Source: Pseudomonas vranovensis DSM 16006 (GTDB lineage: Bacteria > Pseudomonadota > Gammaproteobacteria > Pseudomonadales > Pseudomonadaceae). From it: 64,000 nucleotides of DNA. A program made the position numbers and the translations under genes. Under the pieces are notes generated by a model that was not told the DNA's origin, ran no database searches, and worked only from the letters and a program-made list of their open reading frames with translations. Positions 1-64,000 of the stretch are shown piece by piece. The stretch covers positions 124,001 through 188,000 of the forward strand of contig NZ_AUED01000003.1 in assembly GCF_000425805.1 (NCBI RefSeq), written 5' to 3'. The stretch's first letter is position 1. Each line of letters opens with the position of its first letter.

Positions 1-339
1 CACATCGTCGGCATTCATTGCCCGGGTAGGGGTGAAGTAGTCGGTGGTATGGAACTTCACCCCTTCACGCAAGTGGAAGGTGTAGGTCAGCCCGTCCGGG
101 CTGATCTCCCAGCGCTCGGCCAGGGCTGGCTGGATCTCGGTGGTGCCGGGCTTGAAGTCGACCAGGCGGTTGAAGACGGTTTCGGCCGAGGCGTCGGCCG
201 TCACGGCCGTTGTGTACTGGACGATGTCGAAGCCTTCCGGACTGGCCTCGGTACACACCACCAGCGGCTTGGCCGAAAGCCCCGCCGCAGTGCTCAACAG
301 GACGGCTGCCAGGGCAGCCTGTAGCGGTAGCAGTTTCAT
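1..339 (-). CDS. Dipeptide ABC transporter substrate-binding protein (3' part outside window)
   Basis: N-terminal 113 residues of a periplasmic solute-binding protein of the SBP_bac_5 (DppA/OppA) family. The visible part starts with a signal peptide (MKLLPLQAALAAVLL) and continues with family hallmarks: CTEASPEGFD, a QYTT segment, ETVFNRLVDF and SPDGLTYTFHLREGVKFH. It closely resembles the two complete paralogues upstream on the same strand, so it is a third copy in the cluster. A GGGAGG ribosome site precedes the ATG by a few bases. It should bind di- or tripeptides in the periplasm and deliver them to an inner-membrane DppBCDF-type permease, presumably encoded beyond the left edge. Only the start of the gene is present, so ligand specificity cannot be judged. 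Confidence 0.93.
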   Translation of the reverse strand, partial: MKLLPLQAALAAVLLSTAAGLSAKPLVVCTEASPEGFDIVQYTTAVTADASAETVFNRLVDFKPGTTEIQPALAERWEISPDGLTYTFHLREGVKFHTTDYFTPTRAMNADDV

Positions 340-374
340 GAAACCTCCCGGCTATCAATTTAGCCAGCGTAGTC

Positions 375-405
375 GCCATGGCCGGTTCGGTGAACCGGCC
401 ATGGC
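375..405 (-). other. Intercistronic hairpin between porin and next binding-protein gene
   Basis: A perfect 14-bp inverted repeat with a 3-base loop lies between the stop of the OprD-family porin and the start of the next binding-protein gene. There is no T-run on either side, so a strong terminator is unlikely. A role in mRNA processing, 3' end protection or partial attenuation is an inference. Confidence 0.6.
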
Positions 406-411
406 CAGCCG

Positions 412-1791
412 TCAGAGAATGTTGAAGGGAATGGTGGTCACGATCCGCAGCTCGTCCAGGCTACCGTCGGCCTGGGCCTTGCTGGCCCGGTGGGCGGTGT
501 AGGTGGCGCGGATGGTGGTGTCCTTGAGCGCACCGCTCTGCACGGCATAGCTGGTGCCGATACCCCACTCGTAGTGCGTTTCGCCATCCTGGCCTTGCAC
601 GTCGTAGCCAGTACCGCGGTAGTGGGTGCCATCGATGCCCCAGCCGCGGGCGTTGTACAGGTTGAACTTGAGACCCGGCACGCCGTACTGGGCCATGTTC
701 AAGCCATAGGCGATCTGCATGGATTTCTCGTTCGGGCCGTTGAAGTCCGAGAGCAGGGAGTTGGCCAGGAAGATGGCGTTGGTTTCATGCAGGTAGTCGA
801 AGTACTCGTTGCCGTTCACCTGCTGGTACGAGAAGGACAGGCTGTGCGCCTGATGGGTCAGGCCCAGCGACAGGCTGTAGGTGTCGTTGTCGATTTCACC
901 GAGTTCGCTTCGGCCTTCATCCTTGGTCTTGTAGTAGTTGAGGCCGGTGGTCAGGCTCAACACTGCGCTGTCGCCCAGTTCATGGTTGGCGCCGAAGTAG
1001 TACTGGTTCCAGAAGTCTTCGACCTTGGAGGCGTACAGGCTGGTTTTCAGGCTGCGCAGTGGCTGATAGTTGAGGCCGATCATGCTGATGCGATCGGTTT
1101 CTGAGCCGTTGGCGGCGTACTCGGAGCGGAACTTGCTCAGGCTCTGCTCGGTTCGCGGTGATACGCGGTCAAAGGTCCCGGCGTCGAACGACAGGTTGTC
1201 GAATTCTTCACTGTGAACGCTCACCCCTTGGAAACTCGAGGGCAGGGCGCGGTTGCCGATGTAGGCGATGACCGGTGTATCCATCGACTGGCGGCCGGCG
1301 GTCAGGGTGGTGTTGGACACTCGCGCCTTGACGTTGGCCAGGCCCATCTTGCTCCACTGGCCGATGACATCGCCGTCGCTGTGGGTGAGGGTGCGGTTGT
1401 TGGGGCCGGCGACGGCCGCGCGCCCCTGTTCCAGCGCAATGGCGTTGTAGGCAGCGACTTCGGTGGCGAAACCGATGGCGCCTTCGGTAAAGCCCGAGCT
1501 GTAGTTGAGGATGGTGCCCTGGACCCAGTTGTCGCGGCTGTGGGTGTCGTGGCGCGTGCCGTCACTTTTGTAGTACTTCCACAGTGGCGCACGGGTGGCG
1601 CGTTCGCGGGCGTACCAGTTGCGGGTAGTACCGGACAGGCTCTGGCCTTCGATAAAGCCGCTGGCCTGACTCTGGGCACTGGTGTCTTTGACACTGACCG
1701 GGACAAAGTCCTGGCTGGCGGGTTCAGCCTGGGCCATGACGGACAGGCCTGTGAGGGACAAGGCGAGAACTGCAGTGGTAGATCGTCTCAA
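412..1791 (-). CDS. opdP: OprD-family outer-membrane porin, OpdP-like (TTG start)
   Basis: Outer-membrane substrate-specific porin of the OprD family, 459 residues as drawn. In P. aeruginosa the family member embedded among dipeptide-binding proteins, OpdP, takes up dipeptides such as Gly-Glu, and the same context here suggests peptide uptake. The start chosen is TTG, giving LRRSTTAVLALSLTG as a clean signal peptide with an AGGGAG ribosome site about eight bases upstream. The reading frame stays open further upstream but encodes an implausible lysine run (KKKKKK). The mature part has alternating aromatic/polar strands typical of an 18-stranded barrel. The leader is A-rich and holds overlapping AANAANAA motifs, a possible catabolite repression signal. 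Exact substrate is inferred from neighbours only. Confidence 0.87.
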   Translation of the reverse strand: MRRSTTAVLALSLTGLSVMAQAEPASQDFVPVSVKDTSAQSQASGFIEGQSLSGTTRNWYARERATRAPLWKYYKSDGTRHDTHSRDNWVQGTILNYSSGFTEGAIGFATEVAAYNAIALEQGRAAVAGPNNRTLTHSDGDVIGQWSKMGLANVKARVSNTTLTAGRQSMDTPVIAYIGNRALPSSFQGVSVHSEEFDNLSFDAGTFDRVSPRTEQSLSKFRSEYAANGSETDRISMIGLNYQPLRSLKTSLYASKVEDFWNQYYFGANHELGDSAVLSLTTGLNYYKTKDEGRSELGEIDNDTYSLSLGLTHQAHSLSFSYQQVNGNEYFDYLHETNAIFLANSLLSDFNGPNEKSMQIAYGLNMAQYGVPGLKFNLYNARGWGIDGTHYRGTGYDVQGQDGETHYEWGIGTSYAVQSGALKDTTIRATYTAHRASKAQADGSLDELRIVTTIPFNIL

Positions 1792-1803
1792 GGTAAAGCT
1801 CCC

Positions 1804-1821
1804 TTTCTTCTTCTTTTTTTT
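1804..1821 (-). promoter_or_regulatory. A-rich leader with overlapping AANAANAA (possible Hfq/Crc site)
   Basis: On the coding strand of the porin the leader reads AAAAAAAAGAAGAAGAAA just upstream of the AGGGAG ribosome site. It contains several overlapping matches to AANAANAA, the motif bound by Hfq with Crc in Pseudomonas catabolite repression. Its place next to the ribosome site fits translational repression. Function is inferred from the motif alone. Confidence 0.5.
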
Positions 1822-1957
1822 GTGAGCGCCTGGCCTTGTGGGTTGGGCGCTTTTGCGGTGGAACAGGGGTTGCAAACGTTTGCCCGATCGCCATCGGGCA
1901 GATCCAGGCTGCACAGGGCCGAAGGCGTGGATCGCACGCCTTTGGCCATGGCAGGGA

Positions 1958-3550
1958 TTAGTGGATGCTGACGCCGGAAAAGACGTTGCGCCCGAATGGG
2001 CTTACCTTGAAGTCCTCGACCTTGGCACTGAGCGGTTGGTTGACCGTCGAGTGCGCGATCGGGGTGATGGGCACCTGCTGCTTGAGGCGCTGCTGAGCCT
2101 GTCGATAGAGCACAGTGCGTTGCTCGCGGTCGGTGACGGTCTTGGCTTGCTTGACCAGTGCGTCGTACTGCGGGTCGCACCACATGGAATAGTTGTTACT
2201 GCCGATCGCGTCACAGCTGTACAGGGTGCCCAGCCAGTTGTCCGGGTCGCCGTTGTCGCCGGTCCAGCCGATCAGCGAGATATCGTGCTCACCGTCCTTG
2301 GTGCGCTTGAGGTATTCGCCCCACTCGTAGCTGACAATCTTGACCTTCAGGCCGACCTTGCCCCAGTCGGCCTGGAGCATTTCGGCCATCAACTTGGCAT
2401 TGGGATTGTAGGGCCTTTGTACAGGCATGGCCCACAGGGTGATTTCGGTACCTTCCTTGACCCCGGCTGCCCGGAGCAGTTCGCGGGCCTTGTCCGGGTT
2501 GTAGCCGGCATCCTCGATGCTGTCGTCATACGACCACTGGGTGGGTGGCATGCTGCCGACAGCCAGTTGCCCGGCATGCTGGTAGACCGCCTGGACAATG
2601 GCCGGTTTGTTCACCGCCATGTCCATGGCCTGGCGTACCTGCAATTGGTCGAAGGGTTTGTGTTGCACATTGTAGGCGATGTAGCCCAGGTTGAAGCCGG
2701 GCTTTTCGATGACCTGGAGCTTCTGGTCGGCCTTGAGTGCCTCCAGGTCAGCCGGGCGTGGATGCACGGTGACCTGGCATTCGTTCTTGCGCAGCTTCTG
2801 GATGCGCACCGACGGGTCGGTGTTGATCGAGAAAATCAGCTGGTCGAGCTTTACCTGGTCGGGGTTCCAATAGTCCTTGTTGCCGCGATAGCGGATCTGC
2901 GAGTCCTTCTGGTAGCGCTGGAACACGAACGGGCCGGTGCCGATCGGTTTCTGGTTGATGTCGCTGGGGCGTCCGGAGGTCATCAGGTAGTCGGCATACT
3001 CGGCCGAGAGGATGGCGGCAAAACTCATCGCCAGGTTCTGTACAAAGGCGGCATCGACGCTGTTGAGGGTGAATTCCACGGTCATCGGGCCGGTCTTCTC
3101 GACCCGGGCAATGTTCTTGTCCAGGCTCATGCCGACGAAGTAGGGAAACTCGGTGGGGTAGACCTTGCGAAACGGGTGCTCTCGATCAAGCATCCGACTG
3201 AAGGTGAACAGCACGTCGTCGGCGTTGAGTTCACGCGTGGGCTTGAAGTCCTTGTTGCTGTGGAACCTCACGCCTTCGCGCAATTGGAAGGTGTAGGTCA
3301 GCCCGTCGGGTGACACTTCCCAGCTTTTGGCCAAGGCCGGTTTGACGGCCGTGGCGCCTCGCTCGAATTCCACCAGGCGGTTGTAGATCGGCTCGGCGGC
3401 ATCGTTGTCGGTGGAGCTGGTGTATTGGGCGGTGTCGAAGCCGGCGGGGCTGCCTTCGGAGCAGAACACCAGGTTCCTGGCCTGGCTCATGGGTGCCTGG
3501 GTGAGCAGGCCCAGGCCCAGCAGTGCTGCAAAAAACGGGGTATGGCGCAT
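1958..3550 (-). CDS. Dipeptide ABC transporter substrate-binding protein
   Basis: Periplasmic SBP_bac_5 family protein of 530 residues, the usual length for DppA/OppA relatives. The N-terminus (MRHTPFFAALLGLGLLTQAP, then SQA) is a signal peptide; the mature protein begins near NLVFCSEGSPAGFD, a sequence shared with the paralogue upstream. Typical motifs include SPDGLTYTFQLREGVRFH and the C-terminal GDNGDPDNWLGTLYSCDA. An AAGGGA ribosome site precedes the ATG, and an AACAACAA motif lies just upstream of it. The gene sits between another binding protein and the OprD-type porin, all on one strand, and so belongs to a peptide uptake operon. Such paralogues usually differ in peptide preference; which peptides this one binds cannot be told from sequence. 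Confidence 0.93.
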   Translation of the reverse strand: MRHTPFFAALLGLGLLTQAPMSQARNLVFCSEGSPAGFDTAQYTSSTDNDAAEPIYNRLVEFERGATAVKPALAKSWEVSPDGLTYTFQLREGVRFHSNKDFKPTRELNADDVLFTFSRMLDREHPFRKVYPTEFPYFVGMSLDKNIARVEKTGPMTVEFTLNSVDAAFVQNLAMSFAAILSAEYADYLMTSGRPSDINQKPIGTGPFVFQRYQKDSQIRYRGNKDYWNPDQVKLDQLIFSINTDPSVRIQKLRKNECQVTVHPRPADLEALKADQKLQVIEKPGFNLGYIAYNVQHKPFDQLQVRQAMDMAVNKPAIVQAVYQHAGQLAVGSMPPTQWSYDDSIEDAGYNPDKARELLRAAGVKEGTEITLWAMPVQRPYNPNAKLMAEMLQADWGKVGLKVKIVSYEWGEYLKRTKDGEHDISLIGWTGDNGDPDNWLGTLYSCDAIGSNNYSMWCDPQYDALVKQAKTVTDREQRTVLYRQAQQRLKQQVPITPIAHSTVNQPLSAKVEDFKVSPFGRNVFSGVSIH

Positions 3551-3566
3551 GACGATCCCTTATCTC

Positions 3567-3574
3567 TTGTTGTT
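3567..3574 (-). promoter_or_regulatory. AACAACAA motif upstream of ribosome site (possible Hfq/Crc site)
   Basis: An exact AANAANAA match lies 17 bases before the ATG of the second dipeptide-binding protein gene, directly upstream of its AAGGGA ribosome site. In Pseudomonas this motif marks mRNAs repressed by Hfq and Crc when preferred carbon sources are present. The role is inferred. Confidence 0.45.
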
Positions 3575-3799
3575 TTTGAGCGGTCCGGGGCGCACGTCCT
3601 CGGGCGGCACATACGGCAATGCCGCGACGCCAAATGGCATCGAAGCGTTGCTGCAAAGGGGGTTACGCGAGGGCGTACAGGAGGTCCGCGCAAAGCGGCA
3701 CCGACGTTCCCGTGTCGATGCGCTTGCGCTTGACCTGCCAGGCCAGCATCAGGCCGTTGCGCACACCGGAAGGTGCTGCACAGCGGCCGCCAGTGGCTG

Positions 3800-5425
3800 C
3801 TACTTGGACACGCTGACGCCGTAGAAGGAGTTCAAGGCAAACGGGCTGATCTTGAAGTCCTCCACGTTTTTGCGCATGGGCTGATACACCGTGGAGTGAG
3901 CGATCGGCGTGATCGGCACTTGGGTCTTGAGGCGCTGCTGGGCTTGTTTGTACAGCTCGGTACGCTTGGCCTGGTCAGAGGTGGCCTTGGCTTGCTTGAT
4001 CAGCTTGTCGTACTCGGGGTCGCACCATTTGGAGAAGTTGTTGCCGTTGATCGCATCACAGCCATACAGGGTACCCAGCCAGTTGTCCGGGTCACCGTTG
4101 TCACCGCTCCAGCCGATCAGCATGGCGCCGTTCTCACCACCCTTGGAGCGCTTGATGTACTCGCCCCACTCGTAGCTGACAATCTTGGCCTTGATGCCGA
4201 TCTTGGCCCAGTCGGACTGCAGCATTTCTGCCATCAACTTGGCATTGGGGTTGTAGGGGCGTTGCACCGGCATGGCCCAGAGCGTGATCTCGGTGCCTTC
4301 CTTGACGCCAGCTTCCTTGAGCAACTGCTTGGCTTTCTCCGGATCGTACTGGGTGTCCTTGATGGTGGTGTCGTACGACCATTGGGTTGGCGGCATGGCG
4401 TTGACGGCCAGTTGGCCGGCGCCCTGGTATACCGAATTGATGATCTGCTGCTTGTTCACCGCCATGTCCAGCGCCTGGCGGACTTTGAGCTGGGCCATGG
4501 GGTTGGGCTCATTGCTGCCTTTGATCTTGTCCATCACGTTGTAGGCGATGTAGCCCAGGTTGAAGCCGGGCTGGTCAGGCATCTTCAGGTTTGGGTCTGC
4601 CTTGAGCGATTCGATGTCGGCCGGGCGCGGGAAGAGGGTGACCTGACACTCATTCTTCTTGAGCTTTTGCATGCGTACCGAGGCGTCGGTGGTGATGGCG
4701 AAAATCAGGTTGTCGATCTTCACGTCCTCGGGTTGCCAGTATTCCTTGTTGCCCTTGAAGCGGATCTGCGCGTCTTTCTGGTACTTGCTGAACACGAACG
4801 GGCCGGTACCGATCGGCTTCTGGTTGATATCGGCGGCCTTGCCCTGCTTGAGCAACTGGTCGGCGTACTCGGCCGACTGGATCGAGGCGAAGCTCATGGC
4901 CATGTTCTGGATGAACGCGGCATCGACTTCATTGAGGGTGAACTTGACGGTGTGGTCGTCGAGCTTCTCCACCTTGGCAATGTTCTTGTCCATGCCCATG
5001 TCGGTGAAGTAAGGGAACTCGGTGGGGTAGGCCTTGCGGAACGGCATGTCCTTGTCGAGCATGCGGTTGAAGGTGAACAGGATGTCGTCGGCGTTGAATT
5101 CGCGCGTCGGCTTGAAGAAGTCGGTGGTGTGGAACTTGACGCCTTCACGCAGGTGGAAGGTGTAGGTCAGGCCATCGTCGGAGATGTCCCAGCGGGTCGC
5201 AAGGCCCGGGATGACCGCAGTGCCGCCACGTTCGAACTGGCTCAGGCGGTTGAAGACTGTCTCGGCTGAGGCATCGAAGTCGGTTCCGGTGGTGTATTGG
5301 CCGGGATCGAATCCGGCCGGGCTGCCTTCTGAGCAAAACACCAGGTTAGTCGCCGCGAGGGCTGAGGGTGCGCCGGCAAGCAAGCCTGCGCCGACCAGGA
5401 ACGGAATGACCGCGTGTTTGAGCAT
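3800..5425 (-). CDS. dppA: Dipeptide ABC transporter substrate-binding protein (DppA-like)
   Basis: First gene of the minus-strand peptide uptake cluster, encoding a 541-residue SBP_bac_5 protein. The start chosen is the ATG for MLKHAVIPFLVGAG, which gives a proper signal peptide and has GAGG six bases upstream; an in-frame extension upstream lacks signal-peptide character. The mature part starts near NLVFCSEGSPAGFD and contains GDNGDPDNWLGTLYGCDA, as in dipeptide-binding proteins. It is closely similar to the next gene. It should capture dipeptides in the periplasm for an ABC permease, feeding peptides as carbon and nitrogen. The name dppA reflects family; in Pseudomonas several dppA paralogues coexist and the exact orthology is not resolved here. 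Confidence 0.92.
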   Translation of the reverse strand: MLKHAVIPFLVGAGLLAGAPSALAATNLVFCSEGSPAGFDPGQYTTGTDFDASAETVFNRLSQFERGGTAVIPGLATRWDISDDGLTYTFHLREGVKFHTTDFFKPTREFNADDILFTFNRMLDKDMPFRKAYPTEFPYFTDMGMDKNIAKVEKLDDHTVKFTLNEVDAAFIQNMAMSFASIQSAEYADQLLKQGKAADINQKPIGTGPFVFSKYQKDAQIRFKGNKEYWQPEDVKIDNLIFAITTDASVRMQKLKKNECQVTLFPRPADIESLKADPNLKMPDQPGFNLGYIAYNVMDKIKGSNEPNPMAQLKVRQALDMAVNKQQIINSVYQGAGQLAVNAMPPTQWSYDTTIKDTQYDPEKAKQLLKEAGVKEGTEITLWAMPVQRPYNPNAKLMAEMLQSDWAKIGIKAKIVSYEWGEYIKRSKGGENGAMLIGWSGDNGDPDNWLGTLYGCDAINGNNFSKWCDPEYDKLIKQAKATSDQAKRTELYKQAQQRLKTQVPITPIAHSTVYQPMRKNVEDFKISPFALNSFYGVSVSK

Positions 5426-5732
5426 GGTGGCCTCATTTGTTGTCATTTTTGATTTTGAGGGGGCCTTGTGAGCCGTACTGCGGATACTTATGCAGGCCCT
5501 GTACCCAATGCAACAGTCAAAAGGATGTGTGACAACAAAGAGTGGGACGGACGTACAGGAATGTCGCATCCGTGTAAATTTTACGGAGTTGATCGTTTGC
5601 GAGTGGGTATTTCAGATTGTTTCGAAGACGTTGTGCGCAGATTGATTCACGCCAAGCACCAGGATGGTGCGCGTGTTGTCGGGTGTGGCCATCGCGGCAG
5701 CCGAAACTGCCGCGGTAGAGCATAGGCGTGGC
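5426..5732. other. Intergenic region upstream of the dipeptide cluster
   Basis: About 300 bases with no supportable gene. It must carry the promoter of the minus-strand dipeptide-binding protein cluster, but I see no strong -35/-10 pair. A short hairpin at 5694-5715 (CGCGGCAG / CTGCCGCG, loop of six) lies just downstream of the SIMPL-domain gene and may help end that transcript, though no T-run follows. Confidence 0.5.
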
Positions 5733-6449
5733 TCAGGGCATTTGAACTTCGATGGTGCCGTCGGCGCTCAGGCTGACCTGGCTGGTGCCCGCCTCGATGT
5801 CCGGGCTTGGCGCGGCGCCTTCGGCATCCATGCTGGCTTTCATCATCATTGGGGCGCTGCGGGCATAGGGATGCGGGTAGCCGCTGCTGTTGAGGTTCAA
5901 GTTGACCACTTTGTAGCCCTTGCCGCCCAGGGCCTCGGTGGCCAGTTGAGCGCGGGTCTTGAAGGCATTGACCGCGTCCTTGAGCAGCTCGTCCTCACTG
6001 GATTTGCGTGTGGCTGGCGCGATGGAGAAGTCCATGCCACCCATTTTCAGTTGTTGCAGCAGCTCACCGGTCAGTTTGGACAGGGCAGGGAAGTCGGCGC
6101 TTTCCAGGCGCAGTTCGGCACGCTCGCGCCAGCCGGTGATTTTCTGCCCCTTGTTGTCGTAGATCGGGTAGCTGTTGCGGCTGCCCTGGCTGATCTTCAC
6201 TTCCTTGACTTCACGGGCCTGCTTCACCGCCTTGTTCATGGTCTCGGTAATTTCGTTGGCCAGCTTGCCCGGGTCGGTGTTCTGCGCTTCGCTGTACAGG
6301 GTCACGATCATCAGGTCGCGAGCCACTTCCTTGCTGACTTCGGCGCGCAGCGAGATCTGGTTGTAACGGGGCGCCTCGGCCAGTGCCGGAAGGCTGGCGA
6401 GCAGGCTGGTGGCCATCACGAGGGCGGCGCTACGACGAGGGTTGAGCAT
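5733..6449 (-). CDS. SIMPL-domain (DUF541) periplasmic protein
   Basis: A 238-residue exported protein with a signal peptide (MLNPRRSAALVMATSLLASL...ALA) and one SIMPL/DUF541 domain over most of its length. Members of this family, such as E. coli YggE, are periplasmic or outer-membrane associated and have been linked to oxidative stress, but no biochemical activity is settled. The start is the ATG with AAGGAG upstream; a longer in-frame reading lacks a signal peptide at its N-terminus. The gene stands alone, divergent from roxS, so it shares the intergenic region with that operon. Confidence 0.88.
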   Translation of the reverse strand: MLNPRRSAALVMATSLLASLPALAEAPRYNQISLRAEVSKEVARDLMIVTLYSEAQNTDPGKLANEITETMNKAVKQAREVKEVKISQGSRNSYPIYDNKGQKITGWRERAELRLESADFPALSKLTGELLQQLKMGGMDFSIAPATRKSSEDELLKDAVNAFKTRAQLATEALGGKGYKVVNLNLNSSGYPHPYARSAPMMMKASMDAEGAAPSPDIEAGTSQVSLSADGTIEVQMP

Positions 6450-6652
6450 GTATGACTCCTTGAAAAAAAGGCGTGGGCGCTGGGAGCTCCATTCCACGCA
6501 TGGCCCATGAGACTGGCAAGAGTGCAGTGAGGTTCAAAAAGGCCATCATTGTTGTGTAAAAAAGTGTGGCGCTTTGCCGCATGTCAGCAGCCGCGCCTGC
6601 AGCTTCGGTATACTCGCCACGATTCGCCCTGGAGCACTCATCAGGAGAGCTC

Positions 6653-7909
6653 ATGCTCGCCCCCGTACAAATGTTGTCCGCCACTCGCCAGAACCTCTGG
6701 CGCCTGACCTTCATCCGCATCCTGGTGCTGGCCGCCCAGGCAGGCTCAGTAGGTGTTGCCTACTGGACCGACCTGCTGCCGCTGCCCTGGTTGTCGCTGG
6801 TAATCACCCTGGGTCTGTCGTCACTACTGTGTGCCTTCACGGCATTGCGCCTGCGCCTGTCGTTGCCGGTCACGGAGCTCGAGTACGCCTTCCAGCTGGC
6901 CTGCGACCTGCTGATTCACAGTGCCTTGCTCTACTACTCGGGTGGCTCCACCAACCCCTTCGTCTCCTATTACCTGGTGCCGCTGGCGATTGCTGCGGTG
7001 ACGTTGCCCTGGGTCTATTCGCTGATTCTTTCCGGTATTGCCCTGGCTGCCTACAGCCTGTTGCTGGTGCAGTTCTATCCGTTGGAAACCTTCCCCATGG
7101 CACGGGAAAAGATGCAGGTCTACGGCATGTGGCTGAGCATCGCCCTGGCCGCTGCGGTGATCACCTTTTTCGCAGCCAAGATGGCCGAAGAGCTGCGCCG
7201 CCAGGAGCAACTGCGCGCCGAGCGACGTGAGGAGGGCCTGCGTGACGAGCAACTGCTGGCCGTGGCGACCCAGGCTGCCGGTGCCGCCCACGAGCTGGGT
7301 ACACCCCTGGCAACCATGAGCGTGCTGATCAAGGAAATGCGCCAGGACCACCACGACCCACTGCTGCAGGAAGACCTGGCGGTGCTTCAGGACCAGGTCA
7401 AGCTGTGCAAGGAAACCCTGCAGAACCTGGTGCGTGCCGCTGAAGCCAATCGGCGCATGGCCGTCGAGGACCAGGAAGTGACCGCCTGGCTGGATGAAGC
7501 CCTCAACCGCTGGCACCTGATGCGCCCCGAGGCCAGTTATCGCTTCCAGCGCCTGGGCCAGGGCAGTGTGCCGCGCCTGGCGCCGCCACCCGACCTCACC
7601 CAGGCGTTGCTGAACCTGCTGAACAATGCAGCCGATGCCTGCCCCGACGAGCTTGAAGTGCGCCTGGACTGGGATGCCCAGGACATGGTCATCAGCATCC
7701 GTGACCACGGCCCGGGCGTGCCGGTGGCCATTGCCGAGTCCATCGGCAAACCCTTCTTTACCACCAAGGGCAAGGGCTTCGGCCTTGGCCTGTTCTTGAG
7801 CAAGGCCAGCGTGACCCGTGCTGGCGGCTCGGTAAAACTCTATAGTCATGAAGAGGGCGGTACGCTCACCGAGCTGCGCCTGCCGCGTGACGCGCGAGGA
7901 GATGTGTGA
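6653..7909 (+). CDS. roxS: Redox-responsive sensor histidine kinase RoxS (RegB/PrrB family)
   Basis: Membrane-bound sensor kinase of 418 residues. The first 170 residues hold about six hydrophobic segments, with a GGSTNPF motif near residue 100 like the quinone-site loop of RegB/PrrB. The H-box AAHELGTPLATM puts the phosphorylated histidine at His213, and the spacing and sequence are of the RegB type. Cys252, in the dimerisation helix, may match the redox-active cysteine of RegB (inference). The HATPase domain ends with GKGFGLGLFLSK. In Pseudomonas RoxS controls terminal oxidase choice, including the cyanide-insensitive oxidase. The start is the ATG after AGGAGAG; the stop overlaps the start of the response regulator by one base. 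Confidence 0.95.
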   Translation: MLAPVQMLSATRQNLWRLTFIRILVLAAQAGSVGVAYWTDLLPLPWLSLVITLGLSSLLCAFTALRLRLSLPVTELEYAFQLACDLLIHSALLYYSGGSTNPFVSYYLVPLAIAAVTLPWVYSLILSGIALAAYSLLLVQFYPLETFPMAREKMQVYGMWLSIALAAAVITFFAAKMAEELRRQEQLRAERREEGLRDEQLLAVATQAAGAAHELGTPLATMSVLIKEMRQDHHDPLLQEDLAVLQDQVKLCKETLQNLVRAAEANRRMAVEDQEVTAWLDEALNRWHLMRPEASYRFQRLGQGSVPRLAPPPDLTQALLNLLNNAADACPDELEVRLDWDAQDMVISIRDHGPGVPVAIAESIGKPFFTTKGKGFGLGLFLSKASVTRAGGSVKLYSHEEGGTLTELRLPRDARGDV

Positions 7910-8469
7910 TGAGTGATGAAATTCAGGTTGAAGGCGAAGAGCTGCCACACCTGTTGCTGGTAGATGACGACGCCACCTTTACCCGGGTCATGGCCCGGGC
8001 CATGAGTCGCCGCGGCTTTCGCGTGAGTACGGCCAGTTCCGCCGAAGAAGGGTTGGTACTGGCCCAGCAGGATGTGCCTGACTACGCCACCCTGGACCTG
8101 AAGATGGACGGCGACTCGGGTCTGGTGTTGCTGCCCAAGCTCCTGGAGCTCGATCCGGAAATGCGCGTGGTGATCCTCACCGGTTACTCGAGCATCGCCA
8201 CGGCCGTCGAGGCCATCAAGCGCGGTGCCTGCAACTACCTGTGCAAACCAGCCGATGCCGATGATGTGCTGGCGGCATTGCTGTCCGAGCATGCCGATCT
8301 GGACAGCCTGGTGCCGGAAAACCCGATGTCGGTCGACCGCCTGCAGTGGGAGCACATCCAGCGCGTGCTGACCGAGCACGAGGGCAATATCTCCGCCACC
8401 GCCCGGGCCCTGGGCATGCACCGGCGTACCTTGCAGCGCAAACTGCAGAAGCGGCCGGTTCGGCGTTAA
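7909..8469 (+). CDS. roxR: Response regulator RoxR (RegA/PrrA family)
   Basis: A 186-residue two-domain regulator. The receiver domain (about residues 13-125) has the acidic pair DD near residue 19, phospho-acceptor Asp63 in LDLKMDGDSG, Thr91 and Lys113. A short linker leads to a Fis-type helix-turn-helix at the C-terminus (EGNISATARALGMHRRTLQR), the conserved DNA-binding part of RegA/PrrA/ActR proteins. It is co-translated with roxS through a TGATG overlap; GAGGAG lies upstream. Together they form the redox two-component system governing respiratory gene expression. The last gene of this two-gene operon is followed by a repeat-rich gap. Confidence 0.95.
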   Translation: MSDEIQVEGEELPHLLLVDDDATFTRVMARAMSRRGFRVSTASSAEEGLVLAQQDVPDYATLDLKMDGDSGLVLLPKLLELDPEMRVVILTGYSSIATAVEAIKRGACNYLCKPADADDVLAALLSEHADLDSLVPENPMSVDRLQWEHIQRVLTEHEGNISATARALGMHRRTLQRKLQKRPVRR

Positions 8470-8473
8470 CCCC

Positions 8474-8613
8474 TGAAATCGCGGGGCAAGCCCCACCTGG
8501 CGGCTGCTGCTCCGTCGATTGCAGTCTCGTTCCTCGGCAGCGGCTACAGATCGCCGGTGTAGCCGCTGCCGACAGCCTGTGATCGAGCGTGCAGCGAGCT
8601 CGCCCCGCAATCG
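8474..8613. repeat. Composite dispersed repeat with nested inverted repeats
   Basis: A gap of about 200 bases holds an element bounded by ATCGCGGGGCAAG on the left and CTCGCCCCGCAATCGA on the right, partly complementary. A perfect 14-bp inverted repeat (CGGCAGCGGCTACA, 8535-8548, and its complement 8558-8571) sits inside. The outer arms resemble the REP cores found elsewhere in this window, but the inner part is different. It looks like one of the larger Pseudomonas intergenic repeats; its copy number cannot be seen here. Confidence 0.6.
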
Positions 8614-8675
8614 ATTTATCCGGCGGCGCAGGCGTATCATTAGCCCCCTAACGACAGCCACCGGGACCGCCCTGC

Positions 8676-9617
8676 ATGCTCGCCCTCTTTCTCCAGACGC
8701 TGAACATCACGGCGCCGGTCTTTGCCATGTTGTTCATGGGCGTGCTGCTCAAGCGCATCAATGCCATCAACGACGGCTTCATCCACACGGCTTCGGCCCT
8801 GGTCTTCAATGTCTGCATGCCGGCATTGTTGTTCCTGGGGATCTACCACGCTGACCTGACCACTGCAGTCCAGCCTGGGTTGTTGATCTACTTTGCCCTT
8901 GCCACCCTGATCGGATTCGGCCTGGCATGGGGCCTGGCGATCTGGCGCTGCCCCCGTGCAGACCGTGGCATCTACACCCAGGGCGCATTCCGTGGCAATA
9001 ACGGGGTCATCGGCCTGGCGCTGGCGGCGAGTATGTATGGCGATTACGGCATTTCGCTGGGCGCGGTCCTCGCGGGCCTGGTGATCCTGCTCTACAACTC
9101 CCTTTCGGTGGTGGTATTGGCGGTGTACAGCCCGAGCGCCAAGTCCGATCCATGGAGCATCTGCAAGAGCATCCTGCGCAATCCACTGATCATCAGTGTG
9201 CTGCTGGCGGCGGTGCTGGCTTATGGGCAGGTGGCCCTGCCGAACTGGTTGCTGACCTCCGGTGACTATCTGGCGCAGATGACGCTGCCCCTGGCACTGA
9301 TCTGTATCGGCGGTACCCTGTCGCTGGCGTCATTGCGTCAAAGCGGGGGGCTGGCGGTCAGTGTCAGCCTGTTGAAGATGGTGTGGTTGCCCCTGTTGGC
9401 TACCCTGGGTGCCTGGCTGTGGGGGTTTCGTGGAGCGGAGCTGGGCATCTTGTTCCTGTACTTCGGCAGCCCTACGGCGGCGGCCAGCTATGTAATGGCG
9501 AGGTCGACCAATGGCAACCACGAGCTGGCGGCGGCAATCATCGTCATAACCACCCTGATGGCCGCCATTACCACCAATATCGGCATCTTTTTCTTGCAGT
9601 GGGGCGGTTGGATCTAG
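8676..9617 (+). CDS. AEC (auxin efflux carrier) family transporter
   Basis: Inner-membrane protein of 313 residues with about ten hydrophobic segments in the two-halved arrangement of the AEC family. Members include malonate carrier MdcF and various efflux carriers. Family features visible are the N-terminal NITAPVFAMLFMGVLLKR, the FRGNNGVIGLALAASMYGD segment and the C-terminal GSPTAAASYVMARS. Bacterial AEC proteins move small organic anions, but the substrate of this one is unknown. It stands between roxSR and an amino acid permease, in line with them, with no metabolic neighbour to hint at a substrate. The ribosome site is weak. Confidence 0.85.
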   Translation: MLALFLQTLNITAPVFAMLFMGVLLKRINAINDGFIHTASALVFNVCMPALLFLGIYHADLTTAVQPGLLIYFALATLIGFGLAWGLAIWRCPRADRGIYTQGAFRGNNGVIGLALAASMYGDYGISLGAVLAGLVILLYNSLSVVVLAVYSPSAKSDPWSICKSILRNPLIISVLLAAVLAYGQVALPNWLLTSGDYLAQMTLPLALICIGGTLSLASLRQSGGLAVSVSLLKMVWLPLLATLGAWLWGFRGAELGILFLYFGSPTAAASYVMARSTNGNHELAAAIIVITTLMAAITTNIGIFFLQWGGWI

Positions 9618-9667
9618 ATTCTGTAAGAAAATAATTCCAACACTGCCTCCCCCTCAGAGGACACTTC

Positions 9668-11041
9668 ATGCAAGACGAGATCACCCCAGAGCGGTTGCAC
9701 CGCGGGTTGAAGAATCGCCATATCCAGTTGATCGCACTCGGTGGTGCCATCGGTACAGGCCTGTTCCTGGGGATTGCCCAGACCATCCAGCTGGCGGGCC
9801 CTTCGGTGCTGCTGGGCTATGCGATTGCAGGCCTGATCGCTTTTTTCATCATGCGCCAGCTGGGTGAGATGGTGGTCGAGGAGCCGGTGTCCGGCACCTT
9901 CAGTCACTTTGCCCATCGCTACTGGAGCGAGTTCGCCGGGTTCATGTCGGGCTGGAACTACTGGGTGCTGTATGTGCTGGTGGGCATGGCCGAACTGACG
10001 GCCGTGGGGATCTACATCCAGTACTGGTGGCCGGGTTTTCCGACGTGGGCCACGGCGGCGATCTTCTTTGTCGTGATCAACTTGATTAACCTCAGCCAGG
10101 TGAAAGTCTACGGCGAGATGGAGTTCTGGTTCGCCCTGATCAAGGTGGTGGCCATCGTCAGCATGATTGCCTTTGGTGGCTATCTGTTGATCAGCGGCAA
10201 CGGCGGCCCGGATGCCAGCGTTGCCAACCTCTGGCAGTTCGGCGGCTTCTTCCCCAACGGCGTCAGTGGCCTGATGATGGCCCTGGCCGTGATCATGTTT
10301 TCCTTTGGCGGCCTGGAACTGGTGGGGATTACCGCCGCCGAGGCCGACAACCCCAAGTACAGCATTCCGCGCGCCACCAACCAGGTGATCTACCGCATCC
10401 TGATTTTCTACATCGGCGCGCTGGCTGTGCTGCTGTCGCTGTACCCGTGGCAGAAGGTAGTGCAGGGGGGCAGCCCCTTCGTGATGATCTTTCATGCGCT
10501 GGACAGCAACCTGGTCGCGACGATCCTCAACCTGGTCGTGCTGACGGCGGCCCTGTCGGTCTACAACAGCTGCGTGTACTGCAACAGCCGCATGCTGTTC
10601 GGCCTTGCGGTGCAGGGCGATGCGCCCAAGAGCCTGCTCAAGGTCAACGCTCGTGGTGTGCCCCTGGCGGCCCTGGGGATCTCGGCGCTGGCGACGGGAT
10701 TGTGTGTGGTGATCAACTACCTGATGCCGGCTGAAGCGTTCGGCTTGCTGATGGCGCTGGTGGTGTCGTCGCTGGTGATCAACTGGGGGATCATCAGCAT
10801 CACCCACCTGAAGTTCCGCCGCGCCAAGCAGGCAGCTGGCGAAACCACGTTCTACAAGAGCTGGGGCTACCCGCTGACCAACTATGTGTGCCTGGCCTTC
10901 CTGGCCCTGATCCTGGTGATCATGTACCTGACTCCCGGCATCCGCATTTCGGTGCTGCTGATTCCAGTATGGCTGGCGGTACTGGGCGTGGCCTTCTGGC
11001 TGAAGAAGAAGGGCCACAAGGCCGCCGTCGCTGCCGACTGA
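9668..11041 (+). CDS. Amino acid permease, PheP/AroP type (APC superfamily)
   Basis: A 457-residue inner-membrane permease with twelve predicted helices. The N-terminus (RHIQLIALGGAIGTGLFLG) and IMRQLGEMVVEEPVSG match the amino acid transporter family, and runs such as FWFALIKVVAI and MFSFGGLELVGITAAEA resemble enterobacterial PheP/AroP closely. It probably takes up phenylalanine and other aromatic amino acids by proton symport. AGAGGA precedes the ATG. Genes beside it do not add specificity, so the exact substrate set is inferred from family resemblance. Confidence 0.9.
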   Translation: MQDEITPERLHRGLKNRHIQLIALGGAIGTGLFLGIAQTIQLAGPSVLLGYAIAGLIAFFIMRQLGEMVVEEPVSGTFSHFAHRYWSEFAGFMSGWNYWVLYVLVGMAELTAVGIYIQYWWPGFPTWATAAIFFVVINLINLSQVKVYGEMEFWFALIKVVAIVSMIAFGGYLLISGNGGPDASVANLWQFGGFFPNGVSGLMMALAVIMFSFGGLELVGITAAEADNPKYSIPRATNQVIYRILIFYIGALAVLLSLYPWQKVVQGGSPFVMIFHALDSNLVATILNLVVLTAALSVYNSCVYCNSRMLFGLAVQGDAPKSLLKVNARGVPLAALGISALATGLCVVINYLMPAEAFGLLMALVVSSLVINWGIISITHLKFRRAKQAAGETTFYKSWGYPLTNYVCLAFLALILVIMYLTPGIRISVLLIPVWLAVLGVAFWLKKKGHKAAVAAD

Positions 11042-11064
11042 CGGCCCGGGCGCGGGGTGATCGA

Positions 11065-11442
11065 TCAGTCTTGCTGGTAGCTGTCGATCACCTCCTGGGC
11101 GGCGCGAAACGCGTCGATGGCCGCCGGCACGCCGGCGTACACCGCGCAGTGCAGCAGCGCTTCACGAATCTCTTCGACGGTGCAACCGTTGTTCAGGGCG
11201 CCGCGCACGTGGCCCTTGAGTTCTTGCGGGCACTTGAGCGCGGTCAAGGCAGCCAGGGTGATCAGGCTGCGGGTTTTCAGCGGCAGCCCTTCACGGCTCC
11301 AGACGCTGCCCCAGGCGTGTTCGTTGACGAAGTCCTGCAGCGGCTGGGTGAAGTCGGTGGCATTGCCCAGCGCACGATCGACGAAGGCATCGCCCATGAC
11401 CTGGCGGCGGACTTGTTCACCGGTTTTGTTGTTGTCGCCCAT
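11065..11442 (-). CDS. Carboxymuconolactone decarboxylase-family protein
   Basis: A small cytoplasmic protein of 125 residues in the CMD/AhpD superfamily. The conserved segment LKCPQELKGHVRGALNNGCTVEEI includes the Cys and downstream His expected near the active site of this family, followed by EALLHCAVYAGVPAAIDAF. Some members are protocatechuate-pathway decarboxylases (PcaC), others have peroxidase-like or unknown roles. No aromatic catabolism genes are near, so PcaC function is not supported. The start is the ATG with AAGGA upstream; an upstream in-frame extension overlaps the end of the antiporter gene and looks non-coding. It lies ten bases downstream of the antiporter, probably in one transcript. 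Confidence 0.88.
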   Translation of the reverse strand: MGDNNKTGEQVRRQVMGDAFVDRALGNATDFTQPLQDFVNEHAWGSVWSREGLPLKTRSLITLAALTALKCPQELKGHVRGALNNGCTVEEIREALLHCAVYAGVPAAIDAFRAAQEVIDSYQQD

Positions 11443-11452
11443 GTTGTTTTCC

Positions 11453-12538
11453 TTAGTGTTGGCGGCGCCAGGCGCGCAGGGTCGTGTACAGCAAGCAGGC
11501 TCCCAGCGCTGGCAGTGCATAGAACAGCATCAGTTTTTCCAGGCGGGTGGCCAACGGCATGCCCGTGGTGAAGGCCACCACGTGCAGTCCATAGGCCAGG
11601 TACAAACCGAGAAACACCAGACCTTCGGCGCGGGTGACCCGGTAACCCGAGTAGAACACCGGGAGGCTCAAGGCGGCGACGCCAAGCATCACCGGTAGGT
11701 CGAAATCCAGGGCATTGGGCGAAATGGACAAGGGCTCGGGCGCAATCAGGGCAGTCAGGCCGAGCACCGCCAGCAGGTTGAAGAGGTTGCTGCCGATCAC
11801 GTTGCCCACGGCGATCTCCCGTTCACCCCGCAGGGCCGCGATCAGCGATGTCGCCAGCTCCGGTAGCGAGGTGCAGACCGCCACGACCGTCAGGCCGATC
11901 ACCCGCTCCGACAGTCCAAGGTCCACCGCCACTTCCACGGCGGCCTCCAGCAACAGGTGCCCGGCAAGGCTGAGCAAGCCCAGGCCCGTGAGCATCATCA
12001 GAAGGCTGGTGATCCAGAACCCGCCACCTTGCTGCGGCCGTGGGCCGGGGGCAGGGTAGGTACGAGCATAGTGACGCGACTGATGCCAGAGGATTGCCAG
12101 GTAGCCCACCAGGCCTGCCAGTAGCAGCGCACCTTCCAGGCGTCCGAGCAGTTCGTTGAGGGCCAGCAGATAGACCAGCAGGCTGGCGCCGATCATCAGG
12201 GGGATGTCCAGGCGCACCAGTTGGCGCGAGACGCGCAGCGGAATGATCAGCGCAGCCAGGCCCAGGGTGACGAGGATGTTGAAGATGTTGCTGCCGACCA
12301 CGCTGCCCACCGCCACATCCGGTGCGCCGGTATAGGCGGCCTGGAGGCTGACGGTCAGTTGCGGTGCGCTGCTGCCGAAGGCCACCAGGCTCAAGCCGAT
12401 GATCAACGGGCGTACCTGCAGGCTGGCGGCCAGGCGCAAGGCGGCGCGCACCAGCAGTTCGGCACCGGCGATCAGCAACAGCAGGCCGAAGCTCAGTTGC
12501 AGCAGGCTGAAGGTGGGTAAAGCGGCCAGGTCGAAAAT
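11453..12538 (-). CDS. Calcium/sodium antiporter (CaxA/YrbG family), apparent ATT start
   Basis: Inner-membrane cation/Ca2+ exchanger of about 361 residues with two homologous halves. Each half carries the alpha-repeat signature: LVAFGSSAPQLTVS with VGSVVGSNIFNIL, and VVAVCTSLPELATSL with GNVIGSNLFNLL. The protein should exchange Ca2+ (or another cation) against Na+ or H+. The only start that keeps the first helix (FDLAALPTFSLLQLSFGLLL) is an ATT codon seven bases after a GGAG ribosome site; the first conventional start, TTG at 12478, would cut into that helix. An in-frame stop lies just upstream of the ribosome site. It is followed by the CMD-family gene and preceded by the RlpA-like gene, all on the minus strand. 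Confidence 0.85.
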   Translation of the reverse strand: MFDLAALPTFSLLQLSFGLLLLIAGAELLVRAALRLAASLQVRPLIIGLSLVAFGSSAPQLTVSLQAAYTGAPDVAVGSVVGSNIFNILVTLGLAALIIPLRVSRQLVRLDIPLMIGASLLVYLLALNELLGRLEGALLLAGLVGYLAILWHQSRHYARTYPAPGPRPQQGGGFWITSLLMMLTGLGLLSLAGHLLLEAAVEVAVDLGLSERVIGLTVVAVCTSLPELATSLIAALRGEREIAVGNVIGSNLFNLLAVLGLTALIAPEPLSISPNALDFDLPVMLGVAALSLPVFYSGYRVTRAEGLVFLGLYLAYGLHVVAFTTGMPLATRLEKLMLFYALPALGACLLYTTLRAWRRQH

Positions 12539-12558
12539 GGTCGTACTCCGTTACAGGA

Positions 12559-12930
12559 TCAGTCGCTGAGACTTTGTACCCGTACACGCGCCGTTCCGCT
12601 ACGGATCATGCCCAGTTTTTCTGCGGCGGCCTGAGACAGGTCAATCAACCGGCCACGGGTGTGCGGGCCGCGGTCATTGATGCGTACCACGACCGTGCGA
12701 TCGTTTTTCAGGTTGGTGACCTTGACCCGGGTGCCGAAGGGCAGGCTGCGGTGGGCAGCGGTCATGGCGTTCTTGTTGAAGGGCTCGCCACTGGCAGTGC
12801 GTTTACCGTGGTGTCGGGAGCCGTAATAGGAGGCGGTGCCGGTCTTGTCGTAACCGCGGGGATCGATATCGTGGCTGGCGCAGCCGGCCAGCAGGGCAAA
12901 GAGCGCGAGTGCGCTGAGGGGACGCCACAT
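12559..12930 (-). CDS. RlpA-like septal ring/peptidoglycan lipoprotein (small)
   Basis: A 123-residue lipoprotein: signal peptide [17 protein letters not shown] ends in a lipobox (LAGC) and the rest is a single double-psi beta-barrel domain ([19 protein letters not shown], then [27 protein letters not shown]). RlpA proteins are lytic transglycosylases acting on denuded glycans at the septum. This one has no SPOR domain and is far shorter than classical RlpA, so it is a stand-alone family member. The drawn start avoids an upstream in-frame reading that runs through a REP element. It probably heads a minus-strand unit with the antiporter. Confidence 0.87.
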
Positions 12931-12957
12931 GTATGCAAGTGCTCCGGGGGTGTGGCC

Positions 12958-13005
12958 ATCGCGGGCAAGCCCACTCCTACAGGTAGGAGCGGGCTTGCCC
13001 GCGAT
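12958..13005. repeat. REP inverted pair
   Basis: Two copies of a REP core (ATCGCGGGCAAGCCC and its complement, each with the CTCCTAC tail) face each other with a short centre. It lies between the end of gatB and the RlpA-like gene and could fold into a long hairpin in either transcript. Confidence 0.85.
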
Positions 13006-13011
13006 CAGCAA

Positions 13012-14457
13012 TTAACCTTCGAGCTTGCTCTTGAGCAATTGGTTCACTTGCTGCGGGTTGGCCTTGCCTTTGGAGGCCTTCATGGCCTGGCCGACGAAGA
13101 AGCCGAACATCTTGCCGCGCTTGGCCTCATCGGCGGCGCGGTACTGCTCGACCTGCTCGGCATTGGCCGCCAGCACTTCGTCCAGGACCTTCTCGATTGC
13201 ACCGCTGTCGGTGACCTGCTTGAGGCCTTCGGCTTCGATGATCTGGTCGGCATCGCCTTCACCGGCGGCCATCTTCTCGAACACGACCTTGGCGATCTTG
13301 CCGCTGATGGTGTTGTCGAGGATGCGCTTGAGCATACCGCCCAGATGTTCGGCACTGACCGGCGCCTGGTCGATCTCGAGACCGAGCTTGTTGAGCAGGC
13401 TGCCCAGCTCGACCATGACCCAGTTGGCGGCAAGCTTGGCATCGCCGCACACGCTGACCACCTGCTCGAAGTAGTCGGCTTGCTCGCGGCTGGAGGCCAG
13501 CACGTTGGCATCGTAGGCAGAGAGGCCGAACTGGCTCTGGAAACGCTCGCGCTTTTGCGGTGGCAGTTCCGGCAGGGTGGCGCGGATGGTGTCGAGGTAG
13601 GCGCCTTCGATCACGACCGGCAGCAGGTCCGGGTCGGGGAAGTAACGGTAGTCGTTGGCTTCTTCCTTGCTGCGCATGGAACGGGTTTCGTCTTTGTTCG
13701 GGTCGTACAGGCGGGTTTCCTGGGTGACCTTGCCGCCGTCTTCGATCAGTTCGATCTGGCGCTGGATCTCGCTGTTGATCGCGCGCTCGATGAAGCGGAA
13801 CGAGTTGACGTTCTTGATCTCGCAGCGGGTGCCGAACTCGACCTGGCCTTTTGGTCGGATCGAGACGTTGCAGTCGCAACGCAGCGAGCCTTCGGCCATG
13901 TTGCCGTCGCAGATGCCCAGGTAACGCACCAGGGCGTGGATGGCCTTGACGTAGGCCACGGCTTCCTTGGCGCTACGCATCTCGGGCTCGGAGACGATTT
14001 CCAGCAGCGGAGTGCCGGCACGGTTCAGGTCGATACCGGTCGAACCGCTGAAGTCTTCGTGCAGGCTCTTGCCGGCATCCTCTTCGAGGTGCGCACGGGT
14101 AATGCCGATGCGCTTGACGGTACCGTCTTCCAGGGCGATGTCCAGGTGGCCCTTGCCGACGATCGGCAGCTCCATCTGGCTGATCTGGTAGCCCTTGGGC
14201 AGGTCGGGGTAGAAGTAGTTCTTGCGCGCAAACACGTTGTGATGGCCGATCTCGGCGTCAATCGCCAGACCGAACATGCAGGCCATGCGCACTGCTTCCT
14301 GGTTGAGCACCGGCAGTACGCCGGGCATGCCCAGGTCGATCAGGCTGGCCTGGGTGTTGGGCTCGGAGCCGAACGTGGTGGCGCTGCCGGAGAAAATCTT
14401 CGACTGGGTGGCGAGCTGGGTATGAATCTCCAACCCGATGACAACTTCCCATTGCAT
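13012..14457 (-). CDS. gatB: Aspartyl/glutamyl-tRNA amidotransferase subunit B
   Basis: Subunit B of the GatCAB amidotransferase, 481 residues, full length. It binds the misacylated tRNA and phosphorylates the side-chain carboxylate of Asp-tRNA(Asn) or Glu-tRNA(Gln) before amide transfer. The N-terminus [14 protein letters not shown], the [12 protein letters not shown] motif and the [20 protein letters not shown] segment are diagnostic; the tail region with [15 protein letters not shown] is the tRNA-binding YqeY-like part. Pseudomonas lacks AsnRS, so this route makes Asn-tRNA (family knowledge). It is last in gatCAB, 11 bases after gatA, and ends next to a REP pair. Confidence 0.98.
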
Positions 14458-14468
14458 GTGGTGATCCC

Positions 14469-15920
14469 TCAGAAGCCGTTAGGTGCGCGAGTGTGCCAGT
14501 CAGTGACTTGCTGATAGCGGTGCGCGACGTTGAGCAGGCGGCCTTCCTGGAAATACGGGGCCAGCAGTTGCACGCCAACCGGCAGGCCATCGACAAAACC
14601 GGCTGGCATCGACAGGCCCGGCAGGCCCGCGAGGTTGGCGGTGATGGTGTAGATGTCTTCCAGGTACGCGGCGACCGGATCGTTGTTCTTGGCGCCGATT
14701 TTCCAGGCCAGGTTTGGCGTGGTCGGGCCCATGATCACGTCGACGTCTTCAAAGGCGGCCATGAAGTCGTTCTTGATCAGGCGGCGGATCTTCTGTGCCT
14801 TCAGGTAGTAGGCGTCGTAGTAGCCAGCCGACAGGGCGTAGGTACCGACCATGATCCGGCGTTGCACTTCGCTGCCGAAACCCTCGCCACGGGAGCGTTT
14901 GTACAGGTCGGTCAGGTCGGCCGGACTCTCGCAGCGGTAGCCGAAGCGCACGCCGTCGAAACGCGACAGGTTGGAGGAGGCTTCGGCCGGGGCGATCACA
15001 TAGTACGCGGCGATGGCGTGCTGCATGTTCGGCAGGCTGATTTCCTTGATCACGGCACCCTGGTTTTCCAGCGCCTTGACGCTGGCCTGGACCAGCTCGG
15101 CGATGCGCGGGTCCAGGCCTGCGCCGAAGTATTCCTTCGGCAGGCCGATGCGCAGGCCTTGCAGCGAGCTATTCAGGCTGGCGCTGTAGTCCGGGACGGG
15201 CTCGTCGATGCTGGTGGAGTCCTTGGCGTCGAAGCCGGCCATCGCTTGCAGCATCAATGCGCAGTCTTCGGCCGTGCGGGCCATCGGGCCGCCCTGGTCG
15301 AGGCTGGAGGCGTAGGCGATCATGCCCCAGCGCGAAACCCGACCGTACGTCGGTTTCAGGCCAGTGAGGTTGGTCAGGGCGGCGGGCTGGCGAATGGAAC
15401 CGCCAGTGTCGGTGCCGGTGGCAGCTGGCAGCAGGCGCGCGGCGACGGCCGCAGCCGAACCACCGGACGAACCGCCGGGAACGTGCTCGAGGTTCCACGG
15501 GTTCTTGACCGCGCCGTAGTGGCTCGACTCGTTGGCCGAGCCCATGGCGAACTCGTCCATGTTGGTCTTGCCCAGGGTCACGGTGCCGGCTTCGGCCAGC
15601 TTGGCAACCACGGTGGCGTCGTAGGGCGCCGTGAAGTTGTCGAGCATCTTCGAGCCGCAACTGGTGCGTACGCCCTCGGTGCAGAACAGGTCCTTGTGCG
15701 CCAGCGGGGCGCCGAGCAGGGCACCGGTTTCACCGGCGGCGCGACGGGCGTCGGCAGCACGGGCCTGGCTCAGGGCCAGTTCGTCGGTGACACTGATGAA
15801 GCTGTTCAGCTGCGGATCGAGCTGCTTGATCCGCGCCAGCAGGCTCTGGGTCAGCTCTTCGGAAGAGAATTTCTTGTCGGCGAGTCCGCGGGCGATCTCG
15901 GCCAGGGTCAGTTGATGCAT
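14469..15920 (-). CDS. gatA: Aspartyl/glutamyl-tRNA amidotransferase subunit A
   Basis: Amidase subunit of GatCAB, 483 residues. It releases ammonia from glutamine for transfer to the activated aminoacyl-tRNA bound by GatB. The amidase-signature triad is complete: Lys76 in APLAHKDLF, Ser151 in [10 protein letters not shown] and Ser175 in [11 protein letters not shown]. Length and sequence are normal for Pseudomonas. It lies between gatC and gatB with small gaps, so the three are made together. Confidence 0.98.
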
Positions 15921-15936
15921 GGCAGGCTCTATTCCC

Positions 15937-16224
15937 TTACTCGATGACTTTCGGAACCAGGTACAGGCCGTTTTCGGTCGCCGGGGCGATGGCCTGGTAG
16001 GATTCGCGCTGGTTACTTTCTGTTACCACATCGGCGCGCAGGCGCTGACTGGCTTCAAGTGGGTGGGCCAATGGCTCGATGCCAGTGGTGTCGACCGCTT
16101 GCATCTGGTCGACCAGTCCCAGAATACTGTTCAGGGCATCGGTAGTGCGTGGCAAATCGCCTTCATTGAGGCCCAATCGGGCCAGATGAGCGATCTTTTC
16201 CACGTCGCAGCGTTCAAGCGCCAT
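15937..16224 (-). CDS. gatC: Aspartyl/glutamyl-tRNA amidotransferase subunit C
   Basis: Small 95-residue subunit that wraps around GatA and stabilises the GatCAB complex. The start [19 protein letters not shown] follows a strong AGGAGA ribosome site; an upstream in-frame ATG has none. The C-terminal segment [19 protein letters not shown] matches the conserved GatC tail. First gene of the gatCAB operon, divergent from mreB across about 200 bases. Confidence 0.97.
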
Positions 16225-16353
16225 GGGGATCTCCTGGGGAAACAAAAACGGAATTGGTCCGCGATGAGGAACATGCTGACAGATTTACGGTCATAAGGCC
16301 GCGATCGTGTGCTGGCTTGCTCGGAAAAACTGCCAATTTAACATATTGGCGCC

Positions 16354-16382
16354 TTGCCCAAAATCCCCGCCGTTGTTAGAGT
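16354..16382 (+). promoter_or_regulatory. Candidate sigma-70 promoter of mreB
   Basis: TTGCCC and TTAGAG hexamers are separated by 16 bases about 45 bases before mreB. Both are imperfect, so this is a weak prediction within the divergent gatC/mreB gap; the gatCAB promoter was not located. Confidence 0.35.
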
Positions 16383-16414
16383 TTGCCGCACTTTTTTACC
16401 CACGCGTTGCCTAG

Positions 16415-17464
<1,050 letters not shown>

Positions 17465-17494
17465 GCTGGCTGCAGCAAACATGCCGCCCCGGTT

Positions 17495-17523
17495 TACAGG
17501 TAGTGCCCACAGTGCTACCTGTA
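17495..17523 (+). other. mreB-mreC intercistronic hairpin
   Basis: TACAGGTAG and its complement CTACCTGTA are separated by 11 bases, shortly after the mreB stop. No T-run follows, so it is more likely a processing or stability element that lets mreB exceed mreC than a terminator. Function is inferred. Confidence 0.5.
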
Positions 17524-17631
17524 TGTGCTGGGCTGACGTCCGTGTGGGCGTCATTTTCCGTCAATCCACAAGCAGGCCGGTGCATTGCCGTATGAATGAC
17601 CTCTTGAATAGTCGTCCACGAGGAGCGGCCC

Positions 17632-18699
17632 ATTAAACCGCTTTTCGCCAAGGGCCCTTCGCTGGGCGTACGCCTGCTGGTGCTGGTTGTGCTGTCGATC
17701 ACCCTGATGGTGGTCGATGCGCGCTTCACCCTGCTCAAACCGGTGCGCAGCCAGATGGGACTGGTCCTGATGGAGTCGTACCACATCACCGACTTGCCGC
17801 AGAGCCTGTGGCAGGGTATCGCCGGCCAGTTCGGCAGCCGTACCGAGCTGATCGCCGAGAACGAAAAACTCAAGACCGAAGCCTTGCTGATGCAAGGGCG
17901 CGTGCAGAAGCTCGCGGCCTTGACCGAGCAGAACGTGCGCCTGCGCGAGTTGCTCAACTCCTCGGCATTGGTCAATGAGAAGGTCGAGGTCGCCGAGTTG
18001 ATCGGTGTCGACCCCAACCCGTTCACCCACCGTATCCTGATCAACAAGGGCGAGCGTGACGGCGTGGTCCTGGGCCAGCCGGTGCTCGATGCCCGTGGCC
18101 TGATGGGGCAGGTGGTGGAGCTGATGCCCTATACCGCTCGCGTCCTGCTGCTGACCGATACCACCCACAGTATTCCTGTGCAGGTCAATCGCAACGGTTT
18201 GCGGGCCATCGCCAGTGGTACCGGTAATCCCGAGCGCCTGGAACTGCGCCATGTCGCCGACACCGCCGACATCAAGGAAGGCGACCTGTTGGTCAGTTCT
18301 GGCCTGGGGCAGCGTTTTCCGGCCGGTTATCCGGTGGCCACGGTCAAGGAAGTGATCCACGACTCCGGGCAGCCGTTCGCCATTGTCCGGGCCATCCCCA
18401 CCGCTGCACTCAATCGCAGCCGCTACCTGTTGCTGGTGTTCACCGACAGCCGCACCCCCGAGCAGCGCGCGAGCGATGCCGCGATGGCCCAGGAAGCCGC
18501 AGATCGACAAGGTCTGCCCGGGGCCACCGAGCCGGTTGCGCCCGGCGCGACTCCAACTGCACCTGCACCCGCGGCCACTAGCACCCCGGCAACGCCTGCC
18601 AACGTGGCACCGACAGCGGCGCCTGCAACGGCAGCGCCCGCAGCAACGCCGGCAGCGGCCAGCGGCACTGCGGCACCCCCTTCCCGGGAGAGAAACTGA
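17632..18699 (+). CDS. mreC: Rod shape-determining protein MreC, apparent ATT start
   Basis: Membrane-anchored periplasmic scaffold of the elongasome, about 355 residues. The start drawn is ATT, giving (M)KPLFAKGPSLGVRLLVL, which lines up with the E. coli MreC start MKPIFSRGPSLQIRL; AGGAG lies six bases upstream. An in-frame stop lies close upstream and the next conventional start (GTG at 17680) falls inside the transmembrane helix. A coiled coil follows the helix (about residues 65-105) and then the two beta-barrels (DPNPFTHRILINKGERDGV; VSSGLGQRFPAGYPVATV). The last 60 or so residues are a low-complexity Ala/Pro/Thr tail. Its stop overlaps the mreD start by one base. Confidence 0.93.
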   Translation: MKPLFAKGPSLGVRLLVLVVLSITLMVVDARFTLLKPVRSQMGLVLMESYHITDLPQSLWQGIAGQFGSRTELIAENEKLKTEALLMQGRVQKLAALTEQNVRLRELLNSSALVNEKVEVAELIGVDPNPFTHRILINKGERDGVVLGQPVLDARGLMGQVVELMPYTARVLLLTDTTHSIPVQVNRNGLRAIASGTGNPERLELRHVADTADIKEGDLLVSSGLGQRFPAGYPVATVKEVIHDSGQPFAIVRAIPTAALNRSRYLLLVFTDSRTPEQRASDAAMAQEAADRQGLPGATEPVAPGATPTAPAPAATSTPATPANVAPTAAPATAAPAATPAAASGTAAPPSRERN

Positions 18700-19187
18700 T
18701 GGTAAGTACTCGCAGCCGAAACGGCTGGGTGGTCTGGCTGACCTTTGTCGTTGGCCTGCTGCTCAGCGTTTCGCCGTTGCCGCAGTTCATGGAGGTGTTC
18801 CGGCCGATGTGGCTGGCGCTGCTGTTGGCCTTCTGGACCCTGGCCCTGCCACATAAAGTCGGCATGACCACTGCATTTGTCCTGGGCCTTGCCGAGGACG
18901 TGTTGTACGGCACCTTGCTGGGGCAGAACGCCCTGGTCCTGACCTTGATTACCTTCCTGGTGCTGTCGTTGCAGCAACGCCTGCGGATGTTCCCGATGTG
19001 GCAGCAAAGCCTGGTGATCCTGGTGATCTTCGGTCTGGCACAGCTGGTGCAACTGTGGCTTAGCGCCCTGACCGGCAATCGTCTGCCGACCCTGGCGCTG
19101 ATCTGGTCGGCGGTCATCAGCGCTTTGCTCTGGCCGTGGGTCAGTTATGGCCTGCGCGGACTGCGATTGCGCCTGGGTATCAACTGA
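18699..19187 (+). CDS. mreD: Rod shape-determining protein MreD
   Basis: Integral inner-membrane protein of 162 residues with about five helices, working with MreB, MreC and RodA/PBP2 in lateral wall growth. The segment AFVLGLAEDVLYGTLLGQNAL matches the MreD family motif containing GxxxDxxxGxxxG. It is translationally coupled to mreC through TGATG. Third and last gene of mreBCD proper, with maf 34 bases further on. Confidence 0.96.
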   Translation: MVSTRSRNGWVVWLTFVVGLLLSVSPLPQFMEVFRPMWLALLLAFWTLALPHKVGMTTAFVLGLAEDVLYGTLLGQNALVLTLITFLVLSLQQRLRMFPMWQQSLVILVIFGLAQLVQLWLSALTGNRLPTLALIWSAVISALLWPWVSYGLRGLRLRLGIN

Positions 19188-19221
19188 GCCCGCTACCCGA
19201 CGTTGACAGGGAGAAGTCACG

Positions 19222-19827
19222 ATGACCCTGCTGTACCTGGCCTCTGGTTCACCCCGCCGCCGTGAGTTGCTGACCCAGATCGGCATTCCATTTACTGCGT
19301 TGAGCGCTTCGATCGACGAAAGCCCTTTGTCGGGCGAAGCCGCGCCTGCCTATGTCGAACGCCTGGCGCGGGACAAGGCCGCAGCCGGCATGGCCTCCTT
19401 GGCAGGCCCGGCCACGGACGGAACGTTTGCCGTCCTGGGCGCCGACACCGCAGTGGTATTGGACGGACGCATTCTGGGCAAGCCCGCCGACCGTGAGGAT
19501 GCTCTGGCCATGCTGGCGGCCTTGTCCGGCCGCGAACATCAGGTACTGACCGCCGTGGCGGTTGCCGACCGGGAGCGTTGCCTGAGTGTCTGCGTTGCCA
19601 GCCAGGTTCGGTTTCGTCACATTACCCAACAAGAAGCACAGGCCTACTGGGACAGCGGCGAGCCGCTGGACAAGGCAGGCAGCTACGCGATTCAGGGTCT
19701 GGGCGCGGTGTTCGTGCAGCGAATCGAAGGCAGTTATTCAGCGGTGGTCGGTTTACCCTTGAGTGAAACTGCCGAGCTGCTCAGCCAATTCGCCATTCCT
19801 TGCTGGCAACCGTTGTCGGCCCGTTGA
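19222..19827 (+). CDS. maf: Maf-family nucleotide pyrophosphatase (YhdE type)
   Basis: A 201-residue Maf protein. The N-terminal [12 protein letters not shown] is the family signature binding the nucleotide; [20 protein letters not shown] and [27 protein letters not shown] follow. The YhdE subgroup hydrolyses dTTP/UTP and modified pyrimidine nucleotides, probably for housekeeping, and its place between mreD and rng is the usual one for this subgroup. GGGAGAAG precedes the ATG. Confidence 0.94.
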
Positions 19828-19907
19828 GCGAGGACACACCGGACAGCTGCTAGCCAGTCGCCTGCGAGCGATCCATCATTACTGAAGTCCTTTGACGAGA
19901 GCCTGCC

Positions 19908-21365
19908 ATGAGTGAAGAGATTCTGATCAATATCACACCGATGGAATCACGCGTGGCGGTGGTGGAGAACGGTGTTCTTCAGGAAGTGCATGTAGAGCGT
20001 ACCCAGCGGCGCGGCATTGTCGGCAACATCTACAAGGGCAAGGTGGTTCGTGTGCTGCCTGGAATGCAGGCTGCATTTGTCGACATCGGCCTGGACCGCG
20101 CCGCCTTCATCCACGCCTCGGAAATTTCCCAGCGCGAAGGCTCGGCCGTGGAGAGCATCAGTGCCCTGGTGCATGAAGGCCAGAGCCTGGTGGTGCAGGT
20201 CACCAAGGATCCGATTGGCTCCAAAGGCGCGCGGCTGACCACGCAACTGTCGATTCCCTCGCGTTACCTGGTGTATATGCCGCGCACCAGCCACGTTGGT
20301 ATTTCCCTGAAGATCGAAGACGAAGCCGAACGGGAACGCCTCAAGCAGGTGGTTACCGACTGCGTGGCCCAGGAGAACATCCAGGACGCAGGGGGCTTTA
20401 TCTTGCGGACTGCGGCCGAAGGTGCCGGTGCCGACGAGATCCTGATGGATATCCGCTACCTGCGCAGGCTCTGGGACCAGATCGGCGCCCAGATCAAGAC
20501 CGTCGGCGCGCCAACGGAAATCTACGAAGACCTGGGCCTGGCCCTGCGCACGTTGCGCGACCTGGTCAACCCGAAGATCGAGAAAATCCGCATCGACTCC
20601 CGGGAAACCTTCCAGAAGACCACGCAGTTCGTCGCCGAACTGATGCCGGAAATCGCCGATCGCCTGGAGCACTATCCGGGCGAGCGGCCGATCTTCGATC
20701 TCTATGGTGTGGAAGACGAGATCCAGCGCGCCCTGGAGCGCAAGGTACCGCTCAAATCCGGCGGCTACCTGGTGGTCGATCCGGCTGAAGCGATGACCAC
20801 CATCGACGTCAACACCGGCGCTTTTGTCGGGCACCGCAACCTTGAAGAGACCATCTTCAAGACCAACCTGGAAGCGGCCACCGCCATCGCCCGGCAGCTT
20901 CGCCTGCGCAACATCGGCGGGATCATCATCATCGACTTCATCGACATGGAAGATGAGGAGCACCAGCGCCAGGTGCTGCGCACCCTGGAAAAGCAGCTGG
21001 AACGCGATCACGCCAAGACCAACATCATCGGCATCACCGAGCTGGGCCTGGTGCAGATGACGCGCAAGCGCACCCGTGAAAGCCTGGAGCAGGTGTTGTG
21101 TGAGCCGTGCCTGTGCTGCCAGGGTCGCGGCAAGCTGAAAACTCCCGAGACAGTTTGTTACGAGATTTTCCGCGAAATCCTTCGCGAAGCCCGTGCCTAC
21201 CAGGCCGAAGGCTATAGAGTGCTGGCCAATCAAAAGGTGGTGGATCGCCTGCTGGATGAGGAGTCGGGGAACGTCGCCGAGCTTGAAACCTTCATCGGAC
21301 GAACCATCCGCTTTCAGGTCGAGTCCATGTATTCCCAGGAACAATACGATGTGGTGCTGCTCTGA
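19908..21365 (+). CDS. rng: Ribonuclease G
   Basis: Endoribonuclease of the RNase E/G family, 485 residues, with only the catalytic half. It matures the 5' end of 16S rRNA and cleaves some mRNAs. The S1-like domain contains FVDIGLDRAAFIHASE (about residues 57-72); the catalytic DNase I-like region contains TTIDVNTGAFVGHRNLE and IGGIIIIDFIDME with the metal-binding aspartates; the Cys cluster (CEPCLCCQGRGK) corresponds to the zinc-link region. Downstream of maf and upstream of yhdP, in the usual order mreBCD-maf-rng-yhdP. Confidence 0.97.
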   Translation: MSEEILINITPMESRVAVVENGVLQEVHVERTQRRGIVGNIYKGKVVRVLPGMQAAFVDIGLDRAAFIHASEISQREGSAVESISALVHEGQSLVVQVTKDPIGSKGARLTTQLSIPSRYLVYMPRTSHVGISLKIEDEAERERLKQVVTDCVAQENIQDAGGFILRTAAEGAGADEILMDIRYLRRLWDQIGAQIKTVGAPTEIYEDLGLALRTLRDLVNPKIEKIRIDSRETFQKTTQFVAELMPEIADRLEHYPGERPIFDLYGVEDEIQRALERKVPLKSGGYLVVDPAEAMTTIDVNTGAFVGHRNLEETIFKTNLEAATAIARQLRLRNIGGIIIIDFIDMEDEEHQRQVLRTLEKQLERDHAKTNIIGITELGLVQMTRKRTRESLEQVLCEPCLCCQGRGKLKTPETVCYEIFREILREARAYQAEGYRVLANQKVVDRLLDEESGNVAELETFIGRTIRFQVESMYSQEQYDVVLL

Positions 21366-21384
21366 CGCAGTCTGATTGCACCTG

Positions 21385-21420
21385 GCCGCAAGGCCGGGTG
21401 GCAAAGCGCCCGGTTGCGGC
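21385..21420 (+). other. rng-yhdP intercistronic hairpin
   Basis: GCCGCAA..CCGGGTG pairs with CGCCCGG..TTGCGGC, giving about 14 bp with a two-base bulge and a six-base loop. It lies in the 88-base gap between rng and yhdP and lacks a T-run, so it may be a processing site or attenuator rather than a full terminator. Confidence 0.55.
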
Positions 21421-21453
21421 CATAGTTAAGGCACGACTTGGAGGGCCATTGCC

Positions 21454-24400
21454 ATGGAACGTCTGATGCGCGTTCTAGGCGCCATGACCCGCTGGGGCCT
21501 GGGGATCTGTGCCTTGCTGGCTGTGCTGGTGGCGCTGTATGTCAGCCTTGGCCGACAGCTGGTGCCCCTGGTAGCCGAATACCGCGCTGAAGTTGAAGAC
21601 AAGGCCGAGCAGGCCTTGGGCTTGCCCGTGCACATCGGCAGCCTGGAAGGGCGCTGGAGTGGCTTGGCACCGGTGCTGCTGGTCAATGACATCCAGGTTG
21701 GCGAGGGCACAACGGCGTTGCGCCTGGACGGCGTCAAAGTGGTTCCAGACCTGTGGGCCAGCCTGACCGAGCGTCAGGTGCGCCTGGCCAATCTCGAAGT
21801 CGGTGGCTTGCACCTGAGCCTGCACGAAGATGAAAACGGCGCCTGGGCACTTGATGGTCTGCCGAAAACCGATGACCAGCCTCTGGACCCTGAGCAACTG
21901 CTGCAGCGTATGCAGGTGGTGTCGAAGGTCACGATCGTCGACAGCCAGGTCACCCTCGAGCCGTTCCAGCGCGACCCCATGACCCTCACCTATGTCAACG
22001 TTGGCCTGCAGACCGGCAGCGTACGCCAGCGTCTGGACGCACGCCTGACCTTGCCTGACGGCCAACCCGTGGCGATGAGTCTGCGCAGTCGTGTCCGTGC
22101 AGCCCACTGGCGTGACGGTGAAGTCGAAGCCTACCTCAGCCTGCCCCAGAGCGATTGGGCGCGCTGGGTGCCGCCCCGTTTGCTGGGTCAATGGCAAGCC
22201 AAGGAGCTCAAGGCCGGCGGCGAGTTCTGGCTGAACTGGGGCAAGGGGCAACTGCAAAACGCCACGGTACGTCTAAACGCGCCGCAGTTGCGGGGTGCTT
22301 ATACCGGCCGCGAAGAGGCCAAGGTGGAAAACGTAGCGCTCAATGGCTGGTTCCAGCGCCAGGCACACGGTTTCGATGTGAAACTCGACTCCCTGGCCAT
22401 GAGCCTGGGCAAAACGCGCTGGGAGTCGCACCTGCAATTGAATCAGGTCGCCGCGAGTGAGGGCGTCGAGGAAACCTGGAAAATCCAGGCAGACCGCCTG
22501 AACCTGACCCCGCTCACACCCCTGGTCGAATCTCTGGCACCTTTGCCGGAACGGGCCATGGCCGTGGTCCAGGGGCTGAAAGTCACCGGGAGTTTGCGCA
22601 ATGTGCTGGTAGATGTTCGCCCCAAGGCTGCTGGCGATCAGCGCTTGAATTTTGCCGCCAATCTGGAGCGAATCGGCTTCAACGCCTACCACGGTGCCCC
22701 GGCGGCGGGGAATGTCAGCGGCAGTGTCAGCGGTGACCTGGGGCATGGCGAACTGCGCCTGGATACCGATGCCTTCATGCTGCACCTGTATCCGATCTTC
22801 GCCAAACCTTGGCAATACCAGAAAGCCAACGCGCGCCTGACCTGGCGCCTGGATCAGGACGGCTTCACCCTGATCGCGCCCTACCTGAAGGTACTGGGCG
22901 AAGAGGGCAAGATTGCCGGTGATTTTCTCATTCGCCTGCTGTTTGAAGAGGGGCAGGAAGACTACATGGACCTGCGCGTCGGCCTGGTCGAGGGTGATGG
23001 GCGATACACCGCCAAGTACCTGCCGGAGGTACTGAGCCCGGCCCTTGATGAATGGTTGCGCACCGCCATTCTCAAAGGCGCGGTCGATGAGGGTTATTTC
23101 CAGTATCAAGGTTCGCTCAATCATGGTGCCGCGGAGCAGGCGCGCAGTATCAGCCTGTTCTTCAAGGTGCATGATGCCGCGCTGGACTTCCAGCCAGGTT
23201 GGCCACAGGTCCAGAAGGTCGATGGTGACGTGTATATCGACGACAATGGCGTGAGGATCACTGCCAAGCGTGGCCAACTGCTCGATACCCAAGTGAATGA
23301 CGTGCAGGTCAACATCCCCCATGTTCCCAGCGGCCAGAACAGCCACATGTATCTGGATGGGGGCTTCGATGGAGGCCTGGGCGATGGCTTGAAAATCCTC
23401 CAGGAGGCACCGATCGGTACCGCGGCGATGTTTGCGGGCTGGGAGGGGCAGGGCGGCCTCAAGGGCAAGCTGAAGCTGGATATTCCCCTGGCCAAGGGCG
23501 AGCACCCTAAGGTGGTCGTGGATTTCGACACCAACGATGCCCGCCTGAAAATTGCGGCTCCGGTGCTTGAGTTGAAACAGCTCAAGGGTGCCTTCCGCTT
23601 CGATTACAACAAGGGGCTCAGCGGTCAGAACATCAGTGCCAGAGTGTTCGACAAACCGATGACCGCGCAGATTTTTGCCGAAGGTAAGCCAGGCGAGATA
23701 CAAAGCCGCATAGAAGCCAAGGGTCAGGTTGCACTCAAGGCGCTGACCGACTGGCTGAAGGTCACGCAGACCTTGCCGATAGCCGGCGATCTGCCCTACC
23801 AACTGCAGCTGAAGCTGGGGAGCCGCGACAATGAGCTGAAGGTCGACTCCAGCCTCAAGGGCCTGGCAATCAATCTGCCTGCGCCCATTGGCAAAACGGC
23901 AGATGAAACCCGAGACAGCCAGTTCACCATGACCTTGCAAGGGGCCGAGCGGCGATTTGGCGCCAGTTACGCCAATGTTGCCAGCCTGATTTACGCCGCT
24001 CCCATGGACAAACTCGACCAAGGGCGCGGCGAACTGCTGTTCGGTGGCGGCAATCCACAACTGCCGTCCGGCCAGGGAGTGAGCGTCCGTGGACGGCTGG
24101 CCGAGCTTGACCTCAAGCCTTGGCAGCAACAGCTGGGCGGACTGGCCGGCAATGATCCGAGCGGTAATGCCCGCCAGTTGCTACGCGGTGCTGACCTGAG
24201 CATCGGCAAGCTGCAAGGTGGCGGGCTGACCTTGAACCAGGCCGTGGTACGCCTGGACCGCAACAGCAACAACTGGGCGCTGCGCCTGGACAGTAGAGAG
24301 GTTATCGGCAACGCACGTATTCCCGACGCCAAGGGTGCTCCGATGGTGGTCAACCTGCAGACCATCCACCTGCCAGCCGCTGATCCTGCCGAAATTGCTT

Positions 24401-25263
24401 CGCCCAACGCCCCCGATCCGATGGCCGATATCGACCCGCGTAAAATCCCCTCCATCGACCTGACCATCGACAAGCTGTTTCGCGGAGATGACCTGCTGGG
24501 CAGTGTTGCCCTGAAGGTGCGTTCCACGGCCAAGGGGATTGCCCTGAACGATCTGGACTTGAGCCTCAAGGGCCTGATCATTGATGGCAATGCGGGCTGG
24601 GAGGGCGCCCCGGGTGCAAGCAGCAGCTGGTACAAGGGCCGTCTGGAAGGTAAGAACCTGGCCGACGTGCTCAAGGCCTGGAATTTCGCCCCGACCGTTA
24701 CCAGTCGCGATTTTCGTCTGGATGTCGACGGCCGCTGGCCGGGTTCACCCGCCTGGGTGGGGCTGGGTCGATTCTCCGGCAGTCTCGATGCGGCGTTGCG
24801 CAAGGGGCAGTTCGTCGAGGTCGAGGGCGGCGCCCAGGCGCTGCGGGTGTTTGGCCTGCTCAACTTCAACTCGATCGGCCGGCGCCTGCGGCTGGACTTC
24901 TCCGACCTGGTCGACAAAGGCTTGAGCTATGACCGGGTCAAAGGGCTGCTGGTAGCCAGCGAAGGGGTGTACGTGACCCGCGAGCCCATTACCCTGACCG
25001 GTCCATCGAGCAACCTTGAGCTCGATGGCACGCTCGACATGGTCCGCGACCGGGTCGATGCCAATCTGCAGGTCACGCTGCCGGTGACCAATAACTTGCC
25101 GTTGGCTGCCCTGATTGTCGGCGCGCCGGCGGTCGGTGGTGCGCTGTTTCTCGTTGACCGCCTGCTTGGCGACCGCGTAGCCCGCTATGCCAGCGTTCAC
25201 TATCGCATCGAAGGTCCGTGGAAAGAGCCTAAAATCAGCTTTGTGAAGCCTTTCGAGAAGTGA
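21454..25263 (+). CDS. yhdP: YhdP-family AsmA-like envelope protein
   Basis: Very large protein of 1269 residues with one N-terminal membrane helix (GICALLAVLVALYVSLG) and a long periplasmic region of repeated beta-rich modules, ending in a DUF3971/AsmA2-type C-terminus (GSLDAALRKGQFVEVEGGAQALRVFGLLNFNSIGRRL). YhdP, with TamB and YdbH, is thought to form a groove bridging the two membranes and to move phospholipids to the outer membrane. Length and gene order (after rng) are typical. Its stop is followed at once by the nitrilase-family gene. Confidence 0.94.
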   Translation: MERLMRVLGAMTRWGLGICALLAVLVALYVSLGRQLVPLVAEYRAEVEDKAEQALGLPVHIGSLEGRWSGLAPVLLVNDIQVGEGTTALRLDGVKVVPDLWASLTERQVRLANLEVGGLHLSLHEDENGAWALDGLPKTDDQPLDPEQLLQRMQVVSKVTIVDSQVTLEPFQRDPMTLTYVNVGLQTGSVRQRLDARLTLPDGQPVAMSLRSRVRAAHWRDGEVEAYLSLPQSDWARWVPPRLLGQWQAKELKAGGEFWLNWGKGQLQNATVRLNAPQLRGAYTGREEAKVENVALNGWFQRQAHGFDVKLDSLAMSLGKTRWESHLQLNQVAASEGVEETWKIQADRLNLTPLTPLVESLAPLPERAMAVVQGLKVTGSLRNVLVDVRPKAAGDQRLNFAANLERIGFNAYHGAPAAGNVSGSVSGDLGHGELRLDTDAFMLHLYPIFAKPWQYQKANARLTWRLDQDGFTLIAPYLKVLGEEGKIAGDFLIRLLFEEGQEDYMDLRVGLVEGDGRYTAKYLPEVLSPALDEWLRTAILKGAVDEGYFQYQGSLNHGAAEQARSISLFFKVHDAALDFQPGWPQVQKVDGDVYIDDNGVRITAKRGQLLDTQVNDVQVNIPHVPSGQNSHMYLDGGFDGGLGDGLKILQEAPIGTAAMFAGWEGQGGLKGKLKLDIPLAKGEHPKVVVDFDTNDARLKIAAPVLELKQLKGAFRFDYNKGLSGQNISARVFDKPMTAQIFAEGKPGEIQSRIEAKGQVALKALTDWLKVTQTLPIAGDLPYQLQLKLGSRDNELKVDSSLKGLAINLPAPIGKTADETRDSQFTMTLQGAERRFGASYANVASLIYAAPMDKLDQGRGELLFGGGNPQLPSGQGVSVRGRLAELDLKPWQQQLGGLAGNDPSGNARQLLRGADLSIGKLQGGGLTLNQAVVRLDRNSNNWALRLDSREVIGNARIPDAKGAPMVVNLQTIHLPAADPAEIASPNAPDPMADIDPRKIPSIDLTIDKLFRGDDLLGSVALKVRSTAKGIALNDLDLSLKGLIIDGNAGWEGAPGASSSWYKGRLEGKNLADVLKAWNFAPTVTSRDFRLDVDGRWPGSPAWVGLGRFSGSLDAALRKGQFVEVEGGAQALRVFGLLNFNSIGRRLRLDFSDLVDKGLSYDRVKGLLVASEGVYVTREPITLTGPSSNLELDGTLDMVRDRVDANLQVTLPVTNNLPLAALIVGAPAVGGALFLVDRLLGDRVARYASVHYRIEGPWKEPKISFVKPFEK

Positions 25264-25277
25264 AGCCAGGAGCGTGC

Positions 25278-26129
25278 ATGAAGTCAGCGGTGATCCAGAT
25301 GGTCAGCCAGAGCGATGTTCAGGCCAACTTGGTACACGCCAGGCATTTGCTTGAACAAGCCGCGGCAGGTGGCGCCCGGCTGGCCGTGTTGCCGGAGAAT
25401 TTTGCCGCCATGGGGCGTCGCGACAGCGCCGCCATCGGGCGCGCCGAAGCCACGGGAGAAGGGCCGATCCTGCCCTGGTTGAAACAGACCGCCCGCGACC
25501 TCAAGTTATGGGTGGTGGCCGGTACCATTCCTTTGCCGCCTGTCGGTCAGCCTGAAGCCAAGTCCCATGCCTGTTCACTGTTGATCGACGAACATGGCGA
25601 CACCGTGGCCCGATACGACAAGCTGCACTTGTTCGATGTCGATGTGGCCGACAACCGTGGCCGTTATCGGGAGTCTGATGACTATGCCCATGGCAGTCAG
25701 GTGGTGGTGGCTGACACCCCCGTGGGGCGGCTGGGCTTGAGCGTGTGCTACGACCTGCGCTTCCCGGAGCTGTACAGTGTCTTGCGCCAGGCCGGTGCCG
25801 AGCTGATCAGCGCGCCTGCGGCGTTTACCGCAGTGACCGGGGCGGCGCACTGGGAAGTGTTGATACGTGCCCGGGCGATCGAAACCCAATGCTATGTGCT
25901 GGCCGCTGCCCAGGGCGGAACACACCCGGGACCACGGGAAACTTATGGTCATGCCGCCATCGTCGATCCCTGGGGGCGGATCGTCGCCGAACAGGACAGC
26001 GGCGAAGCGGTGCTGCTGGGTGAACGCGACAGCAGCGAACAGGCGTCCATTCGGGCGCGGATGCCGGTGGCGTTGCACCGGCGCTTTTTCTCGCAGGACG
26101 CTTTGCGGCCTGCGCACACCTCGGAGTGA
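25278..26129 (+). CDS. Carbon-nitrogen hydrolase (nitrilase superfamily)
   Basis: Cytoplasmic amidase-like enzyme of 283 residues with the full Glu-Lys-Cys triad: Glu40 in LPENF, Lys115 in YDKLHLFDV and Cys157 in [10 protein letters not shown]. The sequence is of the Nit1/Nit2 type; relatives hydrolyse omega-amides or deaminated glutathione, a metabolite-repair role. The start is the ATG with CAGGAG upstream. It lies between yhdP and tldD, as in other pseudomonads, and its stop is two bases before the tldD ATG, so the three are co-transcribed. Confidence 0.92.
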
Positions 26130-26131
26130 CT

Positions 26132-27571
26132 ATGAGCGAGATGTTATCCACTGTCAGCGAGCACCTGCTGGCGCCAGGGGGATTGACCCTCGACAGCCTG
26201 CAGTCGGTACTGGGCGAGTTGGCCGGGCCGGGCATCGATGCGGCCGACCTGTATTTCCAGGGGCAGATTTCCGAGTCCTGGGCACTCGAAGACGGGATTG
26301 TCAAAGAAGGCAGTTTCAATCTCGACCAGGGCGTGGGCGTACGGGCCCAGTCAGGCGAGAAAACCGGTTTTGCCTACAGCAACGCCATCAACCTCGAAGC
26401 CCTGACCTCGGCAGCCCGTGCGGCGCGCTCGATCTCCCGTGCGGGGCAGAATGGCAGTGTCCAGGCGTTCAAGAGCCAGGACGTCACGCAACTCTATGGC
26501 GCCGATAACCCGCTCGAAGTGATCAGCCGTGCCGAAAAAGTCGAGCTGCTCAAGCGTGTCGACGCAGCCACCCGTGCGCTGGACCCGCGTATCCAGCAGG
26601 TCACTGTGAGCATGGCCGGGGTCTGGGAACGCATCCTGATTGCCGCCGCCGATGGCAGCCTGGCTGCCGATGTGCGTCCTCTGGTGCGTTTCAACGTCAG
26701 CGTGATCGTCGAGCAGAATGGCCGGCGGGAGCGCGGCGGCCACGGGGGGGGCGGCCGTACCGACTACCGCTATTTCACCGATGAACGGGTCATGGGCTTT
26801 GCCCGTGAAGCGTTGCGCCAGGCGCTGGTCAACCTCGAAGCCATTCCAGCGCCGGCAGGCACCCTGCCTGTGGTACTGGGGTCAGGCTGGTCTGGCGTGC
26901 TGTTGCATGAGGCCGTCGGCCACGGCCTTGAAGGTGACTTCAATCGCAAGGGCAGTTCGGCCTACAGTGGCCATATGGGCGAGAAGGTTGCGTCCAGCCT
27001 GTGCACCATCGTTGATGACGGCACCCTGGAGGGTCGCCGCGGTTCGTTGAGCGTGGATGACGAGGGCACCCCGACTGAATGCACCACCCTGATCGAGAAC
27101 GGCATCCTCAAGGGCTACATGCAGGACAAGCTCAATGCTCGCCTGATGGGCATGGCCGTCACCGGCAACGGGCGTCGTGAGTCTTATGCGCACCTGCCAA
27201 TGCCGCGCATGACCAACACCTACATGCGCGCAGGCGACAGCGATCCGGCGGAAATCATCGCCTCGGTGAAAAAAGGCATCTACTGCGCCAACCTCGGCGG
27301 TGGCCAGGTGGATATCACCAGCGGCAAGTTCGTGTTCTCCACCAGCGAGGCCTACCTGATCGAAGACGGCAAGATTACCGCTCCCGTCAAGGGCGCGACC
27401 CTGATCGGCAACGGTCCGGAAGCCATGAGTCGGGTGTCGATGGTCGGTAATGACCTGTCCCTGGACAGCGGTGTGGGTACCTGCGGCAAGGACGGTCAGT
27501 CGGTACCGGTTGGCGTTGGCCAGCCGACCCTGAAGATCGATGCGATCACCGTGGGTGGCACGGGCGCATGA
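26132..27571 (+). CDS. tldD: Metalloprotease TldD
   Basis: Catalytic subunit of the TldD/TldE (PmbA) protease, 479 residues. The zinc motif HEAVGH is at residues 259-264, followed by [12 protein letters not shown], and the conserved [12 protein letters not shown] region is near the C-terminus. The heterodimer degrades small unfolded peptides and in enterobacteria processes microcin B17 and the antitoxin CcdA. Start is the ATG with CGGAG upstream. Its partner pmbA lies about 670 bases downstream, separated by the oppositely oriented darP. Confidence 0.96.
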
Positions 27572-27578
27572 AAATGAC

Positions 27579-27605
27579 ACCGGGCGGGCAGGGCGCCTGC
27601 CCGGT
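27579..27605. terminator. Hairpin between convergent tldD and darP
   Basis: ACCGGGC and GCCCGGT flank an inner GGGCAGG/CCTGCCC pair, giving alternative GC-rich hairpins in the 42-base gap between convergent genes. No T-run is present, so it may act only as a weak bidirectional terminator or stability element. Confidence 0.45.
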
Positions 27606-27613
27606 TGCGAAGA

Positions 27614-28135
27614 TCAACGCAGGCCGCGTTGGGTTTCGTCGAGTTCGCGGATGTATTTGAAGATCTTGCGGCTGGCGGTAGGCGTCTTGTTGGTCTTCAG
27701 CTCGTGCTGGGCCTGCCGGATCAGCGAGCGCAGTTGCTGTCGATCCGCCTCGGCGTACTCCTGGACAAATTTCTCCAGGACTTCGTCGGTGCCATCGATC
27801 AGCCGGTCGCGCCAGCGTTCGAGGTTGTGGAAACGCTCGTTGTACTGGCGGGAGGACGCGTCGAGTTGGTCAAGAAGCGCAGTGATGGCCTCGATGTCCT
27901 GGTCGCGCATCAGCTTGCCGATGAACGACCGATGTCGCCGTTTGGCCTCGTTTGCCGTGTGCTTCTTGTGCTCTTCAAGTGCCGAGCGCAGTTCGTCGGT
28001 CAAGGGCAGTTTGGCCAGGGTGTCGGGCTTGAGCGTAGTGAGACGCTCGCCCATATCGACCAGCGCCTGCATCTCGCGCTTGACCTGGGTTTTGCTTTTT
28101 TCGCCATCAAAGGCGTTGTCGTAAGAATCAACCAT
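27614..28135 (-). CDS. darP: Ribosome-associated protein DarP/YjgA (DUF615)
   Basis: A 173-residue, highly charged helical protein of the DUF615 family. E. coli YjgA/DarP binds late 50S ribosomal precursors and helps assembly of the peptidyl transferase centre. Visible family features are [17 protein letters not shown] near the N-terminus and [29 protein letters not shown] at the C-terminus. It is a single gene on the minus strand lodged between tldD and pmbA, an arrangement known from other gammaproteobacteria. The frame stays open far upstream as antisense of pmbA, but the ATG drawn marks the family start. Confidence 0.94.
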
Positions 28136-28243
28136 GGGGGCAGTCCGCTGAGAATCGCCGCCATGATAACCAGTCGGGGGCCGCTTGTCCGGCCCGGTCG
28201 TAGCAAGACCCTCGCCGAACGCAGAATTTGAGTGGAGAAAACC

Positions 28244-29590
28244 ATGAGTGCAGACCAGAGCGTAGGTCCACAGGCCCTGCCGGCGTTGCAGGAACAGGTC
28301 GAACAGATCATCGCCGAAGCCAGGCGCCAGGGCGCCAGCGCCTGTGAAGTGGCGGTGTCGCTGGAGCAGGGGCTGTCGACCTCGGTGCGCCAGCGCGAAG
28401 TGGAAACCGTCGAGTTCAACCGCGACCAGGGGTTCGGCATCACCTTGTATGTGGGCCAGCGCAAAGGCTCGGCCAGTACCTCGGCCAGCGGCGCCGAGGC
28501 GATTCGCGAGACGGTCGCTGCAGCGTTGGCAATCGCCAAGCACACGTCTGAAGACGAATGCGCGGGGCTTGCCGACCCTGCCCTGATGGCGCGGGACTTG
28601 CCGGATTTCGACTTGTATCACGCCTGGGACATTACTCCCGAGCAAGCAATCGAGAAGGCCCTGGCCTGTGAGGCGGCAGCCTTCGAGGCCGATGCCCGGA
28701 TCAAGAACGCCGATGGCACAACCCTCAATACCCACCAGGGCTGCCGGGTTTACGGCAACAGCCATGGCTTCGTCGGCGGCTATGCCTCCACCCGTCACAG
28801 CCTGAGCTGTGTGATGATTGCTGAGGCTGACGGGCAGATGCAGCGCGACTACTGGTACGACGTCAATCGCCAGGGCGAATTGCTGGCCGACCCGCGCAGC
28901 ATCGGCCAGCGCGCCGCACAACGGGCGGCCAGCCGCCTGGGCGCGCGCCCGGTTCCCACTTGCGAGGTGCCCGTGCTGTTTTCGGCTGAACTTGCCGGCG
29001 GCCTGTTCGGTAGCTTTCTGTCGGCGATCTCGGGCGGCAACCTGTATCGCAAGTCCTCGTTCCTCGATGGGGCCATGGGGCAGCGCCTGTTTCCCAGCTG
29101 GTTGACCCTCGACGAGCGTCCACACCTGCAGCGTGCATTGGGCAGTGCGGCATTCGATGGTGACGGCCTGGCGACCTATGCCAAGCCGTTCGTCGAAAAA
29201 GGTGAGTTGGTGTCCTATGTGCTGGGTACCTATTCCGGCCGCAAGTTGGGCCTGCCGAGCACCGCCAACGCCGGTGGTGTGCACAACCTGTATGTGACTC
29301 ATGGCGTGGAAGACCAGGCAGCATTGATTCGACGCATGGGCCGCGGTTTGTTGGTGACCGAGTTGATGGGACACGGTTTGAACATGGTGACCGGCGATTA
29401 TTCTCGTGGCGCGGCGGGGTATTGGGTTGAGAACGGCGAGATCCAGTTTGCAGTCCAGGAGGTAACGATCGCCGGGAATATGAAGGACATGTTCCAGCAG
29501 ATTGTCGCGATCGGTAATGATCTTGAAACCCGCAGCAACATTCATACGGGTTCCGTTCTGATCGAACGGATGACCGTTGCCGGTAGCTGA
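28244..29590 (+). CDS. pmbA: TldE/PmbA, partner of TldD protease
   Basis: Non-catalytic partner of TldD, 448 residues. It shares the fold but lacks the HExxxH zinc motif (the equivalent region reads [17 protein letters not shown]), as expected for PmbA. C-terminal motifs [15 protein letters not shown] and [16 protein letters not shown] are characteristic. Start is the ATG with GGAG seven bases upstream. A REP remnant and then a terminator follow. Confidence 0.95.
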
Positions 29591-29596
29591 CCGAAG

Positions 29597-29666
29597 GTAG
29601 GAGAGGCTTGCCTCGCGATGCGATGTCGCTGACGAGATGTGATGGCGGGTCAAGCCCACTCCTGCA
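29597..29666. repeat. Degenerate REP inverted pair
   Basis: GTAGGAGAGGCTTGCCTCGCGATG and, in inverse orientation about 20 bases on, GATGGCGGGTCAAGCCCACTC resemble the REP cores in other gaps of this window but differ from each other at several positions. It lies right after the pmbA stop. Confidence 0.6.
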
Positions 29667-29683
29667 GGAAATATCAATTTGAG

Positions 29684-29709
29684 GCCCGACCCATGCGTCG
29701 GGCTTTTTT
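29684..29709 (+). terminator. Rho-independent terminator after pmbA
   Basis: GCCCGAC and GTCGGGC pair around a six-base loop and are followed by six T residues. It separates pmbA from the Fur-regulated promoter just downstream. Confidence 0.85.
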
Positions 29710-29729
29710 GTTTTTCTTTTTCGCCAACC

Positions 29730-29759
29730 TTGAACTGATTCTGATTATCACTTAATAAT
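29730..29759 (+). promoter_or_regulatory. Candidate sigma-70 promoter of fagA-fumC-orfX-sodA
   Basis: TTGAAC and AATAAT are spaced by 18 bases, with the -10 inside the Fur box. Transcription would start about 20 bases before the preferred fagA start codon. Confidence 0.6.
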
Positions 29760-29772
29760 GAATATCATTATC
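29754..29772 (+). promoter_or_regulatory. Fur box
   Basis: AATAATGAATATCATTATC matches the 19-base consensus GATAATGATAATCATTATC at 16 positions. It covers the -10 of the fagA promoter, so iron-loaded Fur should block the promoter and the operon should be expressed in iron limitation, as described for the same operon in P. aeruginosa. Confidence 0.85.
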
Positions 29773-29787
29773 TAGGCGATGATGTTC

Positions 29788-30172
29788 ATGAAACCCGTCC
29801 TTCACGAATTGCCCTACCTCGAAAACTGGCGCTGGCTCAGTCGTCGTATCCGTTGCGCGATGGAGCCGGACGAACCGCGCTTGATCGAACACTACCTGGC
29901 CGAGGGTCGATATCTGGTGTGTTGCACCGACACCTCTGCCTGGACCGTCGCCTTGACCTCTTTCCGCCTGCTCCTGGATACCGCCTGCGATCGCATGCTG
30001 CCTTGGCATTGGCGCTGCCTGTGCCTGGACCAGGCCTGGAAGCCGCTATTGCAGCTGCGCAAGCTCGATGGTTGCGAGCATGGCCAGCGCTGGCAGCCTT
30101 ACGCATTGCAATTGGCGAACTGCACGCTGCTGCCTTCTGTTTCTTTCGCTGAACTGATGCAAGGACTTGATG

Positions 30173-30180
<8 letters not shown>
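29788..30180 (+). CDS. fagA: Fur-associated protein FagA (unknown function)
   Basis: First gene of the fagA-fumC-orfX-sodA operon, about 130 residues, soluble, no signal peptide. The N-terminal part (ELPYLENWRWLSRRIRCAMEPDEPRLIEHYL) is dense in Trp and Arg and the middle is Cys/Trp-rich; no enzymatic motif is recognised. Two further in-frame ATGs lie just upstream, but the promoter position and an AGGCG site nine bases away favour the ATG used here. The name comes from Fur control and operon position; its biochemical role is unknown. Its end overlaps the fumC start by eight bases. Confidence 0.85.
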
Positions 30181-31549
<1,369 letters not shown>

Positions 31550-31569
31550 TACCGCACTGGAGGTTTGTC

Positions 31570-32031
31570 ATGCAGCACTGGAAGCGCACCACCGAAATCG
31601 CCAATCGCCTGTTCGATCAGGGCGAGCTGGTTGATGCCCGCGAGTTGTATCTGCAGGCCCTGGCCCTGGCCCAGGTGTTGTTCGAGCGCTGGCATGACGC
31701 CGATGAAGCGGTGGCCGTGTGCGTCATCGCTCATCACAACCTGGCGGACCTGCACTTGCGCCTGAACCAACCTCAGGAAAGCGCGGAGTACCTCTGCGCG
31801 ATCCATCAGCGGTTGTTGCAGGCCATGCAGGACCAACGCCTGGCACCGGCGCTGCGCGAAGCGGCGCTACGTCACAGCAGCAAGACTTACACCGAGCTTT
31901 TGAACTTCATCAGCGAGTACGGCCAGTACCCGCGTACCGAACGCCTGCTCCATAGCCATGGCCCGCAGCCGGTGGTTATGGCCGGTCAGGAAAGTGCCGG
32001 GTCGTCGGCTCACCACTACGGAATCCATTGA
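31570..32031 (+). CDS. OrfX-like helical-repeat protein of the sodA operon
   Basis: A 153-residue soluble protein made of amphipathic helices in a TPR-like pattern ([24 protein letters not shown], then [22 protein letters not shown]). It corresponds to orfX, the uncharacterised gene between fumC and sodA in Pseudomonas. It starts 20 bases after fumC with GGAGG upstream and ends two bases before the sodA start, so it is part of the iron-limitation operon. A role as adaptor or chaperone for the neighbouring enzymes would be a guess. Confidence 0.85.
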
Positions 32032-32033
32032 AC

Positions 32034-32645
32034 ATGCCTTATACCTTGCCTGCCTTGCCTTACGCCTACGATGCGCTTGAGCCGCACATCGACACCCAGA
32101 CCATGCAGATTCACCACAGCAAGCACCACCAGACCTACATCAACAATCTGAACGCAGCTGTCGAAGGCACCGAGTGGGCCGAGTGGCCAGTAGAAAAACT
32201 GGTAGCGGCAGTCAAGCAGTTGCCGCAACCGCTGCAGGCGGCTGTGATCAACCAGGGTGGCGGGCATGCCAACCATTCGTTGTTCTGGACGATCATGTCG
32301 CCCAAAGGCGGTGGTCTGCCGCAGGGTGCGGTGGCCAAGGCCATTGATGAACAGCTGGGCGGTTTCGAGGCCTTCAAGGATGCTTTCACCAAGGCAGCCC
32401 TGACCCGTTTTGGCAGCGGTTGGGCCTGGCTCAGCGTGACACCTGAGAAAAAGCTCATGGTGGAAAGCAGCGGCAACCAGGACAGCCCGTTGATGAATGG
32501 AAACACACCGATCCTTGGGTTGGACGTGTGGGAACATGCCTACTACTTGCTGTACCAGAATCGCCGACCTGAATACATCAATGCCTTCTACAGCGTGATC
32601 GACTGGTCCGAAGTCGAACGTCGCTACGTAGCCGCCCTGGTGTGA
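32034..32645 (+). CDS. sodA: Superoxide dismutase, Mn type
   Basis: A 203-residue cytoplasmic superoxide dismutase. Metal ligands are in [13 protein letters not shown] (first His pair), [10 protein letters not shown] and [19 protein letters not shown]. Manganese preference is indicated by the GNQDSPLM segment, where MnSOD carries the active-site Gln, instead of the iron-enzyme SNAGTP. Expressed from the Fur-controlled operon with fumC, it replaces the iron enzyme in iron starvation. The start is the ATG two bases after the orfX stop. Confidence 0.96.
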
Positions 32646-32656
32646 GTCGTACCGGT

Positions 32657-33550
32657 ATGCCTACGGATGTGATGTCCATCAGTGGCGTGCGCCTGTTTCG
32701 CCTGGCCCTCGGTACGCTGCTGTTGCTGGTCGGTTGTGCCTTGCTTATGGCGCAGGGAATCGCCTGGCTGGACCTTGAGCCGCGCATGATGCGCGCGCTC
32801 GAGGGTGGTGCCCTGTGCGCGCTGGGTACGGCGCTGGGTGCAGTGCCGGTGCTGGTGATCCGCAGCATGGCGGTTGCCCTGGCCGATACCTTGTTGGGTT
32901 TCGGTGCCGGTGTAATGCTGGCGGCCACGGCCTTCTCGCTGATCATTCCAGGGCTGGATGCGGCCCAGGCTATCGGGTTGAACAAGTGGGGAGCGGGCGG
33001 GCTGATCAGCTTCGGCCTGCTGTTTGGCGCATTTTGCCTGTACCTGGTTGATCTCAAGGTTTCCGGCGGGTCGCCGGAAGCCCTGGTGGGAAGTGCTCAG
33101 CAACCGGTGATAGCTGCACGGATCTGGGTATTCGTCATTGCCATCATTGCCCACAACATTCCCGAAGGCATGGCTATTGGCGTGTCAGCTGGCGGTGGTA
33201 TGCCAGATGCCGACAGCCTGGCCATGGGTATTGCACTGCAGGATGTGCCTGAAGGCCTGGTCATCGCCCTGGTGCTCGCCGGGGCGGGAATGGGGCGGTT
33301 CAAGGCGTTTTTGATCGGCGCGGCGTCCGGGCTGGTCGAGCCGGTGGCGGCTCTGTTGTGCGCCTGGCTGGTAACGGTGGCAGAGCTCTTGCTGCCATTG
33401 GGGCTGGCGTGTGCCGCCGGAGCAATGTTGCTGGTGGTGACTCAGGAGATCATCCCTGAATCACGCAGCAACGGCCATCATCGCCTGGCAAGCCTGGGAC
33501 TGTGCATTGGCTTCTGCCTGATGATGGTGATGGACACGGCGTTGTCTTGA
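32657..33550 (+). CDS. ZIP-family divalent metal transporter
   Basis: Inner-membrane protein of about 297 residues with around eight helices. The metal-binding helices are clear: HNIPEGMAIGVS and DVPEGLVIALV carry the conserved His/Asn-Pro-Glu-Gly motifs, and a third motif VTQEIIPES lies near the end. ZIP proteins bring in Zn2+, Mn2+ or Fe2+. The position directly after sodA, overlapping if a GTG at 32642 is used, suggests Mn2+ or Fe2+ supply for the same response (inference). The start is uncertain; ATGs also exist at 32657 and 32672. Confidence 0.87.
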   Translation: MPTDVMSISGVRLFRLALGTLLLLVGCALLMAQGIAWLDLEPRMMRALEGGALCALGTALGAVPVLVIRSMAVALADTLLGFGAGVMLAATAFSLIIPGLDAAQAIGLNKWGAGGLISFGLLFGAFCLYLVDLKVSGGSPEALVGSAQQPVIAARIWVFVIAIIAHNIPEGMAIGVSAGGGMPDADSLAMGIALQDVPEGLVIALVLAGAGMGRFKAFLIGAASGLVEPVAALLCAWLVTVAELLLPLGLACAAGAMLLVVTQEIIPESRSNGHHRLASLGLCIGFCLMMVMDTALS

Positions 33551-33556
33551 ACGAAA

Positions 33557-33580
33557 ACGAGGGCGATCACTCGCCCTCGT
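33557..33580 (-). terminator. Terminator of the rpoN-ptsO operon, overlapping the ptsO stop
   Basis: Perfect 10-bp stem ACGAGGGCGA/TCGCCCTCGT with a four-base loop. On the minus strand the stem is followed by TTTTC. The loop contains the TGA stop codon of ptsO, so the last sense codons form the ascending arm. It may also act for the convergent ZIP gene. Confidence 0.8.
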
Positions 33581-33839
33581 CAAAATAGTTGTTGATCAGC
33601 TCGACCAGTGCTGTGAGTGCTGCGTCCTCGTCTTCGCCTTCGGTATGTAGATGCACCTGGGTACCTTTTCCAGCCGCCAACATCATTACGGCCATGATGC
33701 TTTTGCCATCGATCAGTTTGTCGGGCGCACGACCTACACGCACCGTGCAGGGGAAGCGTCCAGCCACGCCAACGAATTTTGCAGCAGCCCGGGCATGCAG
33801 CCCCAGCTTGTTGATGATGGTGATCTCACGAGCAGGCAT
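33567..33839 (-). CDS. ptsO: Nitrogen-PTS phosphocarrier NPr
   Basis: HPr-like phosphocarrier of 90 residues. The active His15 lies in KLGLHARAAAKF, and the regulatory loop contains GKSIMAVMMLAAGKG. In the nitrogen PTS it relays phosphate from PtsP to PtsN (EIIANtr), adjusting carbon/nitrogen balance and, in P. putida, polyhydroxyalkanoate and other traits. Last gene of rpoN-hpf-ptsN-rapZ-ptsO; its stop codon lies in the terminator loop. Confidence 0.96.
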   Translation of the reverse strand: MPAREITIINKLGLHARAAAKFVGVAGRFPCTVRVGRAPDKLIDGKSIMAVMMLAAGKGTQVHLHTEGEDEDAALTALVELINNYFDEGE

Positions 33840-33859
33840 CGCGGCGGTAGTCCTGTGGG

Positions 33860-34714
33860 CTAGAGGTCGCGGTGGCGGACCTGGACGTTCTTCAAGGATT
33901 GTTGCAACAACTGGCCCAGGCGCTCGGTCAGGTAAACCGAGCGGTGGTGTCCACCGGTGCAGCCAATGGCAATGGTGACATAGGCGCGATTGCTGGCAGC
34001 AAAGCGCGGCAGCCATTTGAGCAGGTAGCTGGAGATATCCTGGAACATCTCCTCGACATCGGGCTGGGCCGCGAGATAGTCGATGACCGGTTGCTCCAGA
34101 CCCGAGTGCTCGCGCAGCTCCGGCTTCCAGTAGGGATTGGGCAGGCAGCGCACGTCGAACACCAGGTCGGCGTCAATCGGCATGCCCCGCTTGAAACCGA
34201 AGGATTCGACGAGGAAGGCAGTCCCGGGTTCCGGCTGGTTGAGCAGGCGCAGCTTGATCGAATCACGCAGCTGATACAGGTTCAGGTTGGTGGTGTCGAT
34301 TTTAAGGTCGGCGAGGTCGGCGATAGGGCCCAGCAGCTCGGTTTCGTCCTTGATGGCTTCGGCCAGGGAACGGTTGGCGTTGGTCAACGGGTGACGGCGG
34401 CGGGTTTCCGAGAAGCGCTTGAGCAGTGTGTCTTCGTCGGCATCCAGGTACAGCACATCACACTGGATATGACGACCGCGCGCCTCTTCCAGTAATTCCG
34501 GGAAGCGCGACAGGTGGCTGGGCAGGTTGCGGGCATCGATCGATACGGCCACCTTGGGCTGCATCAGCTCGGTATTGATCAGGGCGTTCTCGGCCAGTTG
34601 GGGCAACAACCCGGCGGGCAGGTTGTCGATACAGTAGTAGCCGTTGTCCTCAAGGACAGCGAGGGCAGTACTCTTGCCGGAGCCAGACCGGCCGCTGACG
34701 ATGATCAAGCGCAT
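33860..34714 (-). CDS. rapZ: RNase adapter protein RapZ (P-loop ATPase)
   Basis: A 284-residue protein with N-terminal Walker [10 protein letters not shown] (residues 8-16) and the C-terminal [16 protein letters not shown] motif of the RapZ/YvcJ family. In E. coli RapZ guides RNase E to the small RNA GlmZ and so controls amino sugar synthesis. Whether that circuit exists in Pseudomonas cannot be told from this window. It lies between ptsN and ptsO in the rpoN operon, three bases after ptsN. Confidence 0.95.
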
Positions 34715-34717
34715 ATA

Positions 34718-35182
34718 TCAATGCTCGTTCTGTGCGTCCAGTACGACCTGGTACAGGGCTTCGCTGCTGTTGGCGGCGCGTAGCCGGTCACGTACGTCCT
34801 TGCGGTCGAGCATGCTTGCGATCTGGCGCAGCAATTCCAGGTGCGCATCGGTAGCCGCCTCCGGAACCAGCAGGACAAACAGCAAGTCGACTGGCGCGCC
34901 ATCAATGGCGTCGTAGTCGATCGGTGCTTCCAGGTGTATCAGGGCGCTGATAGGCGATGAGCAGCCTTTGAGGCGGCAGTGTGGAATGGCAATGCCATTG
35001 CCAAACCCGGTTGACCCGAGTTTCTCCCGGGCAAACAGGCTTTCAAATACGTCCTGCATCTCCAGGTCGGTAACTTCCCGGTCGATCAGGGTGGCGATTT
35101 CCTGGAGGACGCGCTTTTTACTGCCGCCCGGCACGTTCACAAGGGAACGGCCGGGGGTCAGGATGGTTTCAAGTCGGATCAT
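34718..35182 (-). CDS. ptsN: Nitrogen-PTS EIIA component
   Basis: EIIA-Ntr protein of 154 residues. Phosphorylated His68 lies in GNGIAIPHCRL. It takes phosphate from NPr and in its unphosphorylated form regulates partners such as the KdpD sensor or pyruvate dehydrogenase in Pseudomonas (family knowledge). The gene follows hpf by twelve bases and precedes rapZ in the rpoN operon. Confidence 0.97.
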   Translation of the reverse strand: MIRLETILTPGRSLVNVPGGSKKRVLQEIATLIDREVTDLEMQDVFESLFAREKLGSTGFGNGIAIPHCRLKGCSSPISALIHLEAPIDYDAIDGAPVDLLFVLLVPEAATDAHLELLRQIASMLDRKDVRDRLRAANSSEALYQVVLDAQNEH

Positions 35183-35194
35183 GGATGAGGGGGA

Positions 35195-35503
35195 TCAGCG
35201 GGCCGCTGCACCTTGCAGCAGGCTTTGCTGTTTTTCCTTGTGTTTTTTCAGTTGGCGGTCGAGCTTGTCAGTCAAGGCATCGATCGCTGCATACATGTCT
35301 GTGTGTTCGGCATTTGCAACAACTTCGCCGCCGGGAATAAACAGCGTTGCTTCGATTTTCTGCTGCAGCTTCTCGACCTTCATGATTACCGTCACATTGG
35401 TAATCTTGTCGAAGTGCCCCTCCAGTCGCTTCAGTTTCTGTTCGACATACTCACGCAGGGGCTGAGTGACTTCTACATGCTGTCCACTGATATTGACTTG
35501 CAT
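35195..35503 (-). CDS. hpf: Ribosome hibernation promoting factor (short HPF)
   Basis: A 102-residue protein of the HPF/YfiA family, starting MQVNISGQHVEVTQPLREYV. It has the short form, which acts in pairing 70S ribosomes as inactive dimers in stationary phase. AAGGAGAAG precedes the start chosen; an in-frame upstream extension is not conserved in character. It lies immediately downstream of rpoN. Confidence 0.95.
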   Translation of the reverse strand: MQVNISGQHVEVTQPLREYVEQKLKRLEGHFDKITNVTVIMKVEKLQQKIEATLFIPGGEVVANAEHTDMYAAIDALTDKLDRQLKKHKEKQQSLLQGAAAR

Positions 35504-35584
35504 ACAGCTTCTCCTTTGTTGCCGGTGCATAAGAGGCAGGTGTTGCGCCTGCCACTGAACTGCGATGGCACACCTCAGGGGCCG

Positions 35585-37078
35585 TTACATCAATCGCTTG
35601 CGCTCGCTCGACGGTGCAATGCCGAGGGACTCGCGGTACTTGGCGACGGTGCGACGGGCTACCTGGATGCCTTGTGCCTCCAGTAAACCAGCGATCTTGC
35701 TGTCACTCAATGGCTTTTTCTGATTTTCAGCTGCAACCAGTTTTTTGATGATCGCGCGGATGGCTGTGGACGAGCATTCGCCGCCTTCGGAGGTACTCAC
35801 GTGGCTGGAGAAAAAGTACTTCAGCTCGTAAATGCCCCGTGGGGTATGCATGTATTTCTGGGTGGTTACCCGGGAAATCGTCGACTCGTGCATGCCTACC
35901 GCTTCGGCGATGTCGTGCAGCACCAGCGGCTTCATCGCTTCGTCGCCGTGGTCGAGAAAGCCCCGTTGATGCTCGACGATCTGGGTGGCGACCTTCATCA
36001 GGGTCTCGTTGCGGCTCTGCAGGCTCTTGATGAACCAGCGGGCTTCCTGCAACTGATTGCGCATGAAGGTGTTGTCGGCACTGGTGTCGGCACGACGGAC
36101 GAAGCCTGCGTACTGCGGGTTGACCCGCAGGCGCGGGACGGCTTCCTGGTTCAGCTCGACCAGCCAGCGTTCGTTGTCCTTGCGTACGATCACGTCCGGG
36201 ACAACGTACTCGGGCTCGCTGGACTCGATCTGCGAACCGGGGCGCGGGTTGAGGCTCTGGACCAGTTCGATCACCTGGCGCAACTCGTCTTCCTTGAGCT
36301 TCATGCGGCGCATCAGCTGGCTGTAGTCGCGGCTGCCGAGCAGGTCGATATAGTCGCTGACCAGGCGCTGCGCCTCGGCCATCCACGGCGTCGTGGCAGG
36401 CAGTTGGCGCAGTTGCAACAGCAGGCATTCGCCGAGGTTGCGCGCGCCGATGCCGGCGGGTTCGAATTGCTGGATGCGATGCAGTACGGCCTCGACTTCA
36501 TCGAGCTCGATATCCAGCTCGGGATCGAAGGATTCGCAGACTTCTTCGAGTGTCTCGTCCAGGTAGCCCTGGTTGTTGATGCAGTCGATCAGCGTCACGG
36601 CGATCAACCGGTCGGTGTCGGACATCGGCGCCAGGTTCAACTGCCAGAGCAGGTGGCTCTGCAGGCTTTCACCGACCGAAGTACGGGTGGTGAAGTCCCA
36701 CTCGTCATCGTCATTGCTGGGCAGGCTGCTGGCGCTGGTCTGGTAGATGTCTTCCCAGGCCGTGTCGACTGGCAGTTCATTGGGGATGCGTTCGCTCCAC
36801 TCGCCCTCTTCGAGGTTGTCCACTGTTTGCGTGGTTTCCTGGAAGCTGGTGTCCTGGGTTTCGGCGACAGGCTTGCTTTCGGCGTTATCGGCCATCGGGT
36901 CGCTGTTGTCGAAATCGTCGCCTTCTTCCTGGCGTTCGAGCATCGGGTTCGACTCCAGCGCTTCCTGGATCTCCTGCTGGAGATCAAGGGTAGATAGCTG
37001 GAGCAGACGGATGGCCTGTTGCAACTGCGGGGTCATCGTCAGTTGCTGGCCCATTCTTAGGACGAGCGATGGTTTCAT
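35585..37078 (-). CDS. rpoN: RNA polymerase sigma-54 factor
   Basis: Sigma-54, 497 residues. Region I is glutamine/leucine-rich ([29 protein letters not shown]), region II is acidic, and region III holds the core-binding and DNA-binding parts including the RpoN box [10 protein letters not shown] near the C-terminus. It directs transcription of nitrogen, flagellar and many catabolic genes with enhancer-binding activators. First gene of the rpoN-hpf-ptsN-rapZ-ptsO block, about 180 bases downstream of lptB with its own likely promoter. Confidence 0.98.
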
Positions 37079-37156
37079 GGCAGGGGCTTAACACCTTATT
37101 TGCCGGCGCACATGCGCCATCCACTACAAGGGCACCGAAGCGCCAACTTTAAGCAA

Positions 37157-37162
37157 ATTATA
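37157..37162 (-). promoter_or_regulatory. Candidate -10 element of rpoN
   Basis: On the minus strand a perfect TATAAT lies about 80 bases before the rpoN ATG, inside the only sizeable gap of this block. The matching -35 is poor, so it may be activator-assisted or only moderately active. Confidence 0.5.
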
Positions 37163-37257
37163 TGCCTGAAGTTGAAGCGTTTGCCTAGGGTGCGGTAACA
37201 AATATGCCGCATTTCGCCGGTTCAGCGGCCCATGGCAAACGCTGTGCTGCTTCGAAC

Positions 37258-37983
37258 TTACAAGCGGAACTCGTGGCCCAGGTAGACCTCTTTAACCAGA
37301 TCGTTGGCCAGGATGGTCTGCGCATCGCCTTCGGCGATCAGTTGGCCATCATTGACGATGTAGGCGGTTTCGCAGATATCCAGAGTTTCCCGAACGTTAT
37401 GGTCGGTGATCAGCACGCCAATGCCTTTGGCCTTGAGGTGGTGGATGATCTGCTTGATGTCGCCGACCGAAATCGGGTCGACACCGGCAAAGGGTTCGTC
37501 GAGCAGGATGAACTTCGGGGCCGTGGCCAGTGCCCGGGCGATTTCCACGCGTCGCCGCTCGCCCCCGGAAAGGCTCATGCCGAGGTTGTCGCGAATATGG
37601 CTGATGTGGAATTCCTGCAGCAGGCTTTCCAGCTCCTTGCGGCGTCCGGCGGCATCGAGCTCCTTGCGGGTTTCGAGGATCGCCATGATGTTGTCGGCCA
37701 CCGACAGCTTGCGAAAGATCGATGCCTCCTGGGGCAGGTAGCCGATGCCGGCACGGGCACGCCCGTGCATCGGCTGGTGGCTGACATCCAGGTCGTCGAT
37801 CAGGACGCGTCCCTGGTCGGCCTGGACCAGTCCGACGATCATGTAGAAGCAGGTGGTCTTGCCGGCGCCGTTAGGGCCGAGCAGGCCGACGATCTGGCCG
37901 CTGTCGATAGACAGGCTGACGTCACGTACTACCTGACGGCTTTTGTAGCTCTTGGCCAGGTGCTGGGCTTTGAGGGTTGCCAT
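37258..37983 (-). CDS. lptB: LPS export ABC transporter ATP-binding protein LptB
   Basis: ATPase of the LptB2FG transporter, 241 residues. Walker A GPNGAGKT is at residues 36-43, the signature is [15 protein letters not shown] and Walker B is [12 protein letters not shown]. It powers extraction of LPS from the inner membrane into the LptC-LptA bridge. The membrane partners lptF and lptG are in this same window at its right end. It begins directly after lptA. Confidence 0.98.
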
Positions 37984-38508
37984 TTACTCGGCCTTCTTCT
38001 TCGGCTGGATCACCATGTCGATGCGTTGGCGTGGCGTGGTGACGTTGCTGCCACGGCCGGCGGTCGCTACCTGGGACTTGGTGTTGTAGACGATCTTCTC
38101 TCCTTCGGTGGTGTTGCCTTCGTTTTCCACCTTGGCGCGATCGGTCAGTACAACCAGTTCTTTTTGCGACTGGTACTGGATAGTGACGGCCCAGCCTTTC
38201 ATCTTGTCCGGCTTGTCGGCGCTCTGCTGTTGCTCGAAGTAGGCGAGGTTGCCCACCGAAGTCACGACGTCGATGTCGCCGGAGTCGGCGCGGGTGATGG
38301 TCACGGTGTTGCCTTTGATCATCATCGAGCCCTGGGTGATGATGACGTCTCCGGTATAGGTGGCGACGCCTTTCTTGTCGTCCAGGTGCGCGTTGTCGGC
38401 CTGGATGCGAATTGGCTGGTTACGGTCGGTCGGCAGGGCCCAGGCGCTCGCGCTTCCCAGTGCTGCGCTCAGGCTGAGCAAAAAGGGGAGGGTTTTAACG
38501 AGCCTCAT
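37984..38508 (-). CDS. lptA: LPS transport periplasmic protein LptA
   Basis: A 174-residue periplasmic protein with signal peptide (LPFLLSLSAALGSASAWA) and a beta-jellyroll LptA/OstA domain (IRIQADNAHLDDKKGVATYTGDVIITQG). It polymerises into the bridge that carries LPS to LptDE in the outer membrane. Overlaps the end of lptC by 14 bases and abuts lptB, so the three are coupled. Confidence 0.96.
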   Translation of the reverse strand: MRLVKTLPFLLSLSAALGSASAWALPTDRNQPIRIQADNAHLDDKKGVATYTGDVIITQGSMMIKGNTVTITRADSGDIDVVTSVGNLAYFEQQQSADKPDKMKGWAVTIQYQSQKELVVLTDRAKVENEGNTTEGEKIVYNTKSQVATAGRGSNVTTPRQRIDMVIQPKKKAE

Positions 38509-39064
38509 ACTGTCCTCTTACGTTGGACAGCAGGTCCATCCTGCCGTCTTTCAAATACGCTTTCATTCCGTTACCCGTAGTCACGCCACCGGCGCCGTCG
38601 ATTCTAACGGCTTGCTCGGTTTGCGCATATTGCTTCTGTGGGAACACGGTCATGCGCGTGGTGGTAATAATGGTCGTGCGATTCTTTTCGTCGGTGCGGG
38701 CAATCCGTACCGAGTCGATCAGTTCTACTTCGCTGCCGTCCGGGTTCACTTCGCCTTTCTCGCTCTGAACGTGCCAGGGGAATGTGGTACCACGGTACAT
38801 CTGCAGGTCCGGCTTGGTCAGCAAGGTCACTTCGCTGACCTTGAGGTGTTCGACCTTGTCGGCCGTCATTTCATATTGCAGCTTGCCGTCAGGCAGGAAC
38901 TGCACGCTGTGGGCGTTGGTTGCGTAGTAGTCGATGGCGTTTTCATCGACAGTGGCCACCGGTTTGTCGAGAAAGCTCTCGGGGCCGATGTTCCAGTAGC
39001 CGACGGCTACCAGCAACGCGGCAATCACACTGAACAGCGCAATGGTGCGGATTTTTTTGAACAT
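38495..39064 (-). CDS. lptC: LPS export protein LptC
   Basis: Bitopic inner-membrane protein of 189 residues: one N-terminal helix (IALFSVIAALLVAVGYW) followed by a periplasmic jellyroll domain that hands LPS from LptB2FG to LptA. The order kdsC-lptC-lptA-lptB is the standard one. It starts eight bases after kdsC. Confidence 0.95.
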   Translation of the reverse strand: MFKKIRTIALFSVIAALLVAVGYWNIGPESFLDKPVATVDENAIDYYATNAHSVQFLPDGKLQYEMTADKVEHLKVSEVTLLTKPDLQMYRGTTFPWHVQSEKGEVNPDGSEVELIDSVRIARTDEKNRTTIITTTRMTVFPQKQYAQTEQAVRIDGAGGVTTGNGMKAYLKDGRMDLLSNVRGQYEAR

Positions 39065-39072
39065 TTGTCGCT

Positions 39073-39597
39073 CTACAGGTAATGGGCGTTGGCGGCGTCA
39101 AGATTGCCCTGGGCTTGCAGGATCAGCTCGCAGAATTCACGGGCAGCGCCTTCACCGCCGCGGGCAAGGGTGACACCGTGGGCGTGTTCGCGAACGAACG
39201 CTGCGGCGTTGGCTACTGCCATGCCCAGGCCGACGCGACGGATCACCGGCAGGTCGGGCAGGTCGTCACCCAGATAGGCCACTTGCTCATAGCTTAGGTT
39301 GAGCTGGCCGAGAAGCTCGTCCAAAACCACCAATTTATCTTCCCGTCCCTGATACAGGTGAGGGATGCCGAGGTTCTTGGCGCGTCGCTCCACCACCGGA
39401 GTCTTGCGTCCGCTGATGATTGCCGTGGTCACGCCCGACGCCATGAGCATCTTGATGCCGTGGCCGTCGAGGGTGTTGAAGGTCTTGAATTCGCTGCCGT
39501 CCTCGAGGAAATACAGGCGGCCATCGGTCAGTACGCCGTCAACGTCGAAAACAGCCAGCTTGATGGCCTTGCCGCGGTGCATCAGGTCGTTGGTCAT
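39073..39597 (-). CDS. kdsC: 3-deoxy-D-manno-octulosonate 8-phosphate phosphatase
   Basis: HAD-type phosphatase of 174 residues making free Kdo for the LPS core. The nucleophile and acid/base aspartates are Asp18 and Asp20 in FDVDGVLTDG; the motif AYLGDDLPDLPVIRRVG carries the metal-binding acidic residues. It follows kdsD directly and precedes lptC. Confidence 0.97.
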   Translation of the reverse strand: MTNDLMHRGKAIKLAVFDVDGVLTDGRLYFLEDGSEFKTFNTLDGHGIKMLMASGVTTAIISGRKTPVVERRAKNLGIPHLYQGREDKLVVLDELLGQLNLSYEQVAYLGDDLPDLPVIRRVGLGMAVANAAAFVREHAHGVTLARGGEGAAREFCELILQAQGNLDAANAHYL

Positions 39598-40572
39598 CTA
39601 CATCACTCCAGCGCGCAGCAAGTCATGCATGTTGAGCGCGCCGATAGGGCGTTCGTCGTTGTCGACCACCACCAGGGCGTTGATCTTGTGGTCTTCCATG
39701 ATCTTCAGGGCTTCGGCGGCAAGCATTTCTGCGCGAGCCGTCTTGCCGTGGAGGGTCATGACCTCGTCGATCAAGGTCTTGTGTACGTCGATGTTGCGAT
39801 CGAGGCTGCGGCGAAGGTCGCCGTCAGTGAAAATACCGGCAAGCCGTCCGTCGGGTTCAACGACGACGGTCATGCCCAAACCTTTGCGAGACATTTCAAG
39901 TAGCGCGTCCTTGAGCAGGATGCCGCGCGCTACCTTGGGCAGTTCATCGCCCGCGTGCATGACGTTCTCGACCTTGAGCAGCAGGCGGCGGCCCAGGGCG
40001 CCACCGGGGTGCGAAAACGCGAAGTCTTCGGCGGTGAATCCACGGGCTTCAAGCAGGGCGATCGCCAGTGCGTCCCCCAGTACCAGTGCCGCGGTGGTCG
40101 AAGACGTGGGCGCCAGGTTCAGCGGGCAGGCTTCCTGCTCGACACGGGCGTCCAGATTCACTTCGGCGGCCTTGGCCAGTGCTGAATCAGGGTTGCCGGT
40201 CATGCTGATGAGCTGGATGCCCAGGCGCTTGATCAGCGGCAGCAAGGTAACGATTTCGGCGGTGGAGCCCGAGTTGGACAGCGCCAGGATCACGTCTTCG
40301 CGGGTGATCATGCCCATGTCACCATGGCTGGCTTCGGCCGGGTGGACGAAAAACGATGGCGTGCCGGTGCTGGCGAGGGTGGCGGCAATTTTTCTGCCGA
40401 TATGACCGGACTTGCCCATTCCAACCACGACGACGCGCCCCTTGCAGGCCTGGATCAGCTCGCAGGCTTTGACGAAATCGGCGTCGATGTGGGCCAGCAG
40501 GCCCTCTACCGCCTTTACTTCAAGGCGGATAGTGCGCTGCGCGGATTGAATCAGCTCGCTGGATTGGCTCAT
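39598..40572 (-). CDS. kdsD: D-arabinose 5-phosphate isomerase
   Basis: Isomerase of 324 residues turning ribulose 5-phosphate into arabinose 5-phosphate, the first step of Kdo synthesis. An N-terminal SIS domain (GMGKSGHIGRKIAATLASTG; SNSGSTAEIVTLLPLIK) is followed by two CBS domains. First gene of the minus-strand kds-lpt block, with a TATAAT about 35 bases upstream. Confidence 0.97.
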   Translation of the reverse strand: MSQSSELIQSAQRTIRLEVKAVEGLLAHIDADFVKACELIQACKGRVVVVGMGKSGHIGRKIAATLASTGTPSFFVHPAEASHGDMGMITREDVILALSNSGSTAEIVTLLPLIKRLGIQLISMTGNPDSALAKAAEVNLDARVEQEACPLNLAPTSSTTAALVLGDALAIALLEARGFTAEDFAFSHPGGALGRRLLLKVENVMHAGDELPKVARGILLKDALLEMSRKGLGMTVVVEPDGRLAGIFTDGDLRRSLDRNIDVHKTLIDEVMTLHGKTARAEMLAAEALKIMEDHKINALVVVDNDERPIGALNMHDLLRAGVM

Positions 40573-40604
40573 GGCGGAAAACGATTGCCTGATGAAAGGC
40601 GCCG

Positions 40605-40610
40605 ATTATA
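40605..40610 (-). promoter_or_regulatory. Candidate -10 element of kdsD
   Basis: Perfect TATAAT on the minus strand about 30 bases before the kdsD ATG. The -35 is weak at the expected spacing. The gap of some 240 bases is shared with the divergent mlaF promoter. Confidence 0.5.
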
Positions 40611-40696
40611 GCGACAATGCGCAAAACCCTCACCTTGTGATTGTCAAACAGACCGCGATCTAGCTTAACCATAGCTGAACGAGCGCTGCGGCGGCC

Positions 40697-40726
40697 TTGG
40701 GGCGCTGCTATCAGCGGTGCTATAGT
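40697..40726 (+). promoter_or_regulatory. Candidate sigma-70 promoter of mlaFEDCB
   Basis: TTGGGG and TATAGT with 18-base spacing, about 90 bases before mlaF. Plausible but not strong. Confidence 0.45.
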
Positions 40727-40815
40727 TCGCCGCCTGTTCGGCCCGCTTGGGACGTGCGTGCCTCCATGAAGGGGGCGCGCGTCTGAGTGAGAAGGCTGCA
40801 TCGCAAGGAGTCTAG

Positions 40816-41625
40816 ATGAGCGTTGATAACGCCTACGCGGTCGAGTTGAAGGGCGTGTCCTTCAAGCGCGGTACGCGCAGCATCTTCAATAATGTCGATA
40901 TACGCATTCCGCGGGGCAAGGTTACCGGGATCATGGGGCCTTCGGGGTGTGGCAAGACCACATTGCTGCGTCTGATGGGGGCCCAGTTGCGGCCTGCCAG
41001 CGGCGAGGTCTGGGTCGGCGGGCAGAACCTGCCCACGTTATCGCGTGGCGACTTGTTCGATGCGCGCAAGCAAATGGGTGTGTTGTTCCAGAGCGGCGCG
41101 TTGTTCACCGATCTCGATGTGTTCGAGAACGTGGCGTTCCCGTTGCGGGTGCATACCCAGCTGTCCGACGAGATGATCCGCGACATCGTACTGATGAAGC
41201 TGCAGGCCGTTGGCCTGCGCGGTGCCATCGAGCTGATGCCGGACGAACTCTCAGGTGGCATGAAGCGCCGTGTCGCGCTGGCCCGGGCCATTGCCCTGGA
41301 CCCGCAGATCCTCATGTACGACGAGCCTTTTGTGGGGCAGGACCCTATTGCCATGGGGGTTCTGGTGCGCCTGATCCGCCTGCTCAATGACGCCTTGGGT
41401 ATCACCAGCATCGTGGTGTCCCACGATCTGGCCGAGACCGCCAGTATTGCCGACTACATTTACGTCGTTGGTGACGGGCAGGTACTGGGCCAGGGCACGC
41501 CGGACGAGCTGATGGGCTCCGATAACCCGCGCATTCGCCAGTTCATGAAGGGCGATCCGGATGGCCCTGTGCCCTTTCACTTTCCTGCGCCTGATTACCG
41601 CGCCGATCTTCTGGGGAAGCGTTGA
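40816..41625 (+). CDS. mlaF: Phospholipid ABC transporter ATP-binding protein MlaF
   Basis: ATPase of the MlaFEDB complex, 269 residues, which moves phospholipids between outer and inner membrane to keep outer-leaflet asymmetry. Walker A GPSGCGKT is at residues 41-48; the signature reads [20 protein letters not shown] and Walker B LMYDEPF. AAGGAG precedes the ATG. Its stop overlaps the mlaE start (TGATG). First of five Mla genes. Confidence 0.97.
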
Positions 41626-42422
41626 TGCGCAGAAAATCCTTGCTCGAACGCATTCGTCGATTCGGCCGTTCGGCCATCGACGTGCTGGCCGTACTCGGCC
41701 GTTCCTGCCTGTTCCTGGTGCATGCACTGGTGGGGCGCGGTGGGATCGGTGGCGGTTTTCAATTATTGGTCAAGCAACTCTATTCGGTCGGCGTGCTGTC
41801 GCTGGCGATCATTGTCGTCTCGGGGGTATTCATCGGGATGGTGCTGGCCTTGCAGGGGTTCAGCATCCTGGCCAAGTACGGCTCGGAGCAGGCCGTGGGG
41901 CAGATGGTTGCGCTGACCTTGCTGCGCGAGCTGGGGCCGGTCGTCACAGCGCTGCTGTTCGCCGGTCGAGCAGGTTCGGCACTGACCGCCGAAATCGGCA
42001 ACATGAAGTCGACCGAACAACTTTCCAGCCTGGAAATGATCGGCGTCGACCCACTCAAGTACATCGTTGCCCCGCGCCTGTGGGCCGGTTTCATCTCGTT
42101 GCCGTTGCTGGCGCTGATTTTCAGCGTGGTCGGTATCTGGGGTGGTTCCTGGGTGGCGGTTGACTGGCTGGGCGTCTATGACGGCTCGTTCTGGGCCAAC
42201 ATGCAAAACAGCGTGTCGTTCACCGATGACGTACTCAACGGTGTCATCAAAAGCCTGGTTTTTGCCTTTGTCGTCACCTGGATTGCCGTATTCCAGGGCT
42301 ATGACTGTGAGCCCACCTCAGAGGGGATCAGTCGTGCCACCACCAAGACCGTGGTCTATGCCTCATTGGCAGTCCTGGGTCTGGACTTTATTCTGACCGC
42401 CTTGATGTTTGGAGATTTCTGA
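41625..42422 (+). CDS. mlaE: Phospholipid ABC transporter permease MlaE
   Basis: Integral inner-membrane permease of 265 residues with about five helices. The family motifs are [13 protein letters not shown] and [26 protein letters not shown]. It forms the channel dimer with MlaF, MlaD and MlaB. Coupled to mlaF and mlaD by overlapping stop/start codons. Confidence 0.97.
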
Positions 42423-42889
42423 TGCAAAACCGCACCCTGGAAATCGGTGTTGGCCTGTTCCTCCTGGCCGGGATCCTGGCGCTGCTGTTGTTGGCATTGC
42501 GCGTCAGCGGCCTGTCTGCCAGTCCGAGCAGCGACACCTATAAAGTTTATGCCTACTTCGACAATATCGCCGGTTTGACGGTCAGAGCTAAAGTGACCAT
42601 GGCTGGTGTGACCATCGGCAAGGTCACGGCCATCGATCTGGACCGTGATACCTATACCGGTCGGGTGACGTTGCAACTGGAAAAACGTGTAGACAACCTG
42701 CCTACCGATTCCACTGCCTCTATCCTCACCGCGGGTTTGCTCGGCGAGAAGTACATCGGTATCAGCGTTGGCGGCGATGACGCGGTGCTCAAGGATGGTG
42801 CAACTATCCACGACACCCAGTCGGCGCTGGTACTGGAAGATCTGATTGGCAAGTTCCTGCTCAATACTGTTGGCAAAGAAGCTAAATAA
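42422..42889 (+). CDS. mlaD: Phospholipid-binding MCE protein MlaD
   Basis: A 155-residue protein with one N-terminal membrane helix (GVGLFLLAGILALLLLAL) and one MCE domain (YKVYAYFDNIAGLTVRAKV, then GLLGEKYIGISVGG). It forms the periplasmic hexameric ring through which lipids pass. Start overlaps the mlaE stop. Confidence 0.96.
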   Translation: MQNRTLEIGVGLFLLAGILALLLLALRVSGLSASPSSDTYKVYAYFDNIAGLTVRAKVTMAGVTIGKVTAIDLDRDTYTGRVTLQLEKRVDNLPTDSTASILTAGLLGEKYIGISVGGDDAVLKDGATIHDTQSALVLEDLIGKFLLNTVGKEAK

Positions 42890-42898
42890 GGAGTTTCC

Positions 42899-43546
42899 AT
42901 GATCTCTATCCTGCGACGCGGCTTGCTGGTTCTGCTGGCGGCGCTGCCATTGATGGCGGTGGCCGCACAGTCGCCCAAAGAAGTGATACAGGGTACGACT
43001 ACCCAATTGCTGGCTGACCTGAAGGCCAACAAGGAGCAATACAAGTCCAATCCAAGCGCGTTCTACGACGCGCTCAATGCCAACCTGGGGCCTGTGGTCG
43101 ATGCCGACGGCATCTCTCGCAGCATCATGACGGTCAAGTACTCGCGAAAAGCCACTCCGGAGCAGATGCAGCGCTTCCAGGAGAACTTCAAGCGCAGCCT
43201 GATGCAGTTCTATGGCAATGCCTTGCTTGAGTACAACAACCAGGGTATCACCGTAGGCGCGGAGAAAATGGACGGCAACGACCGTGCCAGCGTCGACATG
43301 ACCGTCAAGGGCAATAATGGTGCCATCTATCCGGTTTCCTACACGCTGACCAAGCTCGACGGCGAGTGGAAAGTGCGTAACGTGATCGTCAACGGCATCA
43401 ACATCGGCAAGCTGTTCCGCGATCAGTTCGCCGATGCCATGCAGCGCAACGGCAATAACCTGGACAAGACCATCGACGGCTGGGCCGGCGAAGTGGCCAA
43501 GGCCAAGGAAACTGCCGAGCAAGAAACCGAGAAGCAAACGCAATGA
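42899..43546 (+). CDS. mlaC: Periplasmic phospholipid carrier MlaC
   Basis: Soluble periplasmic shuttle of 215 residues with signal peptide (LRRGLLVLLAALPLMAVAAQ) and the Tol-Tol/MlaC fold (SPKEVIQGTTTQLLADLKAN at the mature start). It carries single phospholipids between the outer-membrane MlaA complex, which is not in this window, and MlaD. AAGGAG precedes the ATG; its end overlaps mlaB by four bases. Confidence 0.96.
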   Translation: MISILRRGLLVLLAALPLMAVAAQSPKEVIQGTTTQLLADLKANKEQYKSNPSAFYDALNANLGPVVDADGISRSIMTVKYSRKATPEQMQRFQENFKRSLMQFYGNALLEYNNQGITVGAEKMDGNDRASVDMTVKGNNGAIYPVSYTLTKLDGEWKVRNVIVNGINIGKLFRDQFADAMQRNGNNLDKTIDGWAGEVAKAKETAEQETEKQTQ

Positions 43547-43848
43547 TCGATAGCACCATCACCCTGAGCGAGGACGGTGTACTCGGCCTCGCTGGCGTAC
43601 TGGACTACCGTACGGGGCCGGCGTTGCGCAAGCAGGGCAAGGCGCTGATCGCGTCGAGCAAGGGTGCGACGCTGGTGCTCGATTGCTCCAAGGTCGAGAA
43701 GTCCAGCAGTGTCGGGTTGTCCCTGCTGCTGGCGTTCATGCGTGATGCCAAGGCGGCCGGCAAGGCCGTCGAGGTGCGCGCGATGCCTCAGGACATGCGT
43801 GAAATCGCCGAGGTTTACGACCTCGATGAAGTACTGGCGGGGCAGTGA
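43543..43848 (+). CDS. mlaB: STAS-domain protein MlaB
   Basis: A 101-residue single-STAS-domain protein (LVLDCSKVEKSSSVGLSLLLAFMR), the regulatory subunit bound to MlaF. The conserved Ser/Ser in the STAS loop is present. Last gene of the Mla operon, followed by a terminator. Confidence 0.95.
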   Translation: MIDSTITLSEDGVLGLAGVLDYRTGPALRKQGKALIASSKGATLVLDCSKVEKSSSVGLSLLLAFMRDAKAAGKAVEVRAMPQDMREIAEVYDLDEVLAGQ

Positions 43849-43864
43849 CTGCCCGATGATGATG

Positions 43865-43916
43865 GCCCCTCTGTCAGAGTCCTCGATTACGGGGTTCGCA
43901 GGCGAGGGGCTTTTTT
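43865..43916 (+). terminator. Terminator after mlaFEDCB
   Basis: GCCCCT and AGGGGC arms, with an inner CCTCG/CGAGG pair, are followed by six T residues just after mlaB. It separates the Mla operon from ibaG. Confidence 0.75.
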
Positions 43917-43962
43917 GTATCATGGCCGACCCGCGCGCACTGGGCGCCGATTGAGGTTGAGC

Positions 43963-44202
43963 ATGCAGGCCGTAGAAGTTAAGAACTTCCTTGAAGAAAA
44001 GTTGCCGGGAACCCGGGTCGAAGTTGAAGGCGAAGGCTGCAACTTCCAGTTGAACGTGATCAGCGACGAATTGGCGGCCTTGAGCCCGGTCAAGCGTCAG
44101 CAGCAGATCTATGCTCATCTTAATCCGTGGATCACTGATGGCAGCATCCATGCGGTAACCATGAAATTTTTCAGCAGCGCAGCCTGGGCTGAGCGCAACT
44201 GA
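43963..44202 (+). CDS. ibaG: BolA-family protein IbaG
   Basis: A 79-residue BolA-like protein. Members of this group bind [2Fe-2S] clusters together with monothiol glutaredoxin; IbaG is linked to acid stress and, in some species, envelope integrity. The segment VEGEGCNFQLNVISDELAAL holds the cluster-ligand candidate Cys, and IHAVTMKFFS the conserved C-terminal His. The start follows TTGAGG; upstream in-frame sequence crosses the Mla terminator and is not coding. It lies next to murA, as in many gammaproteobacteria. Confidence 0.92.
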   Translation: MQAVEVKNFLEEKLPGTRVEVEGEGCNFQLNVISDELAALSPVKRQQQIYAHLNPWITDGSIHAVTMKFFSSAAWAERN

Positions 44203-44208
44203 GCCTAA

Positions 44209-45492
<1,284 letters not shown>

Positions 45493-45543
45493 TCTGTAGT
45501 CGGCGCAGGGACGCGCCAGCCAATTGCTGCACCGAATTGAACG

Positions 45544-45567
45544 CGGTCGGGCCCCTGGGTCCGACCG
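45544..45567 (+). other. Hairpin in the murA-hisG gap
   Basis: CGGTCGG and CCGACCG form a 7-bp stem around a ten-base loop that can pair partly (GCCC/GGGT). No T-run follows, and no leader peptide rich in His codons is visible, so classical his attenuation is not supported. Confidence 0.45.
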
Positions 45568-45597
45568 GCTGTAGCCGCATAAGGACCGACGTTTCCC

Positions 45598-46233
45598 ATG
45601 TTGACCATCGCGCTATCCAAGGGTCGGATTCTCGACGATACCCTGCCGTTGCTGGCTGAGGCCGGTATCGTGCCGACCGAGAACCCGGACAAGAGCCGCA
45701 AACTGATCATCCCGACGACCCAGGACGATGTGCGCCTGCTGATCGTGCGGGCTACCGATGTGCCGACCTATGTCGAGCATGGCGCCGCCGATCTGGGTGT
45801 GGCTGGCAAGGACGTGTTGATGGAGTACGGCGGCCAGGGCCTGTACGAGCCCCTGGACCTGCAGATCGCCCAGTGCAAGCTCATGACTGCCGGTGCCATC
45901 GGCGCGGCCGAGCCCAAGGGGCGCCTGCGCGTTGCGACTAAGTTCGTCAACGTCGCCAAGCGCTACTATGCCGAGCAGGGTCGTCAAGTCGACATCATCA
46001 AGCTCTACGGCTCGATGGAGCTGGCGCCACTGATTGGCCTGGCCGACAAGATCATCGACGTTGTCGATACCGGCAACACCCTGCGTGCCAACGGCCTGGA
46101 ACCCCAGGAGCTGATTGCCACCATCAGCTCCCGGCTGGTGGTCAACAAGGCTTCGATGAAGATGCAGCACGCCCGCATCCAGAGCCTGATCGACACCCTG
46201 CGCCAGGCTGTCGAATCGCGACACCGCGGCTGA
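45598..46233 (+). CDS. hisG: ATP phosphoribosyltransferase, short form
   Basis: First enzyme of histidine synthesis, 211 residues. It is the short HisG type (ends after the catalytic domains; [14 protein letters not shown] present), which needs the separate regulatory subunit HisZ; no hisZ is in this window. It precedes hisD and hisC on the same strand, the order found in Pseudomonas. Confidence 0.97.
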
Positions 46234-46240
46234 CTTCTGC

Positions 46241-46261
46241 GCGCGACCTTCGCTGTCGCGC
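46241..46261 (+). other. Hairpin in the hisG-hisD gap
   Basis: GCGCGAC and GTCGCGC pair around a seven-base loop just after the hisG stop. Without a T-run it is at best a weak terminator or processing site within the 126-base gap. Confidence 0.4.
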
Positions 46262-46359
46262 CCGTCTATCCGCGTCATAGCCAATTTTCTCAGGTGCCCG
46301 CGCGGATCGACTGGTAGCTTAGGGTGCCTGAGCATTCGCCATTAATTGAGGCCCTCGCT

Positions 46360-47685
46360 ATGACCGCGTCCACTGCAATTGCCCGACTCAATGCCGCCGA
46401 CCCGGATTTCGCCCGACATCTGGATCATCTGCTGAGCTGGGAAAGCGTGTCTGACGACGCGGTCAACCAGCGTGTGCTGGACATCATCAAGGCCGTGCGC
46501 GAGCGCGGTGATACTGCATTGGTGGAGTTCACCCAGCGTTTCGACGGGGTTGACGCCAAGTCCATTGACGACCTGATCCTGGGGCGCGAGCGCCTGGAGC
46601 TGGCGTTGACTCGCATCACCCCGGCCCAGCGCGAAGCCCTGGAAAAAGCCGCCGATCGCGTGCGCGGCTACCACGAGCGCCAGAAGCAGGATTCCTGGAC
46701 CTACACGGAAGCCGACGGCACGGTGCTGGGCCAGAAAGTCACCCCGCTGGACCGTGCTGGCCTGTACGTGCCGGGGGGCAAGGCCTCCTATCCTTCGTCG
46801 GTGCTGATGAACGCCATTCCGGCCAAGGTGGCCGGCGTGGGTGAAGTTGTGATGGTGGTGCCGACCCCGCGGGGCGAGATCAACGAGCTGGTACTCGCCG
46901 CGGCGTGCATCGCCGGGGTCGATCGCGTCTTTACCATCGGTGGCGCCCAGGCGGTGGCCGCTCTGGCCTATGGCACCGAAAGCGTGCCGCAGGTCGACAA
47001 GGTGGTCGGGCCGGGCAACATCTACGTCGCCACTGCCAAGCGCCATGTGTTTGGTCAGGTGGGTATCGACATGATCGCCGGTCCTTCGGAAATCCTCGTG
47101 GTGTGTGACGGCCAGACCGACCCGGACTGGATCGCCATGGACCTGTTCTCCCAGGCCGAACACGACGAAGATGCCCAGGCGATCCTGGTCAGCCCGGATG
47201 TCGCGTTCCTCGACAAGGTTGCGGCCAGCATCGACAAACTGCTGCCGACCATGGAACGTGCCGAGATCATCAAGACTTCGATCAATGGCCGTGGCGCGCT
47301 GATCCAGGTGCGCGACATGCAGCAGGCAATGGAGGTGGCCAACCGTATCGCGCCAGAGCACCTGGAGCTATCGGTGGCTGACCCACAGGCCTGGCTGCCG
47401 CAGATCCGCCACGCCGGCGCGATCTTCATGGGTCGCCACACCAGCGAAGCCCTGGGCGACTACTGCGCCGGTCCAAACCACGTGCTGCCCACCTCGGGGA
47501 CCGCACGCTTCTCGTCACCACTGGGGGTCTATGACTTCCAGAAGCGCTCTTCGATCATCTTCTGCTCCGAGCAGGGGGCTTCCGAACTGGGGCGCACCGC
47601 GTCGGTCCTGGCCCGTGGTGAATCGCTCACCGCCCACGCCCGCAGCGCTGAATACCGCATCGTTGCTGACAAGAAGGGGAACTGA
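46360..47685 (+). CDS. hisD: Histidinol dehydrogenase
   Basis: Zinc enzyme of 441 residues catalysing the last two steps of histidine synthesis. The signature [22 protein letters not shown] and the Zn/active-site regions ([27 protein letters not shown]) are intact. The start is the [20 protein letters not shown] with TTGAGG upstream; a GTG upstream gives a non-conserved extension. Confidence 0.97.
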
Positions 47686-47687
47686 AC

Positions 47688-48734
47688 ATGAGTAAATTCT
47701 GGAGCCCCTTCGTCAAGGACCTGGTGCCTTACGTGCCGGGCGAGCAGCCCAAGCTGGCCAAACTGGTCAAGCTCAACACCAACGAGAACCCCTATGGCCC
47801 CTCACCCAAGGCGCTGGAGGCCATGCGTGGCGAGCTGAACGATAACCTGCGCCTGTACCCGGACCCGAACAGCGACCTGCTCAAGCAGGCGGTGGCGGAC
47901 TACTACGGGGTCAAAGGGAACCAGGTATTCCTGGGCAACGGCTCGGACGAGGTGCTGGCGCACATTTTCCACGGCCTGTTCCAGCACGGTGCGCCGTTGT
48001 TGTTCCCGGACATCAGCTACAGCTTCTATCCGGTTTACTGCGGTCTGTATGGCATCCCTTTCGAGCAGGTGGCGCTGGACGAGCAGTTCCAGATCCGCGT
48101 CGAAGACTACGCCAGGCCCAATGGTGGCATCATCTTTCCCAACCCCAACGCACCGACCGGCTGCCTGTTGGCGCTGGAGGCCATCGAGCAACTGCTCAAG
48201 GCCAGCCCGGAGTCGGTCGTGGTGGTCGATGAGGCTTATATCGACTTCGGTGGGCAGACGGCGATCAGCCTGGTGGATCGCTATGACAACTTGCTGGTGA
48301 CCCAGACACTGTCCAAGTCGCGCTCGCTGGCCGGGCTGCGGGTTGGTCTGGCAGTCGGGCACCCGGACCTGATCGAGGCGCTGGAGCGGATCAAGAACAG
48401 CTTCAACTCCTACCCGCTCGATCGCATGGCGATTGTCGGTGCGGCTGCGGCCTTCCAGGATCGCGCCTACTTTGAAGACACCTGCCGCAAGGTGATCGAC
48501 AGCCGTGATGCGCTGGTTGGCGAGTTGACCGCACGTGGCTTTGAAGTGCTGCCTTCGGCGGCCAACTTCATTTTCACGCGTCACCCGCAACACGATGCGG
48601 GTGAACTGGCAGCCAAACTGCGCGAGCAAGGCGTGATCGTGCGCCATTTCAAGCAGGCGCGCATTGCCCAGTTCCTGCGTATCACCATCGGTACGCAGGA
48701 GCAGAACCAAGCGTTGCTTGATGCATTGAACTGA
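47688..48734 (+). CDS. hisC: Histidinol-phosphate aminotransferase
   Basis: PLP-dependent class II aminotransferase of 348 residues. The PLP lysine lies in [14 protein letters not shown], and [17 protein letters not shown] is the conserved N-terminal substrate segment. It makes histidinol phosphate; members of this family may also act on aromatic amino acids. The start follows hisD by two bases, so the two are coupled. A REP pair follows. Confidence 0.96.
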
Positions 48735-48738
48735 ATGA

Positions 48739-48793
48739 CCGCGGGACAAGCCCGCTCCCACACAGCCACTGTGGGGGCGGGGTTGTCCCGCGA
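48739..48793. repeat. REP inverted pair after hisC
   Basis: CCGCGGGACAAGCCCGCTCCCAC and its near complement GTGGGGGCGGGGTTGTCCCGCG face each other with a short centre. It may serve as 3' end of the hisC transcript. Confidence 0.8.
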
Positions 48794-48811
48794 TTGTATT
48801 TCCAGATAATT

Positions 48812-48828
48812 CATCCGATGATTGGATG
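48812..48828 (+). promoter_or_regulatory. Candidate operator of the GntR/FadR-type regulator
   Basis: CATCC and GGATG flank seven bases just before, and partly over, the ribosome site of the regulator gene. Dyads of this kind are bound by FadR/GntR-family proteins, so autorepression is possible. Inferred from position and symmetry only. Confidence 0.4.
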
Positions 48829-48830
48829 TC

Positions 48831-49481
48831 ATGACATTACTCAGCAAACGATCCCTGGTCGAACAAGCCGTCGACCAATTACGCGAACGCATCGCCCATG
48901 GCGCCTGGGCCGTTGGCCAGCGCCTGCCTACCGAACCTGAATTGGCAACCGAGCTTGGCATCAGCCGCAACACTGTTCGCGAAGCCATGCGGGTGCTGGC
49001 GTTCAGTGGTCTGGTCGAGGTGCGCCAGGGTGACGGTAGCTACCTGCGTACTGCGGTTGATCCGTTGCGGGCGCTGCAGGCACTGTCGCGCTGCGACCTG
49101 GCACAGGCCCGTGAGGCGCGGCATATCCTTGAAGCCGAAGCTATCGGCCTTGCCGCCCTGCGCCGTACAGACGAAGACCTCAAAGGCCTGCGTGAGGCCC
49201 TTGAACATAGCAGCGCGCACTATCACGACGATCTGGAGCGCTACATCAGCTGCGACCTGGTGTTTCACCAGCGCATGGTGGATGCCGCACACAACCCGGC
49301 CTTGAGCGAGTTGTACCGCTATTTTTCCGGAGTGGTGGCGGCCACCTTGCACCACAACCTTTCCCACGCGCCGCGCTGTCAGTCGGTCTTCGACCTGCAT
49401 GGGCAGATTCTCGACGCTATCGAACAACGCGATTCGGACACGGCCAAGGCCCTGAGCCGAACCCTGATCAACGAATCCTGA
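48831..49481 (+). CDS. FadR-type GntR-family transcriptional regulator
   Basis: A 216-residue regulator. The N-terminal winged helix (VEQAVDQLRERIAHGAWAVGQRLPTEPELATELGISRNTVREAMRVL in sense) is of the GntR type and the C-terminal all-helical FCD domain (residues about 80-210) binds an effector, with metal-ligand His residues typical of this group. It sits 15 bases before an MFS transporter gene on the same strand, so it probably controls that transporter and itself. The effector is unknown. Confidence 0.9.
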   Translation: MTLLSKRSLVEQAVDQLRERIAHGAWAVGQRLPTEPELATELGISRNTVREAMRVLAFSGLVEVRQGDGSYLRTAVDPLRALQALSRCDLAQAREARHILEAEAIGLAALRRTDEDLKGLREALEHSSAHYHDDLERYISCDLVFHQRMVDAAHNPALSELYRYFSGVVAATLHHNLSHAPRCQSVFDLHGQILDAIEQRDSDTAKALSRTLINES

Positions 49482-49496
49482 CTTTGCGAGACTGCC

Positions 49497-50780
49497 ATGG
49501 CCCATGACACTTCCCGAAATGTTCCACCGACCCAGGGACCGGAGCTTGAAGAACTGCTGATCGACGCCGAGGCCGACGATGAACAGGTACAACACCAGCC
49601 GGTGCTGCTCAAGCGCCCTTGGCTGTTGCTGGTGGGTTTGGTGCTGGTGGCGCTGAACCTGCGCCCGGCGCTGTCGAGCATGGCACCGTTGCTCAACCAG
49701 GTCTCCGAGAGCCTTGGGCTGAGTGCTTCTGCGGCCGGCTTGCTGACCACCTTGCCGGTACTGTGCCTGGGACTGTTCGCGCCATTGGCGCCGGTACTGG
49801 CGCGTCGTTTTGGTAGTGAGCGGGTGGTCCTCGGCATTCTTCTGGTACTGGCGCTCGGGATTGCGGTGCGCAGTGCCTTTGGCAGTACCGGGTTGTTCCT
49901 CGGCACCATCATGGCCGGGGCCAGTATCGGCGTGGTAGGCGTATTGCTGCCAGGGATCGTCAAGCGCGATTTCCCGCAGCACGCTGGCACCCTCACGGGC
50001 GTCTACACCATGGCATTGTGCCTGGGGGCAGCGCTTGCCGCTGGCGCTACCGTGCCGCTGAGCCAGCACCTGGGCGACAGCTGGTCCCTGGGGTTGGGTT
50101 TCTGGTTGATTCCGGCGCTGCTGGCCGCCTTGATCTGGTTGCCCCAGGCGCGTGAAGGGCACGGCGCACACCATGTCGCCTATCGGGTGCGTGGCCTGTT
50201 GCGCGATCCGCTGGCCTGGCAGGTGACGCTGTACATGGGCCTGCAGTCGTCGCTGGCCTACATTGTGTTTGGCTGGCTTCCATCGATCCTGATCGGCCGC
50301 GGCCTGACCCCGACCCAGGCTGGCCTGGTGCTGTCAGGTTCAGTGATTGTGCAATTGATCAGCTCGCTGGCTGCCCCCTGGTTGGCAACCCGTGGCAAGG
50401 ATCAGCGCATCGCCATCGTCGGCGTTATGGTGTTGGTGCTGGCGGGCCTGTTCGGTTGCCTGTATGCACCACTCGAGGGTCTGTGGGGTTGGGCAATCAT
50501 TCTAGGGCTGGGGCAGGGTGGCAGTTTCGCCCTGGCCTTGACCTTGATTGTGCTGCGCTCAAAGGACGCGCATGTCGCTGCCAACCTGTCGAGCATGGCC
50601 CAGGGCGTGGGCTACACCCTGGCTTCCCTGGGGCCGTTCGCGGTCGGCCTGGTGCATGACCTGACCGGCGGCTGGGAAGCCGTTGGCTGGATTTTCGCGC
50701 TGGTGGGTATCGGTGCTATCGCCTTCGGCTTGAAGGCCGGGCGCAGTCTGCACGTGCAGGTGGTCAGCGAGCGCGTCTGA
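49497..50780 (+). CDS. MFS transporter, CynX/NimT family
   Basis: A 427-residue major facilitator protein with about twelve helices after a 40-residue acidic cytoplasmic N-terminus (ELEELLIDAEADDEQ). The first helix region ALNLRPALSSMAPLLNQV is the signature of the CynX/NimT group, whose members carry cyanate or 2-nitroimidazole. The substrate here is not known. Co-directional with the regulator just upstream, forming a regulator-transporter pair. Confidence 0.88.
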   Translation: MAHDTSRNVPPTQGPELEELLIDAEADDEQVQHQPVLLKRPWLLLVGLVLVALNLRPALSSMAPLLNQVSESLGLSASAAGLLTTLPVLCLGLFAPLAPVLARRFGSERVVLGILLVLALGIAVRSAFGSTGLFLGTIMAGASIGVVGVLLPGIVKRDFPQHAGTLTGVYTMALCLGAALAAGATVPLSQHLGDSWSLGLGFWLIPALLAALIWLPQAREGHGAHHVAYRVRGLLRDPLAWQVTLYMGLQSSLAYIVFGWLPSILIGRGLTPTQAGLVLSGSVIVQLISSLAAPWLATRGKDQRIAIVGVMVLVLAGLFGCLYAPLEGLWGWAIILGLGQGGSFALALTLIVLRSKDAHVAANLSSMAQGVGYTLASLGPFAVGLVHDLTGGWEAVGWIFALVGIGAIAFGLKAGRSLHVQVVSERV

Positions 50781-50831
50781 CCTGCCAGATGCTATTGTGC
50801 GGGTCTGTTCCCTCGGTAATGGACCCGCCTC

Positions 50832-51302
50832 ATGAGCGATGCCAACAACGCCCTGATCACGCGTTTCTACCAGGCCTTCCAACGCCTCGACGCCGAGGCC
50901 ATGGTGGCCTGCTACAGCGATGACATCGTCTTCAGTGATCCAGCCTTCGGAACCTTGCGTGGCAAGGATGCCGGCGATATGTGGCGCATGCTCACCACTC
51001 GCGCCAAGGACTTCTCCCTGACCTTCGACGCCGTGCGTGCCGATGAGCGAACCGGCAGCGCCCACTGGGTCGCCACCTACCTGTTCAGTCAGACTGGCCG
51101 AGTTGTGATCAACGATATCCAGGCGCGATTTGTCGTTCGTGACGGCAGGATCTGTGAGCATCACGACCGCTTTGACCTGTGGCGCTGGTCGCGACAGGCA
51201 CTGGGTATCAAGGGACTATTACTGGGCTGGACACCGCTGGTACAAGGCAAGGTCCGCCAGCAGGCATTGAAAGGCTTGCGTGCGTTTCAGGCCGGGCGCT
51301 GA
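50832..51302 (+). CDS. NTF2-like (SnoaL-type) protein
   Basis: A 156-residue soluble protein with the cone-shaped NTF2-like fold expected from [35 protein letters not shown] and the later [24 protein letters not shown]. Such proteins range from isomerases and hydrolases to non-enzymatic binders; no specific activity can be assigned. It follows the MFS gene by about 50 bases and may be independent. Confidence 0.85.
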
Positions 51303-51342
51303 ACGGGTAAGCTGTCGGCTTTGCCGTTCACTAGACAGCACC

Positions 51343-51642
51343 GTGACCCAAGCCACTGCCGATTCACCTGCAAAATCCTGGTACCTCTATCTGGTACGGG
51401 CCGCCAATGGCTCGCTCTATTGTGGTATCAGCGATGATCCGCAACGACGTTTCATCGCCCATCAAAAGGGGCAGGGGGCGCGCTATTTCAGTACCAGCCC
51501 GGCCGTGGCGCTGGTGTATATCGAAGCCTGGCCCAGCAAGGCCGAAGCCTTGCGCCAGGAACGCTTGGTGAAGAAGTTGCGCAAAGGTGCCAAGGAAGCC
51601 CTGGTGGCCTCCTACAACTCGATCAGTCCTTGCGACGCTTGA
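51343..51642 (+). CDS. GIY-YIG nuclease-family protein (UPF0213/YhbQ-like), GTG start
   Basis: A 99-residue protein with a single GIY-YIG domain: [28 protein letters not shown] holds the two Tyr-rich strands and catalytic Arg, and [21 protein letters not shown] the later conserved Glu/Lys part. Stand-alone members such as YhbQ show DNA nuclease activity. The start is taken as GTG because no ATG suits; the ribosome site is weak. Its last 20 bases overlap the 3' end of the convergent yejK gene. Confidence 0.85.
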
Positions 51643-52630
51643 GCTGATCGGTCAGCTGTGTCGGCAAGCCCTTGATGATCAACGTGCCGGCTTCTTCGTC
51701 GTATTCGATTTTCGAGCCCAGCAGGTGTGCTTCAAAGCTGATCGACAGTCCCTCGGCACGGCCGGTGAAGCGGCGGAACTGGTTCAGGGTGCGTTTGTCG
51801 GCCGGGATTTCCGGCGACAGGCCGTAGTCCTTGTTGCGGATGTGCTCGTAGAAGGCGCGTGGACGGTCTTCATCGATCAGCCCCGAGAGCTCTTCAAGGG
51901 TCACTGGCTCACCGGCCTTTGTCTGGCTGGTGGCATAATCGACCAGGGTCTGGGTTTTCTCCCGGGCGGCCTCTTCGGGCAGGTCTTCACTTTCGACGAA
52001 GTCGCTGAAGGCCTTGAGCAAGGTGCGTGTTTCGCCGGGGCCGTCGACGCCTTCCTGGCAGCCGATGAAGTCACGGAAGTACTCCGAGACCTTCTTGCCG
52101 TTCTTGCCCTTGATAAAGGAGATGTACTGCTTGGAGGCCTTGTTGTTCTGCCATTCGGACAGGTTGATGCGGGCCGCCAGGTGCAACTGGCCCAGGTCCA
52201 GGTGACGGGACGGCGTGACGTCCAGTTCGGCGTTTACCGCTACCCCTTCGCTGTGGTGCAGCAGGGCGATGGCCAGGTACTCGGTCATGCCTTGCTGATA
52301 GTGGGCGAACAAGACATGGCCGCCGACCGACAGGTTGGATTCTTCCATCAGTTTTTGCAGGTGCTCGACGGCGACCCGGCTGAAGGCAGTGAAGGTGCTG
52401 CCTGCATCCAGGTACTCCTTGAGCCAGCCGCTGAACGGGTGGGCACCCGATTCTGCGTGGAAGAAGCCCCAGGCTTTGCCTTGCTTGGCGTTGTAGCTGT
52501 TGTTGAGGTCGGCCAGGAGGTTTTCGATGGCGCTGGACTCGGTCAGTTCCGAGTCGCGTGCGTGCAGCACAGCGGGGCTGCCATCGGGCTTCTTGTCGAT
52601 CAGGTGGACGATGCAATGACGGATCGGCAT
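51623..52630 (-). CDS. yejK: Nucleoid-associated protein YejK (NdpA)
   Basis: Nucleoid-associated protein of 335 residues, full length for the 37-kDa NdpA family. The family starts [19 protein letters not shown] as here and contains [25 protein letters not shown]. In E. coli it interacts with topoisomerases and binds DNA. It is divergent from hupN, itself a nucleoid protein gene, across a 400-base gap with T-tracts. Confidence 0.95.
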
Positions 52631-53038
52631 GGGATTCTCGGTTGAAAATGGGCGGTGCAGGCCGCGTTGCAAAGCTGCCAAGTGTACCTCAGCCCAAGGG
52701 TGATTCTGCGGCCAGTTGTTGGCAGAAATGGCGGTTGTTCGTTTTTTGTTCAATTTTTTGCGTTTTTTCGCGCAAACCCCCGAAAAACCTGCACATTTGC
52801 CCTGCCAGAGGCGGATATTTATCTATTCCTGTGGTAGTTTTGCCCGGTCTTGCGCCCCGTGTGTGGCGCATTGCTGGCAGACCGCTTGCGTCACGTCGAA
52901 CCAAACGCCGTTTTGCGTATCTACATACGCGATTGACGTGGCTGTAACACCGGACCGCCGGTTCCCCCGCAGGTCTGGCTCGATGACTGACGTAGCACTC
53001 TGCATACTCACTGAATTTGATAGGGAAGGAACACCACC
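52631..53038. other. yejK-hupN intergenic region with phased T-tracts
   Basis: About 400 bases without a supportable gene. It must hold promoters for the divergent yejK and hupN genes. Three T6 tracts start at 52742, 52754 and 52763, roughly one helical turn apart, and suggest bent DNA. A perfect palindrome lies at 52915-52930. No strong -35/-10 pair was found. Confidence 0.6.
52915..52930. promoter_or_regulatory. Perfect palindrome GCGTAT-N4-ATACGC upstream of hupN
   Basis: A 6-bp dyad with a four-base centre lies about 110 bases before hupN. Its size and symmetry suit a dimeric regulator site. No bound factor can be named from sequence. Confidence 0.4.
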
Positions 53039-53320
53039 ATGGCATTGACCAAAGACCAACTGATCGCCGACATCGCCGAAGCTATCGACGCGCCGAAAAC
53101 CACCGCGCGTAACGCTCTGGAGCAACTGGGTCAGATCGTTGCTGATCAACTGGAAAATGGCAGCGAAATCACACTGCCAGGCATTGGTAAACTGAAAATC
53201 ACCGAGCGTCCTGCCCGTACCGGCCGCAACCCTTCGACTGGCGCTGCCATCGAAATCGCTGCCAAGAAAGTCGTCAAGTTCGTGCCAGCCAAAGTGCTGA
53301 CCGACGCTGTAAACAAGTAA
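53039..53320 (+). CDS. hupN: HU-family DNA-binding protein (HupN-like)
   Basis: A 93-residue HU-fold protein: MALTKDQLIADIAEAID at the N-terminus, GIGKLKITERPARTGRNPSTGAAIEIAA covering the DNA-intercalating arm with its Arg/Asn-Pro tip, and VVKFVPAKVLTDAVN at the end. It bends and compacts DNA. Pseudomonas has several HU paralogues; the position next to yejK matches the one called HupN in P. putida. AAGGAA precedes the ATG and a strong terminator follows. Confidence 0.93.
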   Translation: MALTKDQLIADIAEAIDAPKTTARNALEQLGQIVADQLENGSEITLPGIGKLKITERPARTGRNPSTGAAIEIAAKKVVKFVPAKVLTDAVNK

Positions 53321-53334
53321 TTGTAAGCAGCTAC

Positions 53335-53373
53335 AAAAAACCGCGTCCGGTTCATCCGGACGCGGTTTTTTTT
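53335..53373. terminator. Bidirectional terminator between hupN and rlmF
   Basis: CCGCGTCCGG and CCGGACGCGG form a 10-bp stem around TTCAT, flanked by six A on the left and eight T on the right. It can stop both the hupN transcript and the convergent rlmF transcript. Confidence 0.92.
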
Positions 53374-53381
53374 GCCCGCTC

Positions 53382-54338
53382 CTACCGGGGTGTCCAGCGG
53401 GTTTGGCGCCATGTGTGGCGGGACGCTTGATCCTGGAAGGTCCAGGCCACCATACGGCTCTGCTTCTGCCCCTGGCCCATCTCGACGATACGCACCACCT
53501 GCGCACCCGCCTTCTTCAGGACGGCCTGGATGCCAGGTAGGTTGGACGCTTTGGACACCAACGAGGTGAACCACAGCACCTGCTGGCCCAAGGTCGCGCT
53601 CTCTGTCACCAGTTGGCTGACGAAGCGGATCTCGCCGCCTTCGCACCAAAGCTCGTTGTTCTGCCCGCCAAAGTTCAGCACCGGCAGCTTGCGCTTGGGG
53701 TCGGCCTTGCCCAGGGCACGCCACTTGCGCTGGCTACCACGCGTGGCTTCCTCGCGGGAGGCATGGAAGGGCGGGTTGCACAAGGTCAGGTCGTAGCGCT
53801 CGTCGTCTTTGAGCAGGCCTAGCAGGATGTGTTTGCGATTACCTTGCTGGCGCAGGCTGATGGCCTTGTCCAGGCCGTTGGCCTGGACGATGGCCTTGGC
53901 GGCGGCGAGGGCCGTGGGGTCGATATCGGAGCCCAGGAAGCGCCAGCGGTAGTCGCTGTGGCCCAGCAGTGGGTAGATGCAGTTGGCGCCTACGCCGATA
54001 TCCAGTGCCCGCACCTGGGAGCCTCGTGGTATTTCACCGCCGTTTTCTTCGGCCAGCAGGTCGGCCAGCACATGGATGTAGTCGGCGCGCCCGGGAATGG
54101 GCGGGCACAGGTAGTCGGCCGGAATGTCCCAGTGCTGAATGCCGTACTGGGCCTTGAGCAAGGCACGGTTGAATACCCGTACGGCTTCGGGGTTGGCAAA
54201 GTCGATGCTGGGCTTGCCGTGGGGGTTGGTGATCATGAACTGGCCCAGCTCGGGGCTGCTCTTGATCAGCTCGGGAAAGTTGTAGCGGCCCTGGTGGCGG
54301 TTGCGCGGATGCAGGGTCGGTTTGTCGGGTGTGGTCAT
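53382..54338 (-). CDS. rlmF: 23S rRNA (adenine-1618-N6)-methyltransferase RlmF
   Basis: SAM-dependent methyltransferase of 318 residues modifying A1618 of 23S rRNA. The SAM-binding loop is [16 protein letters not shown] and the catalytic motif NPPFHAS is intact, the NPPF form typical of N6-adenine methylation. N-terminal [16 protein letters not shown] is conserved in the family. It is a single gene with a REP pair upstream and a shared terminator downstream. Confidence 0.95.
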
Positions 54339-54358
54339 CGTGGTGTCCGGTGGAAAGC

Positions 54359-54410
54359 ATCGCGGGTCAAGCCCGCTCCTGCTGGTGCAGGAGCGGGCTT
54401 GACCCGCGAT
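54359..54410. repeat. REP perfect inverted pair
   Basis: A perfect 24-bp stem (ATCGCGGGTCAAGCCC then GCTCCTGC on the left arm) with a loop of only four bases. It lies between rlmF and the end of valS and would form a very stable RNA hairpin downstream of valS. Confidence 0.88.
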
Positions 54411-54433
54411 GGCATCACTGAGATCAGCGATCG

Positions 54434-57280
54434 TTACAGCGCAGCGATCCGCGCATGCTGCTCGGTGAAGTTGGCCAGGGCCTGTTCGGCCTCAGCCAGC
54501 TTGGCGCGTTCCTTGTCAATCACCGCCGGCGGAGCCTTGTCGACGAAAGCGGCGTTGGACAGCTTGCCGCCCACGCGCTGGACTTCGCCCTGCAGGCGCT
54601 GGATTTCCTTGTTCAGGCGTGCCAGCTCCGCGTCCTTGTCGATCAGGCCGGCCATCGGCACCAGCACTTGCAGGTCGCCAACCAGTGCGGTGGCGCTCAG
54701 CGGTGCTTCGTCCTGCTCGCCCAGCACGGTGAAGGACTCGATCTTCGCCAGCTTCTTGAGCAGCGCTTCGTTCTCCTGCAGGCGACGCTGGTCTTCGGCA
54801 CTGGCGTTCTTGAGGAACAGTTGCAGGGGCTTGCCCGGGCCGATGTTCATCTCGCCGCGAATGTTGCGCACGCCGAGCATCAGTTCCTTGAGCCATTCGA
54901 TATCGCCTTCGGCAGCGGCATCGATGCGGCTTTCATTGGCCACCGGCCATGGCTGCAGCATGATGGTCTTGCCTTCGGCACCGGCCAGCGGCGCCAGGCG
55001 CTGCCAGATTTCTTCGGTGATGAACGGCATGAACGGGTGCGCCAGGCGCAGGGCCACTTCCAGTACGCGTACCAGGGTGCGGCGGGTGCCACGGGCGCGC
55101 TCGACCGGGGCGTTCTCGTCCCACAGTACCGGCTTGGATAGCTCCAGGTACCAGTCGCAGTACTGGTTCCAGATGAACTCGTAGAGCGCCTGGGCGGCCA
55201 GGTCGAAGCGGAACTGTTCCAACTGGCGGGTCACCTCGGCTTCGGTGCGCTGCAGTTGGGAGATGATCCAGCGATCAGCCAGCGACAGCTCGTAGGCTTC
55301 GCCGTTCTGGCCGCAGTCTTCACCTTTGTCCAGGACGTAGCGGGCGGCGTTCCAGATCTTGTTGCAGAAGTTGCGGTAGCCCTCGACACGGCCCATGTCG
55401 AACTTGATGTCGCGCCCGGTGGAGGCGAGGGAGCAGAAGGTAAAGCGCAGGGCGTCGGTGCCGTAGCTGGCAATGCCTTCGGGGAACTCGGCCTTGGTCT
55501 GCTTGGCGATTTTCTCGGCGAGCTTGGGCTGCATCAGGCCACTGGTGCGTTTTTCCAGCAGCTCGTCCAGGGTAATGCCGTCGACGATGTCCAGCGGGTC
55601 AAGGACGTTGCCCTTGGACTTGGACATCTTCTGGCCCTGGCCGTCGCGGACCAGGCCGTGAACGTACACGGTCTTGAACGGAACCTGCGGGGTGCCGTCT
55701 TCATTCTTCACCAGGTGCATGGTGAGCATGATCATCCGGGCGACCCAGAAGAAAATGATATCGAAACCGGTGACTAGCACGTCGGTGGAGTGGAAGGTCT
55801 TGAGGAACTCGGTCTGCTGTGGCCAGCCCAGGGTCGAGAAGGTCCACAGGCCCGAGCTGAACCAGGTGTCGAGAACGTCGTTGTCCTGGTTCAGGACCAC
55901 GTCGGCACCCAGGTTGTGCTTGGCGCGGACTTCTTCTTCGCTGCGCCCGACATAGACCTTGCCCGACTCGTCGTACCAGGCCGGAATGCGGTGGCCCCAC
56001 CACAGCTGGCGGCTGATGCACCAGTCCTGGATATCGCGCATCCAGGAGAAGTACATGTTCTCGTACTGTTTAGGCACGAACTGGATACGACCGTCTTCAA
56101 CGGCGGCGATGGCAGGCTCGGCCAGCGGTTTGGTCGACACGTACCACTGGTCGGTCAGCCAAGGCTCGATGACGGTGCCGGAGCGGTCGCCCTTCGGTAC
56201 CTTCAGGGCGTGGTCGTCGACGCTGACCAGCAGGCCCGCGGCGTCGAAGTCGGCAACGATCTGCTTGCGCGCGACGAAGCGGTCCAGGCCTGCATACTGC
56301 GCGGGCAGGGTGGCGTCGACGCTTTCGTTGACGCTGCCGTCGAGGTTGAACACCTGGGCTGCCGGCAGCACGAAGGCGTTCTTGTCGAAGATGTTCAGCA
56401 GCGGCAGGTTGTGACGCTTGCCGACTTCATAGTCATTGAAGTCGTGGGCCGGGGTGATCTTCACGCAGCCGGTGCCGAACTCGGGGTCGCAGTAGTCGTC
56501 GCCGATGATCGGGATGCGGCGGCCAACCAGCGGCAGCTCGACGAACTTGCCGATCAGCGCCTTGTAGCGCTCGTCTTCGGGATTCACAGCCACCGCTGCG
56601 TCGCCGAGCATGGTTTCCGGGCGGGTAGTGGCAACGATCAGGTAGTCTTTGCCGTCGGCGGTCTTGGCGCCGTCAGCCAGCGGGTAGCGCAGGTTCCACA
56701 GGTGGCCTTTTTCGTCGTGGTTTTCCACTTCGAGGTCGGAAATCGCCGTGTGCAGCTTGGTGTCCCAGTTGACCAGGCGCTTGCCGCGGTAGATCAGGCC
56801 GTCTTCATGCAGGCGCACGAAGGCTTCCTTGACAGCTTCAGACAGGCCATCGTCCATGGTGAAGCGCTCGCGGCTCCAGTCGACCGACGAGCCCAGGCGG
56901 CGGATCTGGCGGCTGATGTTGCCACCCGACTGATCCTTCCACTCCCAGACCTTTTCCAGGAATTTTTCGCGACCCAGGTCGTGGCGGTTCTGGCCTTTGG
57001 CTTCGAGCTGACGCTCGACCAGCATCTGGGTGGCGATACCGGCGTGGTCGGTACCTGGCTGCCACAGGGTGTTGCGACCCTGCATGCGGCGGAAACGGAT
57101 CAGGGCGTCCATGATCGCGTTGTTGAAACCATGACCCATGTGCAGGCTGCCGGTGACGTTCGGCGGCGGAATCATGATGGTGTAGGAATCGCCCGCGCCT
57201 TGCGGGGCGAAATAATTCTCGGACTCCCAGGTGTTGTACCAGGAAGTTTCAATTGCGTGCGGCTGGTAGGTCTTATCCAT
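54434..57280 (-). CDS. valS: Valyl-tRNA synthetase
   Basis: Class I synthetase of 948 residues charging tRNA-Val, with an editing domain. The HIGH motif is in [16 protein letters not shown] and KMSKS in [15 protein letters not shown]; a C-terminal coiled coil ([19 protein letters not shown]) binds the tRNA. The start [16 protein letters not shown] is that of the family; a longer in-frame reading upstream crosses a REP element and is rejected. It is downstream of holC and an uncharacterised gene on the same strand. Confidence 0.98.
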
Positions 57281-57378
57281 GCGCGGCGGGACCCTTAGGC
57301 ATTTATTCAGGAAAGCCGGTAAGTATAACGGGGATAAGGGCCGGGGCGTAGAGCGAGGTGATGGCAGGAGGCAAAAAC

Positions 57379-57429
57379 ATCGCGGGGCAAGGCCGCTCCT
57401 ACCGGGCAGGAGCGGCCTTGCCCCGCGAT
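57379..57429. repeat. REP perfect inverted pair abutting a stop codon
   Basis: A perfect 22-bp stem (ATCGCGGGGCAAGG then CCGCTCCT) around a seven-base centre lies between valS and the small gene upstream of it. Its edge touches the stop codon of that gene. Confidence 0.88.
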
Positions 57430-57792
57430 TCACTCTGGAAGCTGGCCGAGCAGCCGCTCCAGGCGAGCATCGAGACGACGCTTGATTTCGTTCTCGATGT
57501 GCGGGGTAAAGTCGTTGATCACATCTTGCATGATCAACTGCGCGGCGGCACGCAACTCGGTGTCCAGGTGCAGCAGGGTTTCCTGGCGGCGAGCCTGTGG
57601 GTCGTCAGCCACTACCGGGGCAGCAGCAGGAGCTGGCGGCACGATGGCTTCTTCGAGCAACAGCGGGATTTGCTCCTCGACGGTATCGGTCAGCAGCGGT
57701 GGCTCAAGGGATTCGTCGCCCAGCAACTGGCGAATCGACTCGAGGTCGTCCAGCAGGTGTGCGGATTGGGGCAGGGCAGTGGGTTTATCCAT
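57430..57792 (-). CDS. Uncharacterised protein between holC and valS
   Basis: A 120-residue protein of unknown function, conserved in this position in Pseudomonas (for example between holC and valS in P. aeruginosa). The N-terminal third is acidic ([15 protein letters not shown]), the middle has an Ala/Pro run ([15 protein letters not shown]) and the last 50 residues look helical and amphipathic ([35 protein letters not shown]). No signal peptide or membrane segment. It starts four bases after the holC stop, so it is co-translated with holC. Confidence 0.8.
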
Positions 57793-57796
57793 CGTC

Positions 57797-58225
57797 TCAG
57801 AGTCGCTGTAAGCGGTGATTCTGCAGAGCATAGCCCTGTTCGCGGTAGAAACGGTAACTCTCTCGGGCAGCCAGACGAATCGTCGGCTCCTCGACCACGA
57901 TCTCGGCAATACGGGCAAAGCGCGCGGCGAACGGCGGTACCTTCAGGTCCAGGTTGATCAACAGGTCCTGATGGCTGCCGGCGTCGTCGCCAAGGCCGAG
58001 GGCCACACTGCCTTGCGGGTCGTCTTCGGCCGGGCTGTGGGGCACGAAGGCCTCGCCCTTGAAGGCCCACAGGCGCGCGTCCAGTTCATCGCGCTGGGCG
58101 GCATCGCTGCAGTGCAGGTAAACCCTGTGGCCAAGGCGCCAGGCCTTGTCGCAGAGCTTGCAGGCGAAATCCAGGCGCGCCGAGGGCGCGTCGCTGGGCA
58201 GAATATAGAAATCGACTTTGCTCAT
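57797..58225 (-). CDS. holC: DNA polymerase III subunit chi
   Basis: Chi subunit of the clamp loader, 142 residues, linking polymerase III to single-strand binding protein. The start MSKVDFYILPSDAP and the segment FACKLCDKAWRLGHRVYLHCSDAAQRDELDARLW are characteristic. It lies downstream of pepA and upstream of an uncharacterised gene and valS, the usual pepA-holC-valS order. Confidence 0.95.
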   Translation of the reverse strand: MSKVDFYILPSDAPSARLDFACKLCDKAWRLGHRVYLHCSDAAQRDELDARLWAFKGEAFVPHSPAEDDPQGSVALGLGDDAGSHQDLLINLDLKVPPFAARFARIAEIVVEEPTIRLAARESYRFYREQGYALQNHRLQRL

Positions 58226-58276
58226 GGTCAGCCTGCCGGGCGATTACGTCCGAAGACGCAACCGCCCGGCTGTCAC

Positions 58277-59962
<1,686 letters not shown>

Positions 59963-60056
59963 TTATCCAGGTTCGCATTGGCGAGCCGGTAACTATCTTG
60001 GCAGTTATGTATTCCTTGTTCGGCTGTCCGAGCCTGACAACCCAGGAGTGTCTGGT

Positions 60057-61172
60057 TTGATCGTCTTCCGTTATCTGTCCCGTGAGGTCCTGGTGACCCT
60101 GAGTGCCGTCAGCGCCGTGCTGTTGGTCATCATCATGAGCGGGCGCTTCATCAAGTACCTGGCCCAGGCGGCCCAGGGCATCCTCGATCCGGGTGTGCTG
60201 TTCCTGATCATGGGGTATCGCCTGCCGGGCTTCCTTCAATTGATCCTGCCGCTGGGGCTGTTCCTCGGGATTCTCCTGGCCTATGGCCGGCTCTACCTGG
60301 AAAGCGAGATGACCGTGCTCTCGGCGACCGGCATGAGCCAGCAGCGCCTGCTGCGCATGACCATGGCGCCTGCGGCACTGGTGGCTTTGCTGGTGGCTTG
60401 GCTGAGCCTGGGCCTGGCGCCTCAGGGCGTGACCAAGGTCGCCCAGATCATCAACCAGCAGGATGCCCTGACCGAATTCGACACCCTGGTGCCAGGGCGA
60501 TTCCAGACCTTGCGCGACGGCACGCGGGTCACCTACACCGAGCAGTTGTCCGAAGACCGCGGCAACCTGGGCGGCGTGTTCATTTCCGAGAAGCGCTTCT
60601 CCGAAGACAAGACCAAGGAGCGTGCGCCCTCGGTACTGGTCGCCGAGAAGGGCCGGCAAGAAGTCGGTGCCGACGGCAATCGCTACCTGATCCTGGAAAA
60701 CGGCTACCGCTACGATGGCAACCCAGGCCAGGCCGACTACCGCGCGATCAAGTACGACACCTATGGCGTGTTGCTGCCCAAGCCTGAGGTCAGCGAAGAA
60801 ATCACTGACCGCGAGGCGATCCCGACTTCCGATCTGATCGGCCACGACGGCCTGCGCGAGCGTGCCGAGCTGCAATGGCGCCTGTCGCTGCCGCTGCTGG
60901 TGTTCATCGTGACCCTGATGGCAGTGCCGCTGTCGCGGGTCAACCCGCGCCAGGGCCGCTTCCTCAAGCTGCTGCCGGCGATTCTTCTGTATATGGCGTA
61001 CCTGACAATGCTGATTGCCGTGCGTGGCGCCCTGGAGAAAGGCAAGCTGCCGATCGGCCTGGGTATCTGGTGGGTCCACGGGCTGTTCCTGTTCATCGGC
61101 CTGGGCTTGATGTACTGGGAGCCGATGCGCCTCAAGCGTGCCGCTCGCCGTGCGGAGGTGGCCCATGGTTAA
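60057..61172 (+). CDS. lptF: LPS export permease LptF (TTG start)
   Basis: Inner-membrane permease of about 371 residues, one half of the LptB2FG transporter. It has six helices with a periplasmic jellyroll between helices 3 and 4 (VTYTEQLSEDRGNLGGVFI). The TTG start giving (M)IVFRYLSREVLVTLSAV is chosen because AGGAG lies eight bases before it; an in-frame GTG at 60048 has no good site. Its end overlaps lptG by eight bases. Partners lptB, lptA and lptC are elsewhere in this window. Confidence 0.95.
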   Translation: MIVFRYLSREVLVTLSAVSAVLLVIIMSGRFIKYLAQAAQGILDPGVLFLIMGYRLPGFLQLILPLGLFLGILLAYGRLYLESEMTVLSATGMSQQRLLRMTMAPAALVALLVAWLSLGLAPQGVTKVAQIINQQDALTEFDTLVPGRFQTLRDGTRVTYTEQLSEDRGNLGGVFISEKRFSEDKTKERAPSVLVAEKGRQEVGADGNRYLILENGYRYDGNPGQADYRAIKYDTYGVLLPKPEVSEEITDREAIPTSDLIGHDGLRERAELQWRLSLPLLVFIVTLMAVPLSRVNPRQGRFLKLLPAILLYMAYLTMLIAVRGALEKGKLPIGLGIWWVHGLFLFIGLGLMYWEPMRLKRAARRAEVAHG

Positions 61173-62226
61173 GCTCGACCGCTACATCGGCAAGAGCGTC
61201 CTGGTGGCCATTCTTGCCGTGCTCGGGATCATCCTGGGCCTGGCCTCGCTGTTCGCCTTCATCGACGAAATGGGCGACATCAGCGACAGCTACACCCTGA
61301 TGGATGCCGGCAATTTTGTCTTGCTGACGGCACCGCGCCGGCTCTACGACATGCTGCCGATGGCGGCGTTGATCGGCTGCCTGATCGGCCTGGGCAGCCT
61401 GGCCAGCAGCAGCGAGTTGACCATCATGCGCGCTGCCGGTGTGTCCATCGGGCGGATCGTCTGGGCGGTCATGAAGCCGATGCTGGTGCTGATGCTGGCT
61501 GGTATCCTGATCGGCGAATACGTAGCCCCTGTGACCGAGAACAAGGCCCAGGCCGATCGTTCGCTGGCCCAGGGCAGTGGTGAGGCACAGAGTTCCAAGC
61601 GTGGCATGTGGCACCGCCAGGGCGAGGAGTTCGTACACATCAACTCCGTGCAGCCCAATGGCCTGCTGTATGGCGTCACCCGCTATCGCTTCGATAACGA
61701 GCGTCACCTGGTCACCTCCAGCTTTGCCCGCCGGGCGCAGTACCAGGACGACCATTGGCAGCTGAGCGACGTGACCACCACCCACTTCCGTGGCGATCAC
61801 ACCGAAGTGGTCAAGGCACCGGCAGAGCGCTGGGATGTAACCGTCACGCCGCAACTGCTCAATACCGTGGTGCTGGCGCCTGAGTCGCTGTCGATCACGG
61901 GCCTGTGGGACTACATCCACTACCTGTCCGACCAGGGCCTGAACAATGCCCGCTATTGGCTGGCGTTCTGGACCAAGGTCCTGCAGCCGATGGTGACGGC
62001 GGCGCTGGTGTTGATGGCCATCTCTTTCATCTTCGGCCCGTTGCGTTCGGTAACCCTGGGCCAGCGTGTGTTCACCGGCGTGCTGGTGGGCTTTGTATTC
62101 CGCATCGCCCAGGACCTGCTGGGGCCATCGAGCCAGGTGTTCGGCTTCCCGCCGCTGCTGGCAGTGGTGATCCCGGCGGCAATCTGCGCCGGCGCCGGCT
62201 GGTGGATGTTGAGACGCGCTGGATAG
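61165..62226 (+). CDS. lptG: LPS export permease LptG
   Basis: Second permease half of LptB2FG, 353 residues, with the same six-helix plus jellyroll plan as LptF. Family features include the start VKLDRYIGKSVLVAILAVLG and the segment ASSSELTIMRAAGVSIGRI. GGAGGT lies upstream inside lptF, and the start overlaps the lptF stop, so the pair is coupled. A strong terminator follows. Confidence 0.96.
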   Translation: MVKLDRYIGKSVLVAILAVLGIILGLASLFAFIDEMGDISDSYTLMDAGNFVLLTAPRRLYDMLPMAALIGCLIGLGSLASSSELTIMRAAGVSIGRIVWAVMKPMLVLMLAGILIGEYVAPVTENKAQADRSLAQGSGEAQSSKRGMWHRQGEEFVHINSVQPNGLLYGVTRYRFDNERHLVTSSFARRAQYQDDHWQLSDVTTTHFRGDHTEVVKAPAERWDVTVTPQLLNTVVLAPESLSITGLWDYIHYLSDQGLNNARYWLAFWTKVLQPMVTAALVLMAISFIFGPLRSVTLGQRVFTGVLVGFVFRIAQDLLGPSSQVFGFPPLLAVVIPAAICAGAGWWMLRRAG

Positions 62227-62262
62227 CACAAAAAAGCCGACCCAAGGGTCGGCTTTTTTGTG
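62227..62262. terminator. Terminator after lptG
   Basis: GCCGACCC and GGGTCGGC pair around AA and are flanked by A6 and T6. It can act in both directions, for lptG and for the convergent RDD-family gene. Confidence 0.92.
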
Positions 62263-62269
62263 CCCGTTG

Positions 62270-62330
62270 GTGCGGGCTTGCCCCGCGATAGCGGAATATC
62301 AGGAAGATCGCTATCGCGGGGCACGCCCGT
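62270..62330. repeat. REP inverted pair after lptG
   Basis: GTGCGGGCTTGCCCCGCGATAGCG faces CGCTATCGCGGGGCACGCCCG with a 15-base centre. The orientation of the arms (tail outwards) is opposite to the pairs near valS and rlmF. Confidence 0.8.
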
Positions 62331-62341
62331 TCCTACAGTGG

Positions 62342-62830
62342 TTATTTGGTGCGTTTGGGGACGCGTACCAGTTGGGTGTCGGAGTAGATGTCATGCCAGC
62401 TGCGCTGGCGCTTGTCGAACAACGACCAGATAAAACCCAGCCCCAGGCACAACCACGAGGCAATCGCGACCACAAAGCGCAACAGGGCTTGCCACAAGCT
62501 GATGGCGCTGCCATCGGCATTCTGCACGCGGATGCCCCACACCTGCATGCCCAGGGTCTGGCCACCGTGGGTCCAGAACTTGGCGAAGAAGCCGAACAGG
62601 ACGAACACCAGCACCGTCGACAGCAACGGGTCGCCATCCAGGGCGCCGGCGTCGGTCATGGCACGCATGCGCGTTTCGCCGATGATTGCCATCTGGATCA
62701 TCTTGTAGATGCCAGCGGTCACGATCAGCAGTGCAGTACACAGCAGGAAGTCATAGAACATGGCCGCCAGGCGCCGACCGAGGCCAACGGCGGGGAAGTC
62801 GCCCTGGGGCTGTAACAACGGCTTGGGCAT
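62342..62830 (-). CDS. RDD-family membrane protein
   Basis: A 162-residue membrane protein with about three hydrophobic segments and the RDD pattern near the N-terminus (VGLGRRLAAMFYDFLLCTALLIVTAG: conserved Arg and Asp in the first helix). RDD proteins include Na+/H+ antiporters in some bacteria, but most, like this one, have no assigned role. It stands alone between lptG and the cold-shock gene, which share its strand or face it across terminators. Confidence 0.85.
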   Translation of the reverse strand: MPKPLLQPQGDFPAVGLGRRLAAMFYDFLLCTALLIVTAGIYKMIQMAIIGETRMRAMTDAGALDGDPLLSTVLVFVLFGFFAKFWTHGGQTLGMQVWGIRVQNADGSAISLWQALLRFVVAIASWLCLGLGFIWSLFDKRQRSWHDIYSDTQLVRVPKRTK

Positions 62831-62880
62831 ACGCGGGGCCCTCCTTGCGCAAAACGCCCATTCTACGGAATTGCGCGCAC

Positions 62881-62915
62881 AAAAAAGCCCCTGCTGTTGC
62901 CAGCAGGGGCTTTTT
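62881..62915 (-). terminator. Terminator of the cold-shock gene
   Basis: A 10-bp stem (GCCCCTGCTG and complement) around TTGC is flanked by A6 and T5. On the minus strand it follows the cold-shock gene by about ten bases. Confidence 0.9.
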
Positions 62916-62925
62916 ATATCGGGAA

Positions 62926-63138
62926 TCAGGCTTCCGCGATAACTTCGTCAGCCTGCATGCCTTTCTGGCCCTGCACGGCGATGAAGGTGACTTTCTGGCC
63001 TTCTTTCAGGCTCTTGAAGCCGTTACCCTGGATAGCGCGGAAGTGTACGAACAGATCCGGACCGCTTTCTGGAGTGATGAAACCAAAACCTTTCTCGTCG
63101 TTAAACCACTTGACGGTACCGCTCTGACGTTGGGACAT
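62926..63138 (-). CDS. Cold-shock protein (CspA/CapB-like)
   Basis: A 70-residue single cold-shock domain, binding single-stranded RNA and DNA as an RNA chaperone. RNP1 (KGFGFI) and RNP2 (LFVHF) are intact: [17 protein letters not shown] and [10 protein letters not shown]. It resembles CapB-type proteins of Pseudomonas. AAAGGAAA precedes the ATG. A long 5' leader, if the promoter proposed upstream is right, fits post-transcriptional cold control. Confidence 0.94.
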
Positions 63139-63301
63139 TGTCTTATTTCCTTTGAAACTTAGAATTAGTAACAGCTTCTTCCAAATGAAAGAGTACTGGG
63201 CTGGGTTGCAGGAAAGTAAGAGACGTCGAACGGGTTGTAGCAATCTCAGCGCTACTGCCCAGGTCACGAACCATAGCGACCCATGCAAACACAGTGCAGT
63301 G

Positions 63302-63331
63302 ACTCTACGCTAACTCTGTCGGCAAAAACAA
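63302..63331 (-). promoter_or_regulatory. Candidate promoter of the cold-shock gene
   Basis: On the minus strand TTGTTT and TAGAGT are separated by 18 bases. Transcription from here would give a 5' leader of about 155 bases, like that of cold-inducible csp genes. Confidence 0.45.
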
Positions 63332-63432
63332 GCCCTCAAAGCCGCTCCCGCTCTACCTTTTAGCGTCCGTTCGGTCGATTTTTTCCGGCTCATTCCAGAC
63401 CATGCCGCGATGCTTTTCGAAAGTTATAAAAC

Positions 63433-63458
63433 GCGTTCGAATTCGAAAACCCGAACGC
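63433..63458. other. Nested inverted repeats near the gcvT 3' end
   Basis: A perfect 12-bp palindrome TTCGAATTCGAA (63436-63447) overlaps a second dyad, GCGTTCG (63433-63439) with CGAACGC (63452-63458). A further TTCGAA lies about 20 bases to the left. Protein-binding site or weak terminator for gcvT are both possible. Confidence 0.4.
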
Positions 63459-63486
63459 ACTATGACACAAAGTTTCAACTAACGAT

Positions 63487-64000
63487 TCAGCCGCGGTAGT
63501 AGCGCTGCGCAACGAATGGCATCTTGCTGACTTTCATTGCAACACGCTTGCCACGCACGATGGCCCATACCGGGGTATCGACTGCGGTATATGCGCTATC
63601 GACATATCCCATTGCCACGGGGCCTGCCAATGTCGGGCCAAAACCACCGCTGCATACTTTGCCGATAACAGTACCGGCCTCATCGACAATCTCGGCCTCT
63701 TCACGCACCGGCGTACGTTCCTGTGGCAGCAGGCCGACGCGTTTGCGTGCAACGCCATTTTGCTGTTGGGCGAAGATCTGCTCGGCACCCGGGAAGCCAC
63801 CGGCACGGCCACCATCGGCGCGTCGCACCTTGGAGATGGCCCACAACAGGCTCGCCTCGATTGGGGTGGTCTGCGCGTTCATGTCATGGCCGTAGAGGCA
63901 CAGGCCGGCTTCCAGGCGAAGGGAGTCGCGAGCCCCCAGACCAATGGCTGCCACTTCCGGTTCGGCCAGCAGGCGACGGGCAAGTGCTTCGGCCTGGTCG
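63487..64000 (-). CDS. gcvT: Aminomethyltransferase, glycine cleavage T protein (5' part outside window)
   Basis: C-terminal 170 or so residues of GcvT, the tetrahydrofolate-dependent component of the glycine cleavage system. Visible motifs are GARDSLRLEAGLCLYGHDM, then PIEASLLWAISKVRR and GYVDSAYTAVDTPVWAIVRGK of the C-terminal barrel. The frame runs open through the right edge, so the gene begins beyond it. Other gcv genes would lie outside the window. Confidence 0.95.
   Translation of the reverse strand, partial: DQAEALARRLLAEPEVAAIGLGARDSLRLEAGLCLYGHDMNAQTTPIEASLLWAISKVRRADGGRAGGFPGAEQIFAQQQNGVARKRVGLLPQERTPVREEAEIVDEAGTVIGKVCSGGFGPTLAGPVAMGYVDSAYTAVDTPVWAIVRGKRVAMKVSKMPFVAQRYYRG

Follow-up and report, generated by a model that had tools for sequence, protein, structure and literature searches.

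Bacterial genes with atypical start codons

The textbook case of a bacterial gene that starts at AUU is infC. In E. coli, the AUU of this gene stands past a GGAG-type ribosome-binding site, an arrangement that recurs in the calcium/sodium antiporter gene of Pseudomonas described here; infC differs in encoding the discriminating factor IF3 itself, which makes a feedback loop, whereas nothing is known to connect the antiporter with initiation. The available part of PMC5472188 describes the autoregulation of infC, and states that IF3 represses starts other than ATG, GTG and TTG. In pcnB of E. coli, an AUU start keeps output low (cited in PMC1780047, available in part), as is proposed below for the antiporter; pcnB is nonetheless another gene, and its frame in the genome under study has ATG and GTG near the front. 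As of 2007, two proven bacterial AUU starts could be named in the accessible text of PMC1780047, namely infC and pcnB. A further relevant system is sigR of Streptomyces, which starts at GTC in 32 of 34 species and at GTT in the other two, is repressed by IF3, belongs to a translationally coupled operon and has a start that is misannotated in available genomes (PMC5472188, in the part available). Like sigR, the antiporter keeps an odd start through a genus, in what would also be a coupled operon. The sigR start differs in being GTC rather than AUU, in being proven by experiment, in belonging to a sigma factor rather than a transporter and in being carried by the leading gene of its pair, whereas the odd start of the antiporter locus lies on the downstream gene. 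Among the papers listed by a literature search that covered few subscription papers, none was found to describe an AUU start for an antiporter or mreC gene of Pseudomonas.

The antiporter gene and its start codon

The window (the whole stretch of 64,000 nucleotides of Pseudomonas vranovensis DSM 16006 analysed) contains a reading frame (Table 1) whose product, 361 residues long, reaches 244.4 bits with TIGR00367, the calcium/sodium antiporter family (cut-off 179.65), and 203.5 bits against Pfam PF01699 (Na_Ca_ex), which matches it in two stretches. A structure model of the product, built with an alignment of 27 sequences (mean pLDDT 84.4), matches the NCX_Mj structures 3v5u and 5hxc (E ~3e-13, TM-score 0.71 by query). 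Calcium/sodium exchange is the predicted function, named after family TIGR00367. The gene resembles NCX_Mj and the TIGR00367 antiporters in fold and in family score, and differs from members within Pseudomonas that have a sister layout, which use ATG where the window gene has ATT.

A preliminary description of this DNA had placed the start at this ATT, past a GGAG and an in-frame TAA, and all of its coordinates hold. Read on the minus strand, the TAA (12553-12551) is followed by CGG AGT ACG ACC, the ATT (12538-12536) and TTC GAC, and the stop codon that ends the frame lies at 11453. Between the TAA and codon 20 of this frame there is no ATG, GTG or TTG. Among 35 long ORFs in the window, 11 have at least 20 codons ahead of their first conventional start, and in only two of these 11 is the composition of that stretch coding-like, as scored with a codon-use table trained on the same 35 ORFs: mreC (0.24 bits per codon) and the antiporter (0.41 bits per codon for the full 24 codons and 0.60 when just the last 20 are counted).

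Table 1. Features of the antiporter and mreC loci in the window
Feature	Position	Strand	Observations
Antiporter CDS, read from ATT	11453..12538	-	361 codons + stop; TIGR00367, PF01699, NCX_Mj fold
TTG, first conventional codon of the antiporter frame (residue 21), rejected as start	12476..12478	-	in predicted helix 1; not common to relatives, without SD
ATT, proposed antiporter start codon	12536..12538	-	ATT 116 + ATC 9 in 125 aligned loci
GGAG ribosome-binding site of the antiporter	12546..12549	-	7-nt spacer to ATT; at 5-9 nt in 123/125 loci
In-frame TAA closing the antiporter frame upstream	12551..12553	-	sequence
RlpA-like lipoprotein gene	12559..12930	-	Pfam DPBB_1 95.8 bits; TGA 12561-12559
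GAGGAG ribosome-binding site of mreC	17620..17625	+	6-nt spacer to ATT 17632
mreC (presumed)	17632..18699	+	ATT 32, ATC 6, ATA 1 in 39 loci

Conservation of the start codon among relatives

A search of the genus gave a match in 281 of 298 genomes, and the aligned codon was examined in 151 antiporter loci, in batches of 30, 80, 30 and 11, drawn for the most part from the head of the match listing and hence a non-random sample. By distance from the RlpA-like gene, the first 140 loci divide into 116 of a close layout and 24 of a wide layout. Two misfits among the 116, L106 (an ATG that follows the RlpA-like gene by 33 nt) and L143 (GAT as its aligned codon, with an in-frame TTG adjoining), were dropped, and the remaining 114, which include the window locus, were joined with the 11 later loci, in which the upstream gene was not checked, into a set of 125. 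An order-wide search gave a match in 124 of 145 genomes, and the copies outside the genus were all distant ones. In two genomes of the collection (G108 and G290), the antiporter matches lie in pieces, one G290 piece containing an internal TAA, and these are apparently broken copies.

The aligned codon is ATT in 105 and ATC in nine of the 114 loci and ATT in all 11 later ones, giving 116 ATT, nine ATC and no ATG in 125, a degree of conservation that rules out coincidence. The preliminary description had left to orthologues whether the codon is ATG or ATT; counting the two misfits, it is ATT or ATC in 125 of 127 loci of close or unchecked layout. Bases 1 and 2 (A, T) are invariant and base 3 is T in 92% of the 114 loci. 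Internal Ile codons of the same stretch are mostly ATC in these loci (ATC 1033, ATT 273, ATA 26), so that ATT at the start runs contrary to codon bias. Residue 2 varies while the ATT is kept (ATT TCC, ATT ACC, ATT CTC), and sequence conservation extends right to the ATT. A GGAG stands 5-9 nt 5' of the aligned codon in all but two of the 125 loci. That the codon reflects faulty sequencing or assembly, the other doubt raised at the outset, is refuted by the recurrence of the identical ATT in 116 of 125 assemblies; this reading was rejected and its probability is negligible.

Conventional codons offer little in place of the ATT. Upstream, the open frame has no ATG, GTG or TTG in 104 of the 125 loci, and such a codon lies within 12 codons in three, in each case two codons up (ATG in L052, TTG in L056 and L070); the ATG of L052 sits 1 nt past GGAG. 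Downstream, the real start could be the internal TTG at 12478 or another conventional codon, with the conserved upstream stretch forming a leader. TTG can serve as a start codon, and the form of the protein that begins there still scores 238.8 bits, above the TIGR00367 cut-off, with eight model positions lost, so that family scores alone cannot decide the start. Against this, the predicted helix 1 of the structure model spans residues 9-40, and a start at residue 21 would remove over a third of these; the full helix needs the ATT, in agreement with the preliminary description, and gene-calling software that accepts just ATG, GTG and TTG would truncate it. The first downstream ATG, GTG or TTG is moreover unshared, ranging from codon 3 to codon 51, an SD core precedes it in none of the 125 loci, and conservation reaches beyond the TTG to the ATT. 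The TTG was consequently rejected as the start, and initiation at a conventional codon is very improbable. From the conservation of the codon across loci, we infer that translation of the antiporter almost certainly initiates at AUU or, in some relatives, AUC.

Loci from named species give a similar picture. Twenty were examined of 80 among the matches listed, out of 583 related stretches; 16, all from Pseudomonas, have the close layout and four are of ATG or GTG type. The 16, at least four of which share genomes with the set of 125, were kept out of that total, and they have ATT in 15 cases and ATC in one (P. parafulva). An in-frame TGA abuts the ATT in two of the 16, P. graminis being one, and so leaves no room for an upstream start. 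Sites weaker than GGAG (GGAC, GGTG or AGGTG) precede the ATT in five loci, L327 and those of P. viridiflava (L328), P. graminis (L330), P. avellanae (L331) and P. capsici (L332). P. khavaziana (L329) has a TTG two codons upstream, 5 nt past GAGG, and is likely an exception to the ATT start.

The neighbouring lipoprotein gene and locus layouts

The gene upstream of the antiporter encodes an RlpA-like lipoprotein and may start at the ATG at 12930. In a comparison of three genomes over 12559-13011 of the window (minus strand), the codon aligned at its putative start was ATG, CTG and ATG. In one relative (L066, genome G178), a long G run followed by a long C run lies upstream of it, perhaps an assembly artefact.

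The TGA of the RlpA-like gene ends 20 nt before the antiporter ATT in the window, and in the 116 close-layout loci 10-31 nt separate its stop from the aligned codon. Such proximity on the same strand would suit a fusion with, or a frameshift product of, the RlpA-like gene, in which the ATT would be an internal Ile codon. In-frame stops nevertheless occur within 12 codons upstream of the aligned codon in 52 of the 125 loci and directly before the ATT in the two named loci above, the gap lengths vary out of register between loci, and codon use at the ATT position is opposite to that of internal Ile. Fusion or frameshifting was rejected on these three grounds and is scarcely credible.

The sister layout comprises 24 loci at 50-55% identity, in which the RlpA-like gene lies 72-136 nt before the aligned codon and the antiporter has an ATG start 85-154 nt past the lipoprotein gene; in L101 and L104, the first ATG is without an SD and the next ATG is the likelier start. 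Each of the 24 sister loci (L080, L082 and L084-L105) has a promoter-like TANACT box no more than 70 nt upstream, a count made with no control set, and the box serves as a lead only. Judging from this layout, which uses ATG, AUU is dispensable in the antiporter family. The AUU form accompanies tight packing behind the RlpA-like gene, which suggests coupling.

Probable selection on the weak start and a proposed mechanism

On a tree of the loci, the third base of the start codon needs at least six changes, and seven internal Ile columns need 3, 5, 7, 7, 17, 26 and 28. Ordered by slowness, the start-codon column comes eighth among 81 conserved columns, sharing its count of 6 with others, against a median of 22. 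Slowness of the third base alone is not exceptional, and the aligned loci are related by descent; what is unusual is that the column is slow on ATT rather than ATC and that ATG is missing. The AUU could on this footing be a frozen accident, tolerated by virtue of a good SD and coupling and serving no regulation, a reading that fits both the six third-base changes, which are inside the range of the internal Ile columns, and the single lineage formed by the antiporter genes of the aligned loci. ATG is, however, one base away from ATT and is absent from all 125 loci, whereas weak starts elsewhere drift to AUG: in a study of 36 genome groups, starts reconstructed as GUG changed to AUG at a rate of 0.040, and those reconstructed as UUG at 0.017 (PMC5622118, available in part). 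This contrast indicates selection; maintenance of the weak antiporter start by selection is probable, and a mere accident unlikely.

We consider it quite likely that the locus as a whole is explained by a weak AUU start that is discriminated against by IF3, is probably coupled to the upstream gene and is selected for low output. The antiporter mRNA would be read from the AUU at 12538, which initiator tRNA would decode as fMet, with the GGAG 7 nt upstream positioning the ribosome on it. IF3 would disfavour this AUU, allowing little antiporter protein to be made per mRNA. Given the gap of 10-31 nt, ribosomes just finishing the RlpA-like gene would probably supply much of the initiation. Low antiporter output would be favoured, and AUU, or rarely AUC, would be kept without a switch to AUG. 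The sequences themselves show which codon stands there, how far it lies from the GGAG, how widely it is kept and that no conventional start is usable instead; low output and control of the antiporter by IF3 are what we infer by analogy with the systems described above. Taken as a claim of its own, the coupling of antiporter translation to the lipoprotein gene is evenly balanced between acceptance and doubt. In E. coli, extra IF3 reduces re-initiation (PMC2268962, available in part).

Other genes with AUU starts

The preliminary description had also pointed to a second AUU start in the same window, and this too is borne out: a plus-strand gene, presumably mreC judging by its product, has GAGGAG, a 6-nt spacer and ATT at 17632. 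In the first 30 mreC loci the codon is ATT in 29 and ATC in one; nine further loci, eight of them from genomes with an ATG-type antiporter or without an antiporter match, have ATC in five, ATT in three and ATA in one. Four of these nine (L299, L300, L302 and L306) also have an in-frame GTG or TTG 2-14 codons upstream. A blastn search of the mreC DNA against E. coli genomes gave no match. E. coli MreC probably has an ATG start at the aligned place. The mreC gene keeps ATT, ATC or ATA in all 39 loci, including those of genomes whose antiporter starts at ATG. Together with the close-layout antiporter, mreC makes up a pair of neighbouring membrane-protein genes that are natural targets for testing why weak starts are selected.

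A wider suggestion, that rare starts may be commoner in this genome than gene callers assume, was borne out only weakly. A three-genome scan over about 400 kb gave 95 trios; in 91 of them the N-terminal region is conserved, and 62 reach 60% identity or more to both relatives. A conserved conventional start lies near the conserved region in 50 of the 62. The 12 trios without one gave four codon matches: the ATT of mreC, an adjoining AAA, the ATT of the antiporter and one TGC, taken to be in a frame extension upstream of its own ATG; the remaining trios of the 12 looked like genes with displaced starts or like frames that extend into the neighbouring gene upstream. Identical odd codons preceded by an SD also occur among the 50 (CTC 4, CCT 3, ATT 1 and others), and one codon shared by three genomes therefore proves little without larger sets. 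A conserved, SD-preceded ATT with no conserved conventional start was found in two of the 62 trios, mreC and the antiporter. Odd starts in this genome, as judged from these comparisons, are real but few.

That infC, mreC and the antiporter form a set which, through conserved AUU/AUC starts, ties cell-wall elongation and calcium export to the amount or activity of IF3, such that a stress lowering IF3 function would raise all three, is a speculative and rather improbable extension. In infC of the genus (L229-L258), an ATT stands past GGAG in all 30 loci, with a spacer of 8 nt in 29 and 9 nt in one. Nine of these 30 infC loci also have an ATG two codons earlier, merely 2-3 nt past the GGAG.
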